From Cyanobacteriota bacterium (GTDB lineage: Bacteria; Cyanobacteriota; Cyanobacteriia; CACIAM-69d), in the NCBI GenBank assembly GCA_022402445.1, contig JAKRSF010000008.1, positions 434,001 through 498,000 on the forward strand: DNA of 64,000 nucleotides. The letters are read 5' to 3'. Below the pieces are notes generated by a model. The model had not been told where the DNA came from. It ran no database searches and worked only from the letters and a program-made list of their open reading frames with translations. Of the stretch, positions 1-64,000 are shown in pieces (position 1 is the first letter of the stretch; every line of letters starts with the position of its first letter). Position numbers and translations under genes: made by a program.

Positions 1-2322
1 CTGCATGACCTGAAATCCATCGAGTTTTGGCATGAGTAGATCGAGGATGAGTAGGTCTGGCTTTAGGGCAATTGCCTGGGCCAGTCCCTCTTCCCCGTCG
101 CTGGCGGTGACGATCCGAAAACCAAGGGGCTCCAATAGTTCCACCAAAACATTACGGTTGGCGGCCTTGTCGTCCACCACAAGAAGCATGGGGTATTCAG
201 GCAGTTCCTGAGGGCTGCTGGCATGGGAATCATCCGCCGTGGATGCATCAATGGCCTGGGATGATGTTAGGAGTGTGGGGGCGGTTTTGGGGGCAATTTC
301 TAGGCCAGTGCTGGGGGTGATGGGGGGACGATCGCGGCGGCGAATTCCCACAATTTGGCCCCGGTAATCCACCCGCGATGTGGCGGCCCAGTCCGCCTCA
401 ATGGGTAACTCAAGGTCAAAGTAGAATACGCTGCCAACCCCCAATTCACTCTGGACTTGGATGGTGCTGCCCATCATTTCCACAAATTTTTGGCTGATGG
501 CTAAGCCTAGGCCCGTGCCCTCTTCACTGTGGCGATAGTTACTGGCCTGCTCGAAGGGTAAAAAAATCTGCTGCACCTGATCTGGGGCCATGCCAATCCC
601 CGTATCTCGCACTTCAAACCGGAGGCGCTGGGTGCTGGCAAATCCCACATTGAGGGTTACGCTCCCCTGCTCGGTAAATTTAATGGCGTTGCCCAGGAGA
701 TTAATCAGCACCTGGCGGATGCGTTTTTCGTCGCCGCGTACGCCGGTGGGCAGTTCTGGGGCAAAGTTGGCGGAGAAGGAAATTTGCTTGATGTCGCTGC
801 GGACACGGCAGATTTCAACGATGCTGTGGAGCATGGCCGGTAGATGGAACGGGGCTATTTTTAGCTCCATTTTGTCCGCTTCAATTTTGGAGATGTCTAG
901 GACATCATTGATGAGGTTGAGGAGATAGGAACCGCACTGGAAAATGGTGTTGACGCGATCGCGATCGCCGGAGCTGATGTCGGGCGATCGTTGCAGAACC
1001 TGGGCATAGCCAAGGATGCCATTGAGGGGGGTGCGCAGTTCGTGGCTCATGTTGGCCAAAAATTGACTCTTGGCCCGGTTAGCCCGCTCCGCCTGCTGAC
1101 TGGCCGCCTGTAGGGCAGCGGTGCGCTCTTCGACCCGCCGCTCTAGCACTTGATTGGCCTGTTTGACGGCCAGTTCCGAGGCGCTTAGGGCTTGGTTCTT
1201 GAGTTCCAGATCGCGCTGGGCCTCTAGGGTTTGTTGCTGCGATCGCAGAAGCTGCGCCTCAATTTTTCCAAGGAACACGTAGAAGAACAAAATCAACAGG
1301 GCTACCACGCCGCTAGATAGCGCCAGCGATTGGTGGATGGCCCGATCAGCGGGCTCCACAAAGGCGGTGACCTCCGCGATCGCGGTGACATAGCCCAAGG
1401 GATCCCCATCAATATCGTTAAAAGGCAACAGGACCGCTTGAAAATGTTGATCCCCCTGGCGATATTGGATCGAACTTTCCCCCTTTTCACCGACCCGATG
1501 ATCGAGCAATTCCTTAATCTCAGAGGATAGGGGACCGAGGGTGTTGTTTGTGATGACTAAGTGATTGAGCTGATCCCACGGGGCCGTTTGGCCAGGGGAA
1601 TTGGCGTTGATTTTATCTTCCCAAAGGGACCGATCCAGTTGATTTTTGTCCACCGCCACCACGAGGCTTAGCCCCATGACCTCGGCCAGATCCTCGAGCA
1701 AAGCCTCAAATTCAATCCCCAATTCTAGGTAGCCCAGAGTTCGTCGCCCGGTGGCCCTATCCCCAATGAACCAAGGCAGCACGGCCCGCAGAACGGTGCC
1801 GCCACTTTTTCCCTGCTCGATGCCAGCGGCAAGCTGACCCGTGGCTTCAGCATTGATGATACTGGCACGATTGTTCAGGTCGCCGCGCACATTACTATGG
1901 AGCCGCAGGAGGGTGACGCGATCGCGACGATAGACATAGAAATGGGTAATATCCTGCTCCGTTTTTAGGGTCTCAAAGAGGGGTCTGGTGATTGCCTCAA
2001 TGCTCCCTAGATCCTGTCCCTGCATTCGACTGATGAGGACCGGATTCTGCGCGATTCCATCCAGGGCCACCTTCATGATCTGAATCCGCACCGCGAGGGA
2101 TTCCGCTAGCAGTTTAGAAATTTGTTCCTGGGTATTGCGCCGAATGTTGTCGAGGTTGCGATCGCGCTGTTGACCCACGGCCCAGATCAGTAGCCCCTGG
2201 AGTAGCAAAATCGTCGCGACGAGGGGAATCAGGATGCGCGTACGCAAACGATTGTGCCCTGCTGGGGTGGGCTGTGAATGGGTCAAGGCTGCCACGAGGG
2301 CAGATCCGATCGCCTGAACCAT
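1..2322 (-). CDS. Hybrid sensor histidine kinase, truncated by window edge
   Basis: Membrane-bound two-component kinase with its own receiver; 774 codons are visible and the 3' end lies outside the window. In order: membrane helix (about residues 29-49), a periplasmic sensor region of roughly 280 residues (Cache-like in size and position, family not assigned), second helix (about 331-352), coiled coil, HisKA box SHELRTP with the phospho-accepting His427, a HATPase with N box [14 protein letters not shown] and GTGLGLAIS, then a receiver domain with VVDDK and acceptor Asp761 in LILDLLMP. The ATG at 2322 is chosen because an in-frame TGA sits four codons upstream. The ligand and the downstream partner cannot be told from the sequence. 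The signal would pass from the periplasm through His427 to Asp761, and perhaps on to a further phosphotransfer protein. Confidence 0.93.
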
Positions 2323-2590
2323 AGGGGTGTGTCAAGGGTGAAGGGGGACAGGGGGCAAGTTCACGAAACCCAGGGGGCGACCGGGGCGATCAGCCATGAT
2401 CCTGGCGCATCAGTTGAGATTGCCGATGGAAGCCGCTGGCGGAGCCAATGGGGATGGTCTTATCTTGACTTAGCTTTTTTAAAAAGGCCAGGAACCTAAT
2501 CGCAAGAGATTCCCCTGAAGGCGGTTGGGGAAGGCTGAATTGGATCCACGGAACGGTCTGGGGAGACGGTTGAAAGGTGACCCTTTGCGC

Positions 2591-2620
2591 CTGATCTAAG
2601 GTTTAGTTTCGGTGGCCCAC
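2591..2620 (+). repeat. Imperfect 30-bp direct repeat, copy 1
   Basis: Begins CTGATCTAAGG and continues TTTAGTTTCGGTGGCCCA. It matches copy 2 at 2762-2791 apart from about four substitutions and a one-base indel. Function is unknown. Confidence 0.55.
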
Positions 2621-2761
2621 GGGGCTAAGGGGAGATTTGTAGAGGAGACGTTTTGTCTTCTCAGGGCTCCTTTAAATTGTCAACCCTAGGACCGACAGGG
2701 AAACCCTTGAAACCCGCATGGATTCCTGCCCAATGGGCTGAGAAAAAAGGCATCAATTGAT

Positions 2762-2791
2762 CTGATCTAAGCTTTAGTCTCCGGCGGCCCA
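2762..2791 (+). repeat. Imperfect 30-bp direct repeat, copy 2
   Basis: Begins CTGATCTAAGC and continues TTTAGTCTCCGGCGGCCCA; partner of the copy at 2591-2620. Confidence 0.55.
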
Positions 2792-2896
2792 AGGAACCTA
2801 GGCCCCGTATCTTTAGGATTGAGAGGGCCTTAGGGCAGGGCAATTTTTGCAATCTAAATCTCCTCTGGAGACACTAGGATGGCGAGGCCGCACACC

Positions 2897-4483
2897 CTAG
2901 CGTACGGTGAGGACATAGTTGCCCCGGCCCGTGCGATCGTAGGCATTGACCACAATGCGATAGGTTCCCGTTTGGGGCAGGGTAATCACAATTTGGGAAT
3001 TGGTGTTGCCTTCGCTGAAGTCATCATTGGCATCGAGGCCGTCGCCGTTGGCATCCATCAAAATTAGGAACGTATCAAAATCATTACTGGTGAGGGAAAT
3101 GGTGACGGTCTGGCCCGCTTGCCCTTCAAAAATATGTTCATTGAATAGGCTGCCGTCGGTTTCAAGCACCTGGGATTGGTCATTGAGTTGCCCCTGGACC
3201 TGAAGGAGGGTGCCGCTGGGGGCGGGGGGACGAGTCGGGGGCGTTGAGGGGCCGGGGCTGGGGCGGGGGCTGGCTCCGCTGAGCTGGGCGCGCAGTTGAT
3301 AGCTGCCGGTTTCATCCGGTTCGTAGGAGTTCGCCATCAGGGTGTAGCGGCCCGTGCTGGGTAAGGTGAGACTTAGGCGGGCGTTGGTGCCGCCGCCGCC
3401 GTCATCGTCCTGGATCTGCTCGCCGTTGGGGTCCAGCAGGATGAGGAAGGCGTCGAAGTCGCTGCTGCTGAGGTCGATGGTGATGCCTTGGCCCGCCTGG
3501 GCGTCGAAGGTGTAGGCGTCGAAGTAGCTGTCGTCGGAGGCGAGGGTGCGATCGCCATCCTCCAGGCGTCCGGCGAGGGTGCGGCCATCGAGGGGCAGGG
3601 GGAGGGTCGGGGCGATCGGTGGGGCGGCGGCGGCGCGGCCCGTGTTGACGGCTGCCAGAAAAGTTTGGACGCGATCGGTGGAGATGGCGAAGCCGATGCC
3701 GATATTGCCGCCGTCGCGCCCGCTGGTGAAGATGGAGGTGTTGACGCCGATCAGTTCCCCTTGGCTGTTGAGCATGGGGCCGCCGGAGTTGCCCGGATTG
3801 ATGGCGGCGTCGGTTTGGATGATGCCGCGATCGCGATCGATGCGGCTGACGATGCCGGTGGTGAAGGTGCCCTGGAAACGGCCAAAGGGGTTGCCAATGA
3901 CGAAGGCCCGCTGGCCCACCCGAACGGATTCGGTCGGTGCAATCTTCACGGTGGGCAGGTTCCGGCCATTGCGAATCCGCACGACGGCCAGATCCACGCC
4001 GCGATCGGCATAGCCCACAATGTCGGCGGTCACCTGTTGGCCGTCCGCCAGGATGACGGTGACGGTGCCGCTGGCCCCATCGATGACGTGGGCATTGGTG
4101 AGCACGAGGCCGTCGGGGGTGAGGATCGTGCCGCTGCCGGTGGCCGTTTGGGTCCGAATCGAGACCACCGCCGGGGCCGCCTGTTCATAAACCCGCACAT
4201 TGACGGCCTCATCGCTGGCCTGTTTGCCCTGGGGGGCCAGCGGCGGGGGCGAGAATTTTGGGGAGTCCGTACCCCCGTGGCCTGTCCCCATCTGGCGGAT
4301 CTCGCTGACCGTGGGGGCTTTGGCGGCGGTGTGGCCCTTGGGGGGGGCGATCGCCCCCTGGGCGAGGCTGGGGGGGGCGACGGTGAGCAGCAGGGCCAAG
4401 AGGCTGGTCCGGATCGGCCAGGGACCGCGATCGCCAGGGGTGGTGGGGAAACGCAGGGGAGGGCGGGGGCGAGATTGTGGCAT
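2897..4483 (-). CDS. Exported trypsin-like (S1C/HtrA-type) serine protease with two PPC domains
   Basis: Secreted or periplasmic serine protease. Counting from the longest frame (GTG/ATG at 4534), the catalytic triad is His149 (TNAHV), Asp181 (VDLAVVRI) and Ser250 (PGNSGGPM), the arrangement of DegP/HtrA-type proteases. No PDZ domain follows. Instead there are two pre-peptidase C-terminal (PPC) beta-sandwich domains (about 318-418 and 445-545), each with a D-x-x-L-L/M-D-x-N-G core, joined by a Pro/Ser linker. A hydrophobic export signal spans about residues 40-59 and ends SLAQ. I take the internal Met18 (4483) as start because it leaves a shorter charged n-region; the 4534 start is possible. 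PPC domains usually occur in exported proteins and may be removed on maturation. Substrate unknown. Confidence 0.88.
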   Translation of the reverse strand: MPQSRPRPPLRFPTTPGDRGPWPIRTSLLALLLTVAPPSLAQGAIAPPKGHTAAKAPTVSEIRQMGTGHGGTDSPKFSPPPLAPQGKQASDEAVNVRVYEQAAPAVVSIRTQTATGSGTILTPDGLVLTNAHVIDGASGTVTVILADGQQVTADIVGYADRGVDLAVVRIRNGRNLPTVKIAPTESVRVGQRAFVIGNPFGRFQGTFTTGIVSRIDRDRGIIQTDAAINPGNSGGPMLNSQGELIGVNTSIFTSGRDGGNIGIGFAISTDRVQTFLAAVNTGRAAAAPPIAPTLPLPLDGRTLAGRLEDGDRTLASDDSYFDAYTFDAQAGQGITIDLSSSDFDAFLILLDPNGEQIQDDDGGGGTNARLSLTLPSTGRYTLMANSYEPDETGSYQLRAQLSGASPRPSPGPSTPPTRPPAPSGTLLQVQGQLNDQSQVLETDGSLFNEHIFEGQAGQTVTISLTSNDFDTFLILMDANGDGLDANDDFSEGNTNSQIVITLPQTGTYRIVVNAYDRTGRGNYVLTVR

Positions 4484-4631
4484 GGGGAAGGGGATCGATG
4501 GGATTGGGGGCGATCGCCAGGACGGCAGGGCCACCGGCGGCGACGCGGCATTTGGGGCAAGGGATCCGACTCAGCCAGTCCCCCCTTAGCCAGGGGATGG
4601 TCTAGGGGCGGCATTGGTTTCGGCTTTAATA

Positions 4632-5450
4632 CTAGACCGCTTCCCGCAGCTCTGCCTGCATCGCTTCTAATAGCTCCTGCCGAGATTTTGTAGCTCCGGA
4701 TCGCCGCCGCCCGAGGGTCATGAAAAATTCGCAGCCTTCGGTTGGATGAAAGTCCACTTCCTGGAGCTGAATCAGGCCGAGATCATAGAGATCCTGAACC
4801 ATGAGCCGAAAGGAATGGGGAACAAAACACCAGGAATGGAGGTCTAAATAAATTTTTTCTGAGAGTACCGTTCGCCAATAGGAACTGGCCTCTTCAAAGG
4901 TGTGATTGGCCTGGAGTGGATGTGCGTTGATGGGATGATCCCAGGCGATTGCGTCCCCCTGGGACACCACATTTAAATAATATTCCGCAACGGTGCCGGG
5001 GGTATGAATTTGGCAGCGCTGGAGATGGGCGTCAATAATCTTCCCAAGCCCCGTAATGGGCCGGTAATAATCAAAACAGCACCGCTTATCGGGAATCGCG
5101 AGGGAAAGAATGCCGTCCTCCTGGAGCAGCATGGCGCAGTCATTTAAAAAGCGAATGAGGTCCGGCGTATGCTCAATCACATGGGAGGCAATAATCCAGC
5201 GATAGCAGTGGTGACGCCCCACGAGATCGGGGTAGCTTTCGCCATTCCAGATGAAGTCCACCGGTTCAATCTTGTCGGTATTGAGGCCATGGGCGCGGTA
5301 TTTGTCCACCAGGGCTTCGCGGCTGAGGTGATCGATGATTTGCACATTAAATCCCTCCCGCTTTGGGGCGATGGGATTATGGCTCGGACCAATTTCTAGG
5401 CCGGGATCCTGGGGATTAATGTGGCGCAGAATCAGATGTTTGCGGTTCAT
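4632..5450 (-). CDS. SAM-dependent class I methyltransferase
   Basis: Soluble methyltransferase of the Methyltransf_11/23 kind. The SAM-binding glycine motif is LEIGPSHNPI near the N-terminus; the acidic residue ending strand 2 is in VQIIDH, and WIIASHVIEH followed by LLQEDGILSLAIPD corresponds to motifs around strands 4 and 5. Such HxIEH proteins are common beside glycosyltransferases and often modify sugars or lipids, but no glycan gene is adjacent here, so the substrate is open. The frame extends to 5480; I prefer the ATG at 5450 (MNRKHLILRHI), which directly precedes the conserved part. The C-terminal tail is basic and probably disordered. Confidence 0.75.
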   Translation of the reverse strand: MNRKHLILRHINPQDPGLEIGPSHNPIAPKREGFNVQIIDHLSREALVDKYRAHGLNTDKIEPVDFIWNGESYPDLVGRHHCYRWIIASHVIEHTPDLIRFLNDCAMLLQEDGILSLAIPDKRCCFDYYRPITGLGKIIDAHLQRCQIHTPGTVAEYYLNVVSQGDAIAWDHPINAHPLQANHTFEEASSYWRTVLSEKIYLDLHSWCFVPHSFRLMVQDLYDLGLIQLQEVDFHPTEGCEFFMTLGRRRSGATKSRQELLEAMQAELREAV

Positions 5451-5848
5451 GGGCACGGGCGCGGGGCCGCAGAAGCTCACTAGTGATTATCCCTAAATGC
5501 TGGGCACAAGGGGGGCGCGATCGCGGCAAAATGAAGCGGACATATAAAATCTGCAAATATCCCATATCCATAACACAAAAGCGCCCCTAGGATCCCTGCT
5601 CCTCGCGATCGCGGCGATCGCTAGCCCACCACCCCCTGAACCGCCGCGCCCCCTGGATTGGAGCCATCCGCCGACGGGCCGCCGATCCGCCCAGGGGCAC
5701 AATATTTCGACCATGAATCGGCCATGAATCGGCCATCAAGTCTGGGTCGCAAGGCCCCGGCGGAGGGTTTTAGCAACACAGAGGTTGTAAAATAACCGGT
5801 CAAGACTTGCTATACAGTCAACGGAATCGACCCATCAGGTACCTGTCC
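5451..5848. other. Divergent intergenic region
   Basis: About 400 bp between the methyltransferase and the phosphoketolase-like gene. It holds several HIP1 octamers and, near its right end, a possible extended -10 element (separate entry). No gene or RNA was recognised. Confidence 0.45.
5785..5816 (+). promoter_or_regulatory. Candidate sigma-70 promoter of the phosphoketolase-like gene
   Basis: TTGTAA at 5785-5790 and an extended -10, TGCTATACA at 5808-5816, lie just upstream of the ATG at 5849. The 20-nt spacer is long, so the extended -10 would have to carry most of the strength. Sequence inspection only. Confidence 0.35.
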
Positions 5849-8056
5849 ATGACCGCAACCTCCCCCGCTCCCGCCACCATTCCGGCCTTCTGCGACGGTA
5901 TTCAGTATTTTGGGCCAGCGCTGCCCCAGTTCGATTCCCTGGGGGCTGCGCCAGCGGTGGATGCGGCCACGGGGGCGATCGCGGCCCCAACCGATCGCGC
6001 CGCCGTGTTCCAGACCCTATTGGCCGCCGATGCCCTGCGCTATCTCACGTTGCAGATGACCGCCAGCAAGGAATCGGGCCATCCCGGCGGTTTCGCCAGC
6101 AGCGCCGACGCGATCGCCGCCCTGATCATGCTGGGCCACAAAAACATGACTACGGAGGTGGGGCACCATGCGCCGGGGTACTACAGTTACGCCTTTTTGG
6201 ACCGATCGCTCGAAGCCATGGGCATTGAAACGGTCCAGCACCTGCGCGATCGCTTCCGGGAAACCCATGGTTTGCTGGGGCACCTGTCGGGCCAAATCCC
6301 CGGTTTGCTGGCTCCCGCCGGTCCCCTCGGCCAGGGGCAACACTTCGCCATGGCGGGCGCAAAACTCTACCCCGGCAAGCTCTTCCCCGTCACGATCGGC
6401 GACGGCGGCCTCGGGGAACCCTACATCACCAGCAGTTTCGGCCATTTCCATACGGCCTATCCCCAAACCACCAATTTCCTGCCGATCCTGATCTGGAACG
6501 GCTACAGCCAGGAGCACCACAGCATGGTCTCCACCTACTCCAACGGGGCCATGGAAGCCTACTGGCGCGGCAATGGCTTTGAAGAAGTGATTTTGGTGGA
6601 TGCCAAAGCCTTTGATGACGCAGACCAGCCGGGGGATTACGTGGACAGCACCCGCTTCTCCTGGGAGGGCCGCCTCGCCTTCACCCAAGCGATCCTGGAG
6701 GCCACCGATCGCGCCGCCAAGCTGGCCCTGGGGGGGACGCTCACGGTGCTGATCGTCAAGCAACTCAAGGGGGCGGGGGTCCACAAGCGCGGGGCTCAAT
6801 CTCACAACCTCTATCCCGGCGACAATCTGGAACGGGATTACATTGTGGCGGCCCTGAAGGAGCGGGCGATCGCGCCGGAGGCATGGCAACTGGTGCGGGA
6901 TAACTTTGCGCGGGCGGGCGGCGGCCCCGGTGCCCAGGTGGCCGTGACGGAACAGGTGCGCCCCCTGCCGGACTTGGGCACTCTAAACCTGGTGGAATTT
7001 GAGCTACAGGACAAAAAAGTGTCCACCACCGCCATGGGGGATTTGGTGGTGCAGGTGGGTCAGGCGGATCCGGATTTCGTGGTCACCAATGCGGACGGTA
7101 ACGCGGCGTCGGGCATCAACAATATCAATGTGGGCCTCAAAATCGTCCACCCCACCGCCGATGAAACCTATTTCCAGCAGCCGGATGGCCAGGTCTATGA
7201 GCCCCTAAGTGAGGATGCCTGCGCCGGTTTGGCGGTGGGTCAGGCGCTATTCGGGGCGCGATCGCTCTGGTGTTCCTACGAATCCTTTGCCATCAATGGT
7301 CTGCCCATCTGGCAAACCGTGACCCAGGCCATGGCGGAACTGCGCCGCCCCACCCCGGCCACCGTGTGTTTGTTTACGGCGGGGGCCTTGGAGCAGGGGC
7401 GCAACGGCTGGACCCACCAGCGGCCCGAAATCGAAAACTATTTTGCGGCGATGATGCGCAATGGCAATGTGTTCCCCCTGTTCCCCTGCGATGCCAACAG
7501 TACGCAGGTGTGCTACGAGTGGGCGCTCACTCAAGTCAATAAGGGCATTACGATTACCGTGAGCAAGTCGCCGCTGCCGATTGTGTCCACGTTCGAGCAG
7601 ACGCGCCAAGGGTTGCGGGATGGGGCTTTTGTGCTGCGGGAAACCCCTGGCGATCGCACGGTGGTGTTTGCGGTGATTGGCGATATGACGCTCACACCGG
7701 TGCTGGCGGCGGCGGATGCGTTGGCGGCCCAGGGCATCGGTTCGCGGATTGTGGCGGTGATTAGCCCGCGTCGGCTCTATCGTTCGACGGATGTGGCGGC
7801 GGATCTGTGTTCCGAGGGCGATCGCCACTTCATCGATGACGCTACCTTTGCCCAATTCTTCGGCGGTGATGCGCTGCTGGGGGTGACGGGCGGCACGAGC
7901 GGGATGCTGGAGCCGGTGATGCTGCGATCGACGGCCCCTCGGGATGTGTTCGCCTGGAAACGCGGTGAAACGACGGCGACGGCGGGTCAGTTGATGGGTC
8001 TCAATGGGCTGACGGCGGAGGCGATGGTCCAACGGGCGATCGCGCTGCTGGGTTAA
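5849..8056 (+). CDS. Phosphoketolase/transketolase-family thiamine-diphosphate enzyme (Sll0529-like)
   Basis: Cytosolic ThDP enzyme of 735 residues, between the usual sizes of transketolase (about 670) and phosphoketolase (about 800). The N-terminal part reads transketolase-like (SGHPGGFASSADA, then GHHAPGYYSY). The ThDP/metal motif begins GDGGLGEPY near residue 184 and ends in WNGYSQEHHS. The pyrimidine-domain signature WCSYESFAING is like that of phosphoketolases. Cyanobacteria carry a second putative phosphoketolase of this type (Sll0529 in Synechocystis) whose activity is less settled than that of the main enzyme. The likely reaction is cleavage of xylulose-5-P or fructose-6-P to acetyl-P, but transketolase activity cannot be excluded. 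ATG 5849 is preferred to the TTG at 5807, which overlaps the promoter-like box. Confidence 0.8.
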   Translation: MTATSPAPATIPAFCDGIQYFGPALPQFDSLGAAPAVDAATGAIAAPTDRAAVFQTLLAADALRYLTLQMTASKESGHPGGFASSADAIAALIMLGHKNMTTEVGHHAPGYYSYAFLDRSLEAMGIETVQHLRDRFRETHGLLGHLSGQIPGLLAPAGPLGQGQHFAMAGAKLYPGKLFPVTIGDGGLGEPYITSSFGHFHTAYPQTTNFLPILIWNGYSQEHHSMVSTYSNGAMEAYWRGNGFEEVILVDAKAFDDADQPGDYVDSTRFSWEGRLAFTQAILEATDRAAKLALGGTLTVLIVKQLKGAGVHKRGAQSHNLYPGDNLERDYIVAALKERAIAPEAWQLVRDNFARAGGGPGAQVAVTEQVRPLPDLGTLNLVEFELQDKKVSTTAMGDLVVQVGQADPDFVVTNADGNAASGINNINVGLKIVHPTADETYFQQPDGQVYEPLSEDACAGLAVGQALFGARSLWCSYESFAINGLPIWQTVTQAMAELRRPTPATVCLFTAGALEQGRNGWTHQRPEIENYFAAMMRNGNVFPLFPCDANSTQVCYEWALTQVNKGITITVSKSPLPIVSTFEQTRQGLRDGAFVLRETPGDRTVVFAVIGDMTLTPVLAAADALAAQGIGSRIVAVISPRRLYRSTDVAADLCSEGDRHFIDDATFAQFFGGDALLGVTGGTSGMLEPVMLRSTAPRDVFAWKRGETTATAGQLMGLNGLTAEAMVQRAIALLG

Positions 8057-8383
8057 AGGTTATGGGGCTTCTACCGCGATCGTTGCGGTAAAGGTTTCCT
8101 AGGTGTGGGCATTATCTCGAAGTTGCGGGATAGTGCCCTTTATACTGGAGTTGGACTGTAACTGCTCGATAACACTTTGCTCAAGGAGTTTTCTTGCATA
8201 TGCGGTCTAAATAAACAGTTGGGCAGCTTGAGAGGTTATCGGTAAGCAAATCCACTATGCGTTTAAAAAACACGCAACATCCCCTTTGAGGATGACCTAG
8301 AAAAACTTCTGAGCGTGATGGCTTTTCATCCTACAGCTCGACATGATAGCCTGGGGTACTTATAGTCATCATGCATAAGCGAA
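8057..8383. other. Gene-free junction upstream of the restriction-modification island
   Basis: After the stop codon comes a small hairpin, TACCGC...GCGGTA (8078-8096). Composition then shifts to AT-rich. GTTGGGC at 8218-8224 is the exact complement of GCCCAAC at 10797-10803 and is proposed as the left cassette boundary. No open frame of note. Confidence 0.5.
8218..8224 (+). repeat. Candidate integron cassette left boundary (GTTRRRY core)
   Basis: GTTGGGC fits the integron crossover consensus G/TTRRRY and is perfectly complementary to the R'' box GCCCAAC of the attC-like site at 10797. In an inserted cassette the first six bases (TTRRRY) come from the cassette's own attC, so this pairing is what an intact cassette predicts. 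A 7-mer alone is weak evidence. Confidence 0.4.
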
Positions 8384-9700
8384 ATGTCGTCAGCCAGCCA
8401 ACTCTCCTTAAATTTAGATGCCAAGAATCAGTCTAGCAGGACTCATGAGCTAGTAAAGTACGATCCTATTCATGTTTCTAAGTCTACATTTCTAGCAGGA
8501 CTATCCGTTCATATTCACAGATGGTTTAGGTTCACTCCTAGCTTCGCTCCTGATCTAGTTCGCGAGATGCTCAATAAACTGAATGCAGAGATCGGAGACT
8601 ACATCCTTGATCCTTTCTCTGGAGCAGGAACAACAGCTATTGAATTAACTCTAGAAGGTTTTAATTCTTTAGGGTTTGAAATTAATCCATTTTTGCACTT
8701 TGTAAATCGTACTTCTCTGAACTGGAATCTTGATACAGAGTCTTTGCAACTACATCTGTCAAAGATTCTTGAAGAATTCTGCAATTTGCGTGAAAAGGTT
8801 TCTTTTGAAACTTTAGAAGAATTTGGCTATAAAATTCCTTCTATACATAATCCGACACGATGGTGGCGACCAGATATACTAAGAGATTTGCTTGTCTTAA
8901 AGCAATGCTTTCACAAAATAATCAAAGACCAACACGAGCATGATTTCTTTCGACTAGCATTTGCTGGGGTTCTAGTTCCTGATTTGACAAATGTGACTCT
9001 TGGACGGTTACAGCTTCATTTCATAAATCGCGATAGAGATGAAATTGACGTAGCTGAGATTTTTTCTAAGCACGCCCAACAAATGATTAAGGACTTGTGT
9101 AACGTTCAGAGATTGCCTAACCTTGGGAGTTCCAAAGCTCTGCTTCAAAATTCAACTAATTTGTCTAACATTAATCTGCGCAAGAAAGTTGATTGTGTTA
9201 TAACTTCACCTCCCTATCCAAACCGATATAGCTACGTTTGGAATACTAGGCCACATCTCTATATGTTAGATTTTATCTCAGCTGCTAAAGAGGCATCTTC
9301 AATTGATAAAAAGACGATAGGAGGAACTTGGGGGACTGCAACCTCTGAATTATCGAAAGGAAGATTTTCTCCACTTAATAAGGCAGTAGAAGAAGTTGTT
9401 GGTTCTACCATTTCTGCGATACGTGAGCAGGACGATCTGATGGCAAATTATGCTCTCCATTATTTCAACCGCTTAACGTCACATCTAATCGAGCTAGAGC
9501 GCATCAGCTCTCCAAATCTCCGTATTGCTTATGTTGTTGGAAACTCATGGCTTAAGGGGATTTATATTGAAACTGATGTGATTCTTGCTGAGATACTAGA
9601 CCGCTTAAAATTGGGTTATAAAATCAATTCAGTTCATCGATTCAGAAAGCGTAACAGTGGCAAAGAGCTTTTTGAGTCTATTGTATATGCATCAAAATAA
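8384..9700 (+). CDS. Type II DNA methyltransferase (amino-methyltransferase, TSPPY type)
   Basis: Modification enzyme of a restriction-modification system. The SAM-binding motif I is DPFSGAGTT (about residues 81-89) and the catalytic motif IV is TSPPYPNRYSY near residue 283, so the enzyme methylates an exocyclic amino group (N4-cytosine or N6-adenine). Motif I precedes motif IV with nearly 200 residues between, probably the target-recognition region. The gene is AT-rich with codon use unlike its neighbours and contains no HIP1 site, all signs of transfer. It converges on the endonuclease gene, the two stop codons being 8 bp apart. No good Shine-Dalgarno precedes the ATG. The target sequence is not readable from the protein. 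Confidence 0.87.
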   Translation: MSSASQLSLNLDAKNQSSRTHELVKYDPIHVSKSTFLAGLSVHIHRWFRFTPSFAPDLVREMLNKLNAEIGDYILDPFSGAGTTAIELTLEGFNSLGFEINPFLHFVNRTSLNWNLDTESLQLHLSKILEEFCNLREKVSFETLEEFGYKIPSIHNPTRWWRPDILRDLLVLKQCFHKIIKDQHEHDFFRLAFAGVLVPDLTNVTLGRLQLHFINRDRDEIDVAEIFSKHAQQMIKDLCNVQRLPNLGSSKALLQNSTNLSNINLRKKVDCVITSPPYPNRYSYVWNTRPHLYMLDFISAAKEASSIDKKTIGGTWGTATSELSKGRFSPLNKAVEEVVGSTISAIREQDDLMANYALHYFNRLTSHLIELERISSPNLRIAYVVGNSWLKGIYIETDVILAEILDRLKLGYKINSVHRFRKRNSGKELFESIVYASK

Positions 9701-9708
9701 CTGTCTAC

Positions 9709-10479
9709 TTATATTTCGATGTTTTGGAAGGCTTCCGACGTGAATATACTTTTCATCACTCTTTGAACTTCGTTATGAATTTCTTCTTTCACCTTAGGTT
9801 CATCCATGAACTTCAAGAAGTCAATGCCGAAGAGTTCTGAAGTAAATTGTGAAGCCTGTTCCCCTTGTAGAAAATACCATCCAGCGCGAGTGAGACGAGA
9901 AATTGCATCATCTCTTGGGCTAATTGCGCTGTAAATTAAATATACAGGAAACAAATTAGCTTCCTGGAGATGCCCAACCATAGAAACATCTTTTCTCAAT
10001 CGAGCACTGTCGTTTGGATTAAAGTTGTATCTTATTTCAATGCCTGCACCATTAATTCCTGAATCAGAAAAACCAAATTTCTTCAGGGTTGCACGAACAT
10101 GATTTTCATCATTGGGAGACACTGAGGAAAACCTCAATCCGATATCCAATTCTAATCCGCCGAACTTTTCCGCAATCTGTTCTGGAGTTATGTTAAACCG
10201 GGCTGCTGCGACAAGACGGGGAAGCTTGTCATAAATTTCCCCTAAACGCCTCCCAACACTAATACTCATACGTCCAATCAAACGAACAAGCACGTATTCG
10301 GGACAATCAAGAGAAAACTTCGAGTAGACAGGATCAGCTTTAAGTTTTTGAAGCTCTCGTTGGTAATTTTGAGCACTGAAGTCGCTCTGGATCTTTGCTT
10401 CCCATCCTTGAATGTGGGATTTAAGAATGTCCAGAAAACGTTGTTCGACAATCTTCGGAGAAATTTCCGCGCTACTCAT
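9709..10479 (-). CDS. Putative type II restriction endonuclease
   Basis: Assigned mainly from context: it follows a controller gene and faces a DNA methyltransferase. The 256-residue product has no membrane segment. A possible metal-site region is GIEIRYNFNPNDSARLR followed about 10 residues on by a hydrophobic strand (FPVYLIYSA), loosely like a PD-(D/E)XK core with R in place of K. It may belong to the ApaLI-like group, but I cannot confirm that. The start is ATG 10479, which overlaps the end of the controller gene by 8 nt (ATGAGTAG), giving translational coupling; the longer frame to 10521 would overlap the controller much further. AT-rich and HIP1-free like its partners. Confidence 0.65.
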   Translation of the reverse strand: MSSAEISPKIVEQRFLDILKSHIQGWEAKIQSDFSAQNYQRELQKLKADPVYSKFSLDCPEYVLVRLIGRMSISVGRRLGEIYDKLPRLVAAARFNITPEQIAEKFGGLELDIGLRFSSVSPNDENHVRATLKKFGFSDSGINGAGIEIRYNFNPNDSARLRKDVSMVGHLQEANLFPVYLIYSAISPRDDAISRLTRAGWYFLQGEQASQFTSELFGIDFLKFMDEPKVKEEIHNEVQRVMKSIFTSEAFQNIEI

Positions 10480-10696
10480 TATTATCGTTTGCCTGAAGTA
10501 AAGTAGCAGGATCGACACCAAGAGCCAACGCTAGTTTTTCAATATTGCCAATACTGATGTTACGCTCGCCTCTTTCAACCGCACCAACATAAGTTCGATG
10601 TAGCCCTGCTCGATGAGCCAGTTCTTCCTGAGACAAGCCATGTTCGAGACGAATACACCGAAGATTTTTGGAAAAAATAGCAATTAGCGACCCCAT
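10472..10696 (-). CDS. Controller protein of the restriction-modification system (XRE-type HTH)
   Basis: Small DNA-binding protein of 74 residues consisting of one XRE/Cro helix-turn-helix: SQEELAHRAGLHRTYVG is the two-helix core and ERGERNISIGNIEKLALALG the following helices. This is the typical C protein of type II systems, which activates its own operon and delays endonuclease synthesis until host DNA is methylated. ATG 10696 gives the standard size; the longer frame begins at a TTG (10738) inside a pair of direct repeats that look like operators. The gene overlaps the endonuclease start by 8 nt. A generic XRE regulator is the alternative reading. Confidence 0.8.
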   Translation of the reverse strand: MGSLIAIFSKNLRCIRLEHGLSQEELAHRAGLHRTYVGAVERGERNISIGNIEKLALALGVDPATLLQANDNNE

Positions 10697-10718
10697 ATAA
10701 CTTTGATACGGGGAAGAT

Positions 10719-10741
10719 GACAATAAATCGACAGACAATAA
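10719..10741 (-). promoter_or_regulatory. Candidate C-box operator: two GACAATAA direct repeats
   Basis: GACAATAA occurs at 10719-10726 and again at 10734-10741, 15 bp apart, 23 to 45 bp upstream of the controller ATG. Controller proteins bind paired sites at this position, so this is a natural operator candidate; the repeat does not match the classical GACT/AGTC C-box. Confidence 0.4.
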
Positions 10742-10796
10742 GTAGCATTGCTGCCTACGTTAGCCTTCTGACGCTATTTGAGGTGATTACCCAGCG

Positions 10797-10882
10797 GCCC
10801 AACACTGCGTTGGTGCGGACGGTACAGAAGTTATAGGTGAGAGCTTAGGGGGATTTGCCGCCGCAAAACTTCACAGTTAGAT
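10797..10882 (+). other. attC-like integron recombination site
   Basis: R'' box GCCCAAC (10797-10803, fits RYYYAAC), 5-nt spacer, L'' arm GTTGGTGCGGACGG (10809-10822), a 30-nt central loop, L' arm CCGCCGCAAAAC (about 10857-10870), 5-6 nt spacer, R' box GTTAGAT (10876-10882, fits GTTRRRY). The arms pair as 3+5+3 base pairs with one small internal loop and a single unpaired A, matching the known attC design of an imperfect palindrome with an extrahelical base. Total length 86 bp lies within the attC range. R''/R' pairing in the linear form is only partial. Confidence 0.5.
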
Positions 10883-10996
10883 CTCACTCTGTCGAGAGAG
10901 TTCCGACATCTCAAGGTTGAGCAAGTTCACGGGGTTGTGACGATCGCGCGGCCCAAGATTAGAAAATTCGCCAGTGTTTAGGACCGATCTGGCCCC

Positions 10997-12538
10997 CTAA
11001 CTCAGGCGGCTGAGCCAGCGCAATAGGGTGCGGGTGCGGGGTTTTAGTAACGTGCGGCGGTAGGCATCGGCGGCTTTTTTGATGCAGTCCGCTTGGGTGG
11101 GGTAGGGATGGATCACGCTGGCGAGTTGCCCCAGGCCGATGCCCCCAACGATCGCGGTGGTCAGTTCCGAGATGGTTTCGCCTGCGTGGCGTGAAACGAG
11201 GGTAGCTCCGAGGATGCGATCGCCCCCGGCAGCATGGATAATTTTGAGAAAACCGTCCGTTTCGCCGTCCGTGCGGGCGCGGTCCACGTCCGCCAAATTA
11301 ATGGTGATCACGCCGATCGCGCGGCCCTGGGCCTGGGCTTCGGTTTCTGACAGGCCCACCCGCGCCACTTCGGGATCCGTGAACGTGACCCAGGGAATTG
11401 TGAGGCTGGATAGGCGCGATCGCCCCAAACCCAGGGGAGCAAATAGGGCATTTTTGAGAACAATGCGGGCCGCCGCGTCCGCCGCGTGGGTGAATTTCCA
11501 GGCCATGCAGATGTCGCCCGCCGCAAAAATCTTGGGATTGCTGGTCTGGAGGAAGTCGTTGACCCGGACGCCGCTGGGGTCATGGTCCACGCCTGCGGCC
11601 CCCAGGTTCAGCCCCTCCACATTGGGTACCCGTCCGGCAGCTAATAAAATGGCGTCCACCGCGATCGCGGCGTCGGTCCCATCGGCGCGGCGGTAATGGA
11701 GCAATTTTTCGCCCGTGGCGGTGATCTCGGCCCGGTGGGGCTGGGTTTCGAGGAGAAGGTTCACCCCATCCTCCTGGAGCGCGGTCTGGACGATCGCGGC
11801 GGCGGCGGCCTCTTCCTTTGGTAGCAGTTGTGAGGCTCGCTGAAAAAGGGTCACCTGGGAACCGAGCCGCTGAAACGTCTGGGCCAGTTCGCAGCCGATG
11901 GGGCCGCCACCAATGACCGCAAGGCGATCGGGGCGATCGCGGATCTCAAAAATGGTTGCGTTGGTGTGGTAGCCGACGGCTTCTAGGCCATCAATCTCGG
12001 GGCGGGCAGCGCGGCCCCCGGTGGCGATGACGGCTTTCTTGAACCGGAGGGTTTGGCCGCCCACCGCGATCGCGTCGCGCCCCACAAACTGCGCCTCCCC
12101 GAAAAATACATCGACCCCCAGTGCGGTGAACCGTTGGGCCGAATCATGGGGAGCGATCGCCCCGCGCACCGCCCGCAGCCGCCCCATCACCCGTTCAAAA
12201 TCCACCGCGACGCCATCCGCCGTCACCCCGAGCCCCGCGCCCCGTCGCAAATCCCCCACCACCCGCGCTGACCGGATCAGGGCCTTCGAGGGCACACAGC
12301 CCACATTCAAACAGTCGCCCCCCAGGCGATCGCGCTCGATCAACGCCACCCGCAACCCCAGCCCCAGGCCCGCCGCCCCCGCCGCCGCCACCAGGCCCGC
12401 CGTACCGCCGCCAATGGCAATCAGGTCATAGCGATCGCCCGCCACGGGATTCACCCAATCCGGGGGCCGCACCGCCAATTCCAGGGCGCGATCGCCGTCT
12501 TCAAAAATTCCCTCAAACTCCCCATTCACCGTTGCCAT
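10997..12538 (-). CDS. FAD-dependent pyridine nucleotide-disulfide oxidoreductase (MerA/Lpd-like)
   Basis: Class I flavoprotein disulfide reductase, 513 residues. FAD-binding AIGGGTAGLV at 41-50; redox-active pair Cys76/Cys81 in GGDCLNVGCVPSK; NAD(P)H fold at VIGGGPIGCELA; FAD-binding ATGGRAAR and AAGDI; C-terminal dimer-interface HPYPTQAD in place of the usual HxHPT. The family holds lipoamide dehydrogenase and mercuric reductase, but the N-terminal metal-binding domain and C-terminal Cys pair of true MerA are missing, so mercury reduction is not supported. The gene follows the TVP38-type membrane protein with a 3-bp gap; the same two activities occur together or fused in other bacteria, pointing to a shared membrane-linked redox role. 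Confidence 0.85.
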   Translation of the reverse strand: MATVNGEFEGIFEDGDRALELAVRPPDWVNPVAGDRYDLIAIGGGTAGLVAAAGAAGLGLGLRVALIERDRLGGDCLNVGCVPSKALIRSARVVGDLRRGAGLGVTADGVAVDFERVMGRLRAVRGAIAPHDSAQRFTALGVDVFFGEAQFVGRDAIAVGGQTLRFKKAVIATGGRAARPEIDGLEAVGYHTNATIFEIRDRPDRLAVIGGGPIGCELAQTFQRLGSQVTLFQRASQLLPKEEAAAAAIVQTALQEDGVNLLLETQPHRAEITATGEKLLHYRRADGTDAAIAVDAILLAAGRVPNVEGLNLGAAGVDHDPSGVRVNDFLQTSNPKIFAAGDICMAWKFTHAADAAARIVLKNALFAPLGLGRSRLSSLTIPWVTFTDPEVARVGLSETEAQAQGRAIGVITINLADVDRARTDGETDGFLKIIHAAGGDRILGATLVSRHAGETISELTTAIVGGIGLGQLASVIHPYPTQADCIKKAADAYRRTLLKPRTRTLLRWLSRLS

Positions 12539-12541
12539 GGC

Positions 12542-13270
12542 CTACCCCTCCCCGAGGTCAATGGACGTGCGCAGGGCGCGGCGGGCGATGCGGGTGATCA
12601 CCACCGTCACCGCCACCGTGGCCCCGAGCCCCAGGATAAACAGCGCCCATTCCTGGGGAGTTTTCGCGCGATCGCCCCCCGCAAACACCTCCGCCAGGGA
12701 CTTAAAGGAGGCCCCCAGATAGACATACATTACCGTCCCCGGCAGCATCCCCACGGACGCGATCGCGTAGTCCCGCAGGCGCACCCCCGTCAGGCCATAG
12801 AGATAGTTGAGGGCATTGAAGGGAAAGAGGGGCGACAGGCGCGTGAGCAGCACGATTTTGAAGCCATCCTGGGCTACGGCGCGGTCCAGGGCCACAAAAT
12901 TGGCATTGCCCTGCGCCAGCCTGCGCATCACCCAGTCCCGCACCCAATATCGCCCGATGCTAAAGGCCGCGATCGCCCCCGTCGTGGCGCTACAGAAGAC
13001 TAAAACCGATCCCCAGAGCGGCCCAAACAACACCCCCGCCCCCAGGGTTAGGACGGAGCCCGGTAAAAAGGCGATCGTCGCAATCACATAAAGAGCCGCA
13101 AAGGCAAGCGCCCCCCACCAGCCCAGATCTGCCACCCAGGTGAGCCCCTTCTCCACCAGACCCGTGGGGGCCAAGATCAGATGGAGGGCCGGATCCAGGA
13201 GACCAAGCCCGACGGTGGCGATCGCGCTGAGGGTGCCGAGGGAGCCGAATAGCATGGGTTTTTCCCGCAT
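12542..13270 (-). CDS. TVP38/TMEM64 (DedA/SNARE-associated) family membrane protein
   Basis: Integral membrane protein of 242 residues with about five hydrophobic segments (near 8-30, 45-70, 75-100, 150-175 and 208-230). The SNARE-associated domain signature is LLTRLSPLFPFNALNYLYG, preceded by the FLPGSVLTLGAGVLFG re-entrant loop. The DedA/TVP38 superfamily is linked to lipid scrambling and membrane homeostasis, but the substrate for this member is unknown. It is the first gene of a two-gene operon with the flavin oxidoreductase. The start ATG 13270 could be replaced by the ATG five codons later. Confidence 0.85.
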   Translation of the reverse strand: MREKPMLFGSLGTLSAIATVGLGLLDPALHLILAPTGLVEKGLTWVADLGWWGALAFAALYVIATIAFLPGSVLTLGAGVLFGPLWGSVLVFCSATTGAIAAFSIGRYWVRDWVMRRLAQGNANFVALDRAVAQDGFKIVLLTRLSPLFPFNALNYLYGLTGVRLRDYAIASVGMLPGTVMYVYLGASFKSLAEVFAGGDRAKTPQEWALFILGLGATVAVTVVITRIARRALRTSIDLGEG

Positions 13271-13575
13271 GGTGTCTCCTGCATGGTATCCCCTGGCCGG
13301 GGGCGATTTTCAGACTGGACGGGCAATGGCAGCGCCTGTGACCTTGGGGAGGGCTTCAGCCTTGAGTCTAGCCTCCGGATTGTGGGATCGGTCGGGGGCG
13401 CGATCGCGGGGGCTTTTCCCCCAGGGACGGCGGGCGGTGTAGGATATGGGGCAGTGGCCGTCCGCCGCTCCGGCGCTGTTTCCGATGGCGACCACCCTGA
13501 ACACCATTGGCTTTTGGGGCGATCGCGCGATCGCCTTGCCCTGTGCCTTTACGCCCTTGTGGACCGTTCTTACTA
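13271..13575. other. Divergent intergenic region
   Basis: About 300 bp of GC-rich DNA with HIP1 sites and a TAGGAT box near 13441 that may be a -10 for the small downstream gene. No gene supported. Confidence 0.4.
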
Positions 13576-13860
13576 ATGGACCCCGTTGCTCTACCGTCTC
13601 ACATCCATTACGAAATTATCCTCCAGGTGCTTGAGCGGGAAACCACCGCCACCATTCCGCCCGGTTCGCCGGAGCAGCGATCGCTTCAGGAGTTGACGGC
13701 GACCCTACGGCGGGCCTTTGCCCTGCAAAAACACCTGGAGGCGGCCTGTCAGGAGCAGCATTTGCCCATTGATTACCGCTGGACGGTGACGCCGCGCGGG
13801 GGCCAAACGCCGGAGCCGGAGGGGGCGGGGGCGATCGCGGAGCCGGAATCTGTGGGCTGA
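13576..13860 (+). CDS. Small conserved cyanobacterial protein (possibly DUF5340)
   Basis: Soluble 94-residue protein, MDPVALPSHIHYEIILQ at the start, then an amphipathic helical middle (LQELTATLRRAFALQKHLE) and a disordered Pro/Glu/Gly tail. The opening resembles a small cyanobacteria-specific family of unknown function that I believe is DUF5340; this assignment is from memory. The frame opens at 13507, but the ATG at 13576 is where the conserved-looking sequence begins. No operon partner: the next gene is convergent, 14 bp away. Confidence 0.6.
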   Translation: MDPVALPSHIHYEIILQVLERETTATIPPGSPEQRSLQELTATLRRAFALQKHLEAACQEQHLPIDYRWTVTPRGGQTPEPEGAGAIAEPESVG

Positions 13861-13873
13861 GGGACGTGAGGTA

Positions 13874-15124
13874 TTAGGGCGCGGCCAAGGTGTCGGCTAG
13901 GGCGATCGCGATCGCGTCAATCAATTCCTGACATTGATCCAGGTCATGGTCCGCGCGGACGGTGATGCGTAGGCGGCTGGTGGGCACGGTCGGCGGTCGG
14001 ATTGCCCCCACCAAAAAGCCGGATTTTTCAAGGGTTTGGCCCAATTTCACGACGATCGCCGCCGTGGGTACCTGAAGACAGAGGATCGGGGAGTCGCTGG
14101 GCAACAGGCGCACCTGGGGGCTAAATTTCGCCGCGATCGCCCCGAGGCCCGCCGCCACCGTTTCGACATTGCGCCAGAGCTGTTGCCGCCGTTGGGGATC
14201 CCGCCGCACGATCGCGATCGCCGCCAGGGCCGCCGCCGTATCCGCCGGAGACAGGCCGGTGGTGTAGATCCAGGTGCTGGCCCGGTTCCGCAAAAAATCA
14301 ATCGCCGCCGCCGATCCGGCCACATAGCCCCCCAAACTGCCCAGGGCCTTGCTGAGGGTGCCCATCTGGAGGAGCGATCGCCCCGAGCAGCCCAACTGGT
14401 CCACGGCCCCGGCCCCGCGATCGCCCAGAACCCCCGTGCCGTGGGCCTCGTCCACCAGCACCATAGCGCCCCAATTGTCCGCCAAATCCAGCAGCTCCGG
14501 CAGGGGGCACACATCCCCATCCATACTAAAAACCGTGTCCGTGACGATCAAACAGCGGCGGTGGCGATCGCGGTGGGCGGCCAGCAGTTTAGCTAAATGA
14601 TCCATGGAACAGTGGTCATAGGTGAGGGCCGTTGCACCGCTCAGGCGGATGCCCCCCAACAGGCTCGCGTGGTTGTAGCGATCGCCCAGGATCAGATCCC
14701 GAGGCCCCACCAACGCCGCGATCGCCCCGAGATTCGCCAAATAGCCGGAACTGAACACGATCGCATCGTCGGTGCCCTTGAGCCGCGCGATCACCCGTTC
14801 TAGCTGCCGATGGAGGGGCCGCTCGCCAGTTACCAGCCGCGAGCCGGTGCTGCCGGTGCCCCATCGGGCCGTAGCCGCCTGGGCCGCCGCGATCGTCGCC
14901 GGATGGCCCGCCAACCCCAGATAGTCATTACTGGCAAAATTCAGCAGCGATCGCCCCGCCGCCTTCACCACCGGCCCCGGCAACCCCGTCAGGGGCCGCA
15001 CCTGGCGATGCCAATCCGCCCGATGGATCGTGGTCAGGGCGTGATCCATCCAGCCGTAGGGGGTCGAATGATCAGAGGGTTGGCCTTCAGGGGGCGAGCG
15101 ATCGGGCCTTGGGCAATTCATCAT
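13874..15124 (-). CDS. bioF: 8-amino-7-oxononanoate synthase (biotin synthesis)
   Basis: PLP-dependent alpha-oxoamine synthase condensing pimeloyl-ACP (or -CoA) with alanine in biotin synthesis. Features: NFASNDYLGLAGHP near the N-terminus, TGSTGSRLVTG, VDEAHGTGVLG (PLP-ring Asp/His region) and the Schiff-base lysine in GTLSKALGS (Lys259 counting from 15124). C-terminal AIRPPTVPTSRLRIT is the family's substrate-arm motif. Length 416. The ATG at 15124 overlaps the upstream cyclase stop codon as ATGA, so the two genes are translationally coupled; a start at 15049 would give a more typical 391 residues. Other alpha-oxoamine synthases (Kbl, HemA) are less likely given the sequence around the lysine. 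Confidence 0.88.
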   Translation of the reverse strand: MMNCPRPDRSPPEGQPSDHSTPYGWMDHALTTIHRADWHRQVRPLTGLPGPVVKAAGRSLLNFASNDYLGLAGHPATIAAAQAATARWGTGSTGSRLVTGERPLHRQLERVIARLKGTDDAIVFSSGYLANLGAIAALVGPRDLILGDRYNHASLLGGIRLSGATALTYDHCSMDHLAKLLAAHRDRHRRCLIVTDTVFSMDGDVCPLPELLDLADNWGAMVLVDEAHGTGVLGDRGAGAVDQLGCSGRSLLQMGTLSKALGSLGGYVAGSAAAIDFLRNRASTWIYTTGLSPADTAAALAAIAIVRRDPQRRQQLWRNVETVAAGLGAIAAKFSPQVRLLPSDSPILCLQVPTAAIVVKLGQTLEKSGFLVGAIRPPTVPTSRLRITVRADHDLDQCQELIDAIAIALADTLAAP

Positions 15125-17262
15125 CGGGGGCGATCCAACTCCAGCGTCGGCGTTTCGTGGCTGCGCCCCACAAGCCAATAGGTCAACATCTCCCCGCGCC
15201 CTTTCACAGAACACAACCCACGGGGCTCAAATTCAAAGCGATCGCCCAACAATTCACACACATTTTCCGTCACCTGAATGCGCCCCGGCTCCCCCTGGGA
15301 TTCCATGCGGCTGGCGATATTCACCGTATCCCCCCACAGGTCATAGATAAATTTCCGCAGGCCAATCACCCCCGCCACCACTGGCCCCGTATGGATGCCA
15401 ATTCTCAACTGAAACGGCACCCCCTCATCACTGCAAAATCCCTCAATCGTAGACAGCATATCCAGGGCCAAGCACGCGATCGCATCCCCGTGATTTTGCA
15501 TGGGACTCGGCACACCGGCCACCGCCATATAGGCATCCCCAATGGTTTTAATCTTTTCCACCTTATGCCGTTCCGTCAAACGATCAAAGGCCGAAAAAAT
15601 CTCATTAAGGGTCCGCACCAGATCCGTCGCCGGTACCCGTGATGCCAGTTCCGTAAAGCCCACAATATCGGCAAACAACACCGTCACCGCATCAAAATTT
15701 TCCGCCGCCGTCGTGCGCTGCTGCTTGAGGCGCTGGGCGATGCGCTGGGGCAGGATATTGAGCAGCAGCCGCTCCGACTTTTTACGCTGCTCATAGAGCT
15801 GGGTTTCAATGAGTTTGCGCTCGGTCACATCCTGAACCGTGCCCTCTAGATAAAGAAAATTGCCATCCTTATCCCGCACATTGCGCACATTTTCCGACAC
15901 CCAAATGCGGGTACCGTCCCGGCGATAGACCTCCGACTGAAAATCGGAAATGTCTTCGTATTGCTCCAGATAGGCCATTAATTCATGGCGGCGCTTGGGT
16001 TGGACATACAGTTGCCGATCCACGTCCTGGAGCGTGGCGATCGCCTCCTCCGGCGACCCAAACCCCAGCAGCCGCGCCATGGTGGGATTCATGCTCAGGA
16101 AGCGCCCATCGCGGCTGGCCTGGAAAATTCCCTCCGCCGCATTTTCAAAAATACTGCGATATTTCTCCTCCGCCGCCCGCAGCTTTTCCTCCGCCCGCCG
16201 CCGCTCGGTCACGTCCTCTAAAACGCCCAAAATGCCAATCACATGGCCCGCATCATCATGGAACGGAATGCGACGCACATCGAGCCAGCAGTCCCCATCG
16301 TCGCCGGGGCGGGCGGGCTGGTGAATGAGGGTCGCTTGCATTTGATTGGATGCCAAAACCTTTTCATCTTCCGCCCGGAAGGCGGCGGCCCGCTCCGCAT
16401 CCTCAAGCAATTCAAAATCGCTTTTGCCGATAATGGATTGGGGATCGCCAATTTTTGCCTGCCGTGCCCAGTTACGGTTGCAGCCGAGGAATCGGAGATT
16501 GGCATCCTTCCAAAAAATTTGTTGGGGCACATTATCCAGCACCGTTTGGAGGTAGCGACTTTGTTCCTTGAGAATCGCTTCGGTGCGTCGCCGCTCGGCA
16601 ATTTCCGCCTCTAGTTTGCGGTTGGTTTCTTGCAGGAGTTTTTGGGCCGCCAGGATTTTGAGGTGATGGCCGATGCGCACCTTCACCTCTTCAAGGCAAA
16701 AGGGTTTGGGAAGATAGTCTTCGCCCCCCACTTCAAAGGCGCGGACGCGATCATCGCTGCTGTTGGAGGCGCTGATGAAAATGATGGGAATGGTATCCGT
16801 TTCGGGGTTGCCCTTGAGGAGGCGGCAGACGGCAAACCCATCCGTATCGGGCAGGTTGATGTCGAGCAAAATGAGGTTGATGTCCCCCGCCTGGGCCTGG
16901 GTGAGGCATTCGACGCCGGTGCGGGCGAAGCGGACCCGGTAGCCGATTTGCCGCAGGCAGCGCCCCAAAATGCGCACGGAATCTTCGCGATCGTCCACGA
17001 TCAGCACTTGCAGCGAGGCGGGGCTGGCGGCGGTGGCGATCGCGGCGGATTCACGATCGCGCGATCGCTCGGAAACCGGTTCTGAAGGGCGGGGGAAGGG
17101 CTGCACGATGGTCGCTAAGTTGCGGGCTAATCCTGCTGGGCCGGGGCGGTGGGGCGTCAGGACGAGGGGATTGGGGGCAATGCACCGAAAAAGACTGACC
17201 GAGGGGGCGGTTGGTGGAGGCGTCAGGGGCGCAGATGGGCGGCGATCGCGTCGCGACGGCAA
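15121..17262 (-). CDS. Response regulator-PAS-PAS-class III adenylate cyclase
   Basis: Soluble signalling enzyme, 713 residues. After a low-complexity stretch of about 80 residues come a receiver domain (84-205, acceptor Asp134 in LILLDINLP), a coiled coil, two PAS domains with PAC motifs (about 235-355 and 365-485) and a class III cyclase domain (about 520-695). Metal-binding Asp532 (FADIVGF) and Asp576 (IGDAYM), transition-state Asn648/Arg652 (NIASR), and Lys572 plus Asp641 (IYDLWGD) as adenine-selecting residues mark it as an adenylate, not guanylate, cyclase. cAMP output would be set by a histidine kinase and by PAS ligands or redox state. It overlaps bioF by 4 nt, an unexplained pairing. 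The true start may lie within the low-complexity region. Confidence 0.9.
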   Translation of the reverse strand: MPSRRDRRPSAPLTPPPTAPSVSLFRCIAPNPLVLTPHRPGPAGLARNLATIVQPFPRPSEPVSERSRDRESAAIATAASPASLQVLIVDDREDSVRILGRCLRQIGYRVRFARTGVECLTQAQAGDINLILLDINLPDTDGFAVCRLLKGNPETDTIPIIFISASNSSDDRVRAFEVGGEDYLPKPFCLEEVKVRIGHHLKILAAQKLLQETNRKLEAEIAERRRTEAILKEQSRYLQTVLDNVPQQIFWKDANLRFLGCNRNWARQAKIGDPQSIIGKSDFELLEDAERAAAFRAEDEKVLASNQMQATLIHQPARPGDDGDCWLDVRRIPFHDDAGHVIGILGVLEDVTERRRAEEKLRAAEEKYRSIFENAAEGIFQASRDGRFLSMNPTMARLLGFGSPEEAIATLQDVDRQLYVQPKRRHELMAYLEQYEDISDFQSEVYRRDGTRIWVSENVRNVRDKDGNFLYLEGTVQDVTERKLIETQLYEQRKKSERLLLNILPQRIAQRLKQQRTTAAENFDAVTVLFADIVGFTELASRVPATDLVRTLNEIFSAFDRLTERHKVEKIKTIGDAYMAVAGVPSPMQNHGDAIACLALDMLSTIEGFCSDEGVPFQLRIGIHTGPVVAGVIGLRKFIYDLWGDTVNIASRMESQGEPGRIQVTENVCELLGDRFEFEPRGLCSVKGRGEMLTYWLVGRSHETPTLELDRPR

Positions 17263-17449
17263 TCACGCCAGCGATGGCTCCAACCATGGCTCTAACTATA
17301 GCTAACAATTCCCAACCGATTCTTAACCGGGGGCGACGCCGCCGAAGTGCGCGGGGGGGCAGAGCCATCAATTGCCGCCGCCGGGGCCAGACCCATGTCA
17401 TCCTAAAAAAGCAATCAACAACGTTAGCTGTAGACATTGGCAAGGGGCT

Positions 17450-18277
17450 ATGGGAGAGGATCTACCGATTCCCGTCGTGGTGAATGGGGCCGCTGGCAAG
17501 ATGGGCCGCGAGGTGATCAAGGCGATCGCGGCGGCGGCGGACCTCAATCTGGTGGGGGCGATCGACACGAATCCAGCCCTCCAGGGGCAAGATGCGGGGG
17601 AGGTGGCGGGCTGCGGCCCCCTAGAGGTGCCGATCCTGCGGGAAATGGAATCGGTCCTGGCGATGGCGGGTCAGGAGCGGCGGCTGGGGGTGATGGTGGA
17701 TTTTACCCACCCGAGCTGTGTCTATGACAATGTGCGCGCCGCGATCGCCTACGGCATCCGGCCCGTGGTGGGCACAACGGGGCTCAGTGAGGGGCAAATC
17801 CAAGAGCTAGCGGAATTCGCCGACAAGGCCAGCACCGGCTGCGCGATTATCCCCAACTTTTCCATTGGCATGGTCCTGTTGCAGCAGGCGGCCGTGCGGG
17901 CGTCGCAATATTTCGACCATGTGGAAATTATTGAACTGCACCACAACCAAAAGGCGGACGCCCCCAGCGGCACAGCGATCCAAACGGCGCAACTGCTCTC
18001 GGGCTATGGCAAAACCTTCAACGTGCCCCAGGTGGAGGAAAAGGAGCACCTGCCCGGTGCGCGGGGATCGGTGATGGGGGATGACGTGCGGATCCACAGC
18101 GTGCGCCTGCCGGGATTGATCGCCCACCAGGAGGTGATTTTTGGCGCGCCGGGACAGATCTATACCCTGCGGCACGATACGAGCGATCGCGCCTGCTATA
18201 TGCCCGGAGTGCTGCTGGCGGTGCGAAAGGTGATGGATCTCAAGTCGTTGGTCTATGGCCTAGAAAAGCTGCTCTAG
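17450..18277 (+). CDS. dapB: 4-hydroxy-tetrahydrodipicolinate reductase
   Basis: NAD(P)H-dependent reductase of the diaminopimelate/lysine pathway, needed for peptidoglycan and lysine. The Rossmann nucleotide loop is NGAAGKMG at residues 12-19; VDFTHPS and GTTGL follow; the catalytic region reads [15 protein letters not shown] with the His pair and Lys that act in hydride transfer and binding of the dicarboxylate. Length 275 is normal. ATG 17450 is chosen because it is preceded by AAGGGG (17442-17447) and places the nucleotide loop near the N-terminus; the open frame extends to 17372. It stands alone, divergent from the cyclase-bioF operon. Confidence 0.95.
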
Positions 18278-18359
18278 GGCGATCGCCCCCCGTCGATCGA
18301 TCCCGTCCTATCAATCCCGTCCCGTCGATCCGTAAGCTGATCCTTCAGTGGCTGACCCC

Positions 18360-19259
18360 ATGCTGATTCCCCTCAATGCCGCCGTGGTGGATCGCCTGGT
18401 CCCCGCGATCGCCACCTATCCGCAATACGCCCACATTTGGGGCAAGGTGCCGGATTTCCTGCGCCGCCTGTCCATTTCCGCCGTGGCGGTGGTGGTGTGC
18501 TGGCTGGTGGGGCTGGCGTTGGGGGAATCCTTCGCGCCGTTCGCCTTTATGCTGGGGTTTGGGGCGGGCCTGTACTGGTTTTGGGCTCCGATCTATTGGG
18601 CGAGTCTCAAAAATCGCCGCTTCCGCAAATATCCCTACTGGGGTTTTTGGGAGGGGCAGATTGTGGATGCCTATGTGACCGAGGAGCCCATTGGCCGTGA
18701 GGAAACGGTGAACGATCGCGGGGATCTGGTGATCGTCGAAAACCGGGAGCGGCGGATCAATGTGGAGGTGGAGGACGAAACGGGCTACTACCAAACGGTT
18801 CAGGTGCCTCTGAAGCGGGAGCACAAGGGGCTGGTGGCGGGCTTGGCGGTGCAGATGATTGTGTTTTCCGATCGCCCGGACCTGTCGCGCATTGTGGACA
18901 GTAGTGATCTATATGTGCCTGCGCGGCGGCTGTGGGTGAGTGATTATCCGGTGGTGCAGCGCGAGGCGTTTGCGGAGGTGGCGGCCCAGTTGGGGCGATC
19001 GCGGGATCCCGCAGGGATGACGCAACCCCGCCGCCGTCGATCGGGGGGGCAGTCCCGGTCTACTGCACCGCGATCGGGTCGATCGGAGCGATCAGATTTG
19101 GCCCTGCGGCCGCGATCGCCCCGGCCCGATGGGGAGTTTTACGATGATGGCTATGGGGATTACGGCGATCGCTACGGGAACGATCAGGATTACCGGGATT
19201 ATTCGGACAATCCAGACTATCCCGAAGACCGCAGTTACCGCCGCGATCGCCCCTATTAA
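18360..19259 (+). CDS. Conserved cyanobacterial two-helix membrane protein, function unknown
   Basis: About 299 residues. A helical N-terminus (ATYPQYAHIWGKVPDFLRR) precedes two closely spaced membrane helices (about 38-56 and 60-80), then a cytosolic beta-rich domain of about 130 residues (INVEVEDETGYYQTVQVPL, LYVPARRLWVSDYP) and a long disordered tail rich in Arg, Asp and Tyr. I recognise the layout as cyanobacterial but not a function. GTG 18348 is an alternative start four codons upstream. The tail gene segment is crowded with HIP1 sites. The downstream gene is convergent. Confidence 0.7.
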   Translation: MLIPLNAAVVDRLVPAIATYPQYAHIWGKVPDFLRRLSISAVAVVVCWLVGLALGESFAPFAFMLGFGAGLYWFWAPIYWASLKNRRFRKYPYWGFWEGQIVDAYVTEEPIGREETVNDRGDLVIVENRERRINVEVEDETGYYQTVQVPLKREHKGLVAGLAVQMIVFSDRPDLSRIVDSSDLYVPARRLWVSDYPVVQREAFAEVAAQLGRSRDPAGMTQPRRRRSGGQSRSTAPRSGRSERSDLALRPRSPRPDGEFYDDGYGDYGDRYGNDQDYRDYSDNPDYPEDRSYRRDRPY

Positions 19260-19294
19260 ACCCGCCCAACCTGCCCACCCTACGACCCACCCGA

Positions 19295-19314
19295 CAAGGG
19301 GCTTAAGCCCCTTG
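19295..19314. terminator. Perfect 20-bp palindrome between convergent genes
   Basis: CAAGGGGC TTAA GCCCCTTG-type palindrome lying 36 bp after one stop codon and 24 bp before the opposing one. As RNA it forms a strong hairpin from either strand, so it may act as a bidirectional terminator, although no long T tract follows. Confidence 0.5.
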
Positions 19315-19337
19315 CCCCACCGATCAGCCTAGGGAAA

Positions 19338-20348
19338 TTAGCGCATCCAAACCGCATCCACAAACCAGCGACGTTCATCCAAAAAAGACTTGACCGGCAC
19401 AAACCCTGCGCGATCGGCAATCCCATCAATTTCCCGCAGGGAATACTTCTTAGAAATTTCCATATCAATGGCTTCCCAAGCGTCAAACCTGAAGGATTGG
19501 TCGAGCATCGCCAAATGCACCACTTGATCTTGGGTGCTGACCAGATAGCTCTTGGTTTCCCCCGTCATGGGATCGTAGGTGGGCGTGTGCAGGAAGCGAT
19601 CGCGGTCAAAATCCCCCCCCAGTTCGCGATTGATCCGATCTAAGAGATTCAAATTAAATTCCCGCGTAATGCCCTCCGGGTCATCGTAGGCCCGCAGAAT
19701 CCGCTTCGGATCCTTCATCAAATCAAAACCAATCATCAGCAAATCCCCAGGGTTGAGATTTTCCCCCAGGTGCCGCAAAAAGGCGATCGCCTCGTCATTG
19801 GTGAAATTGCCGACGCTAGAGCCCAGAAACAGCACCACCCGCCGCCGTTCCGTCTGCTCCTGGAGACGATGGAGCCCGTGGAAATAGTCATCGACTAAAG
19901 GCGCGATCGCCAGGGCCGGAAACTGCACCGCCACATCCGCCACCAACCCCGCCATCGCCTCAGCGGAAATATCAATGGGCGCGTAGCAAAAATCCGCCCC
20001 CTGCCCTAAAAACTGCCCCAGCAAAACCTTAGTTTTGAGCCCATCTCCGGCCCCCAGTTCTACCAAATCAAAGGGATGATTGTCCTGCACAATTAGATCC
20101 AGCAGGGCCAAGCCATGGCGCTCTAGGATCTCAAACTCGCAGTCCGTCAGGTAATAGTCCTCCATCCCCATAATTTGCTGGAAAAGCTGACTGCCGCGAT
20201 CGTCATAGAAATACTTAGACAGCAGATATTTAGGCCGCGCCGACAGGCCCGCCACCACATCCGCCGCAAAGCGATCGCGGAACGTTTGATCCAAGCCTTG
20301 ATCCAAAGTCGCCGCCCGATCCGTCGCATCCATCATCCCGAGTCCCAT
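19338..20348 (-). CDS. EgtD-like L-histidine N-alpha-methyltransferase family protein
   Basis: SAM-dependent methyltransferase of the EgtD (DUF2260) family, which trimethylates histidine in ergothioneine synthesis. Typical opening LLSKYFYDDRGSQLFQQI, then LTDCEFEIL, SAM motif ELGAGDGLKT, GSSVGNFTNDEA (Asn in the substrate pocket) and a late DMEISKKYS whose E-x-S spacing matches the histidine-binding pair described for EgtD. Length 336 from ATG 20348; the frame extends to 20447 but the extra residues look non-conserved. No egtB-type sulfoxide synthase or other ergothioneine gene is in the window, so the physiological product is not proven. The gene is divergent from rimO. Confidence 0.78.
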   Translation of the reverse strand: MGLGMMDATDRAATLDQGLDQTFRDRFAADVVAGLSARPKYLLSKYFYDDRGSQLFQQIMGMEDYYLTDCEFEILERHGLALLDLIVQDNHPFDLVELGAGDGLKTKVLLGQFLGQGADFCYAPIDISAEAMAGLVADVAVQFPALAIAPLVDDYFHGLHRLQEQTERRRVVLFLGSSVGNFTNDEAIAFLRHLGENLNPGDLLMIGFDLMKDPKRILRAYDDPEGITREFNLNLLDRINRELGGDFDRDRFLHTPTYDPMTGETKSYLVSTQDQVVHLAMLDQSFRFDAWEAIDMEISKKYSLREIDGIADRAGFVPVKSFLDERRWFVDAVWMR

Positions 20349-20458
20349 GGTTAACCTGCACTCCCTGTAAAAAAATGGGTTTGTTGATTGATTCCCAAAA
20401 ATTCGCGCCACCGGCCCCGATTCATCCCCCCCGAACCGTTCCCCCATTCAAAAAAACC

Positions 20459-20489
20459 TTGACCTGCACCGGGGCGATCGCGCTACACT
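20459..20489 (+). promoter_or_regulatory. Candidate sigma-70 promoter of rimO
   Basis: TTGACC (20459-20464) and TACACT (20484-20489) separated by 19 bp, about 60 bp upstream of the chosen rimO ATG. Good hexamers, slightly long spacer that contains a HIP1 octamer. Confidence 0.45.
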
Positions 20490-20550
20490 AGCTAGGTTTT
20501 CTAATTTGCCGAACTTGCCGACATCGCACCTCGGTCCCACGGAATTTTCT

Positions 20551-21891
20551 ATGGTCAGCACGGGCATCGCAAAACCGACCATCGCCATCACCCACCTCGG
20601 CTGCGAGAAAAATCGCATCGACACGGAACACATGCTGGGGCTCCTGGTCTCGGCGGGGTATGACGTGGATGCCAACGAGGAATTGGCGGACTACGCGATC
20701 GTGAACACGTGCAGTTTCATCCAGGCCGCCCGGGAAGAATCCGTCCGTACCCTCGTGGAACTAGCCGAAGCCGGCAAGAAAATTGTAATCACCGGCTGCA
20801 TGGCCCAACATTTTCGCGAGGAATTGTTGGCGGAATTGCCCGAGGCCGTCGCCGTTGTCGGCACCGGGGACTATCAAAAAATCGTGGACGTGATCCAGCG
20901 GGCCGAATCGGGCGAGCGGGTCGTGGAAGTGTCCGAGGAGCCCACCTACCTCGCGGACGATACGGTGCCCCGCTACCGCACCACCGCCGAGGGCACCGCC
21001 TATCTGCGCATTGCTGAGGGGTGCGACTACCGCTGCGCCTTCTGCATCATTCCCCACCTGCGCGGCAACCAGCGATCGCGCACCATCGAATCGATCGTCA
21101 CCGAAGCGCAGCAACTGGCCGCCGAAGGGGTGCAGGAAATTATCTTGATTTCCCAGATCACCACCAACTACGGCCTCGATCTCTACGGCAAACCCAAGCT
21201 GGCGGAACTGCTGCGGGCCTTGGGGGACGTGGACGTACACTGGATTCGGATGCACTACGCCTATCCCACGGGCCTGACCCCCGAGGTGATCGCCGCCATC
21301 CGCGAAACGCCGAACATTTTGCCCTACATTGATCTGCCCCTCCAGCACGCCAATGCCGCCGTCCTGCGATCGATGAACCGCCCCTGGCAGGCGAACGTGA
21401 ACGATCGCGTGATCGAACAAATCCGCGAACAGTTGCCCGAGGCGGTCCTGCGCACCACCTTTATTGTTGGCTTCCCCGGCGAAACGGACGAGCAGTTTGA
21501 GGACTTGATGGCCTTCGTCGAGCGGCACCAGTTCGATCACGTGGGCGTGTTCACCTTCTCCGCCGAAGAGGGCACCGCCGCCGCCACCCTGGCCGATCAG
21601 ATCGACCCCGAGGTGATGGAAGCACGCCGCAATGCCCTGATGGAACTGCAACAGCCCATCTCCCTCGAACGGAACCGCGCCCAGATTGGCCGGGTGGTGG
21701 ACGTGCTCATCGAACAGGAACATCCGGGCACCGGGCAATTGATCGGCCGCTCCGGGCGCTTCTCCCCCGAAGTGGATGGGGTCGTTTATGTTCAGGGCCA
21801 CGCTAGCCTCGGCGCGATCGTCCCCGTGCGCATCACCGACGCCGATCCCTACGACCTGTTTGGTGAAATCGTCTCCGTAAACCCTGACTAA
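20551..21891 (+). CDS. rimO: Ribosomal protein S12 methylthiotransferase (radical SAM)
   Basis: Iron-sulfur enzyme that methylthiolates an aspartate of ribosomal protein S12. Three domains: N-terminal UPF0004/MTTase domain with cluster cysteines in [16 protein letters not shown] and ITGCMAQ; radical SAM domain with C-x3-C-x2-C in [12 protein letters not shown]; and a C-terminal TRAM domain of about 65 residues. The opening [10 protein letters not shown] and EEGTAAATL favour RimO over MiaB. Length 446 from ATG 20551 ([17 protein letters not shown]); the open frame runs 45 nt further upstream. A promoter-like pair lies upstream, and the gene stands alone. Confidence 0.95.
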
Positions 21892-22249
21892 CCGGACCGA
21901 GATGGACCGGCAGCAGCAGCCACTTTCGATCCGTCAATCCCGCCCCCCATCTACCTTGTGCCCCTCTACTCCCGTGATCCAAGGGCGTCAATAGGTAAAA
22001 ATTCCCGAAACTTTACATTCAGGGGGCGATTTTTAAGTTATTTTAAGAAGAGTTCGATCGCGGCCTGAAACGCGATCGCACGGCCCAAGTAGTGCTTTCG
22101 GGTCCCCTGAAGCCGAACCGCATCGCCCAAAGCGATCGGCATGGAGCGGTATCAGGAATCGCAGTCGAAATTGTCGGTTGCCATGTGGACGTTGGGGGCT
22201 TTCAGCGCGAATTGGGCGCACCGCACCCAACGTTTTGAGAGGAAACTGA
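21892..22249. other. Long leader region of the DEAD-box helicase gene
   Basis: 358 bp without a gene. It holds a promoter candidate (22012-22039), implying a transcribed leader of about 200 nt, and GTTCGATCGCGGCC/GGCC-type partial inverted repeats around HIP1 sites. Long leaders are typical of autoregulated, cold-responsive helicase genes; no specific RNA motif was recognised. Confidence 0.45.
22012..22039 (+). promoter_or_regulatory. Candidate promoter of the helicase gene
   Basis: TTTACA (22012-22017), 16-bp spacer, TAAGTT (22034-22039). Moderate match; position would give a leader near 200 nt. Confidence 0.35.
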
Positions 22250-23746
22250 ATGACCCTTTCGTTCCACAGCATCGGCCTTTCTGAAGCCCGCGTAAAGCAC
22301 CTTGACAGCATGGGTTTCACGGAGCCGACGCAGATCCAAGCCGAAGCGATCCCGCCCCTGCTAGCCGGTAAGGATGTGGTGGGCCTAGCCCAGACCGGCA
22401 CCGGCAAGACGGCGGCCTTTGCCCTGCCGATGCTGGAGCGTCTCGATCCGCAGACTAAGACGATTCAAGCTTTGATTTTGACCCCCACCCGGGAGTTGGC
22501 CCAGCAGGTGTCCACGGCCATTTCGAGTTTTGTGGGGGGCGATCGCTTCCGGGTGACGACGGTCTATGGCGGCCAGTCCATTGATCGGCAGATCCAGCAG
22601 CTCCAGCGCGGCACCCAGGTGGTGGTGGGCACGCCCGGTCGCATCATTGACCTGATGGAGCGCGGCGACCTGAAGCTGGAACAGGCCACCTGGGCGGTCC
22701 TCGACGAGGCGGATGAAATGCTCAACATGGGCTTCATCCAAGATGTTGAGCGCATCTTTGCGGTACTGCCCGCCGATCGCCAAACCACGTTCTTCTCCGC
22801 CACCATGAGTGCGCCGGTGCGGAAATTGGTGGCCCAGTTCCTGCGATCGCCCGTTTGGGTGACGGTGGAACAGCCCCACGCGACGCCCCAGCGCATTGAG
22901 CAGGTTGCCTACATCCTGCCGCGCGGCTGCTCGAAGGTGCGTGCCCTGCAACCGATTCTGGAAACGGAAGATCCGGAGGCGGCCATCATCTTTGTGCGCA
23001 CGAAGCAGACCGCCAGCGATCTGACGGCCCAGTTGCAGGCGGCGGGCTACAGCGCCGATGAGTACCACGGCAACCTGACCCAATCCCAGCGGGAGCGGAT
23101 GTTGGTGCGGTTCCGTCGGGGCCAGTTGCGCTGGATTGTGGCGACGGACATTGCGGCGCGGGGGATCGATGTCGATCGCCTGACCCACGTGATCAACTAC
23201 GATCTGCCGGACAACCTGGAAAATTACGTCCACCGCATTGGCCGTACGGGCCGCGCGGGGCGGACGGGGACGGCGATTACGCTGGTCCACGCCCTCGAAA
23301 AGTATCGGGTGCGCCACATTGAGCGCTATATCCGTCAGCCGGTGGAGGTGAAGAACCTGCCGACGCGGGCGGACATCGAGGCGCGGCGCATTGATCGCAT
23401 GAAGGAGCGGGTCCAGGAAACCCTGGCCGGGGAGCGGGTGGCGTCGTTCCTGCCGTTGGTGTCGCAGCTTGAGGAGGAATATGATCCTCGGGCGGTGGCG
23501 GCGGCGGTGCTGCAAATGCTCTATGACCTGGAGCAGCCGAACTGGCACATGGAGAGCATCCCCGGTGACGATCGCCCGGCGGGTCCGAATAAGGGCCGCA
23601 TGGGTGGTGGTGGCGGTGGCGATCGCGCCCGTCGGAGTGGCGGCGGCGGTCGTCGCGACTACGGCAACAGCGGTGGCGAAGGGCGGGCTCCGGCTCCCCG
23701 GCCCCGGCTCCGTCAGCAGGTGTCGTCGGGCGATCGCAACGGCTAG
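22250..23746 (+). CDS. crhR: DEAD-box RNA helicase (CrhR/DeaD type)
   Basis: ATP-dependent RNA unwinding enzyme of 498 residues. All helicase motifs are visible: Q motif TEPTQIQAEAIP, motif I AQTGTGKT, Ia PTRELAQQ, Ib TPGRI, II VLDEADEML, III SAT, IV IIFVRTKQ, V ARGIDVDR and VI HRIGRTGRAG. A C-terminal extension of about 130 residues ends in a Gly/Arg-rich RNA-binding tail. In cyanobacteria this type is cold- and redox-induced and autoregulated; the long leader fits that. ATG 22250 follows a GAGAGGAAA ribosome-binding site. A hairpin terminator lies about 90 bp after the stop. Gene symbol by family resemblance. Confidence 0.93.
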   Translation: MTLSFHSIGLSEARVKHLDSMGFTEPTQIQAEAIPPLLAGKDVVGLAQTGTGKTAAFALPMLERLDPQTKTIQALILTPTRELAQQVSTAISSFVGGDRFRVTTVYGGQSIDRQIQQLQRGTQVVVGTPGRIIDLMERGDLKLEQATWAVLDEADEMLNMGFIQDVERIFAVLPADRQTTFFSATMSAPVRKLVAQFLRSPVWVTVEQPHATPQRIEQVAYILPRGCSKVRALQPILETEDPEAAIIFVRTKQTASDLTAQLQAAGYSADEYHGNLTQSQRERMLVRFRRGQLRWIVATDIAARGIDVDRLTHVINYDLPDNLENYVHRIGRTGRAGRTGTAITLVHALEKYRVRHIERYIRQPVEVKNLPTRADIEARRIDRMKERVQETLAGERVASFLPLVSQLEEEYDPRAVAAAVLQMLYDLEQPNWHMESIPGDDRPAGPNKGRMGGGGGGDRARRSGGGGRRDYGNSGGEGRAPAPRPRLRQQVSSGDRNG

Positions 23747-23765
23747 GACAGGATAGAACGGGACA

Positions 23766-23796
23766 GGGCGGAAAAAACCCGCCCCTACGGTTGGTC
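23766..23796 (+). repeat. Dispersed 3'-flank hairpin repeat, short copy C
   Basis: GGGCGG followed by an A-run and CCCGCCCCTACGG, then TTGGTC. The GGGCGG/CCGCCC stem and CGCCCCTACG tail match the copies at 28523-28613 and 61850-61926. It starts 20 bp after the helicase stop codon. Confidence 0.55.
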
Positions 23797-23834
23797 CTAG
23801 ACCCCTGTTAAAAAAAAGGCTGAAACATCAAAAG

Positions 23835-23870
23835 ATCCGATTCCTGGCTAGGTGCTGGGGGTCGGATTTT
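23835..23870 (+). terminator. Rho-independent terminator after the helicase gene
   Basis: ATCCGATTCCT pairs with GGGGGTCGGAT (11 pairs including G-T pairs, 10-nt loop), followed immediately by a short T run (23867-23870). Confidence 0.55.
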
Positions 23871-23898
23871 GCGTTTGGGGATGGCGACCCAAAAATCC

Positions 23899-24543
23899 CT
23901 AGGTGCAGGGGAGCGATCGCAGCTTTTCGGACAGGTAGGCGCGATCGGCCAGGGAATGGAACAGGGGGCCGCGATCGCTCAGCTCCACCACACTGAGGCC
24001 CGCCACCGGCATGGAGAAGCGATCGCGGTAGCGGCCAATATCAATCCCCATCAGGACACACAGCAAAATGCGGATCGTCGCCTTATGGGACACCAGCAGC
24101 ACATTGCCACGGGTATATTGCCGCTCCAGTTCCTCCAAAACGCTAGAGGCGCGGCGGGCAATGTCCACCCCCCGTTCCCCCCCCGTCGGCGCATTCCAGG
24201 CCGGGTCCGTCAGCCAGCGCACATATTCATCATGGAAGCGGCGATCGACCTCCGTGGGGTGCAGCCCCTCCCACTGGCCGTAGGCAATTTCCCGCAGGCC
24301 GTCGTGGACCCGGGGGGCGATGCCCGTTTTTTCGCAGAGGGGCTGCACCGTTTCGAGGGCGCGGCTGAGGGGGCTGGAATAGATGGCCGTCCAGTCCAGG
24401 TGGCCGTAGGCTTTGGCGAAGGATTCCGCCATGGCGTGGCCGGCGGCGGTCAGGCCCGGATCGTTCTGCGAGGTGCCGCAGTAGCCGCCGGTTTTGCTGT
24501 AGGCCGTTTGGCCATGCCGCAGAAAGTAGAGCGTTAGGGTCAC
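23899..24543 (-). CDS. Histidine phosphatase (phosphoglycerate mutase-like) family protein
   Basis: Soluble 214-residue phosphatase or mutase. The phospho-histidine motif FLRHGQT is at residues 7-13; conserved SPLSRALETV supplies a phosphate-binding Arg, REIAYGQWEG holds the acid-base Glu, and LLVSHKATIRIL holds the second active-site His. Such proteins in cyanobacteria include phosphoserine and sugar phosphatases; the mutase-specific residues cannot be judged here, so the substrate is open. It reads toward the helicase terminator and lies 18 bp downstream of the SRPBCC gene's stop on the other side, without an obvious functional link. Confidence 0.82.
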   Translation of the reverse strand: MTLTLYFLRHGQTAYSKTGGYCGTSQNDPGLTAAGHAMAESFAKAYGHLDWTAIYSSPLSRALETVQPLCEKTGIAPRVHDGLREIAYGQWEGLHPTEVDRRFHDEYVRWLTDPAWNAPTGGERGVDIARRASSVLEELERQYTRGNVLLVSHKATIRILLCVLMGIDIGRYRDRFSMPVAGLSVVELSDRGPLFHSLADRAYLSEKLRSLPCT

Positions 24544-24561
24544 CGCTATGTTTATCTCTTC

Positions 24562-25062
24562 CTAAATATCAGCTCGGATCGGATCTGGGGAACGGGGCGG
24601 CTGGGGTTGGGTGCAGTGGCGCTGGGTGGTTTGGTGCCGGTGCGTAAAGAGGCGATCGAGTTCCGCCGTGATCCAGCCGCTGCCGAGGGCATTGGGGACG
24701 GGGCCGCCGGGTAGTTCCCAGTCAATGGTATCGGTTAGGCGGGTTTGGCGATCGCGGTGGGCATCGAACTGGTGGCGGTGGGTCCAGTGGAGGAAGGGGC
24801 CTTCGGTTTGGGTATCGATGAAATGGCGCTGGGTGGGGGTGATTTCGCAGACGGTGTGGAGGGCGCACCAGCGCAGGGGTACGGGGCCAATCCAGAGGCG
24901 AAATTCACTGCGGCTGCCCACGTCGAGGCCGCGATCGCGGCGCAGCACCTCGATGGGTTGCCAGGGGGGCGTCAGGAGTTGTAGGACATCGGGCCGTTCG
25001 TGGAACTGCCAAACGGTGTCGAGGGGGGCGTCGATCCAGGTGGTGCGTTGGAAGGTGGGCAT
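24562..25062 (-). CDS. SRPBCC (START-like) family protein
   Basis: 166-residue protein with the helix-grip fold: starts MPTFQRTTWIDAPLDTVWQFH, the usual opening of coenzyme Q-binding/polyketide-cyclase-like SRPBCC proteins, then LLTPPW, GSRSEFRLWIGPVPLRW, and a final strand/helix DTIDWELPGG. These bind a hydrophobic ligand; which one is unknown. ATG 25062 is used since it begins the domain; the longer frame (to 25230) would run into the mazG gene and codes Pro/Arg-rich junk. It follows mazG by 41 bp on the same strand and may be cotranscribed. Confidence 0.75.
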   Translation of the reverse strand: MPTFQRTTWIDAPLDTVWQFHERPDVLQLLTPPWQPIEVLRRDRGLDVGSRSEFRLWIGPVPLRWCALHTVCEITPTQRHFIDTQTEGPFLHWTHRHQFDAHRDRQTRLTDTIDWELPGGPVPNALGSGWITAELDRLFTHRHQTTQRHCTQPQPPRSPDPIRADI

Positions 25063-25103
25063 GGGGAGCGTAAGGGGGACGGAGGGGGCAGGATCAAAAA
25101 AAA

Positions 25104-25571
25104 CTAGCGGCGATCGCCGGAGCCGTGGAGTTGGTTGCGGGCTTGGCGGCTGGCGAGTTTGTCGAGGTTGCCCTGGGCGATCGCCCCGAGGTCCAGGCCC
25201 AGCTCCGTTGCTAGGTTGGCGGCATACCACAGCACATCCCCCAACTCCGCCGCGATCGCCGTGCGGCGCTCTTCGCTCAGGTGACCGCCATCATCCCGCA
25301 GCATTTTTTTGATCTTTTCCGCCACCTCCCCCGTTTCGCCACAGAGCCCTAGGGCCACATAAAGCAACCCCGTTTCCGGGGGATAAATGGCCGTGGTGCG
25401 CGCCTGGACTTGATAGGTGGCAAAGGTCAGGGACGGGGGGGCGATCGCTTCGGTCCCTTCAGAATTTATTTCAGGATTTGCCCCAGGGTTTACCTCAGGA
25501 TTTCCTGGGGTCGGCGGTGTCGGGGGAGACAGGGGGGGCGCTGAATTCGCAGTCAAAGGACCAGTCCTCAT
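25104..25571 (-). CDS. MazG-like nucleotide pyrophosphohydrolase
   Basis: All-alpha NTP pyrophosphohydrolase of 155 residues that would clear abnormal or excess (d)NTPs. The metal-binding motif is split in the family manner: GETGEVAEKIKK (E-x2-E type, about residues 78-89) and ELGDVLWYAAN (E-x2-D, about 109-119). The first 45 residues are a Pro/Asn/Glu-rich disordered extension containing a small internal repeat (NPEVNPGANPEIN); the real start might be further in. Likely first gene of an operon with the SRPBCC gene. Confidence 0.82.
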   Translation of the reverse strand: MRTGPLTANSAPPLSPPTPPTPGNPEVNPGANPEINSEGTEAIAPPSLTFATYQVQARTTAIYPPETGLLYVALGLCGETGEVAEKIKKMLRDDGGHLSEERRTAIAAELGDVLWYAANLATELGLDLGAIAQGNLDKLASRQARNQLHGSGDRR

Positions 25572-25878
25572 CGTTAGGGGCAGGGCGGCGCTTGCTCAAT
25601 TCTGCCGTTTTTCCGCCCCAATCGAGCGGACCATCCCGGTCGGGTGCAGCGGCGGGGGAATACGGCTAGAGTAGTAGCGATTCGGCAGGGCAGCCCCGGT
25701 GCGATCGCCCTTGGGGATTCATCGCGCCGCCCTGAACTATTGCCCTAAACTACAGTCCCACCGTGGCCCAGCCTTTGCTCTGCCGGTGGCGGCCAGGGGT
25801 TTTTATGCTCCCATTGCAGCCGCCCAGCCCCTCGATTGCCACGCCCTATCCCCTGCGGAACCCCACCGGTCCTTCCCC

Positions 25879-26811
25879 ATGACTGCCGCCGTCGAAATTT
25901 CTGCCATCATCTGCACCCACAACCGGGCGGCGTACCTCGGGGCAGCCATTGATAGCCTCCTGGCCCAGGATTGCCCGAGCTTCGAGGCGATCGTGGTGGA
26001 CAATGCCTCCACCGATGGCACCCGCGCGATCGTCGAGGCGCGCCTGGGGGATCCGCGCCTGCGCTATGTCTATGAGGCGACCCCCGGCCTGTCGATCGCC
26101 CGCAATACCGGTGCGCGGGAGGCGAAAGCTGAAATTTTGGCCTACCTCGATGATGATGCCGTCGCTACGCCCCAATGGCTGCGGGTGCTGCTGGCGGCCT
26201 ACCGAACCGATGATCGCCTCGCGATCGCGGGGGGCCGGGTGACGCTGCTGTGGCCGCCGGGGCGATCGCAACCGCCCTGGCTGTCGGAGGGGTTGACCGC
26301 GCCCCTCGGGGCCTACGATTTGGGGACGGAGCCCCGCGCGATCGCCAATCCGGGCGACACCCCGCGCGGCCTCAACTATTCCCTCCGTCGCCAATTTCTA
26401 GATCACGTCGGTGGCTTTGATCCCAACCTGGGGCGCGTCGGCAAACGGCTGCTGTCCAACGAAGAACTGATGATGACCGAACTCGCCCTCAAGGACGGCT
26501 GGCACGTCACCTATCTCCCCGACGCCCTCGTGGCCCATAATGTGGCCCCGGAACGGCTCCAGCGCCGCTGGTTTCTCGAACGGGGCTGGTGGCAGGGCAT
26601 CAGCGAATGTTATCGGGAACAGCTCACCGGACGGGCGGGCCTGCGGCAAATTCCCCTCGGGGCCGAGCGCATCCTGCGGGGCCTCTACAAAACCCTGAAA
26701 TATTGGCGTAATCCGGCCCTGCGGTTCGACAATTTTGTTTACGCCTACGGCCAAATTGGTTATCTACTCGCCGCGATCGCGGGGCTCCTGCGAAGGCCAC
26801 GGCCCTCCTAG
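25879..26811 (+). CDS. Glycosyltransferase family 2
   Basis: GT-A fold sugar transferase of 310 residues. ISAIICTHNRAAYL begins the nucleotide-sugar domain, VDNASTDGT and SIARNTGA follow, and the metal-binding motif is YLDDDAVATPQW. A later RGLNYSLRRQFLDHVGGFDPNLG is the acceptor-side loop seen in GT2 enzymes that build surface polysaccharides. A weakly hydrophobic C-terminus (QIGYLLAAIAGLL) may touch the membrane. Start ATG 25879; the upstream 180 nt of open frame is non-conserved in look. First of three glycan genes (next at 26900 and 27861) with short gaps, likely one operon for an exopolysaccharide, possibly hormogonium-type. Confidence 0.87.
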   Translation: MTAAVEISAIICTHNRAAYLGAAIDSLLAQDCPSFEAIVVDNASTDGTRAIVEARLGDPRLRYVYEATPGLSIARNTGAREAKAEILAYLDDDAVATPQWLRVLLAAYRTDDRLAIAGGRVTLLWPPGRSQPPWLSEGLTAPLGAYDLGTEPRAIANPGDTPRGLNYSLRRQFLDHVGGFDPNLGRVGKRLLSNEELMMTELALKDGWHVTYLPDALVAHNVAPERLQRRWFLERGWWQGISECYREQLTGRAGLRQIPLGAERILRGLYKTLKYWRNPALRFDNFVYAYGQIGYLLAAIAGLLRRPRPS

Positions 26812-26899
26812 GAAAACTCCCTGGCCGCCCTCAGCTTTTCTAATGTTCGATTCCGTTCCCGTCGATCCCTGACCATTTTTCCCTTTCCCCCCTATTACC

Positions 26900-27838
26900 A
26901 TGGCTGCCCCAGCAAAAATTCCCGTTTCCGTCCTCATTCCCGCCAAAAACGAAGAATCAAATTTGCCCGCCTGCCTAGAGAGCGTCTCGCGGGCCGCCGA
27001 AATTTTTGTGGTGGATTCCCAGAGCGAAGATCGCAGCATTGAAATCTGCGAAAGCTATGGGGCGCAGGTGGTCCAATTCCATTTCAATGGCCGCTGGCCT
27101 AAGAAGAAAAACTGGTCCCTAGAAAATCTACCCTTCAACCATGAATGGGTCTTGATTGTGGACTGCGATGAACGCATCACGCCGGAACTCTGGGACGAGA
27201 TCGCGATCGCCATTCAAGACCCCAACTATGCGGGCTACTACCTCAACCGGCGGGTGTATTTCCTGGGCAAATGGATTCGCCACGGGGGCAAATATCCCGA
27301 CTGGAATTTGCGGCTATTCAAACATGCGGCGGGTCGCTACGAAAACCTGGGCACGGAAAATATCCGCAATACGGGGGATAACGAGGTCCATGAGCATGTG
27401 ATTGTCGATCCCCAGGTGGGCAAGGTGGGCTATCTCAAGGAAGATATGCTGCACATTGACTTCCGCGACATTTTCCAATGGCTTGCGCGCCACAATCGCT
27501 ATTCCAATTGGGAGGCACAGGTCTATCTCAATCTGCTCGAAGGACGCGGGGAACAGGGCACCATTGGCGGCAATTTATTTGGGGATTCTGTCCAGCGGAA
27601 GCGGGCGCTGAAGAAGATTTGGGTGCGATTGCCCTTTAAGCCTACCCTGCGGTTTCTGTTGTTTTATGTGTTGCGGCTGGGCTTTTTAGATGGCCGCGCG
27701 GGTTACATTTATGGGCGGCTTTTGAGCCAGTATGAATATCAAATTGGCGTAAAGCTCTACGAATTGCGCACGTTTGGGGGCCAGTTGAATGTGACGGGCG
27801 ATCGCGCCAAATCTAAAACCACCGCTGGCAAATCCTAG
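26900..27838 (+). CDS. Glycosyltransferase family 2 (WaaE/KdtX-like)
   Basis: 312 residues. VSVLIPAKNEESNLPACLES starts the domain; VVDSQSEDRS and RWPKKKNWSLENLP follow, and the metal site is VDCDERITPEL, the arrangement of the WaaE/KdtX-like GT2 group that adds sugars to lipid-linked or LPS-core acceptors. A conserved WNLRLFK and a hydrophobic patch RFLLFYVLRLGFLDG near residue 255 suggest peripheral membrane contact. Middle gene of the glycan operon, 88 bp after the first GT2 and 22 bp before the acetyltransferase. Less HIP1-dense and slightly more AT-rich than average here. Confidence 0.87.
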   Translation: MAAPAKIPVSVLIPAKNEESNLPACLESVSRAAEIFVVDSQSEDRSIEICESYGAQVVQFHFNGRWPKKKNWSLENLPFNHEWVLIVDCDERITPELWDEIAIAIQDPNYAGYYLNRRVYFLGKWIRHGGKYPDWNLRLFKHAAGRYENLGTENIRNTGDNEVHEHVIVDPQVGKVGYLKEDMLHIDFRDIFQWLARHNRYSNWEAQVYLNLLEGRGEQGTIGGNLFGDSVQRKRALKKIWVRLPFKPTLRFLLFYVLRLGFLDGRAGYIYGRLLSQYEYQIGVKLYELRTFGGQLNVTGDRAKSKTTAGKS

Positions 27839-27860
27839 GGCAGCCAAGGAACGATCAACC

Positions 27861-28493
27861 ATGGAAGAGGGTTTGAGGGGCGATCACGGGGCAACCCTTG
27901 ACGAGCGGGCCTGGGTGGATCTGCGGACCTATGACCAATCGGGCTACGATCGCGGGCGACCGGGCTGGTATGTGCTCCTGTGGTGGCTGGTGCAGGGGGT
28001 GGTGTTTCCCCTGACGCCGCAGCCGCTCTATGGGGTCCGGCGATCGGTGTTGCGGCTCTTTGGGGCGCGCATTGGCCAGGGGGTGCTGGTGCGGCCCTCA
28101 GCGCGGTTCACCTATCCCTGGAAGGTGGAGATTGGGGATCATAGCTGGATTGGCGATCGCGTCACGTTTTATAGCCTAGATCGCATTCAGGTGGGCCAGC
28201 ACTGCGTCATTTCCCAGCAGGTGTACCTCTGCACCGGCAGCCACGACATCAGCGATCCCGCCTTTGGCCTCCAGGTGCAGCCGATCCGCATCGGGGCCGG
28301 GGCCTGGGTGGCGACGGACTGTTTCATTGCGCCTGGGGTGACCGTGGGGGCCAATGCGGTGATCGGTGCCCGCAGCAGCGTATTTGCCGATGTGCCTGCG
28401 GGCCAGGTGGCCTGGGGATCCCCCTGCCGCGCCCATTACCCTCGCCAAATGCGCGAGGTTTCAGTGCCCCAGATCCCCCCAAAACAGCCGTAG
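27861..28493 (+). CDS. Hexapeptide-repeat acetyltransferase, WcaF/HpsU-like
   Basis: O-acetyltransferase of 210 residues with a left-handed beta helix. A short amphipathic N-terminus (WYVLLWWLVQGVVFPLTPQPLYG) is typical of WcaF-type enzymes; hexapeptide turns run from ARIGQGVLVRPSARF to VIGARSSVF, with the active-site His in CTGSHDISDP. WcaF acetylates colanic acid sugars; a related cyanobacterial protein is called HpsU in hormogonium polysaccharide synthesis. Its place behind two GT2 genes supports decoration of the same glycan. The dispersed hairpin repeats begin right at its stop codon. Confidence 0.82.
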   Translation: MEEGLRGDHGATLDERAWVDLRTYDQSGYDRGRPGWYVLLWWLVQGVVFPLTPQPLYGVRRSVLRLFGARIGQGVLVRPSARFTYPWKVEIGDHSWIGDRVTFYSLDRIQVGQHCVISQQVYLCTGSHDISDPAFGLQVQPIRIGAGAWVATDCFIAPGVTVGANAVIGARSSVFADVPAGQVAWGSPCRAHYPRQMREVSVPQIPPKQP

Positions 28494-28512
28494 GGATTGG
28501 GTCTCCCAACCC
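28488..28512 (+). repeat. Dispersed 3'-flank hairpin repeat, GTAGGG part
   Basis: CCGTAGGGATTGGGTCTCCC followed by AACCC: hairpin TTGGG/CCCAA with a TCT-type loop, overlapping the acetyltransferase stop. A near-identical copy is at 44554-44579. Confidence 0.55.
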
Positions 28513-28522
28513 GGCCCCAAGG

Positions 28523-28613
28523 GATCACCCCAAGCCCGTTCAACCTTGGACATATCAGGGATTGTGGGGGCTGGGTGGGGCTGGGTGGGAAGACCCCGCC
28601 CCTACGATTGGTC
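28523..28613 (+). repeat. Dispersed 3'-flank hairpin repeat, long copy A
   Basis: Starts GATCACCCCAAGCCCGTTCA, has a duplicated GCTGGGTGGG and ends CCCCGCCCCTACG...TTGGTC. Aligns end to end with copy B at 61850-61926, which differs by substitutions and lacks the duplication. Confidence 0.65.
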
Positions 28614-28641
28614 AAGAGAACGGGAAAATTGACGAGGGTCC

Positions 28642-29664
28642 CTAGGCGGCGATCGCCCCCTCCAGATTCAACTGATTGGGGCAGGGGATGTTGCGCTCCA
28701 ACTGGCTCAAATTGGTGACGGTGGTCTCCGCGATCGCGGCGAGGGCATTGCGCGTAAAAAATGCCTGATGGCCCGTAATCAGCACATTGGGAAACGTCTG
28801 GAGCCGCTGGAAAATGTCGTCCTGGACAATCTGCTCCGACAGGTTTTCAAAAAAGAGCCGCTCCTCCTGCTCATAGACATCCAGCGCCAAATAGCCCAGT
28901 TTGTGGGACTTCAGGGCCGCGATCGCCGCCTCCGTATCCACCAAAGCCCCGCGACTGGTATTCACCAACATCACCCCATCCCGCATTTGCGCCAGGGCAT
29001 CGGCATTGATCAGATGGTGCGTCTCCGGCATCAGGGGACAGTGGAGCGAAATGATCGCCGATCGCGCCCACAGGGTCGGCAGGTCCACATATTCCATCCC
29101 CAGCGCCTCACAATCCGGGTTGCGGTAGCGGTCATGGCCCAGCAGCTTCATGCCAAACCCGTGCAAAATCCGCGCCACGATCGCGCCAATGCGGCCCGTC
29201 CCCACGATCCCCACCGTCTCGCCGTGGAGATCAAAACCCATCAACCCCTCCAGGGCAAAATTGCTCTCCCGCACTCGGTTATAGGCCCGGTGGATGCGCC
29301 GATTCAGCGTCAGGATCAACCCCACCGTATGCTCCGCCACCGCATGGGGCGAGTAGGCCGGCACCCGCACCACCGGCAGCCCCAACGCCAACGCCGTCGG
29401 CAAATGAATATTATTAAACCCCGCACAGCGCAGAGCGATCGCCCGGATGCCCCCCGCCGCCAACCGTTCCAGGGTCAGGCGATCGAGGCGATCGTTCACA
29501 AAGGCGCACACCGCATCACTATCCGCCGCCAAGGCCGCCGTCGTGCGATCCAAGCGAGATTCCAAAAACACCAGCTCATGGCGCAGTGCGGGAGCCATCG
29601 CCCCATTCGCCGCCTCCAGAAACTCGCGATCGTAGGACTTGGTACTAAAAACAGTAACTTTCAT
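28642..29664 (-). CDS. ldhA: D-lactate dehydrogenase (2-hydroxyacid dehydrogenase)
   Basis: NAD-dependent D-2-hydroxyacid dehydrogenase of 340 residues that interconverts pyruvate and D-lactate. Features: AYSPHAVAEHTVGLIL, the Rossmann loop VGTGRIGAIVARIL, substrate-binding Arg in NTSRGALVD, the Glu in DVYEQEE and catalytic His in ITGHQAFFT. The YDREFL opening and ENLSEQIVQDDIF insertion are typical of the DldH/LdhA branch (slr1556-like in Synechocystis), not SerA. It would serve fermentation in the dark. The gene lies between two operons and is divergent from gap1. Confidence 0.88.
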   Translation of the reverse strand: MKVTVFSTKSYDREFLEAANGAMAPALRHELVFLESRLDRTTAALAADSDAVCAFVNDRLDRLTLERLAAGGIRAIALRCAGFNNIHLPTALALGLPVVRVPAYSPHAVAEHTVGLILTLNRRIHRAYNRVRESNFALEGLMGFDLHGETVGIVGTGRIGAIVARILHGFGMKLLGHDRYRNPDCEALGMEYVDLPTLWARSAIISLHCPLMPETHHLINADALAQMRDGVMLVNTSRGALVDTEAAIAALKSHKLGYLALDVYEQEERLFFENLSEQIVQDDIFQRLQTFPNVLITGHQAFFTRNALAAIAETTVTNLSQLERNIPCPNQLNLEGAIAA

Positions 29665-29856
29665 CGCTCAACAATCCTGAAGACGTTCCGTATCAATGCT
29701 GTTAATCCTGCAAGGCGGGCCTGCAATCGGGGCCTGCTAGCCCCAAAACCCGCCCCCATCATACGAATCGCCGCCGAACCCTAGTCCCAAGGGCGCGCGG
29801 ATCCCCGCGATCGCCCCGCGATCGCCCCAAAACCAAATTTGTAAAATGACCTCGGG

Positions 29857-29885
29857 CATTGCCACCCCCCGCAGGAGCGGCAATG
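29857..29885. promoter_or_regulatory. Stem-loop upstream of gap1
   Basis: CATTGCC (29857-29863) pairs with GGCAATG (29879-29885) around a 15-nt loop, about 105 bp before the gap1 start. Could be a leader hairpin or an operator; no family recognised. Confidence 0.3.
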
Positions 29886-29945
29886 GGCCGTTACTAAAGA
29901 CTTTTAAAAGAAACCTACGCCCCTGGGGGGATCAGTCTAGCTTGA

Positions 29946-31013
<1,068 letters not shown>

Positions 31014-31253
31014 GCCGCGCTGGGGCACCGCCGCCCCGATCAAAGTTTGATCCTGACCCCTGGGCGATCGCGCCGCCGCCGTTGCCGCGATCGCCCAAGC
31101 CGCCTCCGGTGCTCCGGTTTGCGGCCCCTCCCCCTGGCGGTTTCGATTGTGTTGATTTTGTTGGTTCCCCTGCGCGTCTGATCCCCACCTCCCCTGCGCC
31201 TTTCCATGAGCGCGGTTGCCCCCACCCCTGGGTTTGCAGCCGCGCTCTTTTTT

Positions 31254-31318
31254 ATGGCGTCCCGCTAAATGGCGTCCTGTCCCATGGCGCTTCCTTTTTA
31301 AATCGGGTTTTTATGGCG
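31254..31318 (+). repeat. Short tandem units beginning ATGGCG
   Basis: ATGGCG recurs at 31254, 31269, 31284 and 31313, i.e. spacings of 15, 15 and 29 bp; the first two units continue TCC. Meaning unknown. Confidence 0.4.
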
Positions 31319-31472
31319 GCCACCCGCGCCCCGCCCCCTGTGCCCCGTTATTGATCGCGATCGCCCGCAACCCACCTGCGAGGACGCGATCGTTTTAAAG
31401 ATGATTAATGTACAATATTCAAAAGCCCAGGAACTGGAGGCGATTTCGCCTTTGGGGCCGTGCTATTGGTTT

Positions 31473-31480
31473 GGAGGAAG
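31473..31480 (+). promoter_or_regulatory. Ribosome-binding site fixing the sigma factor start
   Basis: GGAGGAAG ends six bases before the ATG at 31487, favouring this start over the upstream TTG of the open frame. Confidence 0.65.
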
Positions 31481-31486
31481 ACTCCG

Positions 31487-32368
31487 ATGGTGATGAAAGC
31501 GAATGTGGATTCCATCCGGTCCTATTTGCAGGACATTGGCCGAATTCCGCTTCTGACGGCGATCCAGGAGAAGCAACTGGGGGCGGCGGTGCGCCAGTGG
31601 CAGGCCCTGGCGGATCCCCACAATCCTGCGGCGGACGAACGGGCGATCGCGGTGCGGGGCCAGCGGGCGCGGGAGCAGTTGGTGGCGGCCAATTTGCGTT
31701 TAGTTGTGTCCGTCGCCAAGCACTACACGGGCCAGGGGCTCGATCTGCTGGACCTGATTCAGGAGGGGAATTTGGGCCTGGTGCGGGCGGCGGAAAAGTT
31801 TGACGATCGCCGGGGCTATCGGTTTAGTACCTATGCCATTTGGTGGATCCGCCAAGCGATCGCCAGGGGCATCCATAACCAGTCCCGCACGATCCGCCTG
31901 CCGATCCAGATCCACGATCGCCTGCGGCAGATGCGGCAGATGGGGCGGCAGTTGCGGCTGGAGTTGGGGCGGCCCCCCTCGGCGGAGGAGCTGGCCGGGG
32001 CCTTAGAAATTACCGTCGATGCCCTCTGGACCCTGCTGCTGCAAACCCGGCACCCGTGCAGCCTCGATGCGCGCCCGTCGCCCCAATATGAGGTGGACGC
32101 CCTCCACGAACTGGTGGCCTCGCCCACCCCGACCCCCGATGACCATCTGCTCCAGCGCGATCGCGGGCGGGCATTGCTGCACTTTTTGGCGGGCCTCACC
32201 CCTAGGGAGCGGCTCGTGGTCACCCGGCGCTATGGCCTCGTGCGCGGCGATCATCGGCTCCAGGGCATCGGCAACGAACTGCGGATCACCCGGGAGCGGG
32301 TGCGGCAGATTGAACGCAAGGCCCTAACAAAATTGCAGCAGGCGGCCCAAACCGAGGGGTATGGTTGA
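31487..32368 (+). CDS. Group 2 sigma-70 factor
   Basis: RNA polymerase sigma factor of 293 residues lacking region 1.1, so a non-essential group 2 (SigB-E-like) factor. Region 1.2 DSIRSYLQDIGRIPLL, region 2 LVAANLRLVVSVAKHY, DLIQEGNLGLVRAAEKFD, YRFSTYAIWWIRQAIAR (2.3/2.4), region 3 IRLPIQIHDRL, and region 4 TPRERLVVTRRYG with the helix-turn-helix ITRERVRQIERKAL. Region 4 has an unusual spacer (LVRGDHRLQGIGNELR) in place of the common LDG..TLEEIG. Such factors steer nitrogen, carbon or dark/light responses; which one cannot be read here. ATG 31487 is set by a strong ribosome-binding site. Confidence 0.9.
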   Translation: MVMKANVDSIRSYLQDIGRIPLLTAIQEKQLGAAVRQWQALADPHNPAADERAIAVRGQRAREQLVAANLRLVVSVAKHYTGQGLDLLDLIQEGNLGLVRAAEKFDDRRGYRFSTYAIWWIRQAIARGIHNQSRTIRLPIQIHDRLRQMRQMGRQLRLELGRPPSAEELAGALEITVDALWTLLLQTRHPCSLDARPSPQYEVDALHELVASPTPTPDDHLLQRDRGRALLHFLAGLTPRERLVVTRRYGLVRGDHRLQGIGNELRITRERVRQIERKALTKLQQAAQTEGYG

Positions 32369-32774
32369 TAGAAGGGAACCAACGGCAGCCCCCCGCCGCC
32401 GATCTCCCCCCGCAACCCCCGGTCCCTGTGTATCGTGAATTAAATGGATTAAACCAGGACATGCCGGCCATAGATCGAGGGAAAGCCCCCGTCCCTTGGC
32501 CCCCTGGGGCCTCAATCTTGTAACCGCCCCCCGGTTGCGGAGGTCCAGCGGCCCCCATCGGTGCGCGCCGGAGGGTGGACCCGGCGATCGCGGATCCATC
32601 CTCCGGGAAAAAAAAGCAATCCCTTGACAATAGGAAGAAATTCTCTAACGCTGTGCCTTTAGTCGCCGTTGCGGGACACCCCCGGCCCCTGATCCCCGAT
32701 CCCCGGCCCCAGTTCCGCCCCTAGCGACGCCCGCCGCCCCTTGACGCCCTCACCCCCGACGCCTTGATCGCCCC
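32369..32774. other. Intergenic region upstream of topA
   Basis: 406 bp, GC-rich, without a supported gene; contains a TTGACA-type promoter candidate for topA near its right half. Confidence 0.45.
32624..32651 (+). promoter_or_regulatory. Candidate promoter of topA
   Basis: Perfect TTGACA (32624-32629) and a weak TAACGC (32646-32651) with a 16-bp spacer, within a locally AT-rich stretch. Confidence 0.4.
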
Positions 32775-35534
32775 ATGAGCACGCTCGTTATTGTTGAATC
32801 GCCCACCAAAGCCAAGACCATTCGCACTTTTTTGCCCAGCGGGTATAAGGTGACGGCCTCCATGGGCCACATCCGGGATTTGCCCCAGTCCGCCAGCGAA
32901 ATCCCGGCGGCGGTGAAGGGGGAGAAGTGGGCGCAGTTGGGGGTGAATGTCGAAAATGGCTTCGAGCCGCTCTATGTGGTGCCGAAGGATAAGAAGAAGG
33001 TGGTCAAGGAACTCAAGGAGGCCCTGGCCACGGCCGATGAGCTGATCCTGGCGACGGACGAAGACCGGGAGGGGGAAAGCATTAGCTGGCACCTCCTTCA
33101 AGTGCTCAAGCCGAAGGTGCCGTTTAAGCGGATGGTGTTCCATGAGATCACCCAGGAGGCGATCGCGGCGGCCATCCGGGACTGTCGGGATGTGAATGAC
33201 AATTTGGTCCATGCCCAGGAGACCCGGCGGATTCTTGACCGGTTGGTGGGCTATACCCTGTCGCCGCTGCTGTGGAAAAAAATTGCGGCGGGCCTGTCGG
33301 CGGGGCGGGTGCAGTCGGTGGCGGTGCGGCTGCTGGTGATGCGGGAGCGCGATCGCCGCGCCTTCCGTCAGGGGTCCTACTGGGATCTCAAGGCGGCCTT
33401 GGGGGCCGGGGCGGGGCAATCCTTGCAATCCTTCGAGGCCAAGCTCGCCAGTTTGGGGGGCAAGCGGGTCGCCAATGGGTCCGATTTTGATGAAAATACG
33501 GGCCGCATCATCGATGGGCGCGATGTGGTGCTGCTGGATGAGGCCCAGGCGACGGCCCTGCGCGATCGACTGCGTGATCGCCCCTGGACCGTGGCGAGTT
33601 TGGATGAGCGCCCCAGCGTCCGCAAGCCCGCCGCCCCTTTCACCACCTCGACCCTGCAACAGGAGGCCAACCGCAAGCTGCGCCTGTCGGCGAGGGAAAC
33701 CATGCGCGTGGCCCAGGGCCTCTACGAAAAGGGCTACATCACCTACATGCGGACGGATTCGACCCACCTGTCCCAGCAGGCGATCGCGGCGGCTCGGGAC
33801 TGTGTGGAACGCAAGTACGGGCAAGCTTACCTGAGCCCGAAACCCCGGCAATATGCCACCAAAACCAAGGGTGCCCAGGAAGCCCACGAGGCCATCCGTC
33901 CGGCGGGCAGCACCTTCCGGACGCCCCAGGAAACGGGCCTGTCCGATCGCGAATTTCACCTCTATGACCTGATCTGGAAGCGGACGGTGGCGAGCCAAAT
34001 GGCCGATGCCCGCCAAACCCACCTGACGGTGCAAATCCAGGTGGAGGAGGCCATCTTCAAGGCCACGGGCAAGCGCATTGATTTTCCGGGGTTCTTCCGG
34101 GCCTATGTGGAGGGCTCTGACGATCCGGACGCCGCGATCGAAGACCAAGAGGTGCTGTTGCCGCCGCTAGCGGTGGGCGATCGCCCCACCTGCCAAACCC
34201 TCGACGCCGTGGGCCACGAAACCCAGCCCCCCGCCCGCTACACGGAAGCGTCCCTGGTCAAAACCCTCGAAAGCGAAGGCATCGGCCGCCCCAGCACCTA
34301 CGCCAGCATCATCGGCACGATCGTTGATCGCGGCTACGCCCAGATTTTAGGCAATGCCCTCGTGCCCAGCTTCACCGCCTTTGCGGTCACCACCCTCCTG
34401 GAAAACCATTTCCCGGATTTAGTAGATCTGAGCTTCACGGCGCGGATGGAGCGGACCCTCGACGACATTTCCACCGGCGGCACCGACTGGAAGCCCTACC
34501 TCCAATCCTTCTACCTGGGGGAAAAGGGCCTCGAAGGGCAGGTGCGCGATCGCGAAAGCGCCATTGACCCCGCCGAAGCGCGCACCATCAGCCTCGAAGG
34601 GGTAGACGCCAAGGTTCGCATCGGCCGCTACGGGGCCTACGTGGAAGTGGAAGCGGGCAGCGAAATCGTCAAAGCCTCCCTCCCGCGCGACCTGACCCCC
34701 GCCGACCTGAGCGCCGAGCAGATCGAAACGGTGATCCGCCAAAAAACCGAAGGCCCCGACCAACTGGGGGAACATCCGGAAACGGGGGAACCGATCTACC
34801 GCCTGACGGGGCCGTACGGTCCCTATGTGCAGTTGGGCCAGGAAAGTGAGGACAACCAAAAGCCCAAGCGCGCCTCGTTGCCCAAGGGCCTCACCCTCGA
34901 CACCATCACCCTAGAACAGGCGGTGGGTCTGCTGGCCCTGCCCCGGCTGCTGGGGGAACATCCGGAAACCGGGCGACCGATCAAGGCCAGTTTGGGGCGC
35001 TTTGGTCCCTATGTGGTTCACGACATGGGCAAGGACGGCAAGGATTACCGGTCCATCAAGGGGGATGATGATGTGCTGAGCATCACCCTAGAGCGGGCGC
35101 TGGAAATGCTGGCCCAACCGAAGGCGAGCCGGGGCAGCCGCAAGAAGACGCCCCTGCGGGAGTTGGGGGTGCATCCGGAGGATGGGGAACCGGTGAATGT
35201 CTACAAGGGGCCGTACGGCATCTATGTGCAGCATGGCAAGGTGAATGCGGGCCTCGCGGAGGAGCAGACGCCGGAGAATTTGACCCTGGAGCAGGCGCTG
35301 GAACTGCTGGCGGCGAAGGCGGCGACGAAAAAGACCACGCGATCGCGCAAGGGGACCACCACCACGAAGACCACGGCGAAGAAGACCGCCGCCAAGAAGA
35401 CCACGGCGAAGAAAACGACGGCGACCCAAACCACCGCCAAGAAAACCACCGCCAAGAAAACCAGCTCCACCGCAGGTAAAACTAGCAAAACCACGGCCAC
35501 CAGTCAGGCGGCGGGGGCCGGTCAGGAGGGCTAG
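32775..35534 (+). CDS. topA: DNA topoisomerase I
   Basis: Type IA topoisomerase of 919 residues relaxing negative supercoils. TOPRIM domain with [12 protein letters not shown] and TDEDREGE metal site; central domain with [13 protein letters not shown]; catalytic Tyr324 in [21 protein letters not shown] and [13 protein letters not shown] follow. Instead of zinc fingers the C-terminus has at least three topoisomerase C-terminal repeats ([33 protein letters not shown], each followed by G-x-YGPYV), then about 70 residues of KKTTA-type Lys/Thr repeats that would bind DNA nonspecifically. This is the layout known for cyanobacterial and actinobacterial enzymes. Confidence 0.96.
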
Positions 35535-35699
35535 GGGCGTGGGGTGCGGGGGTCGGGATGGGGCTCGGGGGGGGCTATACCACTTGAAAAATAGGCCCAG
35601 CGATCGCGATCGCCCCGAAGGCGGACGGGATACTGGATCTAGACCCCGAGGCCCATCTGCCGGGGTTGCCCTGACCTCTCGGTTGCCCTGAGGTGCCCT

Positions 35700-36125
35700 A
35701 TGAACCGTTCCCTTTTCCCCCCTTTGCTTCCGGCCCTGATCCTGGCGATCGCGGCCCTCGGTGGCTGGACCGCTGCGCCCGCACGGGCTGAAACGGTGGC
35801 CATTCCGACGAATTTTTCGGGGCCAATTACCCTAGGCGGTACGGCGGGCGGGCGCGATCGCGGCCCCTGCGGCTTCCAGGGGGCGGGCAGTAATGATCAG
35901 CATCTCCTGGAGGTGGCGACGCCGCAGCAGTTGACCCTGGCGATCGCCGAGGCCCAGCAGTTGAATTTGTACATCGACGGTCCCGGCGGCGAATTTTGCA
36001 TCCAGGCCACCGGCGGCACGATCACCTTCCCCGGCTTCTGGAGCCCTGGCACCTACCGCCTCGCGATCGCCACCCAGGCCGCCGATGTGGTGCGCCCCTA
36101 CCAGTTGACGGTTTCTAGTTTTTAA
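35700..36125 (+). CDS. Small exported protein with PPC-like fold, function unknown
   Basis: 141 residues with a clear Sec signal peptide (hydrophobic 9-24, cleavage likely after APARA, residue 30). The mature part has two Cys (CGFQGAG and EFCIQATGG) that could form a disulfide, and a beta pattern LTLAIAEAQQLNLYIDGPGG...FWSPGTYRLAIATQ...YQLTVSS that looks like a single pre-peptidase C-terminal domain, the same type found in the protease at 2897 and the haloperoxidase at 59812. No catalytic motif is seen. Convergent with the next small exported protein, 36 bp apart. Confidence 0.65.
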   Translation: MNRSLFPPLLPALILAIAALGGWTAAPARAETVAIPTNFSGPITLGGTAGGRDRGPCGFQGAGSNDQHLLEVATPQQLTLAIAEAQQLNLYIDGPGGEFCIQATGGTITFPGFWSPGTYRLAIATQAADVVRPYQLTVSSF

Positions 36126-36161
36126 GGGCTGGAGGGCCAATGTCCGGATGCGGGGCGCGGC

Positions 36162-36548
36162 CTAGTTCATCTCCCGATAGAGCAGGCGGTTCATCAGTTC
36201 GCGGCCGTTGGACCCCAGCACCCGCAGGCGGATCACGTCGCGATCGCCCGGTCGCCACGCCACCTCATAGCGCGTGCCGGCATTATTCCAGGTGTAGATC
36301 CGGCGGCTGTTGTCCCCCGTCACCTGCGCGCCGCTGAGGTAGATATCTTGCCCGGTGTTGAGATTCTCACCATAGTAGGTGTGGGAGCCCGAAAAACTCA
36401 CCGTAATCCGCCAAGTGCCATCGCTGAAGCTGCCACTGGGGGAGGTTTGGGCGATCGCGGGGGGTACCGCCACGGACAGGGCGATCGCCGGGGCCGTAAT
36501 GCCCAAAGCGGCGGACAGGAGCCAAGCATTCCATTGGGCTTTCATCAT
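36162..36548 (-). CDS. Small exported hypothetical protein
   Basis: 128 residues. Signal peptide with hydrophobic core LLSAALGITAPAIALSVAV and probable cleavage after PAIA (about residue 33). The mature domain is short and beta-rich: GTWRITVSFSGSHTYYGENL, IYLSGAQVTGDN, YTWNNAGTRYEVAWRPGDRDVIRLRV. No cysteines in the mature part and no known active site. Probably periplasmic or outer-membrane associated. I do not recognise the family. Confidence 0.6.
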   Translation of the reverse strand: MMKAQWNAWLLSAALGITAPAIALSVAVPPAIAQTSPSGSFSDGTWRITVSFSGSHTYYGENLNTGQDIYLSGAQVTGDNSRRIYTWNNAGTRYEVAWRPGDRDVIRLRVLGSNGRELMNRLLYREMN

Positions 36549-36746
36549 GATCTCCAGAGGGTGAGGGGGTGAAGTGTGTTCACCGGTTATAGGACACTCG
36601 CCCCGCGATCGTCCCCCTGGGGGCTGGCCACCTGCTGAACCGGACCCACGGACCTTGACCGGGCCGTCAAGCTGGGCTAGCCCTGGGCGAGGGGCCGTGT
36701 GCTATGGAAGAGGGGCAGCGATCGGGCCGAGCTTCCCCCAGACCCC

Positions 36747-37913
36747 ATGCGATTCACCGTGGCGATTCCCACCTACAATGGCGCGCTCCGCCTCCCTCGG
36801 GTGCTCGATGCCCTGGGCCGTCAGCGGGTGCCGCCGGGGGTGAGCTGGGAAATTATTGTGGTGGACAACAACAGTACGGACGAAACGGCGGCGGTGGTGG
36901 CCCAATATCAGGCAAAATTCCAGGCCAACTGTCAAAACGACCCGGCGATCGCGGTGGCCCTGCGATATGTGATGGAACTGCGTCAGGGGGCGGCCTATGG
37001 GCGGCAGCGGGCGATCGCGGTGGCCCTGGGGGATTGGGTGGGTTTTTTGGACGATGACAATGTGCCCGATGACGATTGGGTGGCGGCGGCGGTGGCATTT
37101 GTTCGCGATCGCGATCGCGGGGGGACGGTCGGGGCGATCGCCAGTCAAATTCGAGGCTGGTATGAGGTGCCGCCACCGCCCGGATTTGAGCGAATTAAGG
37201 CATTTTTAGCGATCCAGGAACGGGGGGATGAACCGAAGCGGTTTGATCCGGCCCAGGGGCTATTGCCGCCGTCGGCGGGGTTGGTGGTGCGGCGGCGGGC
37301 GTGGATCGAGTCGGTGCCGGAGCAACTGATTTTGGGGGGCAGAACGGCCACCAGTATGCTCACGTCGGAGGATTTGGAGACGTTGATTTATCTCCAGCGG
37401 CGCGGCTGGGAGATTTGGTATGGGCCGAGTCTAAAAATTGAGCATCGCATTTCCAAAAATCGCCTGACTCGGGAATACCTAATTCCCTTTTTTCGCGGTA
37501 TTGGTTTAACGAAATACGTGATTCGGATGCTGCGGGTGCCGCGATCGCGGCGGTGGCTGTGGGTGTTGCTGTATGGGCTGAGCGATTTACGACGTTTAAT
37601 CATCCACAGTTGGCGCTACCGGCGATCGCTGGGGCGCGATGTGGTGGCCGATGGGGAATGGATGCTCTATTGGAGCAGTTTTATGAGTCCTTGGGTGATG
37701 GGTCGTCACTTGCGGAAACAGGGGCAGATTTTGCATGATTTGAGCGATTCTATGAAGAATTCATGTGTGAAGGGTTCTGATTTAGGGGCGTTGAATTTAG
37801 AAGTTGGCAACGCAAAAAATTTAGATTTAAAAGATTTAAATTTGGGTTCAAATTTGAACAATTCAACCCCTCATGATTCGCGCGATCGCGGCGGTCCCGA
37901 GGCCCATGGTTGA
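36747..37913 (+). CDS. Glycosyltransferase family 2, HpsE-like
   Basis: GT-A transferase of 388 residues. FTVAIPTYNGALRLPRVL, VDNNSTDET, a QGAAYGRQRAI acceptor loop and metal site FLDDDNVPDDDW match the cyanobacterial HpsE-type enzymes of hormogonium polysaccharide synthesis (assignment from memory of the family). SLKIEHRISKNRLTREYLIPFFRGIGLTKY is the C-terminal part of the domain. The last 55 residues are unlike the rest: an AT-rich segment (about 37750-37870) coding Asn/Leu/Asp-rich sequence, apparently a late addition. The ATG 36747 directly precedes the domain. A paralogue starts 13 bp after the stop. Confidence 0.83.
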   Translation: MRFTVAIPTYNGALRLPRVLDALGRQRVPPGVSWEIIVVDNNSTDETAAVVAQYQAKFQANCQNDPAIAVALRYVMELRQGAAYGRQRAIAVALGDWVGFLDDDNVPDDDWVAAAVAFVRDRDRGGTVGAIASQIRGWYEVPPPPGFERIKAFLAIQERGDEPKRFDPAQGLLPPSAGLVVRRRAWIESVPEQLILGGRTATSMLTSEDLETLIYLQRRGWEIWYGPSLKIEHRISKNRLTREYLIPFFRGIGLTKYVIRMLRVPRSRRWLWVLLYGLSDLRRLIIHSWRYRRSLGRDVVADGEWMLYWSSFMSPWVMGRHLRKQGQILHDLSDSMKNSCVKGSDLGALNLEVGNAKNLDLKDLNLGSNLNNSTPHDSRDRGGPEAHG

Positions 37914-37926
37914 GGAACAGGAGGCC

Positions 37927-38904
37927 ATGAACGGGCAGCCAGCGGTGACGATCGCGGTGCCGGTCTATAACGGGGCGGCGCGGCTTCCGGCCCTGTTTGA
38001 GCGGCTTGATGGCCTAGAGGGGGCACCGGGCCTCACTTGGGACATCCTCATCGTTGACAACAACAGCACCGATGGCACCGCCGATGTGGCGCGGGAGCTG
38101 GGGGCGCGATCGCGGGTTTCTCTCACCTATGCCCTCGAACCACGTCAGGGGGCCGCCTGGGCGCGGTTGCGGGCGATCGCGATCGCGAGGGGGGACTGGA
38201 TTTTTTTCCTGGATGATGACAACTGGCCCGAGGCGGATTGGCTGCGACGCGCCTGGGAGTTTGTGCGCGATCGGCCACGGCTGGGGGCGGTCGGGGGCAA
38301 GGTGCTGGGGGCCTACGGCGATGCAGCGCTGCCGCCGGATTTTGAGCGGGTGGAGGGGTTTTGGGCGGTGCGGGATTACGGGCGGTTCCGCGATCGCGCG
38401 GCCCAGTTCAACGCGGCCCAACTGCAACTGCCCCCGGCGGCGGCCCTGATGGTGCGTCGGTCGGCGTGGCTGGCCTGCGTTCCCGCCCAACCGGCCCTGA
38501 CCGGAAAAGTGCCGGGGCGGCTGGTGCAGGGGGATGACTATGAGCCGCTGCTGTATTTGGCGCGATCGGGCTGGGAGATTTGGTTTTGCCCGGAGTTGGT
38601 CACCTGGCACCAAATCGGCGCGGCGCGGCTGGCGTTGCCCTATGCCCTAGAACTGGCGCGGGGCTGCGGTTTGGCGACCTATTATTTACGATCGCTCCTG
38701 ACGCCGAAGGGCGATCGCGCGGTCCTGTTCTGGCGCATCGCGATCGGCAATGCCTTGAAGGTGATCCAACGGCGGTTGAGGGGCCGCGATCGCGGTTGGG
38801 GCGATCGCGTGGAACTGGCCTTTTTGTGGGGATGCGCCCTCAGCCCGTTCTACGCCCGCCGCCACCTGCCCGAAGCCCCCGACCTGTCATCTAAAATTCA
38901 ATAA
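37927..38904 (+). CDS. Glycosyltransferase family 2, HpsE-like paralogue
   Basis: 325 residues, same architecture as the preceding gene: VTIAVPVYNGAARLPALFERL, VDNNSTDGT, EPRQGAAWARLRAI and metal site FLDDDNWPEADW, then GDDYEPLLYLARSGWEIWFCPEL and WHQIGAARLALPYALELARG. Clearly a tandem duplicate that has diverged. Start ATG 37927 follows AGGAGG at only two bases distance; ATG 37906, which would overlap the upstream gene by 8 nt, is the alternative. The two enzymes probably add successive sugars to one surface glycan. A palindromic element follows the stop. Confidence 0.83.
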   Translation: MNGQPAVTIAVPVYNGAARLPALFERLDGLEGAPGLTWDILIVDNNSTDGTADVARELGARSRVSLTYALEPRQGAAWARLRAIAIARGDWIFFLDDDNWPEADWLRRAWEFVRDRPRLGAVGGKVLGAYGDAALPPDFERVEGFWAVRDYGRFRDRAAQFNAAQLQLPPAAALMVRRSAWLACVPAQPALTGKVPGRLVQGDDYEPLLYLARSGWEIWFCPELVTWHQIGAARLALPYALELARGCGLATYYLRSLLTPKGDRAVLFWRIAIGNALKVIQRRLRGRDRGWGDRVELAFLWGCALSPFYARRHLPEAPDLSSKIQ

Positions 38905-38917
38905 TCAACCAACCACC

Positions 38918-39141
38918 GGTAGGGTGCGTTCGGCAATTTCTAGTTCAACGCGATCGCCCCCTTTCTCCGAACGCACCGACCCACCCCCAATCAGCGCGAT
39001 CGCCCACACCGGCCCAGGTTCACGTTGGTATATGTGGGGTGACGTCCGCTGGCAATCCTGATCGGTCACATCCAAAGGGGCGGTGCGTTCGGGATAGGAG
39101 AGCGATCGCATTGGGTGGAAGGAGACCGAACGCACCCTACC
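38918..39141. repeat. Mirrored repeat element with 16-bp inverted ends
   Basis: Ends are exact inverted repeats, GGTAGGGTGCGTTCGG (38918-38933) and its complement (39126-39141). Inside, the 11-mer GGTGCGTTCGG occurs in alternating orientation four times: + at 38923, - at 38967-38977, + at 39082-39092, - at 39126-39136. It can fold as two hairpins of about 55 nt or one long cruciform. No transposase frame. Resembles a MITE or a cyanobacterial dispersed intergenic repeat. Confidence 0.65.
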
Positions 39142-39169
39142 ATTAATTTTTGATTTGAGAATGAGGCCG

Positions 39170-39433
39170 CTAATAGAGAAACGATTCCAGATGCTCCAGG
39201 GTCACATAAACCTCATTGGGGAGCAGAATCGGTGGATCGCGAAAAATCACCTTGCCGCGAAAATGCTGGCGATCGAGGGCCACCCCCAGGGGATATTTGC
39301 TCAACTCCGCCTGGGATTCGCAGTAGGTCTGATAGATCTCCCGCGCCGCCTCCAGAAGCTCCACACTCAACCAGGGGGGGGCCGCCTCAGCGGTGGCAAC
39401 GGCGCGATCGGAACGGGCGGCAAGGGAAACCAC
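39170..39433 (-). CDS. Small hypothetical protein
   Basis: 87-residue soluble protein, mainly alpha-helical at first (LSVELLEAAREIYQTYCESQAELSKYP) then a short beta part ending EVYVTLEHLESFLY. No membrane segment, signal or catalytic motif. It looks like a real gene because codon use matches the neighbours and hydrophobic periodicity is regular, but I do not recognise it. It lies between the mirrored repeat element and leuB. Confidence 0.5.
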   Translation of the reverse strand: MVSLAARSDRAVATAEAAPPWLSVELLEAAREIYQTYCESQAELSKYPLGVALDRQHFRGKVIFRDPPILLPNEVYVTLEHLESFLY

Positions 39434-39553
39434 GGCGAGTAGGGGCGAAGTAGGGGGACCGACGGGACAATCGATCGCGGCGACCGATTTAACACACGGA
39501 TTCTAGACGACGATCGCGCCCCCCGGATCCATCCGCCCCGCCCCCAGTTCCTC

Positions 39554-40648
39554 CTAATTCGCCGCCGCGATCGCCTCAAGCAGCGCATCCCCCATGGCCT
39601 GACAGCCCACCAGGGTCATCCCCTCGGCCATGATGTCCCCCGTGCGGTAGCCGCGATCGAGCACCGTATTCACCGCCGCTTCAATGCGATCGGCCGCCAC
39701 CGGTTGATCCAGGGCGTAGCGCAACATCATCGCCGCGCTCAGCACATGGGCCAGGGGATTGGCCTTGTCCTGGCCCGCAATGTCCGGCGCGGACCCGTGG
39801 ACCGGCTCGAACACCCCCGGCGTCCCCGGAACCCCTAAACTCGCCGACGGCAACATGCCGATGCTGCCCGTGAGCATCGCCGCCGCGTCGGACAAAATGT
39901 CGCCAAACAGATTACCGGTCACGATCGTGTCAAATTGCTTCGGCGCACGCACCAACTGCATCGCCGCATTGTCCACATAGAGATGGGAAAGGGTCACTTC
40001 GGGATAGTCCGCCGCGATCGCACTCACCCGCGATCGCCACAGTTGCGACACATCCAGCACATTGGCCTTATCCACCGAACAAAGCTGGCCCTTGCGCCGT
40101 TTCGCCGTCTCGAAGGCCACCCGAGCGATGCGATCGATCTCCCCTTCGCCGTAGACCATCGTGCTGACGCCGCGCTTTTCGCCCGTTTCCGTCTCGAAGA
40201 TGCCCTTCGGCTCCCCGAAATAAATGCCCCCCGTCAGTTCCCGCACCACCATGATGTCCACCCCTTCCACCACCTCGCGCTTGAGGGTGGAGGCATCGAT
40301 CAATTGGGGCAAAATCTTCGCCGGCCGCAGGTTCGCAAACAGGCCCAGGCCCGCCCGCAGTCCTAATAATCCCCGTTCGGGCCGCTGGTGACTGGGCAGC
40401 TCGTCCCATTTGTAACCCCCGATCGCGGCGAGGAGGACCGCATCACTCTGGCGGCACTGGTCAAGGGTGGCGGCGGGCAGCGGCTCACCGGTCAGATCAA
40501 TGGCGCAGCCGCCGATGGGCGCTTCCGTGAACTCGAACGCCAGATCAAGGGCCTGACCCACGGCCTCCATCACCGCCACGGCCACGCGGGTGATTTCCGG
40601 GCCGATGCCGTCGCCGGGGAGCAGGGTAATGCGGTAGGTCTGGGTCAT
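39554..40648 (-). CDS. leuB: 3-isopropylmalate dehydrogenase
   Basis: NAD-dependent decarboxylating dehydrogenase of leucine synthesis, 364 residues. [13 protein letters not shown] at the start, [14 protein letters not shown], substrate-binding [17 protein letters not shown] (the LRxxLxLxxNLRP pattern specific to LeuB), [29 protein letters not shown] and [27 protein letters not shown] with metal-binding Asp residues, and the NAD loop [19 protein letters not shown]. Stands alone, divergent from lnt. Confidence 0.96.
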
Positions 40649-40737
40649 GGCGGGGATTTGGGTTGAATGGGTTGAAGATGAGGGTTTAAGCGATTTTCCA
40701 TAATACTGGACGGGGAGATGGGTCTAGCGGCGGGGCC

Positions 40738-42306
40738 ATGGAACGGCGGGGACGTATGGGGAAACGGTGGGGCGTGGGGATTCTGGCGGCCTGGTTTTGG
40801 GGCGTGGTGACTGGTCTGGCGACGGAACCGCTGGGCTGGTGGCCCCTGGCGTGGATTGGCTTGATGGGCCTGTGGCTGTGCGTTTTGGGGGGTGATGGGC
40901 CGGGGCGATCGCGATGTGGCTGGCTTGGGCTGGCCTGGGGGCTGGGCTACAACGGCACGGGGCTGTTCTGGCTGACGGGGCTGCACCCGATGACTTGGCT
41001 GGGGGTGCCGTGGCTGCAAAGTTTGGCGATCGCGGTGACCTGCTGGATCGTGGCGACGCTTTGGGGATCCGTGGTGCCGACGGCCTGGGCGATCGCCATG
41101 GGCCGCTGGGGCAGTTCAGAAAAAGTTTCAGAAAAACTTTCGGCTTGGCGGCGGGTGCTGGTGGGGGCGGCCCTGTGGTGCGGTCTGGAGTGGCTGATGC
41201 TGCAAACGCCCCTGTGGTGGCCCTCTTTGGCCCTGACCCAGAGCCCGAATAATCTGGCGATCGCGCACCTCGGACGGCTCAGCGGCACCTCGGCGATCGC
41301 GGCGGTGATGGTGGCTTCGGCGGGGTTGGCGGCGGTGGCGTGGCGATCGCGGTCCCGATCCGGGGCGATCGCGGCGGCGGTTTTAGTGATCGCGGGCCAC
41401 GGGATCGGCGGTCTGTGGCTCCTGCAACCGCTCAATGATGTCCCGGAAACCGCCCTCAACATCGGCATCATCCAGGGCAATATCCCCAACGAACTCAAAT
41501 TCGGCAGCGAAGGGTGGCGGCGGGCGCTGTTGGGCTACACGCGCGGCTATGAAATCCTGGCCGATCGCGGCGTGGATCTGGTCCTGTTGCCGGAAACCGC
41601 CATGCCCGTCCTCTGGGATGACGCCGCCCGCACCAACACCAGCCTGGGCCAAGCCATCGGCGATCGCCAGGTCCCGGCCCTGGTTGGTACTTTTCTACGG
41701 AGTCGCGATCGCCTCACCAATAGCCTCATCCTGGAAACGGGCCGCGATCTGGATCGCACCGCCCGCCCAAACGATCGCTACGATAAGGTCCAGTTGGTGC
41801 CCCTGGGGGAATACATCCCCTTTGAGGATCTATTGGGCAACTTAATTGATCGCCTCTCCCCCCTCGATGCCCACCTGGCCAAGGGCGATCGCGACCAAAT
41901 CCTAGACACCCCCTGGGGCCGCGCGATCGCCGCCATCTGCTACGACTCCGCCTATGGGGAACGGTTTCGCACCCAGGCCCATCAAGGGGGCCAATTTATC
42001 GTCAGCGCCGCCAATGACGCCCACTATCGCCAGAGCATGTACGCCCAACACCACGCCCAGGACGTACTGCGCGCCATCGAAACCGATCGCTGGGCCGCCC
42101 GCGCCACCAACACCGGCTACTCCGCGATCGTCGATCCCCACGGCCACACCCCCTGGCGATCGCCCGCCCATGAATACGTCCTCCACAACGGCCCCATCCA
42201 CCGCCGCGCCGGCCAAACCCCCTATGTCCGCTGGGGCGACTGGCTCACCCCCACCCTGGTGATCCTCGCGATCGCCACCCGCCTCATTCCCCCGCGCCCC
42301 TTCTAA
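40738..42306 (+). CDS. lnt: Apolipoprotein N-acyltransferase
   Basis: Cytoplasmic-membrane enzyme that adds the third acyl chain to lipoproteins. 522 residues: six or so membrane helices in the first 230 residues (WGVGILAAWFWGVVTG, WWPLAWIGLMGLWLCVLGG, and others), then a nitrilase-fold periplasmic domain with the triad Glu286 (LLPETAM), Lys350 (DKVQLVPLGEY) and Cys401 (AAICYDSAY), and a final helix LTPTLVILAIATRLI. A second in-frame ATG lies six codons downstream. The next gene, scpA, follows 21 bp later on the same strand. The lipoprotein SbpA encoded at 49956 is one candidate substrate. Confidence 0.94.
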   Translation: MERRGRMGKRWGVGILAAWFWGVVTGLATEPLGWWPLAWIGLMGLWLCVLGGDGPGRSRCGWLGLAWGLGYNGTGLFWLTGLHPMTWLGVPWLQSLAIAVTCWIVATLWGSVVPTAWAIAMGRWGSSEKVSEKLSAWRRVLVGAALWCGLEWLMLQTPLWWPSLALTQSPNNLAIAHLGRLSGTSAIAAVMVASAGLAAVAWRSRSRSGAIAAAVLVIAGHGIGGLWLLQPLNDVPETALNIGIIQGNIPNELKFGSEGWRRALLGYTRGYEILADRGVDLVLLPETAMPVLWDDAARTNTSLGQAIGDRQVPALVGTFLRSRDRLTNSLILETGRDLDRTARPNDRYDKVQLVPLGEYIPFEDLLGNLIDRLSPLDAHLAKGDRDQILDTPWGRAIAAICYDSAYGERFRTQAHQGGQFIVSAANDAHYRQSMYAQHHAQDVLRAIETDRWAARATNTGYSAIVDPHGHTPWRSPAHEYVLHNGPIHRRAGQTPYVRWGDWLTPTLVILAIATRLIPPRPF

Positions 42307-42327
42307 ACCCACCCCATCCCCGAGCCC

Positions 42328-43230
42328 ATGGCCCTCAGCCTCATCCAAGACACCATCGACTCCCTCGTGGACCTGGCGGAACAGGGGGCGATCGACCCGT
42401 GGGACGTGCGCGTGATCGAAATCCTTGATCGCTACTTCCAGGGCCTCCAGACCTCCCTCCTGGGCACCACCGGCAAAACCGCCTACGACATTCACCTGTC
42501 CCAGTCCGCCCAAGCGTTTGTCTCTGCCGCCCTCTTCGTCCTGCTCAAGGCCAACCGCATCGCCCTCGAAGCCACCGATCCAGACGCCTTCAATGGGGAA
42601 GACGGCACCGATGAACCGGACTGGGCCGACGTCCTGAGCAACGAACCCGCCCCCCTACCCACGCCGAAAAATTTAGAACAACTGCTCAAACGGCGCGGCA
42701 GCCCCGGCCCCGTGCGCCAGCGGCGGGTTTCCCTGCAAGAAATGATCGATCAATTGCAGGAGGTGGCGGAAATCCTCGCCGCGCGCCCCCAACGGCCCCC
42801 CCGCCAAAAACGCCTCAGCCGCAGCCAAAAGGCCAAGGCCATCCGCCACCTGGCCCACCAGGAAAACCTCGCCGAAACCGCCGCCGCCCTCGAAGCCGCG
42901 ATCGCGATCGCCCGCCAGGAACTCTTCCCCCACGGCCCCATCCCCTTCGACCACCTCGCGATCGCCACCACCACCCCCGTCCCCCCCAGCGACGACCCCG
43001 ATCATCCCCTCGACCAACCCACCCGCCAGCGCCGCCACGATCGCGTCGGCACCCTCTGGGGACTCTTACTACTCGCCTCCCAGGGCAAAATCGACCTCCA
43101 CCAGGACCGCTTCTACGGCGACATCCACATCCACCCCCTCGCCCCCAACCCGCCCGAAACTCCCCAGCAGCAATTGGAGCTATTGCCCCCAACAGAAACA
43201 AAAATAAAGAATGAATCTAAAGAAACGTAA
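42328..43230 (+). CDS. scpA: Segregation and condensation protein A
   Basis: Kleisin subunit of the SMC-ScpAB chromosome condensin, 300 residues. The N-terminal SMC-binding helix is TIDSLVDLAEQGAIDPWDVRVIEILDRYF; the middle is a charged linker with RQKRLSRSQKAKAI; the C-terminal winged helix reads VGTLWGLLLLASQGKIDLHQDRFYGDIHI. The cyanobacterial form is longer in the linker than the Bacillus protein. No scpB in the window. Likely cotranscribed with lnt. The gene's end turns abruptly AT-rich. Confidence 0.88.
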   Translation: MALSLIQDTIDSLVDLAEQGAIDPWDVRVIEILDRYFQGLQTSLLGTTGKTAYDIHLSQSAQAFVSAALFVLLKANRIALEATDPDAFNGEDGTDEPDWADVLSNEPAPLPTPKNLEQLLKRRGSPGPVRQRRVSLQEMIDQLQEVAEILAARPQRPPRQKRLSRSQKAKAIRHLAHQENLAETAAALEAAIAIARQELFPHGPIPFDHLAIATTTPVPPSDDPDHPLDQPTRQRRHDRVGTLWGLLLLASQGKIDLHQDRFYGDIHIHPLAPNPPETPQQQLELLPPTETKIKNESKET

Positions 43231-43431
43231 TCATTAATACAGATTCATAAGCTTTTCCCCGAAAGCTCTCAGGGAAATTGTCAAAGTCTTAAAATAAAAA
43301 CCATAAACCCTTGAGGACTTCGGGATCTTGACGCCCCATCTTCAGTCTTGATCTTGCCGACGCCGATTCCCCCGTCCCAAGCGGCCCACTCAGCAACTAA
43401 CTAACCGTCCCACCGGACCCCAGCACCCCAT

Positions 43432-43439
43432 GGAGGTGA
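43432..43439 (+). promoter_or_regulatory. Ribosome-binding site fixing the pentapeptide gene start
   Basis: GGAGGTGA is a near-perfect Shine-Dalgarno ending five bases before a GTG at 43445. It overlaps the in-frame ATG at 43430, which therefore is unlikely to be the start. Confidence 0.65.
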
Positions 43440-43444
43440 GGATC

Positions 43445-44512
43445 GTGTCTCTCGGAGCTATTACCGTACGGGAACTCATGCGCCGCTATGACCAGGGCGA
43501 TCGCGACTTCCGTGAACTGAACCTAACCGGTGCCGACCTTTCGGGCCTGGACCTATCCGGCAGCGACTTCCGCAAAGCCGCCCTCGGATCCGCCTCCCTC
43601 AGTCGCACCCACCTTGAAGACGCGGACCTGTCCGATGCGTTCCTCTACGGCGCAGACCTGAGCTACGCCAAGCTCACCCGAGCCAAATTGGACCATGCGG
43701 ACCTCACAAAGGCCAATTTACAGGGGGCGCTACTGGTGAAATGTAGCCTCACGGATGCGCGCCTGAGCGGGGCCTTGCTCAAGGGCACGAGCCTGTGCGG
43801 GGCAGATTTGGCGGGGGTGAACCTGTGCGGGGCGGATTTGCAAGGCATTAACCTGCGCTGGGCGAATTTGGATCGGGCGAATTTGAGCTGGACCGATCTG
43901 CGGGGGGCGCGCATGAGCGGCTGCTCCCTGAATGGGGCCAACTTGAGCCATACGAAGCTGTCCCAGGCGTTTTTGAATGGGGTGGATTTGAGTGGGTTTG
44001 ACCTGGATGGGGTGAATCTGACGGAGGCGAAGCTCAGCGGCGCGAAGCTGGACCATGCGAATTTGAGTGCGGCGAATTTGGCGGGGGCGCAGATGCGGGT
44101 GGCGAACCTGCGGGGGGCGAATCTGAAGGCGGCGAATTTGCGATCGGCGTCGATGGGGCGGGCGGACCTGACGGAGGCGGTGCTGATGCGGGCGGACCTG
44201 ACGGCGGCGAATTTGGTGGAGGCGTCGCTGGGGGGCGCGAATTTGAATGGGGCGACGCTGCACGGGACCCAGTTGCTGCGGGCGGAGCTGAGCCGGAGCT
44301 ATCTCTGGGCGGCGGATCTGGAGTCGGCGGATTTGAGTGGGGCGAACCTCTGCGGGGCGAGTCTGCGGGGGGCGGATCTGGCCAATGCGGTGCTCGATGG
44401 GATCGCCTGCGATGACCAAACCCAGATGCCGGAGGGGGCGGAGAGTCGGATGGGGCGATCGCCGATGGCAACGCCGCCAAAACGTCGGTTTTCGTTTCCC
44501 CTAGCGGTTTAG
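43445..44512 (+). CDS. Pentapeptide-repeat protein
   Basis: 355 residues. A short N-terminal helix (ITVRELMRRYDQGDRDFRELNL) leads into more than fifty A(D/N)LxG-type pentapeptides (for example GADLSGLDLSGSDF, GANLKAANLRSASM), which fold as a long right-handed quadrilateral beta helix. A disordered tail of about 30 residues follows. Cyanobacteria have many such proteins; most have no known role, a few mimic DNA and protect gyrase. No signal peptide or membrane helix, so probably cytosolic. GTG 43445 is chosen over ATG 43430 because of the ribosome-binding site. Confidence 0.88.
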   Translation: MSLGAITVRELMRRYDQGDRDFRELNLTGADLSGLDLSGSDFRKAALGSASLSRTHLEDADLSDAFLYGADLSYAKLTRAKLDHADLTKANLQGALLVKCSLTDARLSGALLKGTSLCGADLAGVNLCGADLQGINLRWANLDRANLSWTDLRGARMSGCSLNGANLSHTKLSQAFLNGVDLSGFDLDGVNLTEAKLSGAKLDHANLSAANLAGAQMRVANLRGANLKAANLRSASMGRADLTEAVLMRADLTAANLVEASLGGANLNGATLHGTQLLRAELSRSYLWAADLESADLSGANLCGASLRGADLANAVLDGIACDDQTQMPEGAESRMGRSPMATPPKRRFSFPLAV

Positions 44513-44553
44513 GGCGGGTGCTGGGGCCTGTGATCTATGCCGCCAGTCCGGTG

Positions 44554-44579
44554 CCGTAGGGGTTGGGTCTCCCAACCCT
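44554..44579 (+). repeat. Dispersed 3'-flank hairpin repeat, copy D
   Basis: CCGTAGGGGTTGGGTCTCCC followed by AACCCT forms GGGTTGGG/CCCAACCC around TCT. It matches 28488-28512 and lies 42 bp after the pentapeptide gene stop. Confidence 0.55.
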
Positions 44580-44677
44580 CCCCCCGCGATCGCTACAAGC
44601 CAGTTCGATCTAGTCATAGCGATCTGGTCACGGCGATCGCGGGGGCTAGTTTTGATCTTTGGGTGGGGCTGGGGGGG

Positions 44678-45250
44678 TTACGGTGCGGGGGTTTTGAAGA
44701 TGAGGTGTTCGAGTTCGGCGATCGCGCGCTCTAGGTCATCGTTAATGATTTGGTGATCAAATTCGTGGGCGGCGGCCAGTTCCGTGCGGGCGCGATCAAG
44801 GCGTTTGGCGATCGCGGCATCGGAGTCTTGGCCCCGGCCCCGGAGTCGCCGTTCTAGCTCCTCGTCCGAGGGGGGCAGCACAAAAATCTGGAGGGCGCTC
44901 GGAAAGGTTTGGCGCACCTGCCGCGCCCCCTCTAGCTCAATTTCCAGCAGGGCGCGATCGCCCAGGGCCACCTTGGTTTGCAACGGTTCGCGGGGGGTGC
45001 CGTAGCAGTTGCCCGCAAATTCTGCCCATTCCAGAAAGTCCCCGGCGGCCACCATGGCCTCGAAGCGATCGCGGCTCAGAAAGTAATAATCCTGGCCGTC
45101 CACCTCACCGGGGCGGGGCGATCGCGTGGTGGCCGAAATCGACAGGTGCAGCTCCGGGTGGCGATCGCGCAGGGCTCGCACCAGAGTTCCCTTGCCCACA
45201 CCGCTCGGGCCAGACAGGACAACCAACTGCCCTATCCCCTGCGCATCCAT
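44678..45250 (-). CDS. gmk: Guanylate kinase
   Basis: GMP to GDP phosphorylation; 190 residues. P-loop [13 protein letters not shown] at residues 10-22; GMP-binding [30 protein letters not shown]; nucleotide-lid [18 protein letters not shown] and the LID/helix [18 protein letters not shown] 45250 is supported by GGAGG six bases upstream; the frame runs on to 45340, where about 30 acidic residues would precede the fold. remA lies upstream on the same strand (gap about 220 bp), a pairing also known in Firmicutes (yloC-remA-gmk). Confidence 0.94.
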
Positions 45251-45467
45251 TGGGGCCTCCAGCGGCGGAGTCACCGTTTCTGGCTCAATGCCGGTTTCGA
45301 GTTGCGGTTCGATATCGATGGAATTAGACGGTTGCGCCACGGCCTGAACTGCTGCCCACGAGCGAAGGAATTGCTTCGGCTATCTTCAAGGATTCCCTAG
45401 CCCTTGGCAACCGCCGCGATCGCCCCATCGGGACTTGGGCGCAGACCGGTCCCGAACGGCACAGGGG

Positions 45468-45725
45468 TCAGGCGTCCTTTTCCTTCCCCATCAGGAGACG
45501 GTTGGCCACGGTTTCCGGCTGAATCGCCGACAGGACCACATGGCCCGAGTCCGCCACAATCACCGCGCGGGTGCGGCGACCATAGGTGGCGTCAATAAGC
45601 TGGCCGCGCTCCTTGGCTTCGCTGACAATGCGCCGAATCGGGGCGGAGTCTGGACTGACAATGGCAATAACGCGGTTAGCAGCCACGATGTTGCCAAAGC
45701 CAACGTTGATGAGCTTAATATCCAT
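45468..45725 (-). CDS. remA: RemA/DUF370 family regulator
   Basis: 85-residue DNA-binding protein. The signature is very clear: [28 protein letters not shown], then [28 protein letters not shown]. In Bacillus RemA activates biofilm-matrix and osmoprotection genes and forms ring-like oligomers on DNA; the cyanobacterial role is not established. It precedes gmk in the same direction, conserved with Firmicutes. The roughly 140 bp upstream are AT-rich and hold its promoter. Confidence 0.92.
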
Positions 45726-46000
45726 GGCTCAGTAGGGGCGGGCTCGCTATAGAGGTGATGCTTCCTTATTCAGGTTAGCTTTCTTTAGCAAAGGCTGCCA
45801 ATGGCTCTTTTTTTAGAAGAAATTCTGATTTTCTGGGCCAAATTCCTCAATATTGCCTTCAATTTTTCTAGGCGGTGTGATCGCGATCGCGGTTGCTAAA
45901 GTCCGGCCCGGTGGCCCTTGGGGGAGATGGGGCCAGGGGGGCAGCGGAGGAGCCTATTGACCGGCGGGGCCACGGGCGCGGGGCGGCAATCATGGGGGTT

Positions 46001-46708
46001 CTATAACATTTCCTGCGGTCCGTGTAAGTGAGCGATGTCATTAAGGCGGCGGATTTGCCAGAGATCCGTGTTGTAGCGGTTGTGCTGATGATGGGTTTCG
46101 TTAGCATCTAGGGCGCGGTGCCAGCGATCGCGATCAAGCCGAAACTCATAGCGGCCGGTGTTTGCGGTGGGTAGCTTCCAACTGCGATCGCTGCCGAGGA
46201 GTTCGCTAATTAGGTGTTTCATGATCCAACTGTGGGTGAAGACCCAGACGCGATCGCGATCGTCCGTTTCGGCAAAGAGGCGTTGGAGGAAGGTGCGGGC
46301 GCGATCGCGGCCATCGGTGGGGGTTTCGCCGCCGGGGATGGGCAGCCAGTCGGGGCTCGCTTCCAGTTGGGCGCAGAGATCCCCATGGCGCGATCGCGAT
46401 TCCGCCCAGGTGAGGCCCGTGAAAATGCCGCAGTCGTTTTCCTGGAGGTTGTCGTCCGGTTGGGGCTCGGGCAGGGCGATCGCCGCCGCCGCCTCGAAAC
46501 TTTGCCGCGCGATCGTCGCCGTTTCCGCTGCCCGCACCAGGGGGCTGGTGTAGATGCGCGTCGGGGTCCAGTGCTCCTTCGCCAGGTATTGACCGAGCCG
46601 TTGGGCCTGCTGGCGACCCAGATCCGTCAGGGCGTAGTCGCTGCGCCCCTGGAGCCGCTGTTCCACATTGCCGATCGATTGCCCATGCCGAATGATTGCC
46701 AGATCCAT
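46001..46708 (-). CDS. Histidine phosphatase (phosphoglycerate mutase-like) family protein
   Basis: 235 residues. AIIRHGQSIGNVEQRLQG carries the phosphorylatable His; DLGRQQAQRLGQYL and SPLVRAAETA supply phosphate-binding arginines; ENDCGIFTGLTW has the acid-base Glu; VWVFTHSWIMKHL has the second active-site His. The C-terminus (RYEFRLDRDRWHRALDANETHH) is longer than in the other family member of this window (23899), so they are not close paralogues. Substrate unknown. Divergent from ndhM. Confidence 0.83.
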   Translation of the reverse strand: MDLAIIRHGQSIGNVEQRLQGRSDYALTDLGRQQAQRLGQYLAKEHWTPTRIYTSPLVRAAETATIARQSFEAAAAIALPEPQPDDNLQENDCGIFTGLTWAESRSRHGDLCAQLEASPDWLPIPGGETPTDGRDRARTFLQRLFAETDDRDRVWVFTHSWIMKHLISELLGSDRSWKLPTANTGRYEFRLDRDRWHRALDANETHHQHNRYNTDLWQIRRLNDIAHLHGPQEML

Positions 46709-46799
46709 AGGTCGTTGGGGGGTAGAAGGCGAGGATTGGGAGAGGTGTCCCGTAGAATAGGGTCCGTAGGTCTAGATCCCATCACGGCGCACGAGTCCC

Positions 46800-47135
46800 A
46801 TGCTATTGAAGTCCACGACCCGCCATGTTCACCTGTTCGCTGGCACGGTTCAAAATGATGCCATCGTGCCCTGTGGCGATCGCCTAACCCTGACGCTGGA
46901 TCCCGACAATGAATTCCTGTGGAATGATGCGGCGGTGCAGCGGGTGCGGGCGGAGTTTGAACGGCTCGTCGCCGCCAGCAACGGGGCGGAGTTGACGGAA
47001 TATAACCTGCGCCGCATTGGCTCGGATCTGGAGCACTTCATCCGGGGCCTGCTCAATGACGGGGCGATCGCCTATAACTTGGAAACCCGGTCCTTGAACT
47101 ACAGCATGGGCTTGCCTCGGGTGGCTCAAGATTAG
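46800..47135 (+). CDS. ndhM: NAD(P)H-quinone oxidoreductase subunit M
   Basis: Oxygenic-phototroph-specific subunit of the thylakoid NDH-1 complex, used in cyclic electron flow and CO2 uptake. At 111 residues it has the family length and signature: MLLKSTTRHVHLFAG, LTLDPDNEFLWND, LTEYNLRRIGSDLEHFIRGLL and YSMGLPRV. It sits on the cytoplasmic side of the arm and has no membrane helix. A TAGAAT box at 46753-46758 may be its -10. This gene is one of the clearest signs that the host is a cyanobacterium. Confidence 0.95.
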   Translation: MLLKSTTRHVHLFAGTVQNDAIVPCGDRLTLTLDPDNEFLWNDAAVQRVRAEFERLVAASNGAELTEYNLRRIGSDLEHFIRGLLNDGAIAYNLETRSLNYSMGLPRVAQD

Positions 47136-47181
47136 GCGGGTGGCCGATTCCTTTTCCCCTGGCCCTGGCCCGGTGGTTCCT

Positions 47182-49902
47182 ATGTCCCAGTCTCCTGTGC
47201 CCCGGTTTCGATGGATGGCGATGGGGTGTTGCGCTGCCCTTGGGGCGATCGCGGGGGGGCCGTCGGGGGCGATCGCCCAGGTGGTGGCGGCTCCGGACGG
47301 GACGGGGACGGTCGTGGTGCCGGTGCCGGGGGCGGAGGAGGCGGTGGTGATCGGCGGCGGTTCCCCTTCGGCGGATGGGGTGAACCTGTTCCACAGCTTT
47401 TCGCAATTTGATTTGCCCGCCGGATCCACGGCAATTTTCCAAGACAGCCCTGGGATCCAAAATATTCTGGGGCGCATTGGGGGCGATCGCGCCTCGCAGA
47501 TCAATGGGCTTTTGCGCAGTGACGGCGGCGCGCGGCTGTTTTTGATCAACCCCGCCGGTCTGATTTTTGGTGACGGGGCCGTGGTGTCCGTGGGGGGCAG
47601 TTTTGTCGCGACCACCGCCAGCGGCGTGCGGTTCGGCGATGGGGGTTGGTTCAGTGCCGTCGGGGCCAATGAATATGCGCGGTTGACCGGGGCTCCCGAT
47701 GCCCTGGCGTTTCCCAGCGCCAATCCTGGCGGCCTGATCCATACGGGAGCTTTGCGGGCCGGTGCCCTGGGCCTGTTGCCGGACGGAGGGGCGCAGGTGG
47801 CCCTGATCGGTGGGGCGGTGGTGTCTACGGGGGCCGCGATCGCCAATGGTGGCCCCGTGTCGCTGGTGGGGGTGCCGGGGGGTCAGGGGGTGATCCTGCG
47901 GCCCGTGGGGTCGATCCTGGGGATCGAGGTGGTGCCGTCGGGGAATTTTTCGACGCTGCCCAATGGGTTGGGGTTTGAGCCGCTGGCCCTGCCGGTGCTG
48001 CTGACGGGGGAGGCGGGGGCGATCGCAACGGGATTAGAAGTCAATGATCAGGGGCAGGTGGTGCTAGTCGAGCAGGGGCAGGCCACCGCGATCGCAGCGG
48101 GAACGGTGGTGGTGGCGGGGGAAGTTGGGGGTGATCGGCCCGGAGCGATCGTGCAATTGATCGGGACGCCGGTGGTGGATTTGCGGGAAGCGCCAGAGCC
48201 GCTAGATCCGTCTGGAGCTGCCGATGATGATGATCCGCCACGCCCGAGGCTTCCCTTCGCGCCGGAGGAGGCGATCGCCTTTGACCCGGAGCTTGAGGAC
48301 GGCGGCGATATGGAAACCGACGCGGGGGGCGGCTTCCTGGGCAACGGTCCCCTGGGGGAGTTTGAGGGGCCTGACTTCGACGGGTTTGAACTGGAGGAGG
48401 ATGGGGGCAATTTTGGGCCGGGGGGCGAGTTTGAGGGCGATGGGGCGGATGGTCCCCTGGCGGATGGGCCGTTTGAAGATGGACCGCTGGCAGAGGGTCC
48501 CCTAGAGGACGGTCCCCTGGCGGATGGGCCTTTGGAGGATGGGCCTTTGGCGGACGGTCCCCTAGAGGATGAGGGGGAAGCGGGCGATCGCGCCTTTGAT
48601 GGCCCCTTGGCGGACGGGGATTTTGATCCATCGGCCCTGGGGGGCGAATTGGATTTGGACTTGGATTTTAGTGACGCGGGGGCGTGGCTGGCGGGGGAAT
48701 TTGATCGGGGGGTTGGCCTGCTGGAGTTGGGCCGCGAGCAGCAATTGAGTCAATTTTTCGAGCGGGATTGGGCCACAGAAACGAACAATGTGGGGGATAT
48801 TCGCGATCGCCTCGCCCAGGGAGCGGCGGATACCCAAACCAATACGGCCCTGGTGTATGTGGTGCTGCAACGCGATCGCCTGGAAACCATTACCATCACG
48901 GCCCAAGGGGAACCCGCCTACCACAGCGTGCCGATCGATCGCGAGACGGTGTTGGCGACGGCGCGCCAGTTCCGTGCCCAGTTGACCAATCCCCTGGACC
49001 TGGACCGGGAACCCCCGTCCTACCTGGCGGCTAGCCAACGGCTCTATCGCTGGATTATTCAACCGATGCTGGCGACCCTGCGCGATCGCGGCGTCGATAC
49101 CCTGCTCCTGTCCCCCGGTGAGGGGCTGCGGCTGGTGCCCTATGCGGCCCTCCACAGCGGCCAGGGTTTTCTAGTAGAAGAATTCGCGATCGCCACCACC
49201 CCCAGCATCAACCTGACCGATACGCGCTACAGCAGCATCCGCGATGCGCCGGTGTTGGCCATGGGGGCGTCCCAATTCGAGGCGCTGCCCCCGCTGCCCG
49301 CCGTGCCCCTGGAACTGCGGACGATCGCGCGATCGCTCCCCCCCATCCTCGACCAAAATTTCACGATCGCCGCCCTCCAAACCCAGCGCCGCGAAACCGC
49401 CGCCCCCATCCTGCACCTGGCCACCCACGGGGAATTTAACGGCACCCACCCGGCGGAGTCCTACATTCAGTTTTGGGGCAATGAACGGATCACCCTCGAT
49501 CGCCTCGCGGACCTCCAACTCAACGATCCCCCCCTGGAATTGCTGGTCCTGAGCGCCTGCCGCACCGCGATCGGTGACCAGCGCAACGAACTGGGCTTCG
49601 CGGGCCTTGCCGTCCAGGCGGGCGTCAAATCCAGCCTCGCGAGCCTGTGGTCCGTCAGCGACGCCGGAACCCTCGCCTTCATGGCCGAGTTCTATCAGCA
49701 GCGCACCCAAACCACCACCAAGGCCAAGGCCCTGCAAGCAACCCAACGGGCAGTCATTCAGGGGCAGGTGGCGATCGCGGAGGGCCGCCTAGTCACCCGT
49801 GGCGCGGCGACGCCCATTGATTTGCCCAACACCCGCGCCGCCATTAACCTGCGACACCCCTACTACTGGTCCGGCTTTTCCCTGGTGGGGAGCCCCTGGT
49901 GA
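47182..49902 (+). CDS. Exported TPS (filamentous haemagglutinin N-terminal) - CHAT protease fusion
   Basis: 906 residues from ATG 47182 (GTG 47140 is possible). A signal peptide (MAMGCCAALGAIAGG, cleavage near residue 32) precedes a two-partner-secretion/FHA N-terminal domain (about 34-151) with VNLFHSFSQFDLPAG, the NPAG motif in LINPAGLIFG and SVGGSFVATTA. Then come more beta-rich sequence, an acidic linker (about 336-526) with GPLADGPLEDGPLADG repeats, and a CHAT caspase-like domain (about 606-901) with catalytic His749 (LHLATHGEF) and Cys793 (VLSACRTAIG), plus GLAVQAGVKSSLASLW. It would be exported through an Omp85-type TpsB pore, but no TpsB gene is in the window. Role unknown; FHA-CHAT fusions are recurrent in cyanobacteria, little studied. 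Confidence 0.88.
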   Translation: MSQSPVPRFRWMAMGCCAALGAIAGGPSGAIAQVVAAPDGTGTVVVPVPGAEEAVVIGGGSPSADGVNLFHSFSQFDLPAGSTAIFQDSPGIQNILGRIGGDRASQINGLLRSDGGARLFLINPAGLIFGDGAVVSVGGSFVATTASGVRFGDGGWFSAVGANEYARLTGAPDALAFPSANPGGLIHTGALRAGALGLLPDGGAQVALIGGAVVSTGAAIANGGPVSLVGVPGGQGVILRPVGSILGIEVVPSGNFSTLPNGLGFEPLALPVLLTGEAGAIATGLEVNDQGQVVLVEQGQATAIAAGTVVVAGEVGGDRPGAIVQLIGTPVVDLREAPEPLDPSGAADDDDPPRPRLPFAPEEAIAFDPELEDGGDMETDAGGGFLGNGPLGEFEGPDFDGFELEEDGGNFGPGGEFEGDGADGPLADGPFEDGPLAEGPLEDGPLADGPLEDGPLADGPLEDEGEAGDRAFDGPLADGDFDPSALGGELDLDLDFSDAGAWLAGEFDRGVGLLELGREQQLSQFFERDWATETNNVGDIRDRLAQGAADTQTNTALVYVVLQRDRLETITITAQGEPAYHSVPIDRETVLATARQFRAQLTNPLDLDREPPSYLAASQRLYRWIIQPMLATLRDRGVDTLLLSPGEGLRLVPYAALHSGQGFLVEEFAIATTPSINLTDTRYSSIRDAPVLAMGASQFEALPPLPAVPLELRTIARSLPPILDQNFTIAALQTQRRETAAPILHLATHGEFNGTHPAESYIQFWGNERITLDRLADLQLNDPPLELLVLSACRTAIGDQRNELGFAGLAVQAGVKSSLASLWSVSDAGTLAFMAEFYQQRTQTTTKAKALQATQRAVIQGQVAIAEGRLVTRGAATPIDLPNTRAAINLRHPYYWSGFSLVGSPW
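48446..48570 (+). repeat. In-frame tandem repeat coding (D/E)GPL(A/E)
   Basis: Degenerate 15- to 18-bp units (GATGGTCCCCTGGCG and relatives) inside the CHAT fusion gene code about seven DGPLAD/EDGPL units. Units alternate A and E after the Leu, suggesting a two-unit duplication history. Confidence 0.65.
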
Positions 49903-49955
49903 TTGGGCGGCTCGTCCCAAAAATAATTGAAATGACCTTATCGTTTTAGGAACAT

Positions 49956-51101
49956 CTAGCGATCGCGGTTCGCGGCCAACTGCTGACGGATGCGGTCAAA
50001 GGTGCCGCCACTTTCAAAGAACTTTTTCTGGATTGCGCTCCAGCCGCCAAAGTCCGCCGCCGTGGCCGGATTGTCCACCGCCGGATGGGTCGCCGCCAGG
50101 GCTGGGGTCGCCGCGATCGCCGGATCAATGGACCGAAACCCCGTTGCCGCAAAGGCGCGCTGGGCCTCGGGGGTGAACAAAAAGCGCACAAACGCCTCCA
50201 CCACCTCCCGATTGCCGTGGCGTTCCACATAGCGATCGACGATCGCCACCGGGTTCGCGATTTCCACATTGCGCCGGGGCACCAGATAGGGCAACTCCTC
50301 CCCATTGAGGGCCGCTAAAATCGCCTCATTTTCATAATTCACCAGCACATCGCCCCGCCGCTGCTTATAGAAAATGCCCGTCGCCTCCCGCGCATCCCTC
50401 GGCAGAAGCGGCGCATTGCGATAGACCTGCTTCACAAACGCCTCCGCCGCCGCCTCCCCGCGATCGCTCGCCGCGTGCCATAGGGCCAGAAACGTCCAGC
50501 GGGCCGCCCCCGACGTTTTCGGATCCGGCGTGAGAATACTCACATCCGGGCGGATCAAATCCTCCCAATCCTCGATTTGCTTCGGGTTGCCATCGCGCAC
50601 AATCAGCGCCACAACGGAGGTGGTGGGGACGCTCTGGTTGGGCAATTCCGCCTCCCAGCCCGGATCAATCAGGCCCGTTTCCTCCAGCTTTTCCACATCG
50701 AGCCCCAGGCCCAGATGCACCACATCGCCATCGAGGCCGTCAATGAGGGCGCGGGTTTGGGAGCCGGAGGGGCCGTAGCTTTGGCTAACAATGACCTCCT
50801 GGCCGCTGTGCTCCTGTCGCCACTGCTCGGCAAAGGCGGGGATGATTTGGCTGTAGGCCGCCTTCATGGTGTTGAGCGACACTAAGGTGAGTTCAACGCG
50901 ATCGCGCGGGCCACCCCCACAGCCCCCCAAGCCCAGGGCCAGCACCGCCACCGCCAGCCACGACCCAAGCCGAGGGAGCCAACGGCGATCGCCCCGCGCT
51001 TGACGTTGATCCCGTTGATCTTGATCTTGACTGGCCTGGAGCCCATGGCCCCCAATTCCTTGCCGCCCCACGATTTTGTCCCACTCCCTGCTGCGGACCA
51101 A
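49956..51101 (-). CDS. sbpA: Sulfate-binding lipoprotein of an ABC transporter
   Basis: Periplasmic solute-binding protein of the sulfate/thiosulfate CysAWTP-type uptake system. Lipobox LALGLGGC with Cys61 as lipid-modified residue (numbered from the TTG at 51101; GTG 51071 is an alternative and the n-region is oddly long and Gln/Asp-rich). Mature part: LTLVSLNTMKAAYSQIIPAF, SYGPSGSQTRALIDGLDGDVVHLGL, VRDGNPKQIEDWEDLIRPDV, TPDPKTSGAARW and FYKQRRGDVLVNYENEA, all characteristic of sulfate binders. No permease or ATPase gene for sulfate is next to it. Divergent from a metal ABC ATPase with a Fur/Zur-like box between. Confidence 0.87.
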   Translation of the reverse strand: MVRSREWDKIVGRQGIGGHGLQASQDQDQRDQRQARGDRRWLPRLGSWLAVAVLALGLGGCGGGPRDRVELTLVSLNTMKAAYSQIIPAFAEQWRQEHSGQEVIVSQSYGPSGSQTRALIDGLDGDVVHLGLGLDVEKLEETGLIDPGWEAELPNQSVPTTSVVALIVRDGNPKQIEDWEDLIRPDVSILTPDPKTSGAARWTFLALWHAASDRGEAAAEAFVKQVYRNAPLLPRDAREATGIFYKQRRGDVLVNYENEAILAALNGEELPYLVPRRNVEIANPVAIVDRYVERHGNREVVEAFVRFLFTPEAQRAFAATGFRSIDPAIAATPALAATHPAVDNPATAADFGGWSAIQKKFFESGGTFDRIRQQLAANRDR

Positions 51102-51153
51102 CGACTCATCCTAGCGCGATCGCGCGATCGCACCCCAATGCTAAACTCGTATC

Positions 51154-51172
51154 GAGAACGATTATCATTCCT
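51154..51172. promoter_or_regulatory. Fur/Zur-like operator
   Basis: GAGAACGATTATCATTCCT matches the 19-bp Fur consensus at 13 positions, including an intact GATTATCATT core. It lies 53 bp before the sbpA frame and 151 bp before the metal ABC ATPase, in their shared intergenic region. A Zur or Fur site in front of a metal transporter gene would be logical. Confidence 0.5.
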
Positions 51173-51323
51173 TAAGGGTCAGCGCTCCATTTCCCCCGCG
51201 CCCTCTGCCCTAGGGATTGTCCTTATAGATCGCGCCTGGGCAATTGCCCTTTCGATTTAGTTTTAGGGCCATTTTTAAGCCATTTTGCGACCCCTTCACC
51301 CTGAGATCCGTTGACCGTTCCCC

Positions 51324-52076
51324 ATGCTGAATATTGTTTCCCTTTCGGCGACCTATCGCGGCTATGCGGCCCTAGATGGGGTTTCCCTGGTGGTGCAGCC
51401 CGGAGAATGTGTGGCGTTGGTGGGGCCGAACGGGGCGGGCAAAAGTACGCTCCTGAAGGGGATTTTGGGGCTGTTGCCCCTGACGGCGGGGCAGGCATTT
51501 TGGCGCGATCGCCCGGTGGCGGCGGTGCGGCGGCGGGTGGCCTATTTGCCCCAGCGATCGCGGGTGGATTGGGACTATCCCGTGTCGGCGGGGAATGTGG
51601 TACTGATGGGGCGTACGGCTCAAATGGGCTGGTGGCGAGGGTTTGACCGATCTGCGCGGCGGGCGGCCCAGGAGGCGATGGAGCGGCTGGGGGTGTGGGG
51701 ACTGCGCCACCGGCCCGTGGGGCAACTCTCGGGGGGGCAACAGCAGCGGGTGTTCCTGGCCCGGGCGATCGCCCAGGAGGCGGAATTGATCATGTTTGAT
51801 GAACCTTTGGCGGCGGTGGATCGCCAGAGCGCTCACATTGTGAATGAGGCGATCGCCCAGTTGCGGCAGGCGGGCAAGGCGATTTTGGTGGCGACCCACG
51901 AATGGGGCGATGATCTGGGGCGGTACGATCGCCTAGTGCTGCTCAACCGTTCGGTGATTGCGGCGGGGGTTCCGGCGGTGGTGATGACGCCTGAAAATTT
52001 GCGGCGGGCCTATGACTGTTCTGACCTCATGCCGATGACCGTGGCGGAGCCGACGCGATCGCCCTTTGCCTGTTGA
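51324..52076 (+). CDS. Metal-ion ABC transporter ATPase (MntA/ZnuC/SitB type)
   Basis: Cytosolic ATPase of 250 residues. Walker A GPNGAGKST, Q-loop YLPQRSRVDWDYPVSAGNVVLMG (the DWDYP motif is typical of Mn/Zn/Fe-chelate importers), signature LSGGQQQR, Walker B ELIMFDEP, H-loop VATHEW. In most genomes this gene is beside its permease and metal-binding lipoprotein; here neither is in the window, since a convergent xisI follows. It may serve a permease encoded elsewhere. A Fur/Zur-like box lies upstream. Metal specificity (Mn, Zn or Fe) cannot be told from the ATPase. Confidence 0.87.
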   Translation: MLNIVSLSATYRGYAALDGVSLVVQPGECVALVGPNGAGKSTLLKGILGLLPLTAGQAFWRDRPVAAVRRRVAYLPQRSRVDWDYPVSAGNVVLMGRTAQMGWWRGFDRSARRAAQEAMERLGVWGLRHRPVGQLSGGQQQRVFLARAIAQEAELIMFDEPLAAVDRQSAHIVNEAIAQLRQAGKAILVATHEWGDDLGRYDRLVLLNRSVIAAGVPAVVMTPENLRRAYDCSDLMPMTVAEPTRSPFAC

Positions 52077-52121
52077 TTTTAGATGCTTGACGCAATCCCC
52101 TGATCTGCCAATCAAGCCCCA

Positions 52122-52457
52122 TCAACCCACCGCAAAGCCATTATATTGACGCATAAAGGGCGAGTGATAGGTCAAAACAATATCTTCCCTAGGAATTCCT
52201 TGTTCCAGTAGCTCATTGGCAACCCCCACCTCTGTGCCATCGTACTGAATCCAGGCTTTGCCATCCTTCAGATCAATATGAATAAGAACGCCATAAACGC
52301 GACTTTTCTTGAGCAATCCCGCTCGCAGAACTTGGTAGCGATCGCGCTCTAGGTCGAACAAAATTTCCATTTCAATGTCACCAAATGCCGGTTTGATTCC
52401 GCCATGGGCCAGTAGGGTTTCCCGGATAATTTGGCGATATTGAATCACCTGATCCAT
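52122..52457 (-). CDS. xisI: XisI family protein (fdxN element excision controlling factor)
   Basis: 111 residues. MDQVIQYRQIIRETLLAHG, then YQVLRAGLLKKSRVYGVLIHIDLKDGKAWIQYDGTE and LLEQGIPREDIVLTYHSPFMRQYNGFAVG, an unmistakable XisI pattern. XisI usually lies directly after xisH, a small nuclease-like partner; both are abundant in cyanobacteria and first described as controllers of fdxN element excision. Here xisH is missing: upstream is hepT. The name therefore does not imply developmental excision. ATG 52457 is favoured; the frame extends six codons to 52475. Contains a HIP1 site, unlike its upstream neighbours. Confidence 0.85.
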   Translation of the reverse strand: MDQVIQYRQIIRETLLAHGGIKPAFGDIEMEILFDLERDRYQVLRAGLLKKSRVYGVLIHIDLKDGKAWIQYDGTEVGVANELLEQGIPREDIVLTYHSPFMRQYNGFAVG

Positions 52458-52555
52458 TAAATAATCCTCAATCACATTAAGAGATCAATCTTTGTCGCCA
52501 AAAATCATAGCCTAAGCATCGACTCACACAGTAATTAATAAAAGCATAGGCAAAT

Positions 52556-52897
52556 TCAGAGATTCTCTTGTAAATGTTGCAAGGGGTGAATGAGTGGAGG
52601 CAGATTGTTTTGAATGGTTGACCAGGTAATTCGCAGATTCACTTGAAAATATTCGTGAGCCATAATGTTTCGCATGTCGCTCATTAATCGCCAGGGCAGT
52701 TCTGGCTTTAGAGCCTGAACATCAGCCGGAATATTCATGGCTGCTTCACCAATGACGATCAGATCATAAAGTACTGCTTTGAGAATCGTCTCGTCCTGAC
52801 TGAACTCCTCAAATCCCATGCCAGCAGTTCGTCGTTGGATGGCATCAATAGCATTGAGAATATCTTGGATTCGTTCTTTGGCGGATCTAGAAGACAT
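52556..52897 (-). CDS. hepT: HepT-like HEPN ribonuclease toxin (DUF86)
   Basis: 113-residue all-helical HEPN protein. The RNase motif R-x4-H-x-Y is exact in RNIMAHEYF, near residue 77; the rest (ILNAIDAIQRRTAGM, DLIVIGEAAMNIP) follows the DUF86 pattern. HepT is the toxin of HepT/MntA type VII systems, in which the nucleotidyltransferase partner inactivates it by adding AMP groups to the Tyr. The partner gene lies upstream and overlaps by 11 nt. AT-rich, HIP1-free. Confidence 0.87.
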   Translation of the reverse strand: MSSRSAKERIQDILNAIDAIQRRTAGMGFEEFSQDETILKAVLYDLIVIGEAAMNIPADVQALKPELPWRLMSDMRNIMAHEYFQVNLRITWSTIQNNLPPLIHPLQHLQENL

Positions 52898-53177
52898 GAA
52901 TTGCTTCCTCTAGAATCGGCTGTCGAAGATGCTCTTTCAGGGCGTCGGCTGTACCTAGATCAACGGAACATTTAAATAGATCTTCCAGATAGTGCTTGAT
53001 TTGAAAAAACTCGAAGAAGCCAAGATTTTCGTTTAGTTCGACTAAGATATCAATGTCGCTTTGGGGGGTCGCCTGATCGCGGGCAACGGAGCCGAAAAGC
53101 TTTAGAGATTTAATGCCAAGCGCGCGCAGCTCTTCCTGATGAAAGTTGACTAAGTTCAGCGCCTCTGATTTCTGCAT
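52887..53177 (-). CDS. mntA: MntA-like minimal nucleotidyltransferase antitoxin
   Basis: 96 residues. The nucleotidyltransferase motif GS-x10-D-x-D is exact: GSVARDQATPQSDID. Downstream residues KHYLEDLFKCSVDLGTADAL complete the minimal NTase fold. It would AMPylate the HepT toxin encoded just downstream (11-nt overlap). Should not be confused with the manganese ATPase also called MntA. First gene of the operon; its promoter should lie in the AT-rich stretch 53178-53328. Confidence 0.87.
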   Translation of the reverse strand: MQKSEALNLVNFHQEELRALGIKSLKLFGSVARDQATPQSDIDILVELNENLGFFEFFQIKHYLEDLFKCSVDLGTADALKEHLRQPILEEAIHVF

Positions 53178-53328
53178 ATTTCTACCCCTTGTTTGGTGCG
53201 AAAGGAATCTCGCTTTCAGAATTTAGAGACTTCTGACAAAGGTCAAAAAATTAATGCCTCACATTGGCAGAAAGCGTGGCGAGCCCGCTACATTCTTGAA
53301 TTAGGCTACGTCCATTCCCAAGCGAGAT

Positions 53329-53814
53329 TTATTTGATTTCAATGCCTCTGGCTTTCCAAAATTCAATACGTTCACGGTTGGCTCTCTCGATCTTCGCTTG
53401 TCTTAGATTCTCGTTCAGTACCGCTGAGATTTGCGTGGACATATGGCTGTGGTAATTCTCGCTCACACTCTGAGTAGGTTGTAAGAAGCTGATAACGCTT
53501 GCGCCTAAGTTTTTCCACCATAGACCTTGCTGAGAAGATAAATTCAATCCATAGAGGACGTAATTTGCAAAGTGTTCACAGTTGTTGAGGCAAATGTTGT
53601 ACTTCGCGGCTGCCATAAACTTCTTGACTCGTTCCATCTCTTGAGGAGTTATCCGCATCCTTCCTCGTACCTCTAAACCATTTGACCCCCATCCCAAAGA
53701 GTGATTAAGACTATTGGACTCACTGAGGAAGTAGTGGTCCGCTAGGCCGGCTAATCCATAAATAGGAGTCTTGCAAACTCTCAAAACGCTTGATTCAATC
53801 AGTTCAAAACTCAT
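53329..53814 (-). CDS. LRAT-like (NlpC/P60 superfamily) protein
   Basis: 161 residues from ATG 53814 (frame extends to 53913). The motif NNCEHFANYVLYG is the catalytic-Cys signature of LRAT/H-rev107-type proteins (Cys79), and ADHYFL upstream supplies a candidate His (His27). LRAT enzymes are permuted NlpC/P60 folds acting as acyltransferases or phospholipases on lipids. A helical C-terminal half (SQISAVLNENLRQAKIERANRERIEFW) follows; no clear transmembrane helix. AT-rich and HIP1-free, so probably acquired. It sits between a HepT/MntA pair and a small membrane protein, so a defence or cell-envelope role is possible but unproven. Confidence 0.65.
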   Translation of the reverse strand: MSFELIESSVLRVCKTPIYGLAGLADHYFLSESNSLNHSLGWGSNGLEVRGRMRITPQEMERVKKFMAAAKYNICLNNCEHFANYVLYGLNLSSQQGLWWKNLGASVISFLQPTQSVSENYHSHMSTQISAVLNENLRQAKIERANRERIEFWKARGIEIK

Positions 53815-53879
53815 GTTGATTGCTGAAGGTCCAAAGGCGTTTATCTTGCGACTAGGCTTGAATCTGGAATGGGCTAGGC

Positions 53880-54251
53880 TCAAGATTTTTGTTTGAGGTT
53901 GGGGGCAAGCCACACCCGATAGGCGACATAAATCAAAATTCCTAGGAATGTGGCGCTAAAAATGGCGGCGACGATGCTCACGGCAATCCTCAGCAGGGAT
54001 AGGCCAATGAAGAGGGCCGCGATCGCCGCGATCGCCTTCCCCACCGTCGGCAAACTTGAAAACCAATTCCCCACCTGCCGCACCAGGATATTCAACTCCG
54101 CCGACCAATTCGTCACTGGAGCCGCCGAATCGGGGTTGATCGGAGGAGTCGGGCGGGGGCTATCCTGCTCGATTTCCGCCTCTAGAGCCCGTAGCCGCGC
54201 TTGCAGATCGCGATCGCCAGACTGAGGCCCATGGAACTGAGGATCCGTCAT
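53880..54251 (-). CDS. Small membrane protein, function unknown
   Basis: 123 residues. A disordered acidic/Pro N-terminus (MTDPQFHGPQSGDRDLQARLRAL) leads to an amphipathic segment (ELNILVRQVGNWFSSLPTVGKA) and two hydrophobic helices (IAAIAALFIGLSLLRIAV and IVAAIFSATFLGILIYVAYRVW). ATG 54251 is chosen because the longer frame overlaps the upstream SGNH gene's end. GC content is normal and HIP1 sites are present, so it belongs to the resident genome. I do not recognise the family. Confidence 0.6.
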   Translation of the reverse strand: MTDPQFHGPQSGDRDLQARLRALEAEIEQDSPRPTPPINPDSAAPVTNWSAELNILVRQVGNWFSSLPTVGKAIAAIAALFIGLSLLRIAVSIVAAIFSATFLGILIYVAYRVWLAPNLKQKS

Positions 54252-54306
54252 AGGTTCTTCGGGGGGTAGAACGACACCAACGCTGTGAAAGCTCACCCTT
54301 CCTAAT

Positions 54307-55086
54307 CTAGGCCACCTGACGCTGAACCGTAGCCGTCCCCTGCCCAAAGGCCGCGATCGCCTCCCAGGCCATCAGATCCGCCAGCAAACTTTCATAGCCC
54401 AACTCATTGGGGTGGAGGCCATCGTCCCCCATGCGCGCCGCGATCCAGTCCATGCCGCGCCCCATCCACAGATCAAAGCAGTCAAAGTAGGGAATGCCGC
54501 GCACCTCGCAGCTACGGCGCGTAATTTCCTTGTAAGCGTACTGATCCGCGTGGTTGTAGTACAAACAGCCCATAAACGGCATCCGCTCCGGCACCACCGG
54601 CACCATCCCCACAAACACCGTCGGGCAAAATCCCTGGGCGCGATCAAGCAAATCCGCGATCGCACTCACAAAATCCCCCTGGGCCGTCATAATGCGCCCA
54701 TCGGGCCGCCCCACCCGAGGCGTATCATTGGTGCCCACCGACAGAATCAGGCGATCGGGCGTGCGGTTGCGCAACTCCCCCCGACTCATAAACTCCCCTT
54801 CGAGGCGCTCTAGCACCTGCTGGGCCTTGTCGCCGCGCACCCCCAGGTTATAGAGCACCGGCCCCGCCGGATCCGGGCGCATCCACTGGCGGCGCAGGCG
54901 ATCCACCCAGCCGCCGCCGCTCCAGTCGCCGTAGCCGTAGACCAAACTATCGCCCAGGGCCAAAACCTTGAGGGGATGGGCGGCCTTTTGCATCAGATTA
55001 GACGGGGCAGCGGCATTCGTCGGCGCAGGGGCCGCCACGGCGCGGGGGGAAAACGGAAACGGATCGGGAGCCAGGGTAATGGTCAT
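54307..55086 (-). CDS. SGNH/GDSL-type esterase or lipase
   Basis: Hydrolase of 259 residues with the four blocks of the SGNH family: VLALGDSLVYGYG (nucleophile Ser), NLGVRGDKAQQVL (oxyanion Gly), SVGTNDTPR (oxyanion Asn) and DGLHPNELGYESL (catalytic Asp and His). An Ala/Pro-rich stretch of about 35 residues precedes the fold; ATG 55086, 54993 and the longer frame to 55155 are all possible starts. No clear signal peptide from 55086. Substrate may be a lipid or acetylated sugar. The small membrane protein follows 55 bp downstream. Confidence 0.82.
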   Translation of the reverse strand: MTITLAPDPFPFSPRAVAAPAPTNAAAPSNLMQKAAHPLKVLALGDSLVYGYGDWSGGGWVDRLRRQWMRPDPAGPVLYNLGVRGDKAQQVLERLEGEFMSRGELRNRTPDRLILSVGTNDTPRVGRPDGRIMTAQGDFVSAIADLLDRAQGFCPTVFVGMVPVVPERMPFMGCLYYNHADQYAYKEITRRSCEVRGIPYFDCFDLWMGRGMDWIAARMGDDGLHPNELGYESLLADLMAWEAIAAFGQGTATVQRQVA

Positions 55087-55482
55087 GGCAATCCACAGAC
55101 GGCAAGGGGGGCAAAGTCGGGCGCGTTTGGCCATAGCCCTCGCACCCAGGGGCACGATCGCGGCGGATGTGTCCTAGGGCGGTAGTGGTCCATCGCCAGT
55201 TGACAGGGACTTTAACACTCGATCGGACCGTTGTTAAGTTTCATCAAACCAATTTGCTAAATGATGATCGCCCCGCGATCGCTTCCCCATAACCGTTTCA
55301 GCCTGATGAGAAGTTCAATCAATAGTGATCGGTTGCGGACGATACATCCCCCAGTCCCCAGGGGTGGGCTACGGCTCAGATCTTCCCGGCCGGTGGCCTC
55401 GGGTCCGGTAATGTTGAAGGTTCCCCACGGATGGGGGCAAACGGTCCGCGATCGCCCCCGGCGGCCCAGGATCCTCAGACGC
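55087..55482. other. Gene-free interval
   Basis: About 400 bp between the SGNH hydrolase start and the chorismate mutase stop. An AT-richer patch at 55200-55260 probably holds the hydrolase promoter. Nothing else recognised. Confidence 0.4.
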
Positions 55483-55926
55483 CTAGGGGGCCAGGGTAAC
55501 CGGTTCCGGAGTAGCACTGCCGAGGGACGGGGCCGACCGCTGGTGGGACGCCTGGGCCTCCACCCAATCGGGCCGCAGATGCTTGGCCCCCCGTAGATAG
55601 ACGTGGTGGATTGTGGCCGCCGGTTCTGGCGTATTGAAATGGATCAAAAAGCGAATGCACCGTTCCAGGCTGCCGGCCACATGCATGTGCTGCACATCCA
55701 TCAGGGGCACATTGCACCAGTTGGGCCGCTCCCGGGCGATCGCGGCGGGAAACACCGCATCGAGGTCACGGGTGACGGAAAACGTCACACTAATCACCTC
55801 ATCTAGGTCGAGATCGTTGTGGGCTTCCAGATCGTCGAGCAGTTCGTGAACCGCGTCCCGGATCGCGTCGCGCGTATTTTCCGAAACCGTCGTTGCACCT
55901 CGAATTGCTCGGACTCGCCAACCCAC
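55483..55926 (-). CDS. aroH: Chorismate mutase, AroH type
   Basis: Converts chorismate to prephenate for Phe/Tyr synthesis. GWRVRAIRGATTVSENT is the family opening (active-site Arg), followed by LDEVISVTFSVTRDLDAVFPA, the WCNVPLMDVQHMHVAGSLERCIR active-site stretch (Cys and Arg), and VYLRGAKHLRPD (Tyr, Arg). This is the trimeric AroH fold, not the AroQ helical type. GTG 55926 is chosen because AGGAGG lies eight bases upstream (55935-55940); an ATG at 55989 would add 21 non-conserved residues. The C-terminal 20 residues after the fold are disordered. Confidence 0.92.
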   Translation of the reverse strand: MGWRVRAIRGATTVSENTRDAIRDAVHELLDDLEAHNDLDLDEVISVTFSVTRDLDAVFPAAIARERPNWCNVPLMDVQHMHVAGSLERCIRFLIHFNTPEPAATIHHVYLRGAKHLRPDWVEAQASHQRSAPSLGSATPEPVTLAP

Positions 55927-55934
55927 GTTGTTTG

Positions 55935-55940
55935 CCTCCT
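55935..55940 (-). promoter_or_regulatory. Ribosome-binding site fixing the aroH start
   Basis: AGGAGG on the minus strand, eight bases before GTG 55926; decides for the short form of the protein. Confidence 0.6.
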
Positions 55941-56137
55941 GCTGGTTTGAGGTCGCCTGGGGCGATCTGGATACGACACCTGCATCCAATGGCCCGTTCC
56001 GACGGGGATCGGCGGGGGCCTTGCGCCGGGGTGCGGCATAGGACGCTGCACCATCCTTTATAGCTCATATGGTCCAGTTCCTCGCCGCCCTTGGGTTGGG
56101 CGATCGCGGTGACCCTGGGTTTCTGGGGCCGGTGACC

Positions 56138-56989
56138 CTAGCGGCGCACCTGGAGCCGTTGGGAGACGATCGTCATGCCCTCCCCCGACACGAGGATGGC
56201 GCTGAGCCAGCGATCGTCGCCAGCGGCCCCGGCCCGCCCCTGCTTGAAGAGGCCACCGCCCGGAATCACGGTGGGCTGGAAATTGTGGGGGAGGCCATGG
56301 AGTCGGGGGCGGGTGGCTTGGATGGTGGCGGCTCCCGCGAGCACCTGGTTACCGAGGGGACCGCGCACAAAGGCGTTGAATTCAAAGGCGTCACCGGGCC
56401 GCACCTGCTCGGGGGCGATCGCCTGGACTTCGGGGGGCCGCTCTCCAATGCTCAGTTGCGATCGCTCGGCGAGGATTTCCTGGGCCACGATCAGGCCATT
56501 CCGCAGGGTTTGGCGCGATCGCACGGTGGCGGTCAAGGTGGCGTTTCGGCCCAACTGCTGCCCCGTGGCGGTCAAGGTGGTGCTGGTTTCCACCTGGATT
56601 TCATCGCGCGATCGCCGCCAGTCGCCAATTTCCGTGCGGTAGGTCACCGTCTCGAACTGGTCCCACAGGGCCGTTAGCGCCTCCTGCAAGCCGTCGCGGG
56701 TGAGGCCGTCGGCGGTGCGGAAATCATCGCCATAGGCCGCCAAAACGCTGTCAATGTCGCGATCGCTCGCCGCCTGATCGAGCCGATTGACTAAATTCTG
56801 AAGATCCGCCGGGGGTACCGCCGCCGCCGCCACGGACGATAGCCCAGACGATCCTACCGAGGGCATCAGGGCCGGGGCGATCGCCCAGCAGCAGCCCGTC
56901 AGCAGCAGGCCAACGGATCGACGGCCCAGGGACCGAAACGTCCGGCGCAGGGGGAGCCGGGACCACAGGAGGGAAGAGCGGGCAGCCAT
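56138..56989 (-). CDS. Exported NTF2-like protein, function unknown
   Basis: 283 residues. After a basic n-region and hydrophobic helix (VGLLLTGCCWAIAPAL, signal peptide or lipobox-like LLTGCC) comes an NTF2/SnoaL-like domain: LQNLVNRLDQAASDRDIDSVLAAYGDDFRTADGLTRDGLQEALTALWDQF is the typical helical start, followed by the beta sheet. The C-terminal half (QVRPGDAFEFNAFVRGPLGNQVLAGA) looks like an immunoglobulin-like module. Possibly a periplasmic binding or stabilising protein; no catalytic residues seen. ATG 56989 is used; the frame extends to 57100. Divergent from murG. Confidence 0.65.
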   Translation of the reverse strand: MAARSSLLWSRLPLRRTFRSLGRRSVGLLLTGCCWAIAPALMPSVGSSGLSSVAAAAVPPADLQNLVNRLDQAASDRDIDSVLAAYGDDFRTADGLTRDGLQEALTALWDQFETVTYRTEIGDWRRSRDEIQVETSTTLTATGQQLGRNATLTATVRSRQTLRNGLIVAQEILAERSQLSIGERPPEVQAIAPEQVRPGDAFEFNAFVRGPLGNQVLAGAATIQATRPRLHGLPHNFQPTVIPGGGLFKQGRAGAAGDDRWLSAILVSGEGMTIVSQRLQVRR

Positions 56990-57166
56990 GGAAATGGTAA
57001 CGTGGTGGGGGTGAAAGGTGGGGTCGTCCCAACGGATCGCGCGGCGGCCTCTGGCGCTGCCCCGCAAGGCTAAAAAACCTTGCCCTCGCGGCGGATCCAT
57101 GGCCTTGACCCATCAAGTTCGCCCATTGTAGCTTTCCCCCCGTTCTCGACTTCAGAGACTTCAGCA

Positions 57167-58249
57167 TTGGCTCCAGGTTTGGCATCAGGATCTCGACGGT
57201 TACTCATCGCAGCGAGCGGCACGGGGGGCCATATCTTTCCGGCCCTGGCGGTGGCCCAGCAATTGCCCGACTGGCAGGTGGAATGGCTGGGGGTGCCCGA
57301 TCGCCTCGAAGTAAAACTCGTCCAGGACTATCCCCTCCATCGGGTGGCGGCGGGCGGGTTTCAGGGGCCGTTGGGCCTGGGGACGCTGCGGACGGGGTTG
57401 CAGTTGATCCGCGCCATTTGGCAGGTGCGGCGGCTGCTGAAGCTGGGCAAGTTTTCGGGGGTGTTTACGACCGGGGGTTACATTGCGGCTCCGGCGATTC
57501 TGGCGGCGCGATCGTTGGGGATTCCGGTGCTGATGCACGAGTCCAATGCCCTACCGGGGAAGGTGACCCGCTGGTTTGGCCCCGCCTGCACCGTGGTGGC
57601 GTTGGGGTTTGCCGCCGCCGCGTCCTATCTACCGAAGGCCCGGACCCTGTGGACGGGGACGCCGGTGCGATCGGATTTTTTGGTGCCCGCGCCGCTGGCG
57701 TTGCCCATTCCCGATTCGGCTCCGCTGATTGTGGTGGTGGGGGGCAGCCAGGGGGCGCTGGCGGTGAATCAACTGGTGCGGCAGGCGGCTCCGGCCTGGT
57801 TTGCGGCGGGGGCGTGGGTGGTGCATTTGGTGGGCGATCGCGACCCGGATGCCTATGCCCTGGAGCATCCCCAATATTTGCCGATGCCGTTTTTTGACAA
57901 TATGGCGGCCCTGCTGCAACGGGCGGATCTGGCGGTGAGTCGGGCGGGGGCGGGGACGCTGACGGAGCTGGCGATCGCGAAAACCCCGGCCATTTTGATT
58001 CCCTATCCCTTCGCGGCGGACGATCACCAAACGGTTAATGCCAAGGCATTTGCGGACTGCGGCGCGGCACGGGTGTTTCCCCAGGGGGATCTGACGGCGC
58101 GGGATTTGCAGGATGTGGTGCTCGATCTGCTCGATGATCTGCCCCGCCGGGAGCGCATGGCCCGCAATGCCGCCGCGATCGCGGTGCCCGACAGCGCCAT
58201 CCAGTTGGCCCAGCTCGTGGAGCGCTACGCCATTGGCAGTCACCGCTAG
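57167..58249 (+). CDS. murG: UDP-N-acetylglucosamine transferase MurG
   Basis: Peripheral membrane glycosyltransferase that makes lipid II. ASGTGGHIFPALAVAQ is the N-terminal glycine loop; VFTTGGYIAAPAILAA, MHESNALPGKV and VVVGGSQGALAVN follow; the UDP-GlcNAc site is ADLAVSRAGAGTLTELAIAKTPAILIPYP. The frame opens at 57080 but has no ATG or GTG before the fold; TTG at 57167 puts the glycine loop at the usual distance, TTG 57080 and 57179 being alternatives. Length about 360. sipA follows 38 bp later on the same strand. Confidence 0.93.
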   Translation: MAPGLASGSRRLLIAASGTGGHIFPALAVAQQLPDWQVEWLGVPDRLEVKLVQDYPLHRVAAGGFQGPLGLGTLRTGLQLIRAIWQVRRLLKLGKFSGVFTTGGYIAAPAILAARSLGIPVLMHESNALPGKVTRWFGPACTVVALGFAAAASYLPKARTLWTGTPVRSDFLVPAPLALPIPDSAPLIVVVGGSQGALAVNQLVRQAAPAWFAAGAWVVHLVGDRDPDAYALEHPQYLPMPFFDNMAALLQRADLAVSRAGAGTLTELAIAKTPAILIPYPFAADDHQTVNAKAFADCGAARVFPQGDLTARDLQDVVLDLLDDLPRRERMARNAAAIAVPDSAIQLAQLVERYAIGSHR

Positions 58250-58287
58250 GGCGATCGCGTCCCCTATCCCTTTCACTGACCCGTTCT

Positions 58288-58545
58288 ATGCATGACGATC
58301 CGGCTGAACTGCACGCGGGCGATCGCGTGGCCCTCGTGGCGGTACCCCAAATCCTCAAAACCGCCGAACCGCTGCCCATGCTGCGCCCCCCCAATCTGCT
58401 GACCGTGGGCGATCGCGGCACCCTCCTGGGGCGAAAACCGGGCAACACCTGGGCCGTGCGGTTCGATCGCGGAGCCTACCTCATCGGCCAGCAATATCTG
58501 CGGCCCCTCCCGCCCGATACCCTTGAGAATTCCCCAGGAGCCTAA
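58288..58545 (+). CDS. sipA: SipA (DUF3148), NblS-interacting regulator
   Basis: 85-residue SH3-like protein. [49 protein letters not shown] is the full DUF3148 signature (the KTA-P-PMLRPP core is diagnostic). SipA binds the sensor kinase NblS (Hik33) and stimulates its autophosphorylation, affecting high-light and nutrient-stress genes. The gene ends 2 bp before the coaD GTG, so the two are cotranscribed. Confidence 0.87.
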
Positions 58546-58547
58546 CC

Positions 58548-59060
58548 GTGGCCGACCGCGATCGCCCCATCATCGCCCTCTATCCCGGCAGCTTTGACCC
58601 CATCACCCTCGGGCACCTGGACATCATTGAGCGGGCCAGCAAAGTCTTTGATCGGACCCTCGTGGCCGTCCTGCAAAATCCGAAAAAAGAACCCCTCTTC
58701 ACCGTCGAAGAACGGATCCACCTGATCGAACAATCCACCGCCCATCTGCCCCAGGTGGAGGCCATCACCTTCAGCGGCCTGACCGTGGAATGCGCCCATC
58801 AGCGGGGGGCCACGGTGCTCATTCGCGGCCTGCGGGTGATGTCCGACTTTGAATTCGAGCTACAAATGGCCCATACCAACAAAACCCTGTCCGAGGAAAT
58901 CGAAACCGTGTTCCTCGCCACGCGCAATGAGTATAGTTTTCTCAGCAGTAGCCTGGTAAAAGAAATTGCGCGGTTTGGCGGTCCCGTCGATCGCCTCGTC
59001 CCTGAGCCAGTCATCGCGGAGATCCAGCAACGATGTTTTCCCAACCTCCCTCCGGCGTAA
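58548..59060 (+). CDS. coaD: Phosphopantetheine adenylyltransferase
   Basis: Fourth step of coenzyme A synthesis, 170 residues. [21 protein letters not shown] holds the T/HxGH nucleotidyltransferase motif; [23 protein letters not shown] is the substrate loop; [24 protein letters not shown] is the second nucleotide site (SSxxVKE). The start is GTG 58548, preceded by AGGAG at seven bases. It is flanked in one operon by sipA (2-bp gap) and the coiled-coil gene (28-nt overlap). Confidence 0.95.
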
Positions 59061-59743
59061 CCCCTAGCGGCGGCGCGATCGATCCCAATGGTCCGGTGGG
59101 GGCAGTCCCGCCTGCGGCCGCTGCCCCTGCGCCGTCGGCCACTGGGGAGGGGACCGCGCCGGAGGGCAGTTCGATTCAGCAGGAGCTTGATCGCCTGGAA
59201 GAAATGGTGCTCGATAGTCCTCGGGTGCCTTTTGGTAAACGGACCCTGGTGGATGAGGAGCAGTTGCTCGATCAGCTCGATACGATTCGCTTGAGTTTGC
59301 CGGCGGCGTTCCGGGAGGCGGAGGCGATCGTCCGTCAGCGGGAACAGGTGCTCTATCAGGCTGATCGCCGCGCCCAGGATATTTTGGATGCGGCGCGTCA
59401 GGAGGCGGCCCGGACGGTCCATGAGACGGCGATCGTTCAGCAGGCCCAGATGGAGGCGGAGGCTATCCGCGATCGCGTGCAGCAGGAGTGCGAGGCGGCC
59501 CGGAACCAGACCCTGGCGGAAATCGACCAGATCCGGGAGGAGGCGACGGCGGAACTGGAGGAAATGCGCCGCACCGCGATCGCGGAATGTGAAGCCATCC
59601 AGGAGGGGGCGGATGATTATGCCGATCGCGTGTTGGGCAACATTGAACGGCAGTTGGGGGAAATGCTGCGGGTGATCCGCAACGGCCGCCAGCAGCTCCA
59701 GCAGCAGTCCCTCCGGGCCAGTGAGGCGAACAAGAAGTACTAA
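59033..59743 (+). CDS. DivIVA-like coiled-coil protein
   Basis: 236 residues: about 45 disordered Pro/Ala/Gly residues, a segment [39 protein letters not shown] recognisable from cyanobacterial homologues, then roughly 140 residues of continuous coiled coil with heptads ([37 protein letters not shown]). It looks like the cyanobacterial DivIVA/ATP-synthase-b-like proteins; function unsettled, perhaps in cell-shape or division. It overlaps coaD by 28 nt in another frame, so it must be translated by coupling or from an internal site. No membrane helix. Confidence 0.72.
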
Positions 59744-59811
59744 ATTAACGGGCTCTGATGCGATCAGTGCGGCGTGGGTCGGCGCGATCGCGTTGCTAGG
59801 TTTCTGGGGAG

Positions 59812-61821
59812 ATGAGGGCGATGGATCTCGGGGCAGCGGACCTGACGGTATTTTTCAGGGGGCAGTTGGCGGACTGGGGGCTCAATCCGCTCCTGGGGCC
59901 ATCCCCGAGGCGACAGGATTTGCCCGTGCCGGGACCGACCCTGGCGACGGCCTATCCCCTGGCCCTGGAGGTGGGCGATCGCGCCTTCCGCAACTGGGTG
60001 ACCGATGACGGCGGGGCCAAGGCGGACTGCTATGAATTGCTCGTGGAGCAACCGACGCGGCTGACGGCCACCCTGGGGGCGGAGGGGGCGGCGATGGATC
60101 TGCTGCTGGGGAGCGATCGCGATGGCAGTGGCCGCATTGATCGGCCCGATGAGCGGCTGGCCCAGGCGATCGCGCCGGAGGGGGGCCAGGAAGAATTTGA
60201 TATTTTGCTCAATCCGGGGCGCTACTGGCTCGAAACGCGATCGCGCGGCCGCGCCACCCCCTATACCCTCAAGCTGAGTGCCGCGATCGCCACGGACACG
60301 CCCCCGCCCGCCCTTGCAGGTTTGCTGCGGACGCCGCCGGAACAGGTCGCCAGCGCCGTGGATTGGATCACCTTCAAAACCAATTCCTTGCCCCTGTGGA
60401 ACGAGGTGGCCCAGCAGGCGGTGCGCAATACGGCCCCAGGACCAACGATCGCCGCGCGGGCCTACGCGATCGTCAATACGGCGGCGTTCGATGCCTGGTC
60501 CGCCTACGAGGGTCCAGCGGTGGGGACCCAGTTGGGCGATCGCCTCCAGCGGCCCGCGTCGGAAGATTCGGTGCAGGCGCGCAATGCGGCGGTGAGCCAT
60601 GCGGCCTACCGTGCGTTGCTGGATCTGTTCCCCAGCCAGCGGTTTCTGTTTGATGCGGCCATGGCGGCCCTGGGGCTAGATCCGGCGGCGGGAACGGGGG
60701 ATTTAACGGGCGATCGCGCCGCCTCCTCCTTCCGCTCCCAAACGCCGATCCCCACCAAGGCCCAAAGGCAGGCGCAACTGTTGGGCGATCGCCCCGCCCA
60801 GGTGGGTCGTCAGGCGGCGGAAGCACTCTTGGCGGCGCGGCACCAGGATGGCTCGAACCAATTGGGCGATCGCGGCGGCGGCCCCTACCAGGACTACACG
60901 GGCTATGCCCCCGTCAACGGCCCCTTCAGTCGCGAGCAGCCCCCCGCCGATCCCAACCGCTGGCAGCCCCTCACCACTCCCCTTGGGGATCCGAACGGAC
61001 GCCCCCAGCGATTTTTGACCCCCCATTGGGGCACCGTCACCCCCTTCGCCCTCGAAACGGGTGCCCAATTCCGCCCCGGCCCGCCGCCCCAGTTCGGCAG
61101 CCCGGAATATGAGGCCCAGCATCTGGAGATCCTCAACCTCAGCGCGGCCCTGGGCGATCGCGAAAAGGTCATCGCCGAATTCTGGGAGGACGGCCCCGGC
61201 ACCTCCTTCCCGCCGGGCACCTGGATCGGCTTTGGGAGTTTTGTATCGCGCCGCGATCGCCACAGCCTCGATGAGGACATGGCCCTGTTTTTCCCCCTCG
61301 CCAACGCCCTCCTCGACGCCAGCATCGCCGCCTGGGATGTCAAGCGCACCTACGACAGCCAGCGACCGATCACCGGCATTGCCGCCCTCTTTGGCGATCG
61401 CCCGGTGGAAGCCTGGGGCGGGCCGGGGAAAGGCACCCAAACCATTCCCGCCAATCAGTTTTTGCCCTATCAAGCCTTGACGGCCCCCACGCCCCCCTTT
61501 GCGGAATACGTGTCCGGCCACAGCACCTTCAGCGCGGCGGCGGCAACGATCCTCCAGCGGGTGACCGGGAGCGATCGCTTCGGCAACAGTTTCACGCAAC
61601 CGGCGGGGGCTAATCGGTTCGACGGCGGCGTTTCGCCCCAGCAGCCCGTCACCTTGGCCTGGGATACGTTCACGGCGGCGGCCCAGGAGGCGGGCATCTC
61701 GCGGCTCTACGGCGGCATCCACATCGCGGCGGGCAATGAGGCGGGCCAAACCCTCGGTCAACGGGTGGGGGATGCGGTCTGGAATCGCGCGATCGCCCAC
61801 CTCACCGGCCAAGTTTCCTAA
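59812..61821 (+). CDS. Vanadium-dependent haloperoxidase-like protein with N-terminal PPC domain
   Basis: 669 residues. Residues about 45-160 form a PPC-like beta domain (ending GRYWLETRSRGRATPYTLKLSA). The rest is the helical vanadium haloperoxidase/PAP2 fold with every oxyanion ligand: Lys511 and Arg518 (VKRTYDSQRPITG), Ser568-Gly-His570 (VSGHSTF), Arg631 and His637 (SRLYGGIHI, axial His bound to vanadate). Such enzymes oxidise bromide, chloride or iodide with H2O2; an acid phosphatase is the alternative, since both share the site. The halide cannot be read. No signal peptide is obvious from ATG 59812, which is odd for a PPC protein. Copy B of the dispersed repeat follows. Confidence 0.88.
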   Translation: MRAMDLGAADLTVFFRGQLADWGLNPLLGPSPRRQDLPVPGPTLATAYPLALEVGDRAFRNWVTDDGGAKADCYELLVEQPTRLTATLGAEGAAMDLLLGSDRDGSGRIDRPDERLAQAIAPEGGQEEFDILLNPGRYWLETRSRGRATPYTLKLSAAIATDTPPPALAGLLRTPPEQVASAVDWITFKTNSLPLWNEVAQQAVRNTAPGPTIAARAYAIVNTAAFDAWSAYEGPAVGTQLGDRLQRPASEDSVQARNAAVSHAAYRALLDLFPSQRFLFDAAMAALGLDPAAGTGDLTGDRAASSFRSQTPIPTKAQRQAQLLGDRPAQVGRQAAEALLAARHQDGSNQLGDRGGGPYQDYTGYAPVNGPFSREQPPADPNRWQPLTTPLGDPNGRPQRFLTPHWGTVTPFALETGAQFRPGPPPQFGSPEYEAQHLEILNLSAALGDREKVIAEFWEDGPGTSFPPGTWIGFGSFVSRRDRHSLDEDMALFFPLANALLDASIAAWDVKRTYDSQRPITGIAALFGDRPVEAWGGPGKGTQTIPANQFLPYQALTAPTPPFAEYVSGHSTFSAAAATILQRVTGSDRFGNSFTQPAGANRFDGGVSPQQPVTLAWDTFTAAAQEAGISRLYGGIHIAAGNEAGQTLGQRVGDAVWNRAIAHLTGQVS

Positions 61822-61849
61822 GGGTTGTTGTCCTGTTCGTCGCCCGACC

Positions 61850-61926
61850 GATCACCCCAAACCCGTTCAACTTGGGACCAGGGATCGCGGGGGCTGGGCG
61901 GGAAAACCCCGCCCCTACGGTTGATC
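61850..61926 (+). repeat. Dispersed 3'-flank hairpin repeat, copy B
   Basis: GATCACCCCAAACCCGTTCA...GGGCGGGAAAACCCCGCCCC TACGG...TTGATC. The GGGCGGG/CCCGCCC hairpin follows the haloperoxidase stop by about 70 bp. Aligns with 28523-28613. Confidence 0.65.
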
Positions 61927-62925
61927 GGTTGAAGGAACGATTTTCGGGAGACTCTCTGGGCCGCGATCGCGCGGGAGCCATTCCACCTGTCGAGCGATGT
62001 CCGGCAATGCCGCTCCCCGCTGCCCGCGCCACCGTTCCCGCGCCCCCAGCAGACCAATGGGCGTCATGGCCAAATTCAGCCCCAAATCCCCCCAGGCACT
62101 GCGCCCCAGGGCCGTTTTAATAAAAACCTTCGGCACCTCCTTGAGCAGCCACCGCCCGCCGCTGCGCACCCAGCCCAGCCGCGATCGCGCCGTCATCAGC
62201 GGCACCCCGTGGAGTTCATGTAAATAGCGATTGGACGTGCCATAGCGCCGCCACTGGCTCGCAAACTCCGCCCAGGTGGCCCGGTGCCGGTGCCGCACGA
62301 TCGCCCCCTCCGCCAGCACCAATTTCCAGGCCGTTTCCCGCTGCATCCGCCAGCACAGGTCCGCATCGCCCCCCGTCGTCAGATGGGGACGAAATAGGCC
62401 AATTTCCTCAAACACCCGCCGCCGCACCGCCAAATTCGCCGTCTGGCCATAGGGCAAAAACGAATGGGCCAGGGTGTGTTTCTGGGACAGCACCCCCTGC
62501 CGCTCCGCGTAGCGCTCCAGCAAACTGTCCCCCGGCAGGGCGCGGATCTCCCCCGCCACCATCCCCACCGATTCATCCCCAAAGGCCGCCACCAACTGCT
62601 CTAGCCACTGGGGTTCCGGGCGACAGTCCCCATCCGTAAAGGCCAAAATCTCCCCCGCCGCCGAGCGAATGCCGCAGTTGCGCGCCCCATAGGACGACTG
62701 CACCGCCAACTCCTGCAAAGGCCGCAGCGATCGCCGAGCAGCCCCAAACCGCGCGATCGCCCCCTCCAACACCTCAAACGAGCGATCGCGGCTATTGTTA
62801 TCCACCAACAAAAACTCCACCCGATCCGCCGGATAGGTTTGGCGCAACAGCCCATCAAGCAACTCCGGCAAATCCGCCACCCCGTTATAAATCGGCACAA
62901 TCACCGAAACCTCGGGCCTACTCAT
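61915..62925 (-). CDS. Glycosyltransferase family 2
   Basis: 336 residues. VSVIVPIYNGVADLPELLDGL, VDNNSRDRS, SSYGARNCGIRSAAGEIL, metal site FTDGDCRPEPQW, and GGDADLCWRMQ corresponding to the catalytic ED/DxxW region. The C-terminal SLGWVRSGGRWLLKEVPKV-type basic region and two weak hydrophobic stretches suggest membrane association. It would add sugars to a surface glycan, like the four other GT2 enzymes in this window, though it is not in an operon with them. Its stop codon overlaps the tail of repeat copy B by 12 bp. Confidence 0.87.
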   Translation of the reverse strand: MSRPEVSVIVPIYNGVADLPELLDGLLRQTYPADRVEFLLVDNNSRDRSFEVLEGAIARFGAARRSLRPLQELAVQSSYGARNCGIRSAAGEILAFTDGDCRPEPQWLEQLVAAFGDESVGMVAGEIRALPGDSLLERYAERQGVLSQKHTLAHSFLPYGQTANLAVRRRVFEEIGLFRPHLTTGGDADLCWRMQRETAWKLVLAEGAIVRHRHRATWAEFASQWRRYGTSNRYLHELHGVPLMTARSRLGWVRSGGRWLLKEVPKVFIKTALGRSAWGDLGLNLAMTPIGLLGARERWRGQRGAALPDIARQVEWLPRDRGPESLPKIVPSTDQP

Positions 62926-63325
62926 AAGTTTTGCTGCGGGTAAATTTCAAAATAGCGAGAGTTAAATTTATGAAGTTTATGAAAATCATGAAGACAAGAA
63001 GGGAAAATGTTACGCTCCTATGCGGGGATTTCGTCAAAATTTATCAAAAGTAAGCGATTTCTAAGGCGATCTCCAGGATTCTAGGAAAGTTCAGGATCGA
63101 GCCCGGTGCCCCCGTCGTCACCGCTTCAGATCCTAGCCCCTATGCCCCCTATCCCATGGGCGATCGCCGCGATCGCAAGGCCCAGAACATTCCCCCTAGG
63201 CCTTGGGACACCGTTGGACTTTTTCTCGCCCCCCGTTCGCCCCCGACGGGAGCGGTGGAACCTAGTCCAGCTTGGCTCCATGTCTCGGTTCCTAGAGTTC
63301 ATTGCTTCTCCTCAGGACATGCTTT
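62926..63325. other. Divergent regulatory region between GT2 and bicA
   Basis: 400 bp, markedly AT-rich at 62935-63060. It contains three consecutive 9-bp ATGAA-led units (separate entry) and AAAATTTATCAAAAG further right. No gene. Likely holds both promoters. Confidence 0.5.
62970..62996. promoter_or_regulatory. Three 9-bp direct repeats, ATGAAnnnn
   Basis: ATGAAGTTT, ATGAAAATC and ATGAAGACA at 62970, 62979 and 62988. Spacing is close to one helical turn, so a regulator could contact them on one face. About 335 bp before bicA and 45 bp before the GT2 gene. Confidence 0.35.
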
Positions 63326-64000
63326 ATGACTGCTCGCGTATTTAATCGAATCCATTTTCGTAATCTTCAGGGTGATGTAACGGGCGGGGTGACGGCGGCG
63401 ATCGTTTCCCTGCCCATGGCCCTCGCCTTCGGGGTTGCCTCCGGGGTTGGCCCCGTGGCGGGCCTGTATGGGGCCATTTGCATCGGCTTTTTTGCGGCCC
63501 TCTTTGGCGGCACCCCCACCCTGATTTCAGAACCCACTGGCCCCATGACCGCCGTAATGACGGCCGTGGTGATTCAAATGACCGCCAGCGCCGGTCCAGG
63601 CAATGAAACCCTGGGGCTGGCGATGGCCTTCACCTCCGTGATGATGGCGGGGGTTTTTCAGATTCTTTTTGGGGTCCTGCGCCTCGGTAAGTACATCACC
63701 CTGATGCCCTATACGGTTATTTCAGGGTTCATGAGCGGCATCGGGGTAATCCTGATTGTGCTGCAACTGGCTCCGTTCCTGGGCCATGGAAGCCAGGGGG
63801 GCGTGGTCAAAACCCTGCAAGCGCTGCCGGGACTTTTAACCCAGATTCAGCCGCTGGAGTTGATTTTAGGGCTGTTGACGGTGGCGATTTTATTCCTGAC
63901 GCCCCGCAAGGTCCGTAAGGTGGTGCCGGCCCAGTTGATTGCCCTGGTGGTGGGGACGCTGGTGTCCTTTGTCATTGTGGGCGATGGGGCGAGTATCCGG
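63326..64000 (+). CDS. bicA: BicA-like SulP bicarbonate transporter, truncated by window edge
   Basis: 225 codons visible of a SulP/SLC26 membrane transporter. After HFRNLQGDVTGGVTAAIVSLPMALAFGVASG come several hydrophobic helices with FGGTPTLISEPTGPMTAVMTAV and TLMPYTVISGFMSGIGVILIVLQLAPF. These segments match the sodium-dependent bicarbonate transporter BicA more closely than sulfate-type SulP proteins, and the organism is a cyanobacterium, so inorganic carbon uptake at the plasma membrane is the likely role. The C-terminal STAS domain lies outside. Sulfate transport is the alternative. Confidence 0.83.
   Translation, partial: MTARVFNRIHFRNLQGDVTGGVTAAIVSLPMALAFGVASGVGPVAGLYGAICIGFFAALFGGTPTLISEPTGPMTAVMTAVVIQMTASAGPGNETLGLAMAFTSVMMAGVFQILFGVLRLGKYITLMPYTVISGFMSGIGVILIVLQLAPFLGHGSQGGVVKTLQALPGLLTQIQPLELILGLLTVAILFLTPRKVRKVVPAQLIALVVGTLVSFVIVGDGASIR

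Follow-up and report, generated by a model that had tools for sequence, protein, structure and literature searches.

The window, by which we mean the whole 64,000-nucleotide stretch of cyanobacterial DNA analysed here, contains on its forward strand a single open frame (47182..49902) that encodes a protein of 906 amino acids, in which Pfam profiles recognize a two-partner-secretion (TPS) domain and a CHAT domain. An in-frame GTG at 47140 is an alternative start, which would add 14 residues and bring the protein to 920 amino acids. The N-terminus reads as a Sec signal peptide (47182..47277, residues 1-32; MSQSPVPRFRWMAMGCCAALGAIAGGPSGAIA, with Q following the predicted cut), whose cleavage after AIA is predicted from the sequence and a rule-based test rather than from SignalP. 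Close to the mature N-terminus stands a TPS secretion domain with an NPAG motif, which is of the NPxG type (47290..47901, residues 37-240). This domain matches PF05860 (E = 2e-35) and the FHA N-terminal (NPXG) profile TIGR01901 of NCBIfam (E = 8e-22), and its sequence matches in the PDB are the TPS domains of EtpA and HxuA.

Between the TPS and CHAT domains there is only a short post-TPS stretch and an acidic low-complexity linker, evident in the translation (48187..48681, residues ~336-500). Inside the linker, Tandem Repeats Finder detects a tandem array of DGPL units (48444..48571) with periods of 15, 30 and 60 bases. A pre-CHAT module follows (48682..49029, residues 501-616), as defined by alignment with four short exported CHATs that have it in common (L034, L035, L113 and L117); its first part is probably helical. 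The remainder is the CHAT caspase-like cysteine peptidase domain (49030..49893, residues 617-904), a full-length match to PF12770 (E = 1.1e-64, profile positions 3-289 of 289) that ends at the stop codon; searches of the PDB by phmmer and by profile found no relative of this part by sequence. The catalytic residues are His749 (codon 49426..49428, motif HLATHGEF) and Cys793 (codon 49558..49560, motif LSACRT). Thus the parts listed in a first-pass annotation of this DNA, namely the signal peptide, the FHA/TPS domain, the acidic repeat linker and the CHAT domain, are all borne out, the signal peptide as a rule-based prediction, and its numbering of the two catalytic residues is exact.

Directly upstream on the same strand lies ndhM, of the cyanobacterial and plastid type (46800-47135), whose end lies 4 bp from the TPS-CHAT gene if this starts at the GTG, and 46 bp from it if it starts at the ATG. 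This neighborhood is not conserved, because other genes stand there in the closest relatives (L067 and L068). The next gene downstream (49956-51101) is on the other strand. We found no gene for a TpsB pore, a DUF928 protein or a CHASE2 protein near the TPS-CHAT gene of the window.

The source genome (4.08 Mb) contains 13 CHAT places and only four TPS-domain proteins, each of which has a C-terminal CHAT domain. The window protein is the smallest of these four and has almost no stalk, whereas its three paralogues (1,659-1,832 amino acids; L032 and L033) have some 1,200 amino acids from TPS to CHAT, repetitive at first and then proline-rich or acidic. Two further proteins of this genome (L034 and L035, of 479 and 454 amino acids) consist of a signal-peptide-like N-terminus, the pre-CHAT module and CHAT, without a TPS domain; among its other CHATs there are non-TPS proteins with TPR-like repeats. 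There is also a CHAT fragment of 144 amino acids (G000:C11:19252-19608). The TpsB partner that the first-pass annotation proposed to look for elsewhere in the genome has one candidate, a single clear ShlB-type protein of 623 amino acids on contig C6 (ShlB, E = 3e-35; POTRA_2, E = 6e-26). It is on a different contig from the window gene and is thus unlinked to it, and we regard it as the candidate cognate pore. A second POTRA_2 match, beside an lpxC-like gene, looks like a general Omp85 protein.

Relatives of the window protein are widespread. The protein was matched in 101 of 244 genomes sampled across the phylum, nearly all of the same class; a search with the single protein gave only one named relative, in a metagenome-assembled genome of Synechococcus lacustris, and a scan of viral contigs found no relatives. 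To define the family we fetched 60 loci and annotated them with profiles built in this analysis. The fused layout occurs in 47 open frames (the window gene, its paralogues and its relatives), of 861 to 3,935 amino acids, one of which is truncated at the edge of its contig; some genomes contribute more than one. More than 40 fused relatives from other cyanobacteria keep the layout of the window protein, and the CHAT domain reaches the C-terminus in nearly all members. The E-values, and the recurrence of this two-domain arrangement in over 40 further loci, exclude a chance origin. In one related family, TPS-CHATs reach up to 3,928 amino acids (L074 and L071).

The loss of catalytic residues from most orthologues would have counted against the interpretation in the first-pass annotation, and we see the opposite: His and Cys, aligned with His749 and Cys793 of the window protein, are invariant in all 74 aligned CHAT domains (46 from TPS-CHATs, 23 from short CHATs and 5 from longer proteins without a TPS match). 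A low number of cysteines was considered as a sign of export, and 44 of 46 TPS-CHATs have only one in the CHAT domain; this feature does not discriminate, because the TPR-CHATs that we compared also have one. Most short CHATs (16 of 23, e.g. L034, L035 and L113) share a further conserved cysteine early in the CHAT domain, which is almost absent from TPS-CHATs.

In a tree of CHAT domains, whose bootstrap is not fully settled, the TPS-CHATs and the short forms group together, apart from the TPR-CHATs, with support of 93/62, or 98/99 when one outlier is removed. Eighteen of the short forms constitute one clade nested among the TPS-CHATs (99/96), and two others are separate. From this nesting, the short CHATs probably arose by loss of the TPS domain, more than once.

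Export of the TPS-CHATs is well supported by three independent signs in the sequence: the predicted signal peptide, constraint on the TPS domain and an adjoining TpsB gene. By a simple rule, not SignalP, a signal peptide is recognized in 34 of 47 TPS-CHATs and 17 of 20 short CHATs, as against 43 of 355 in a background of other open frames of the same loci. The TPS domain is under purifying selection, with dN/dS of 0.085 between the two relatives L067 and L068. Of the 47 loci, 15 have a TpsB gene less than 500 bp from the TPS-CHAT, a rate that is biased, because some loci were picked after searches had already shown a TpsB nearby. These pairs come in several orientations and from different families (in L031 and L105, for example, the two genes are divergent neighbors), and we estimate that chance would produce hardly any, given the few TpsB genes per 5 Mb. 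With a TpsB candidate in the source genome and a TpsB beside the TPS-CHAT in many relatives, the proposal of an exported, catalytically intact CHAT protein is supported. The accompanying premise, which places the action of CHAT proteases inside cells, needs widening, since cyanobacteria have an entire clade of CHATs, some with TPS and some without, that carry signal peptides.

In these respects the family resembles the TpsA exoproteins (FHA, HMW1, EtpA, CdrA, LepA), which have a signal peptide, an NPxG TPS domain and a ShlB-type TpsB partner. TpsA exoproteins also have a long beta-helical passenger; at that position the TPS-CHAT paralogues have a long repetitive region, and the window protein a short post-TPS stretch with the linker. 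The difference lies in the cargo, which in the window protein is a caspase-like CHAT cysteine peptidase. A protease exported by this route is already known in LepA (PMC5422565), and the word CHAT does not occur in that review of TPS systems. The catalytic half resembles Craspase, the type III-E CRISPR TPR-CHAT, and HetF, a putative cyanobacterial protease whose active site is needed (PMC8406250), both of which have a CHAT domain with the His/Cys dyad. However, Craspase is intracellular and HetF works at the divisome, whereas in the window protein a signal peptide and a TPS domain take the place of TPRs.

Constraint differs greatly among the parts of the protein. The window protein is 60% identical to its closest relatives (L067 and L068) in CHAT and 45% identical in TPS, but in the linker the figure drops to 39% and the alignment has many gaps. 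When L067 and L068 are compared with each other, dN/dS amounts to 0.029 for CHAT and 0.58 for the linker, with the value for TPS, given above, in between. CHAT is therefore the most constrained part and more conserved than the stem. Since CHAT is the most conserved part and the linker the least, this pattern is the reverse of that in a CdiA-type toxin, whose tip varies; a strongly constrained enzyme on a freely evolving tether fits the sequences better.

We favor, with a probability of roughly 0.45, the reading that the window protein is a TPS-exported, surface-held CHAT cysteine protease that cuts itself or surface partners under signal control. The export signals, the pore, the intact catalytic dyad and the constraint are supported by sequence; we infer the action of CHAT outside the inner membrane, its substrate and its trigger. 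The predicted signal peptide would take the protein through Sec into the periplasm, where the TPS domain would pass it on to the only TpsB pore of the genome. CHAT, preceded by a short TPS/beta stalk and the flexible acidic linker, would emerge last or stay facing the periplasm. There, or at the surface, CHAT may be a regulated protease whose targets are its own stalk or other TPS or surface proteins, and such cuts could set how long surface proteins stay attached.

A precedent is CdrA of Pseudomonas, a TPS adhesin that is released when the periplasmic protease LapG, under the control of c-di-GMP, cuts its C-terminal tail (PMC5422565). In that system a TPS surface protein is controlled by a protease that answers to a second messenger, and CHASE2 proteins with GGDEF/EAL outputs are neighbors in some TPS-CHAT loci. 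Unlike CHAT, LapG is a separate and unrelated periplasmic cysteine protease; in the TPS-CHATs, protease and TPS protein form a single polypeptide.

The most serious alternative, which we nonetheless consider doubtful, is a protease of general use, outside the cell or in the periplasm, which would attack bulk or foreign proteins, whether for nutrients, for matrix turnover or for defense against phages or grazers, with neither self-processing nor control by a signal. Stalkless CHATs with signal peptides are nested in the family, two of them in the source genome, and the enzyme can therefore act free of TPS. On the other hand, digestive proteases are to our knowledge rarely tethered. The phage-resistant mutant RD5 of Nostoc 7120 is mutated in a protein with an FHA N-terminal domain (PMC10811720), which would suit a role in defense if that protein bears CHAT. 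Craspase, a CHAT relative of known function, is tightly regulated: it stays inactive until a trigger arrives and has a single specific target (PMC9729208), for which reason we favor a regulated, specific cut over bulk digestion.

The conserved layout, the invariant dyad, the adjoining TpsB genes and the constraint on CHAT together argue against a dead enzyme, a variable toxin of the contact-dependent inhibition (CDI) type and a cytosolic protein. As a catalytically silent fold, CHAT might serve in the periplasm as a plug or anchor and so keep the TPS protein in the outer membrane; its position at the very C-terminus in nearly all members suits such a plug, and CdrA has a periplasmic C-terminal tail (PMC5422565). 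An invariant His and Cys would be unexpected in a mere plug, however, and we consider this improbable.

Still less probable, at long odds, is a CDI-like or polymorphic toxin whose CHAT tip is delivered into neighboring cells. CdiA, exported through CdiB, likewise is a TPS protein with a C-terminal enzymatic domain, and CHAT occupies the place of the CdiA-CT toxins. Yet the TPS-CHATs have no variable toxin tip. CHAT is instead under the strongest purifying selection, the same tip occurs in genomes of many families, we saw no VENN-type boundary, and no small co-directional immunity-type gene lies downstream in the window, L067 or L068 (in the latter two, a Type ISP restriction-modification gene follows the TPS-CHAT). 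The suggestion of contact-dependent inhibition is thus not supported, and for the accompanying suggestions of kin recognition and programmed death signaling we found no evidence. That the TPS match is a leftover in a cytosolic protein, with CHAT acting like the intracellular TPR-CHATs, draws on the non-TPS CHATs with TPR-like repeats in the same genome, but is scarcely credible in view of the signal peptide, the intact TPS domain under purifying selection and the adjoining TpsB genes of relatives.

For a surface-held protease under signal control, plausible inputs are found among the neighbors of several relatives. Besides TpsB, two families recur near the TPS-CHATs of relatives: DUF928 proteins, whose N-terminus resembles a signal peptide, and CHASE2 proteins, whose outputs are cyclase, GGDEF, GGDEF-EAL or kinase domains. 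DUF928 and CHASE2 genes lie less than 3 kb apart in 40 of 98 cases, compared with 0.9 expected; such pairs are seen, for example, in genomes G123, G093, G095 and G189, and in the source genome at C5:298136-300795. By comparison, a DUF928 gene lies within 5 kb of 5 of 67 CHATs in 11 genomes (0.5 expected), and of only 1 of the 16 TPS-CHATs in the genomes counted. The link is therefore strong for these two families with each other and touches only a minority of TPS-CHAT loci.

On two plasmids such genes lie together. A conjugative plasmid of Nostoc sp. UHCC 0302 (L129, 95735-107935) has them in one complete run, in the order CHASE2, DUF928, a TPS protein, TpsB, a TPR-CHAT and a second TPS protein; here CHAT is a separate gene with a signal-like N-terminus and is probably exported. 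A Gloeothece plasmid combines CHASE2, a weak DUF928 match, CHAT, a TPS protein and an Omp85/ShlB pore. CHAT and TPS thus also occur as adjacent but separate genes, so that their association is wider than the fusion, which is one form of it. In four places (G027:C1:2377229-2379013, G011:C1:169894-171912, G056:C20:200831-202012 and G143:C4:90890-92455), divergent CHAT and CHASE2 matches share an apparent single open frame, which looks like a CHAT-CHASE2 fusion.

We tentatively suggest, as an unlikely extension, that all these genes form one trans-envelope proteolytic signaling module of cyanobacteria. Its members would be an exported CHAT, fused or separate, TpsA, TpsB, a DUF928 protein that is likewise exported, and a CHASE2 sensor whose output is a cyclase, GGDEF/EAL or kinase. 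CHAT would cut a surface or periplasmic protein, the CHASE2 sensor would read or trigger the cut, and the TPS-CHAT fusion would be the compacted form.

In the literature searched, we found nothing that joins the CHAT domain with FHA, the TPS domain or CHASE2; a single paper mentions DUF928 and, to judge by its title, concerns WD40 proteins. The earlier remark that the function appears undescribed therefore agrees with our search. TPS-exported proteases and CHAT proteases are each known already; it is their combination that is undescribed in the literature searched. The public list of domain architectures in Pfam may well include TPS with CHAT, and so our claim concerns the literature and not the databases. 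CHAT proteases are known from intracellular signaling, cell death and CRISPR, and what we describe is apparently a large and unstudied family of exported ones across cyanobacteria. If so, this conserved branch would represent caspase-type proteolysis at the cyanobacterial cell surface, and would make the release of surface proteins or the making of envelope signals open to direct tests through a single gene, a single pore and a single catalytic cysteine. DUF928, and the many CHASE2 sensors now without a role, would gain a suggested one as well.

Finally, in three loci a family 2 glycosyltransferase (GT2) domain is fused in frame ahead of the TPS-CHAT (L079:7709-13177, L092:6522-11414 and, on the reverse strand, L094:6299-11320), with a truncated copy at L080:7639 and remnants in L091 and L098. 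The case in L092 looks like a true fusion, because there is no ATG, GTG or TTG in the 90 codons before TPS. These proteins, which have a signal-peptide-like stretch in mid-protein, are topologically odd. In the source genome, a GT2 gene (L033:6762-7721) overlaps the start of a TPS-CHAT gene. The GT2-TPS-CHAT arrangement recalls the glycosyltransferase partner of the HMW1 adhesins.
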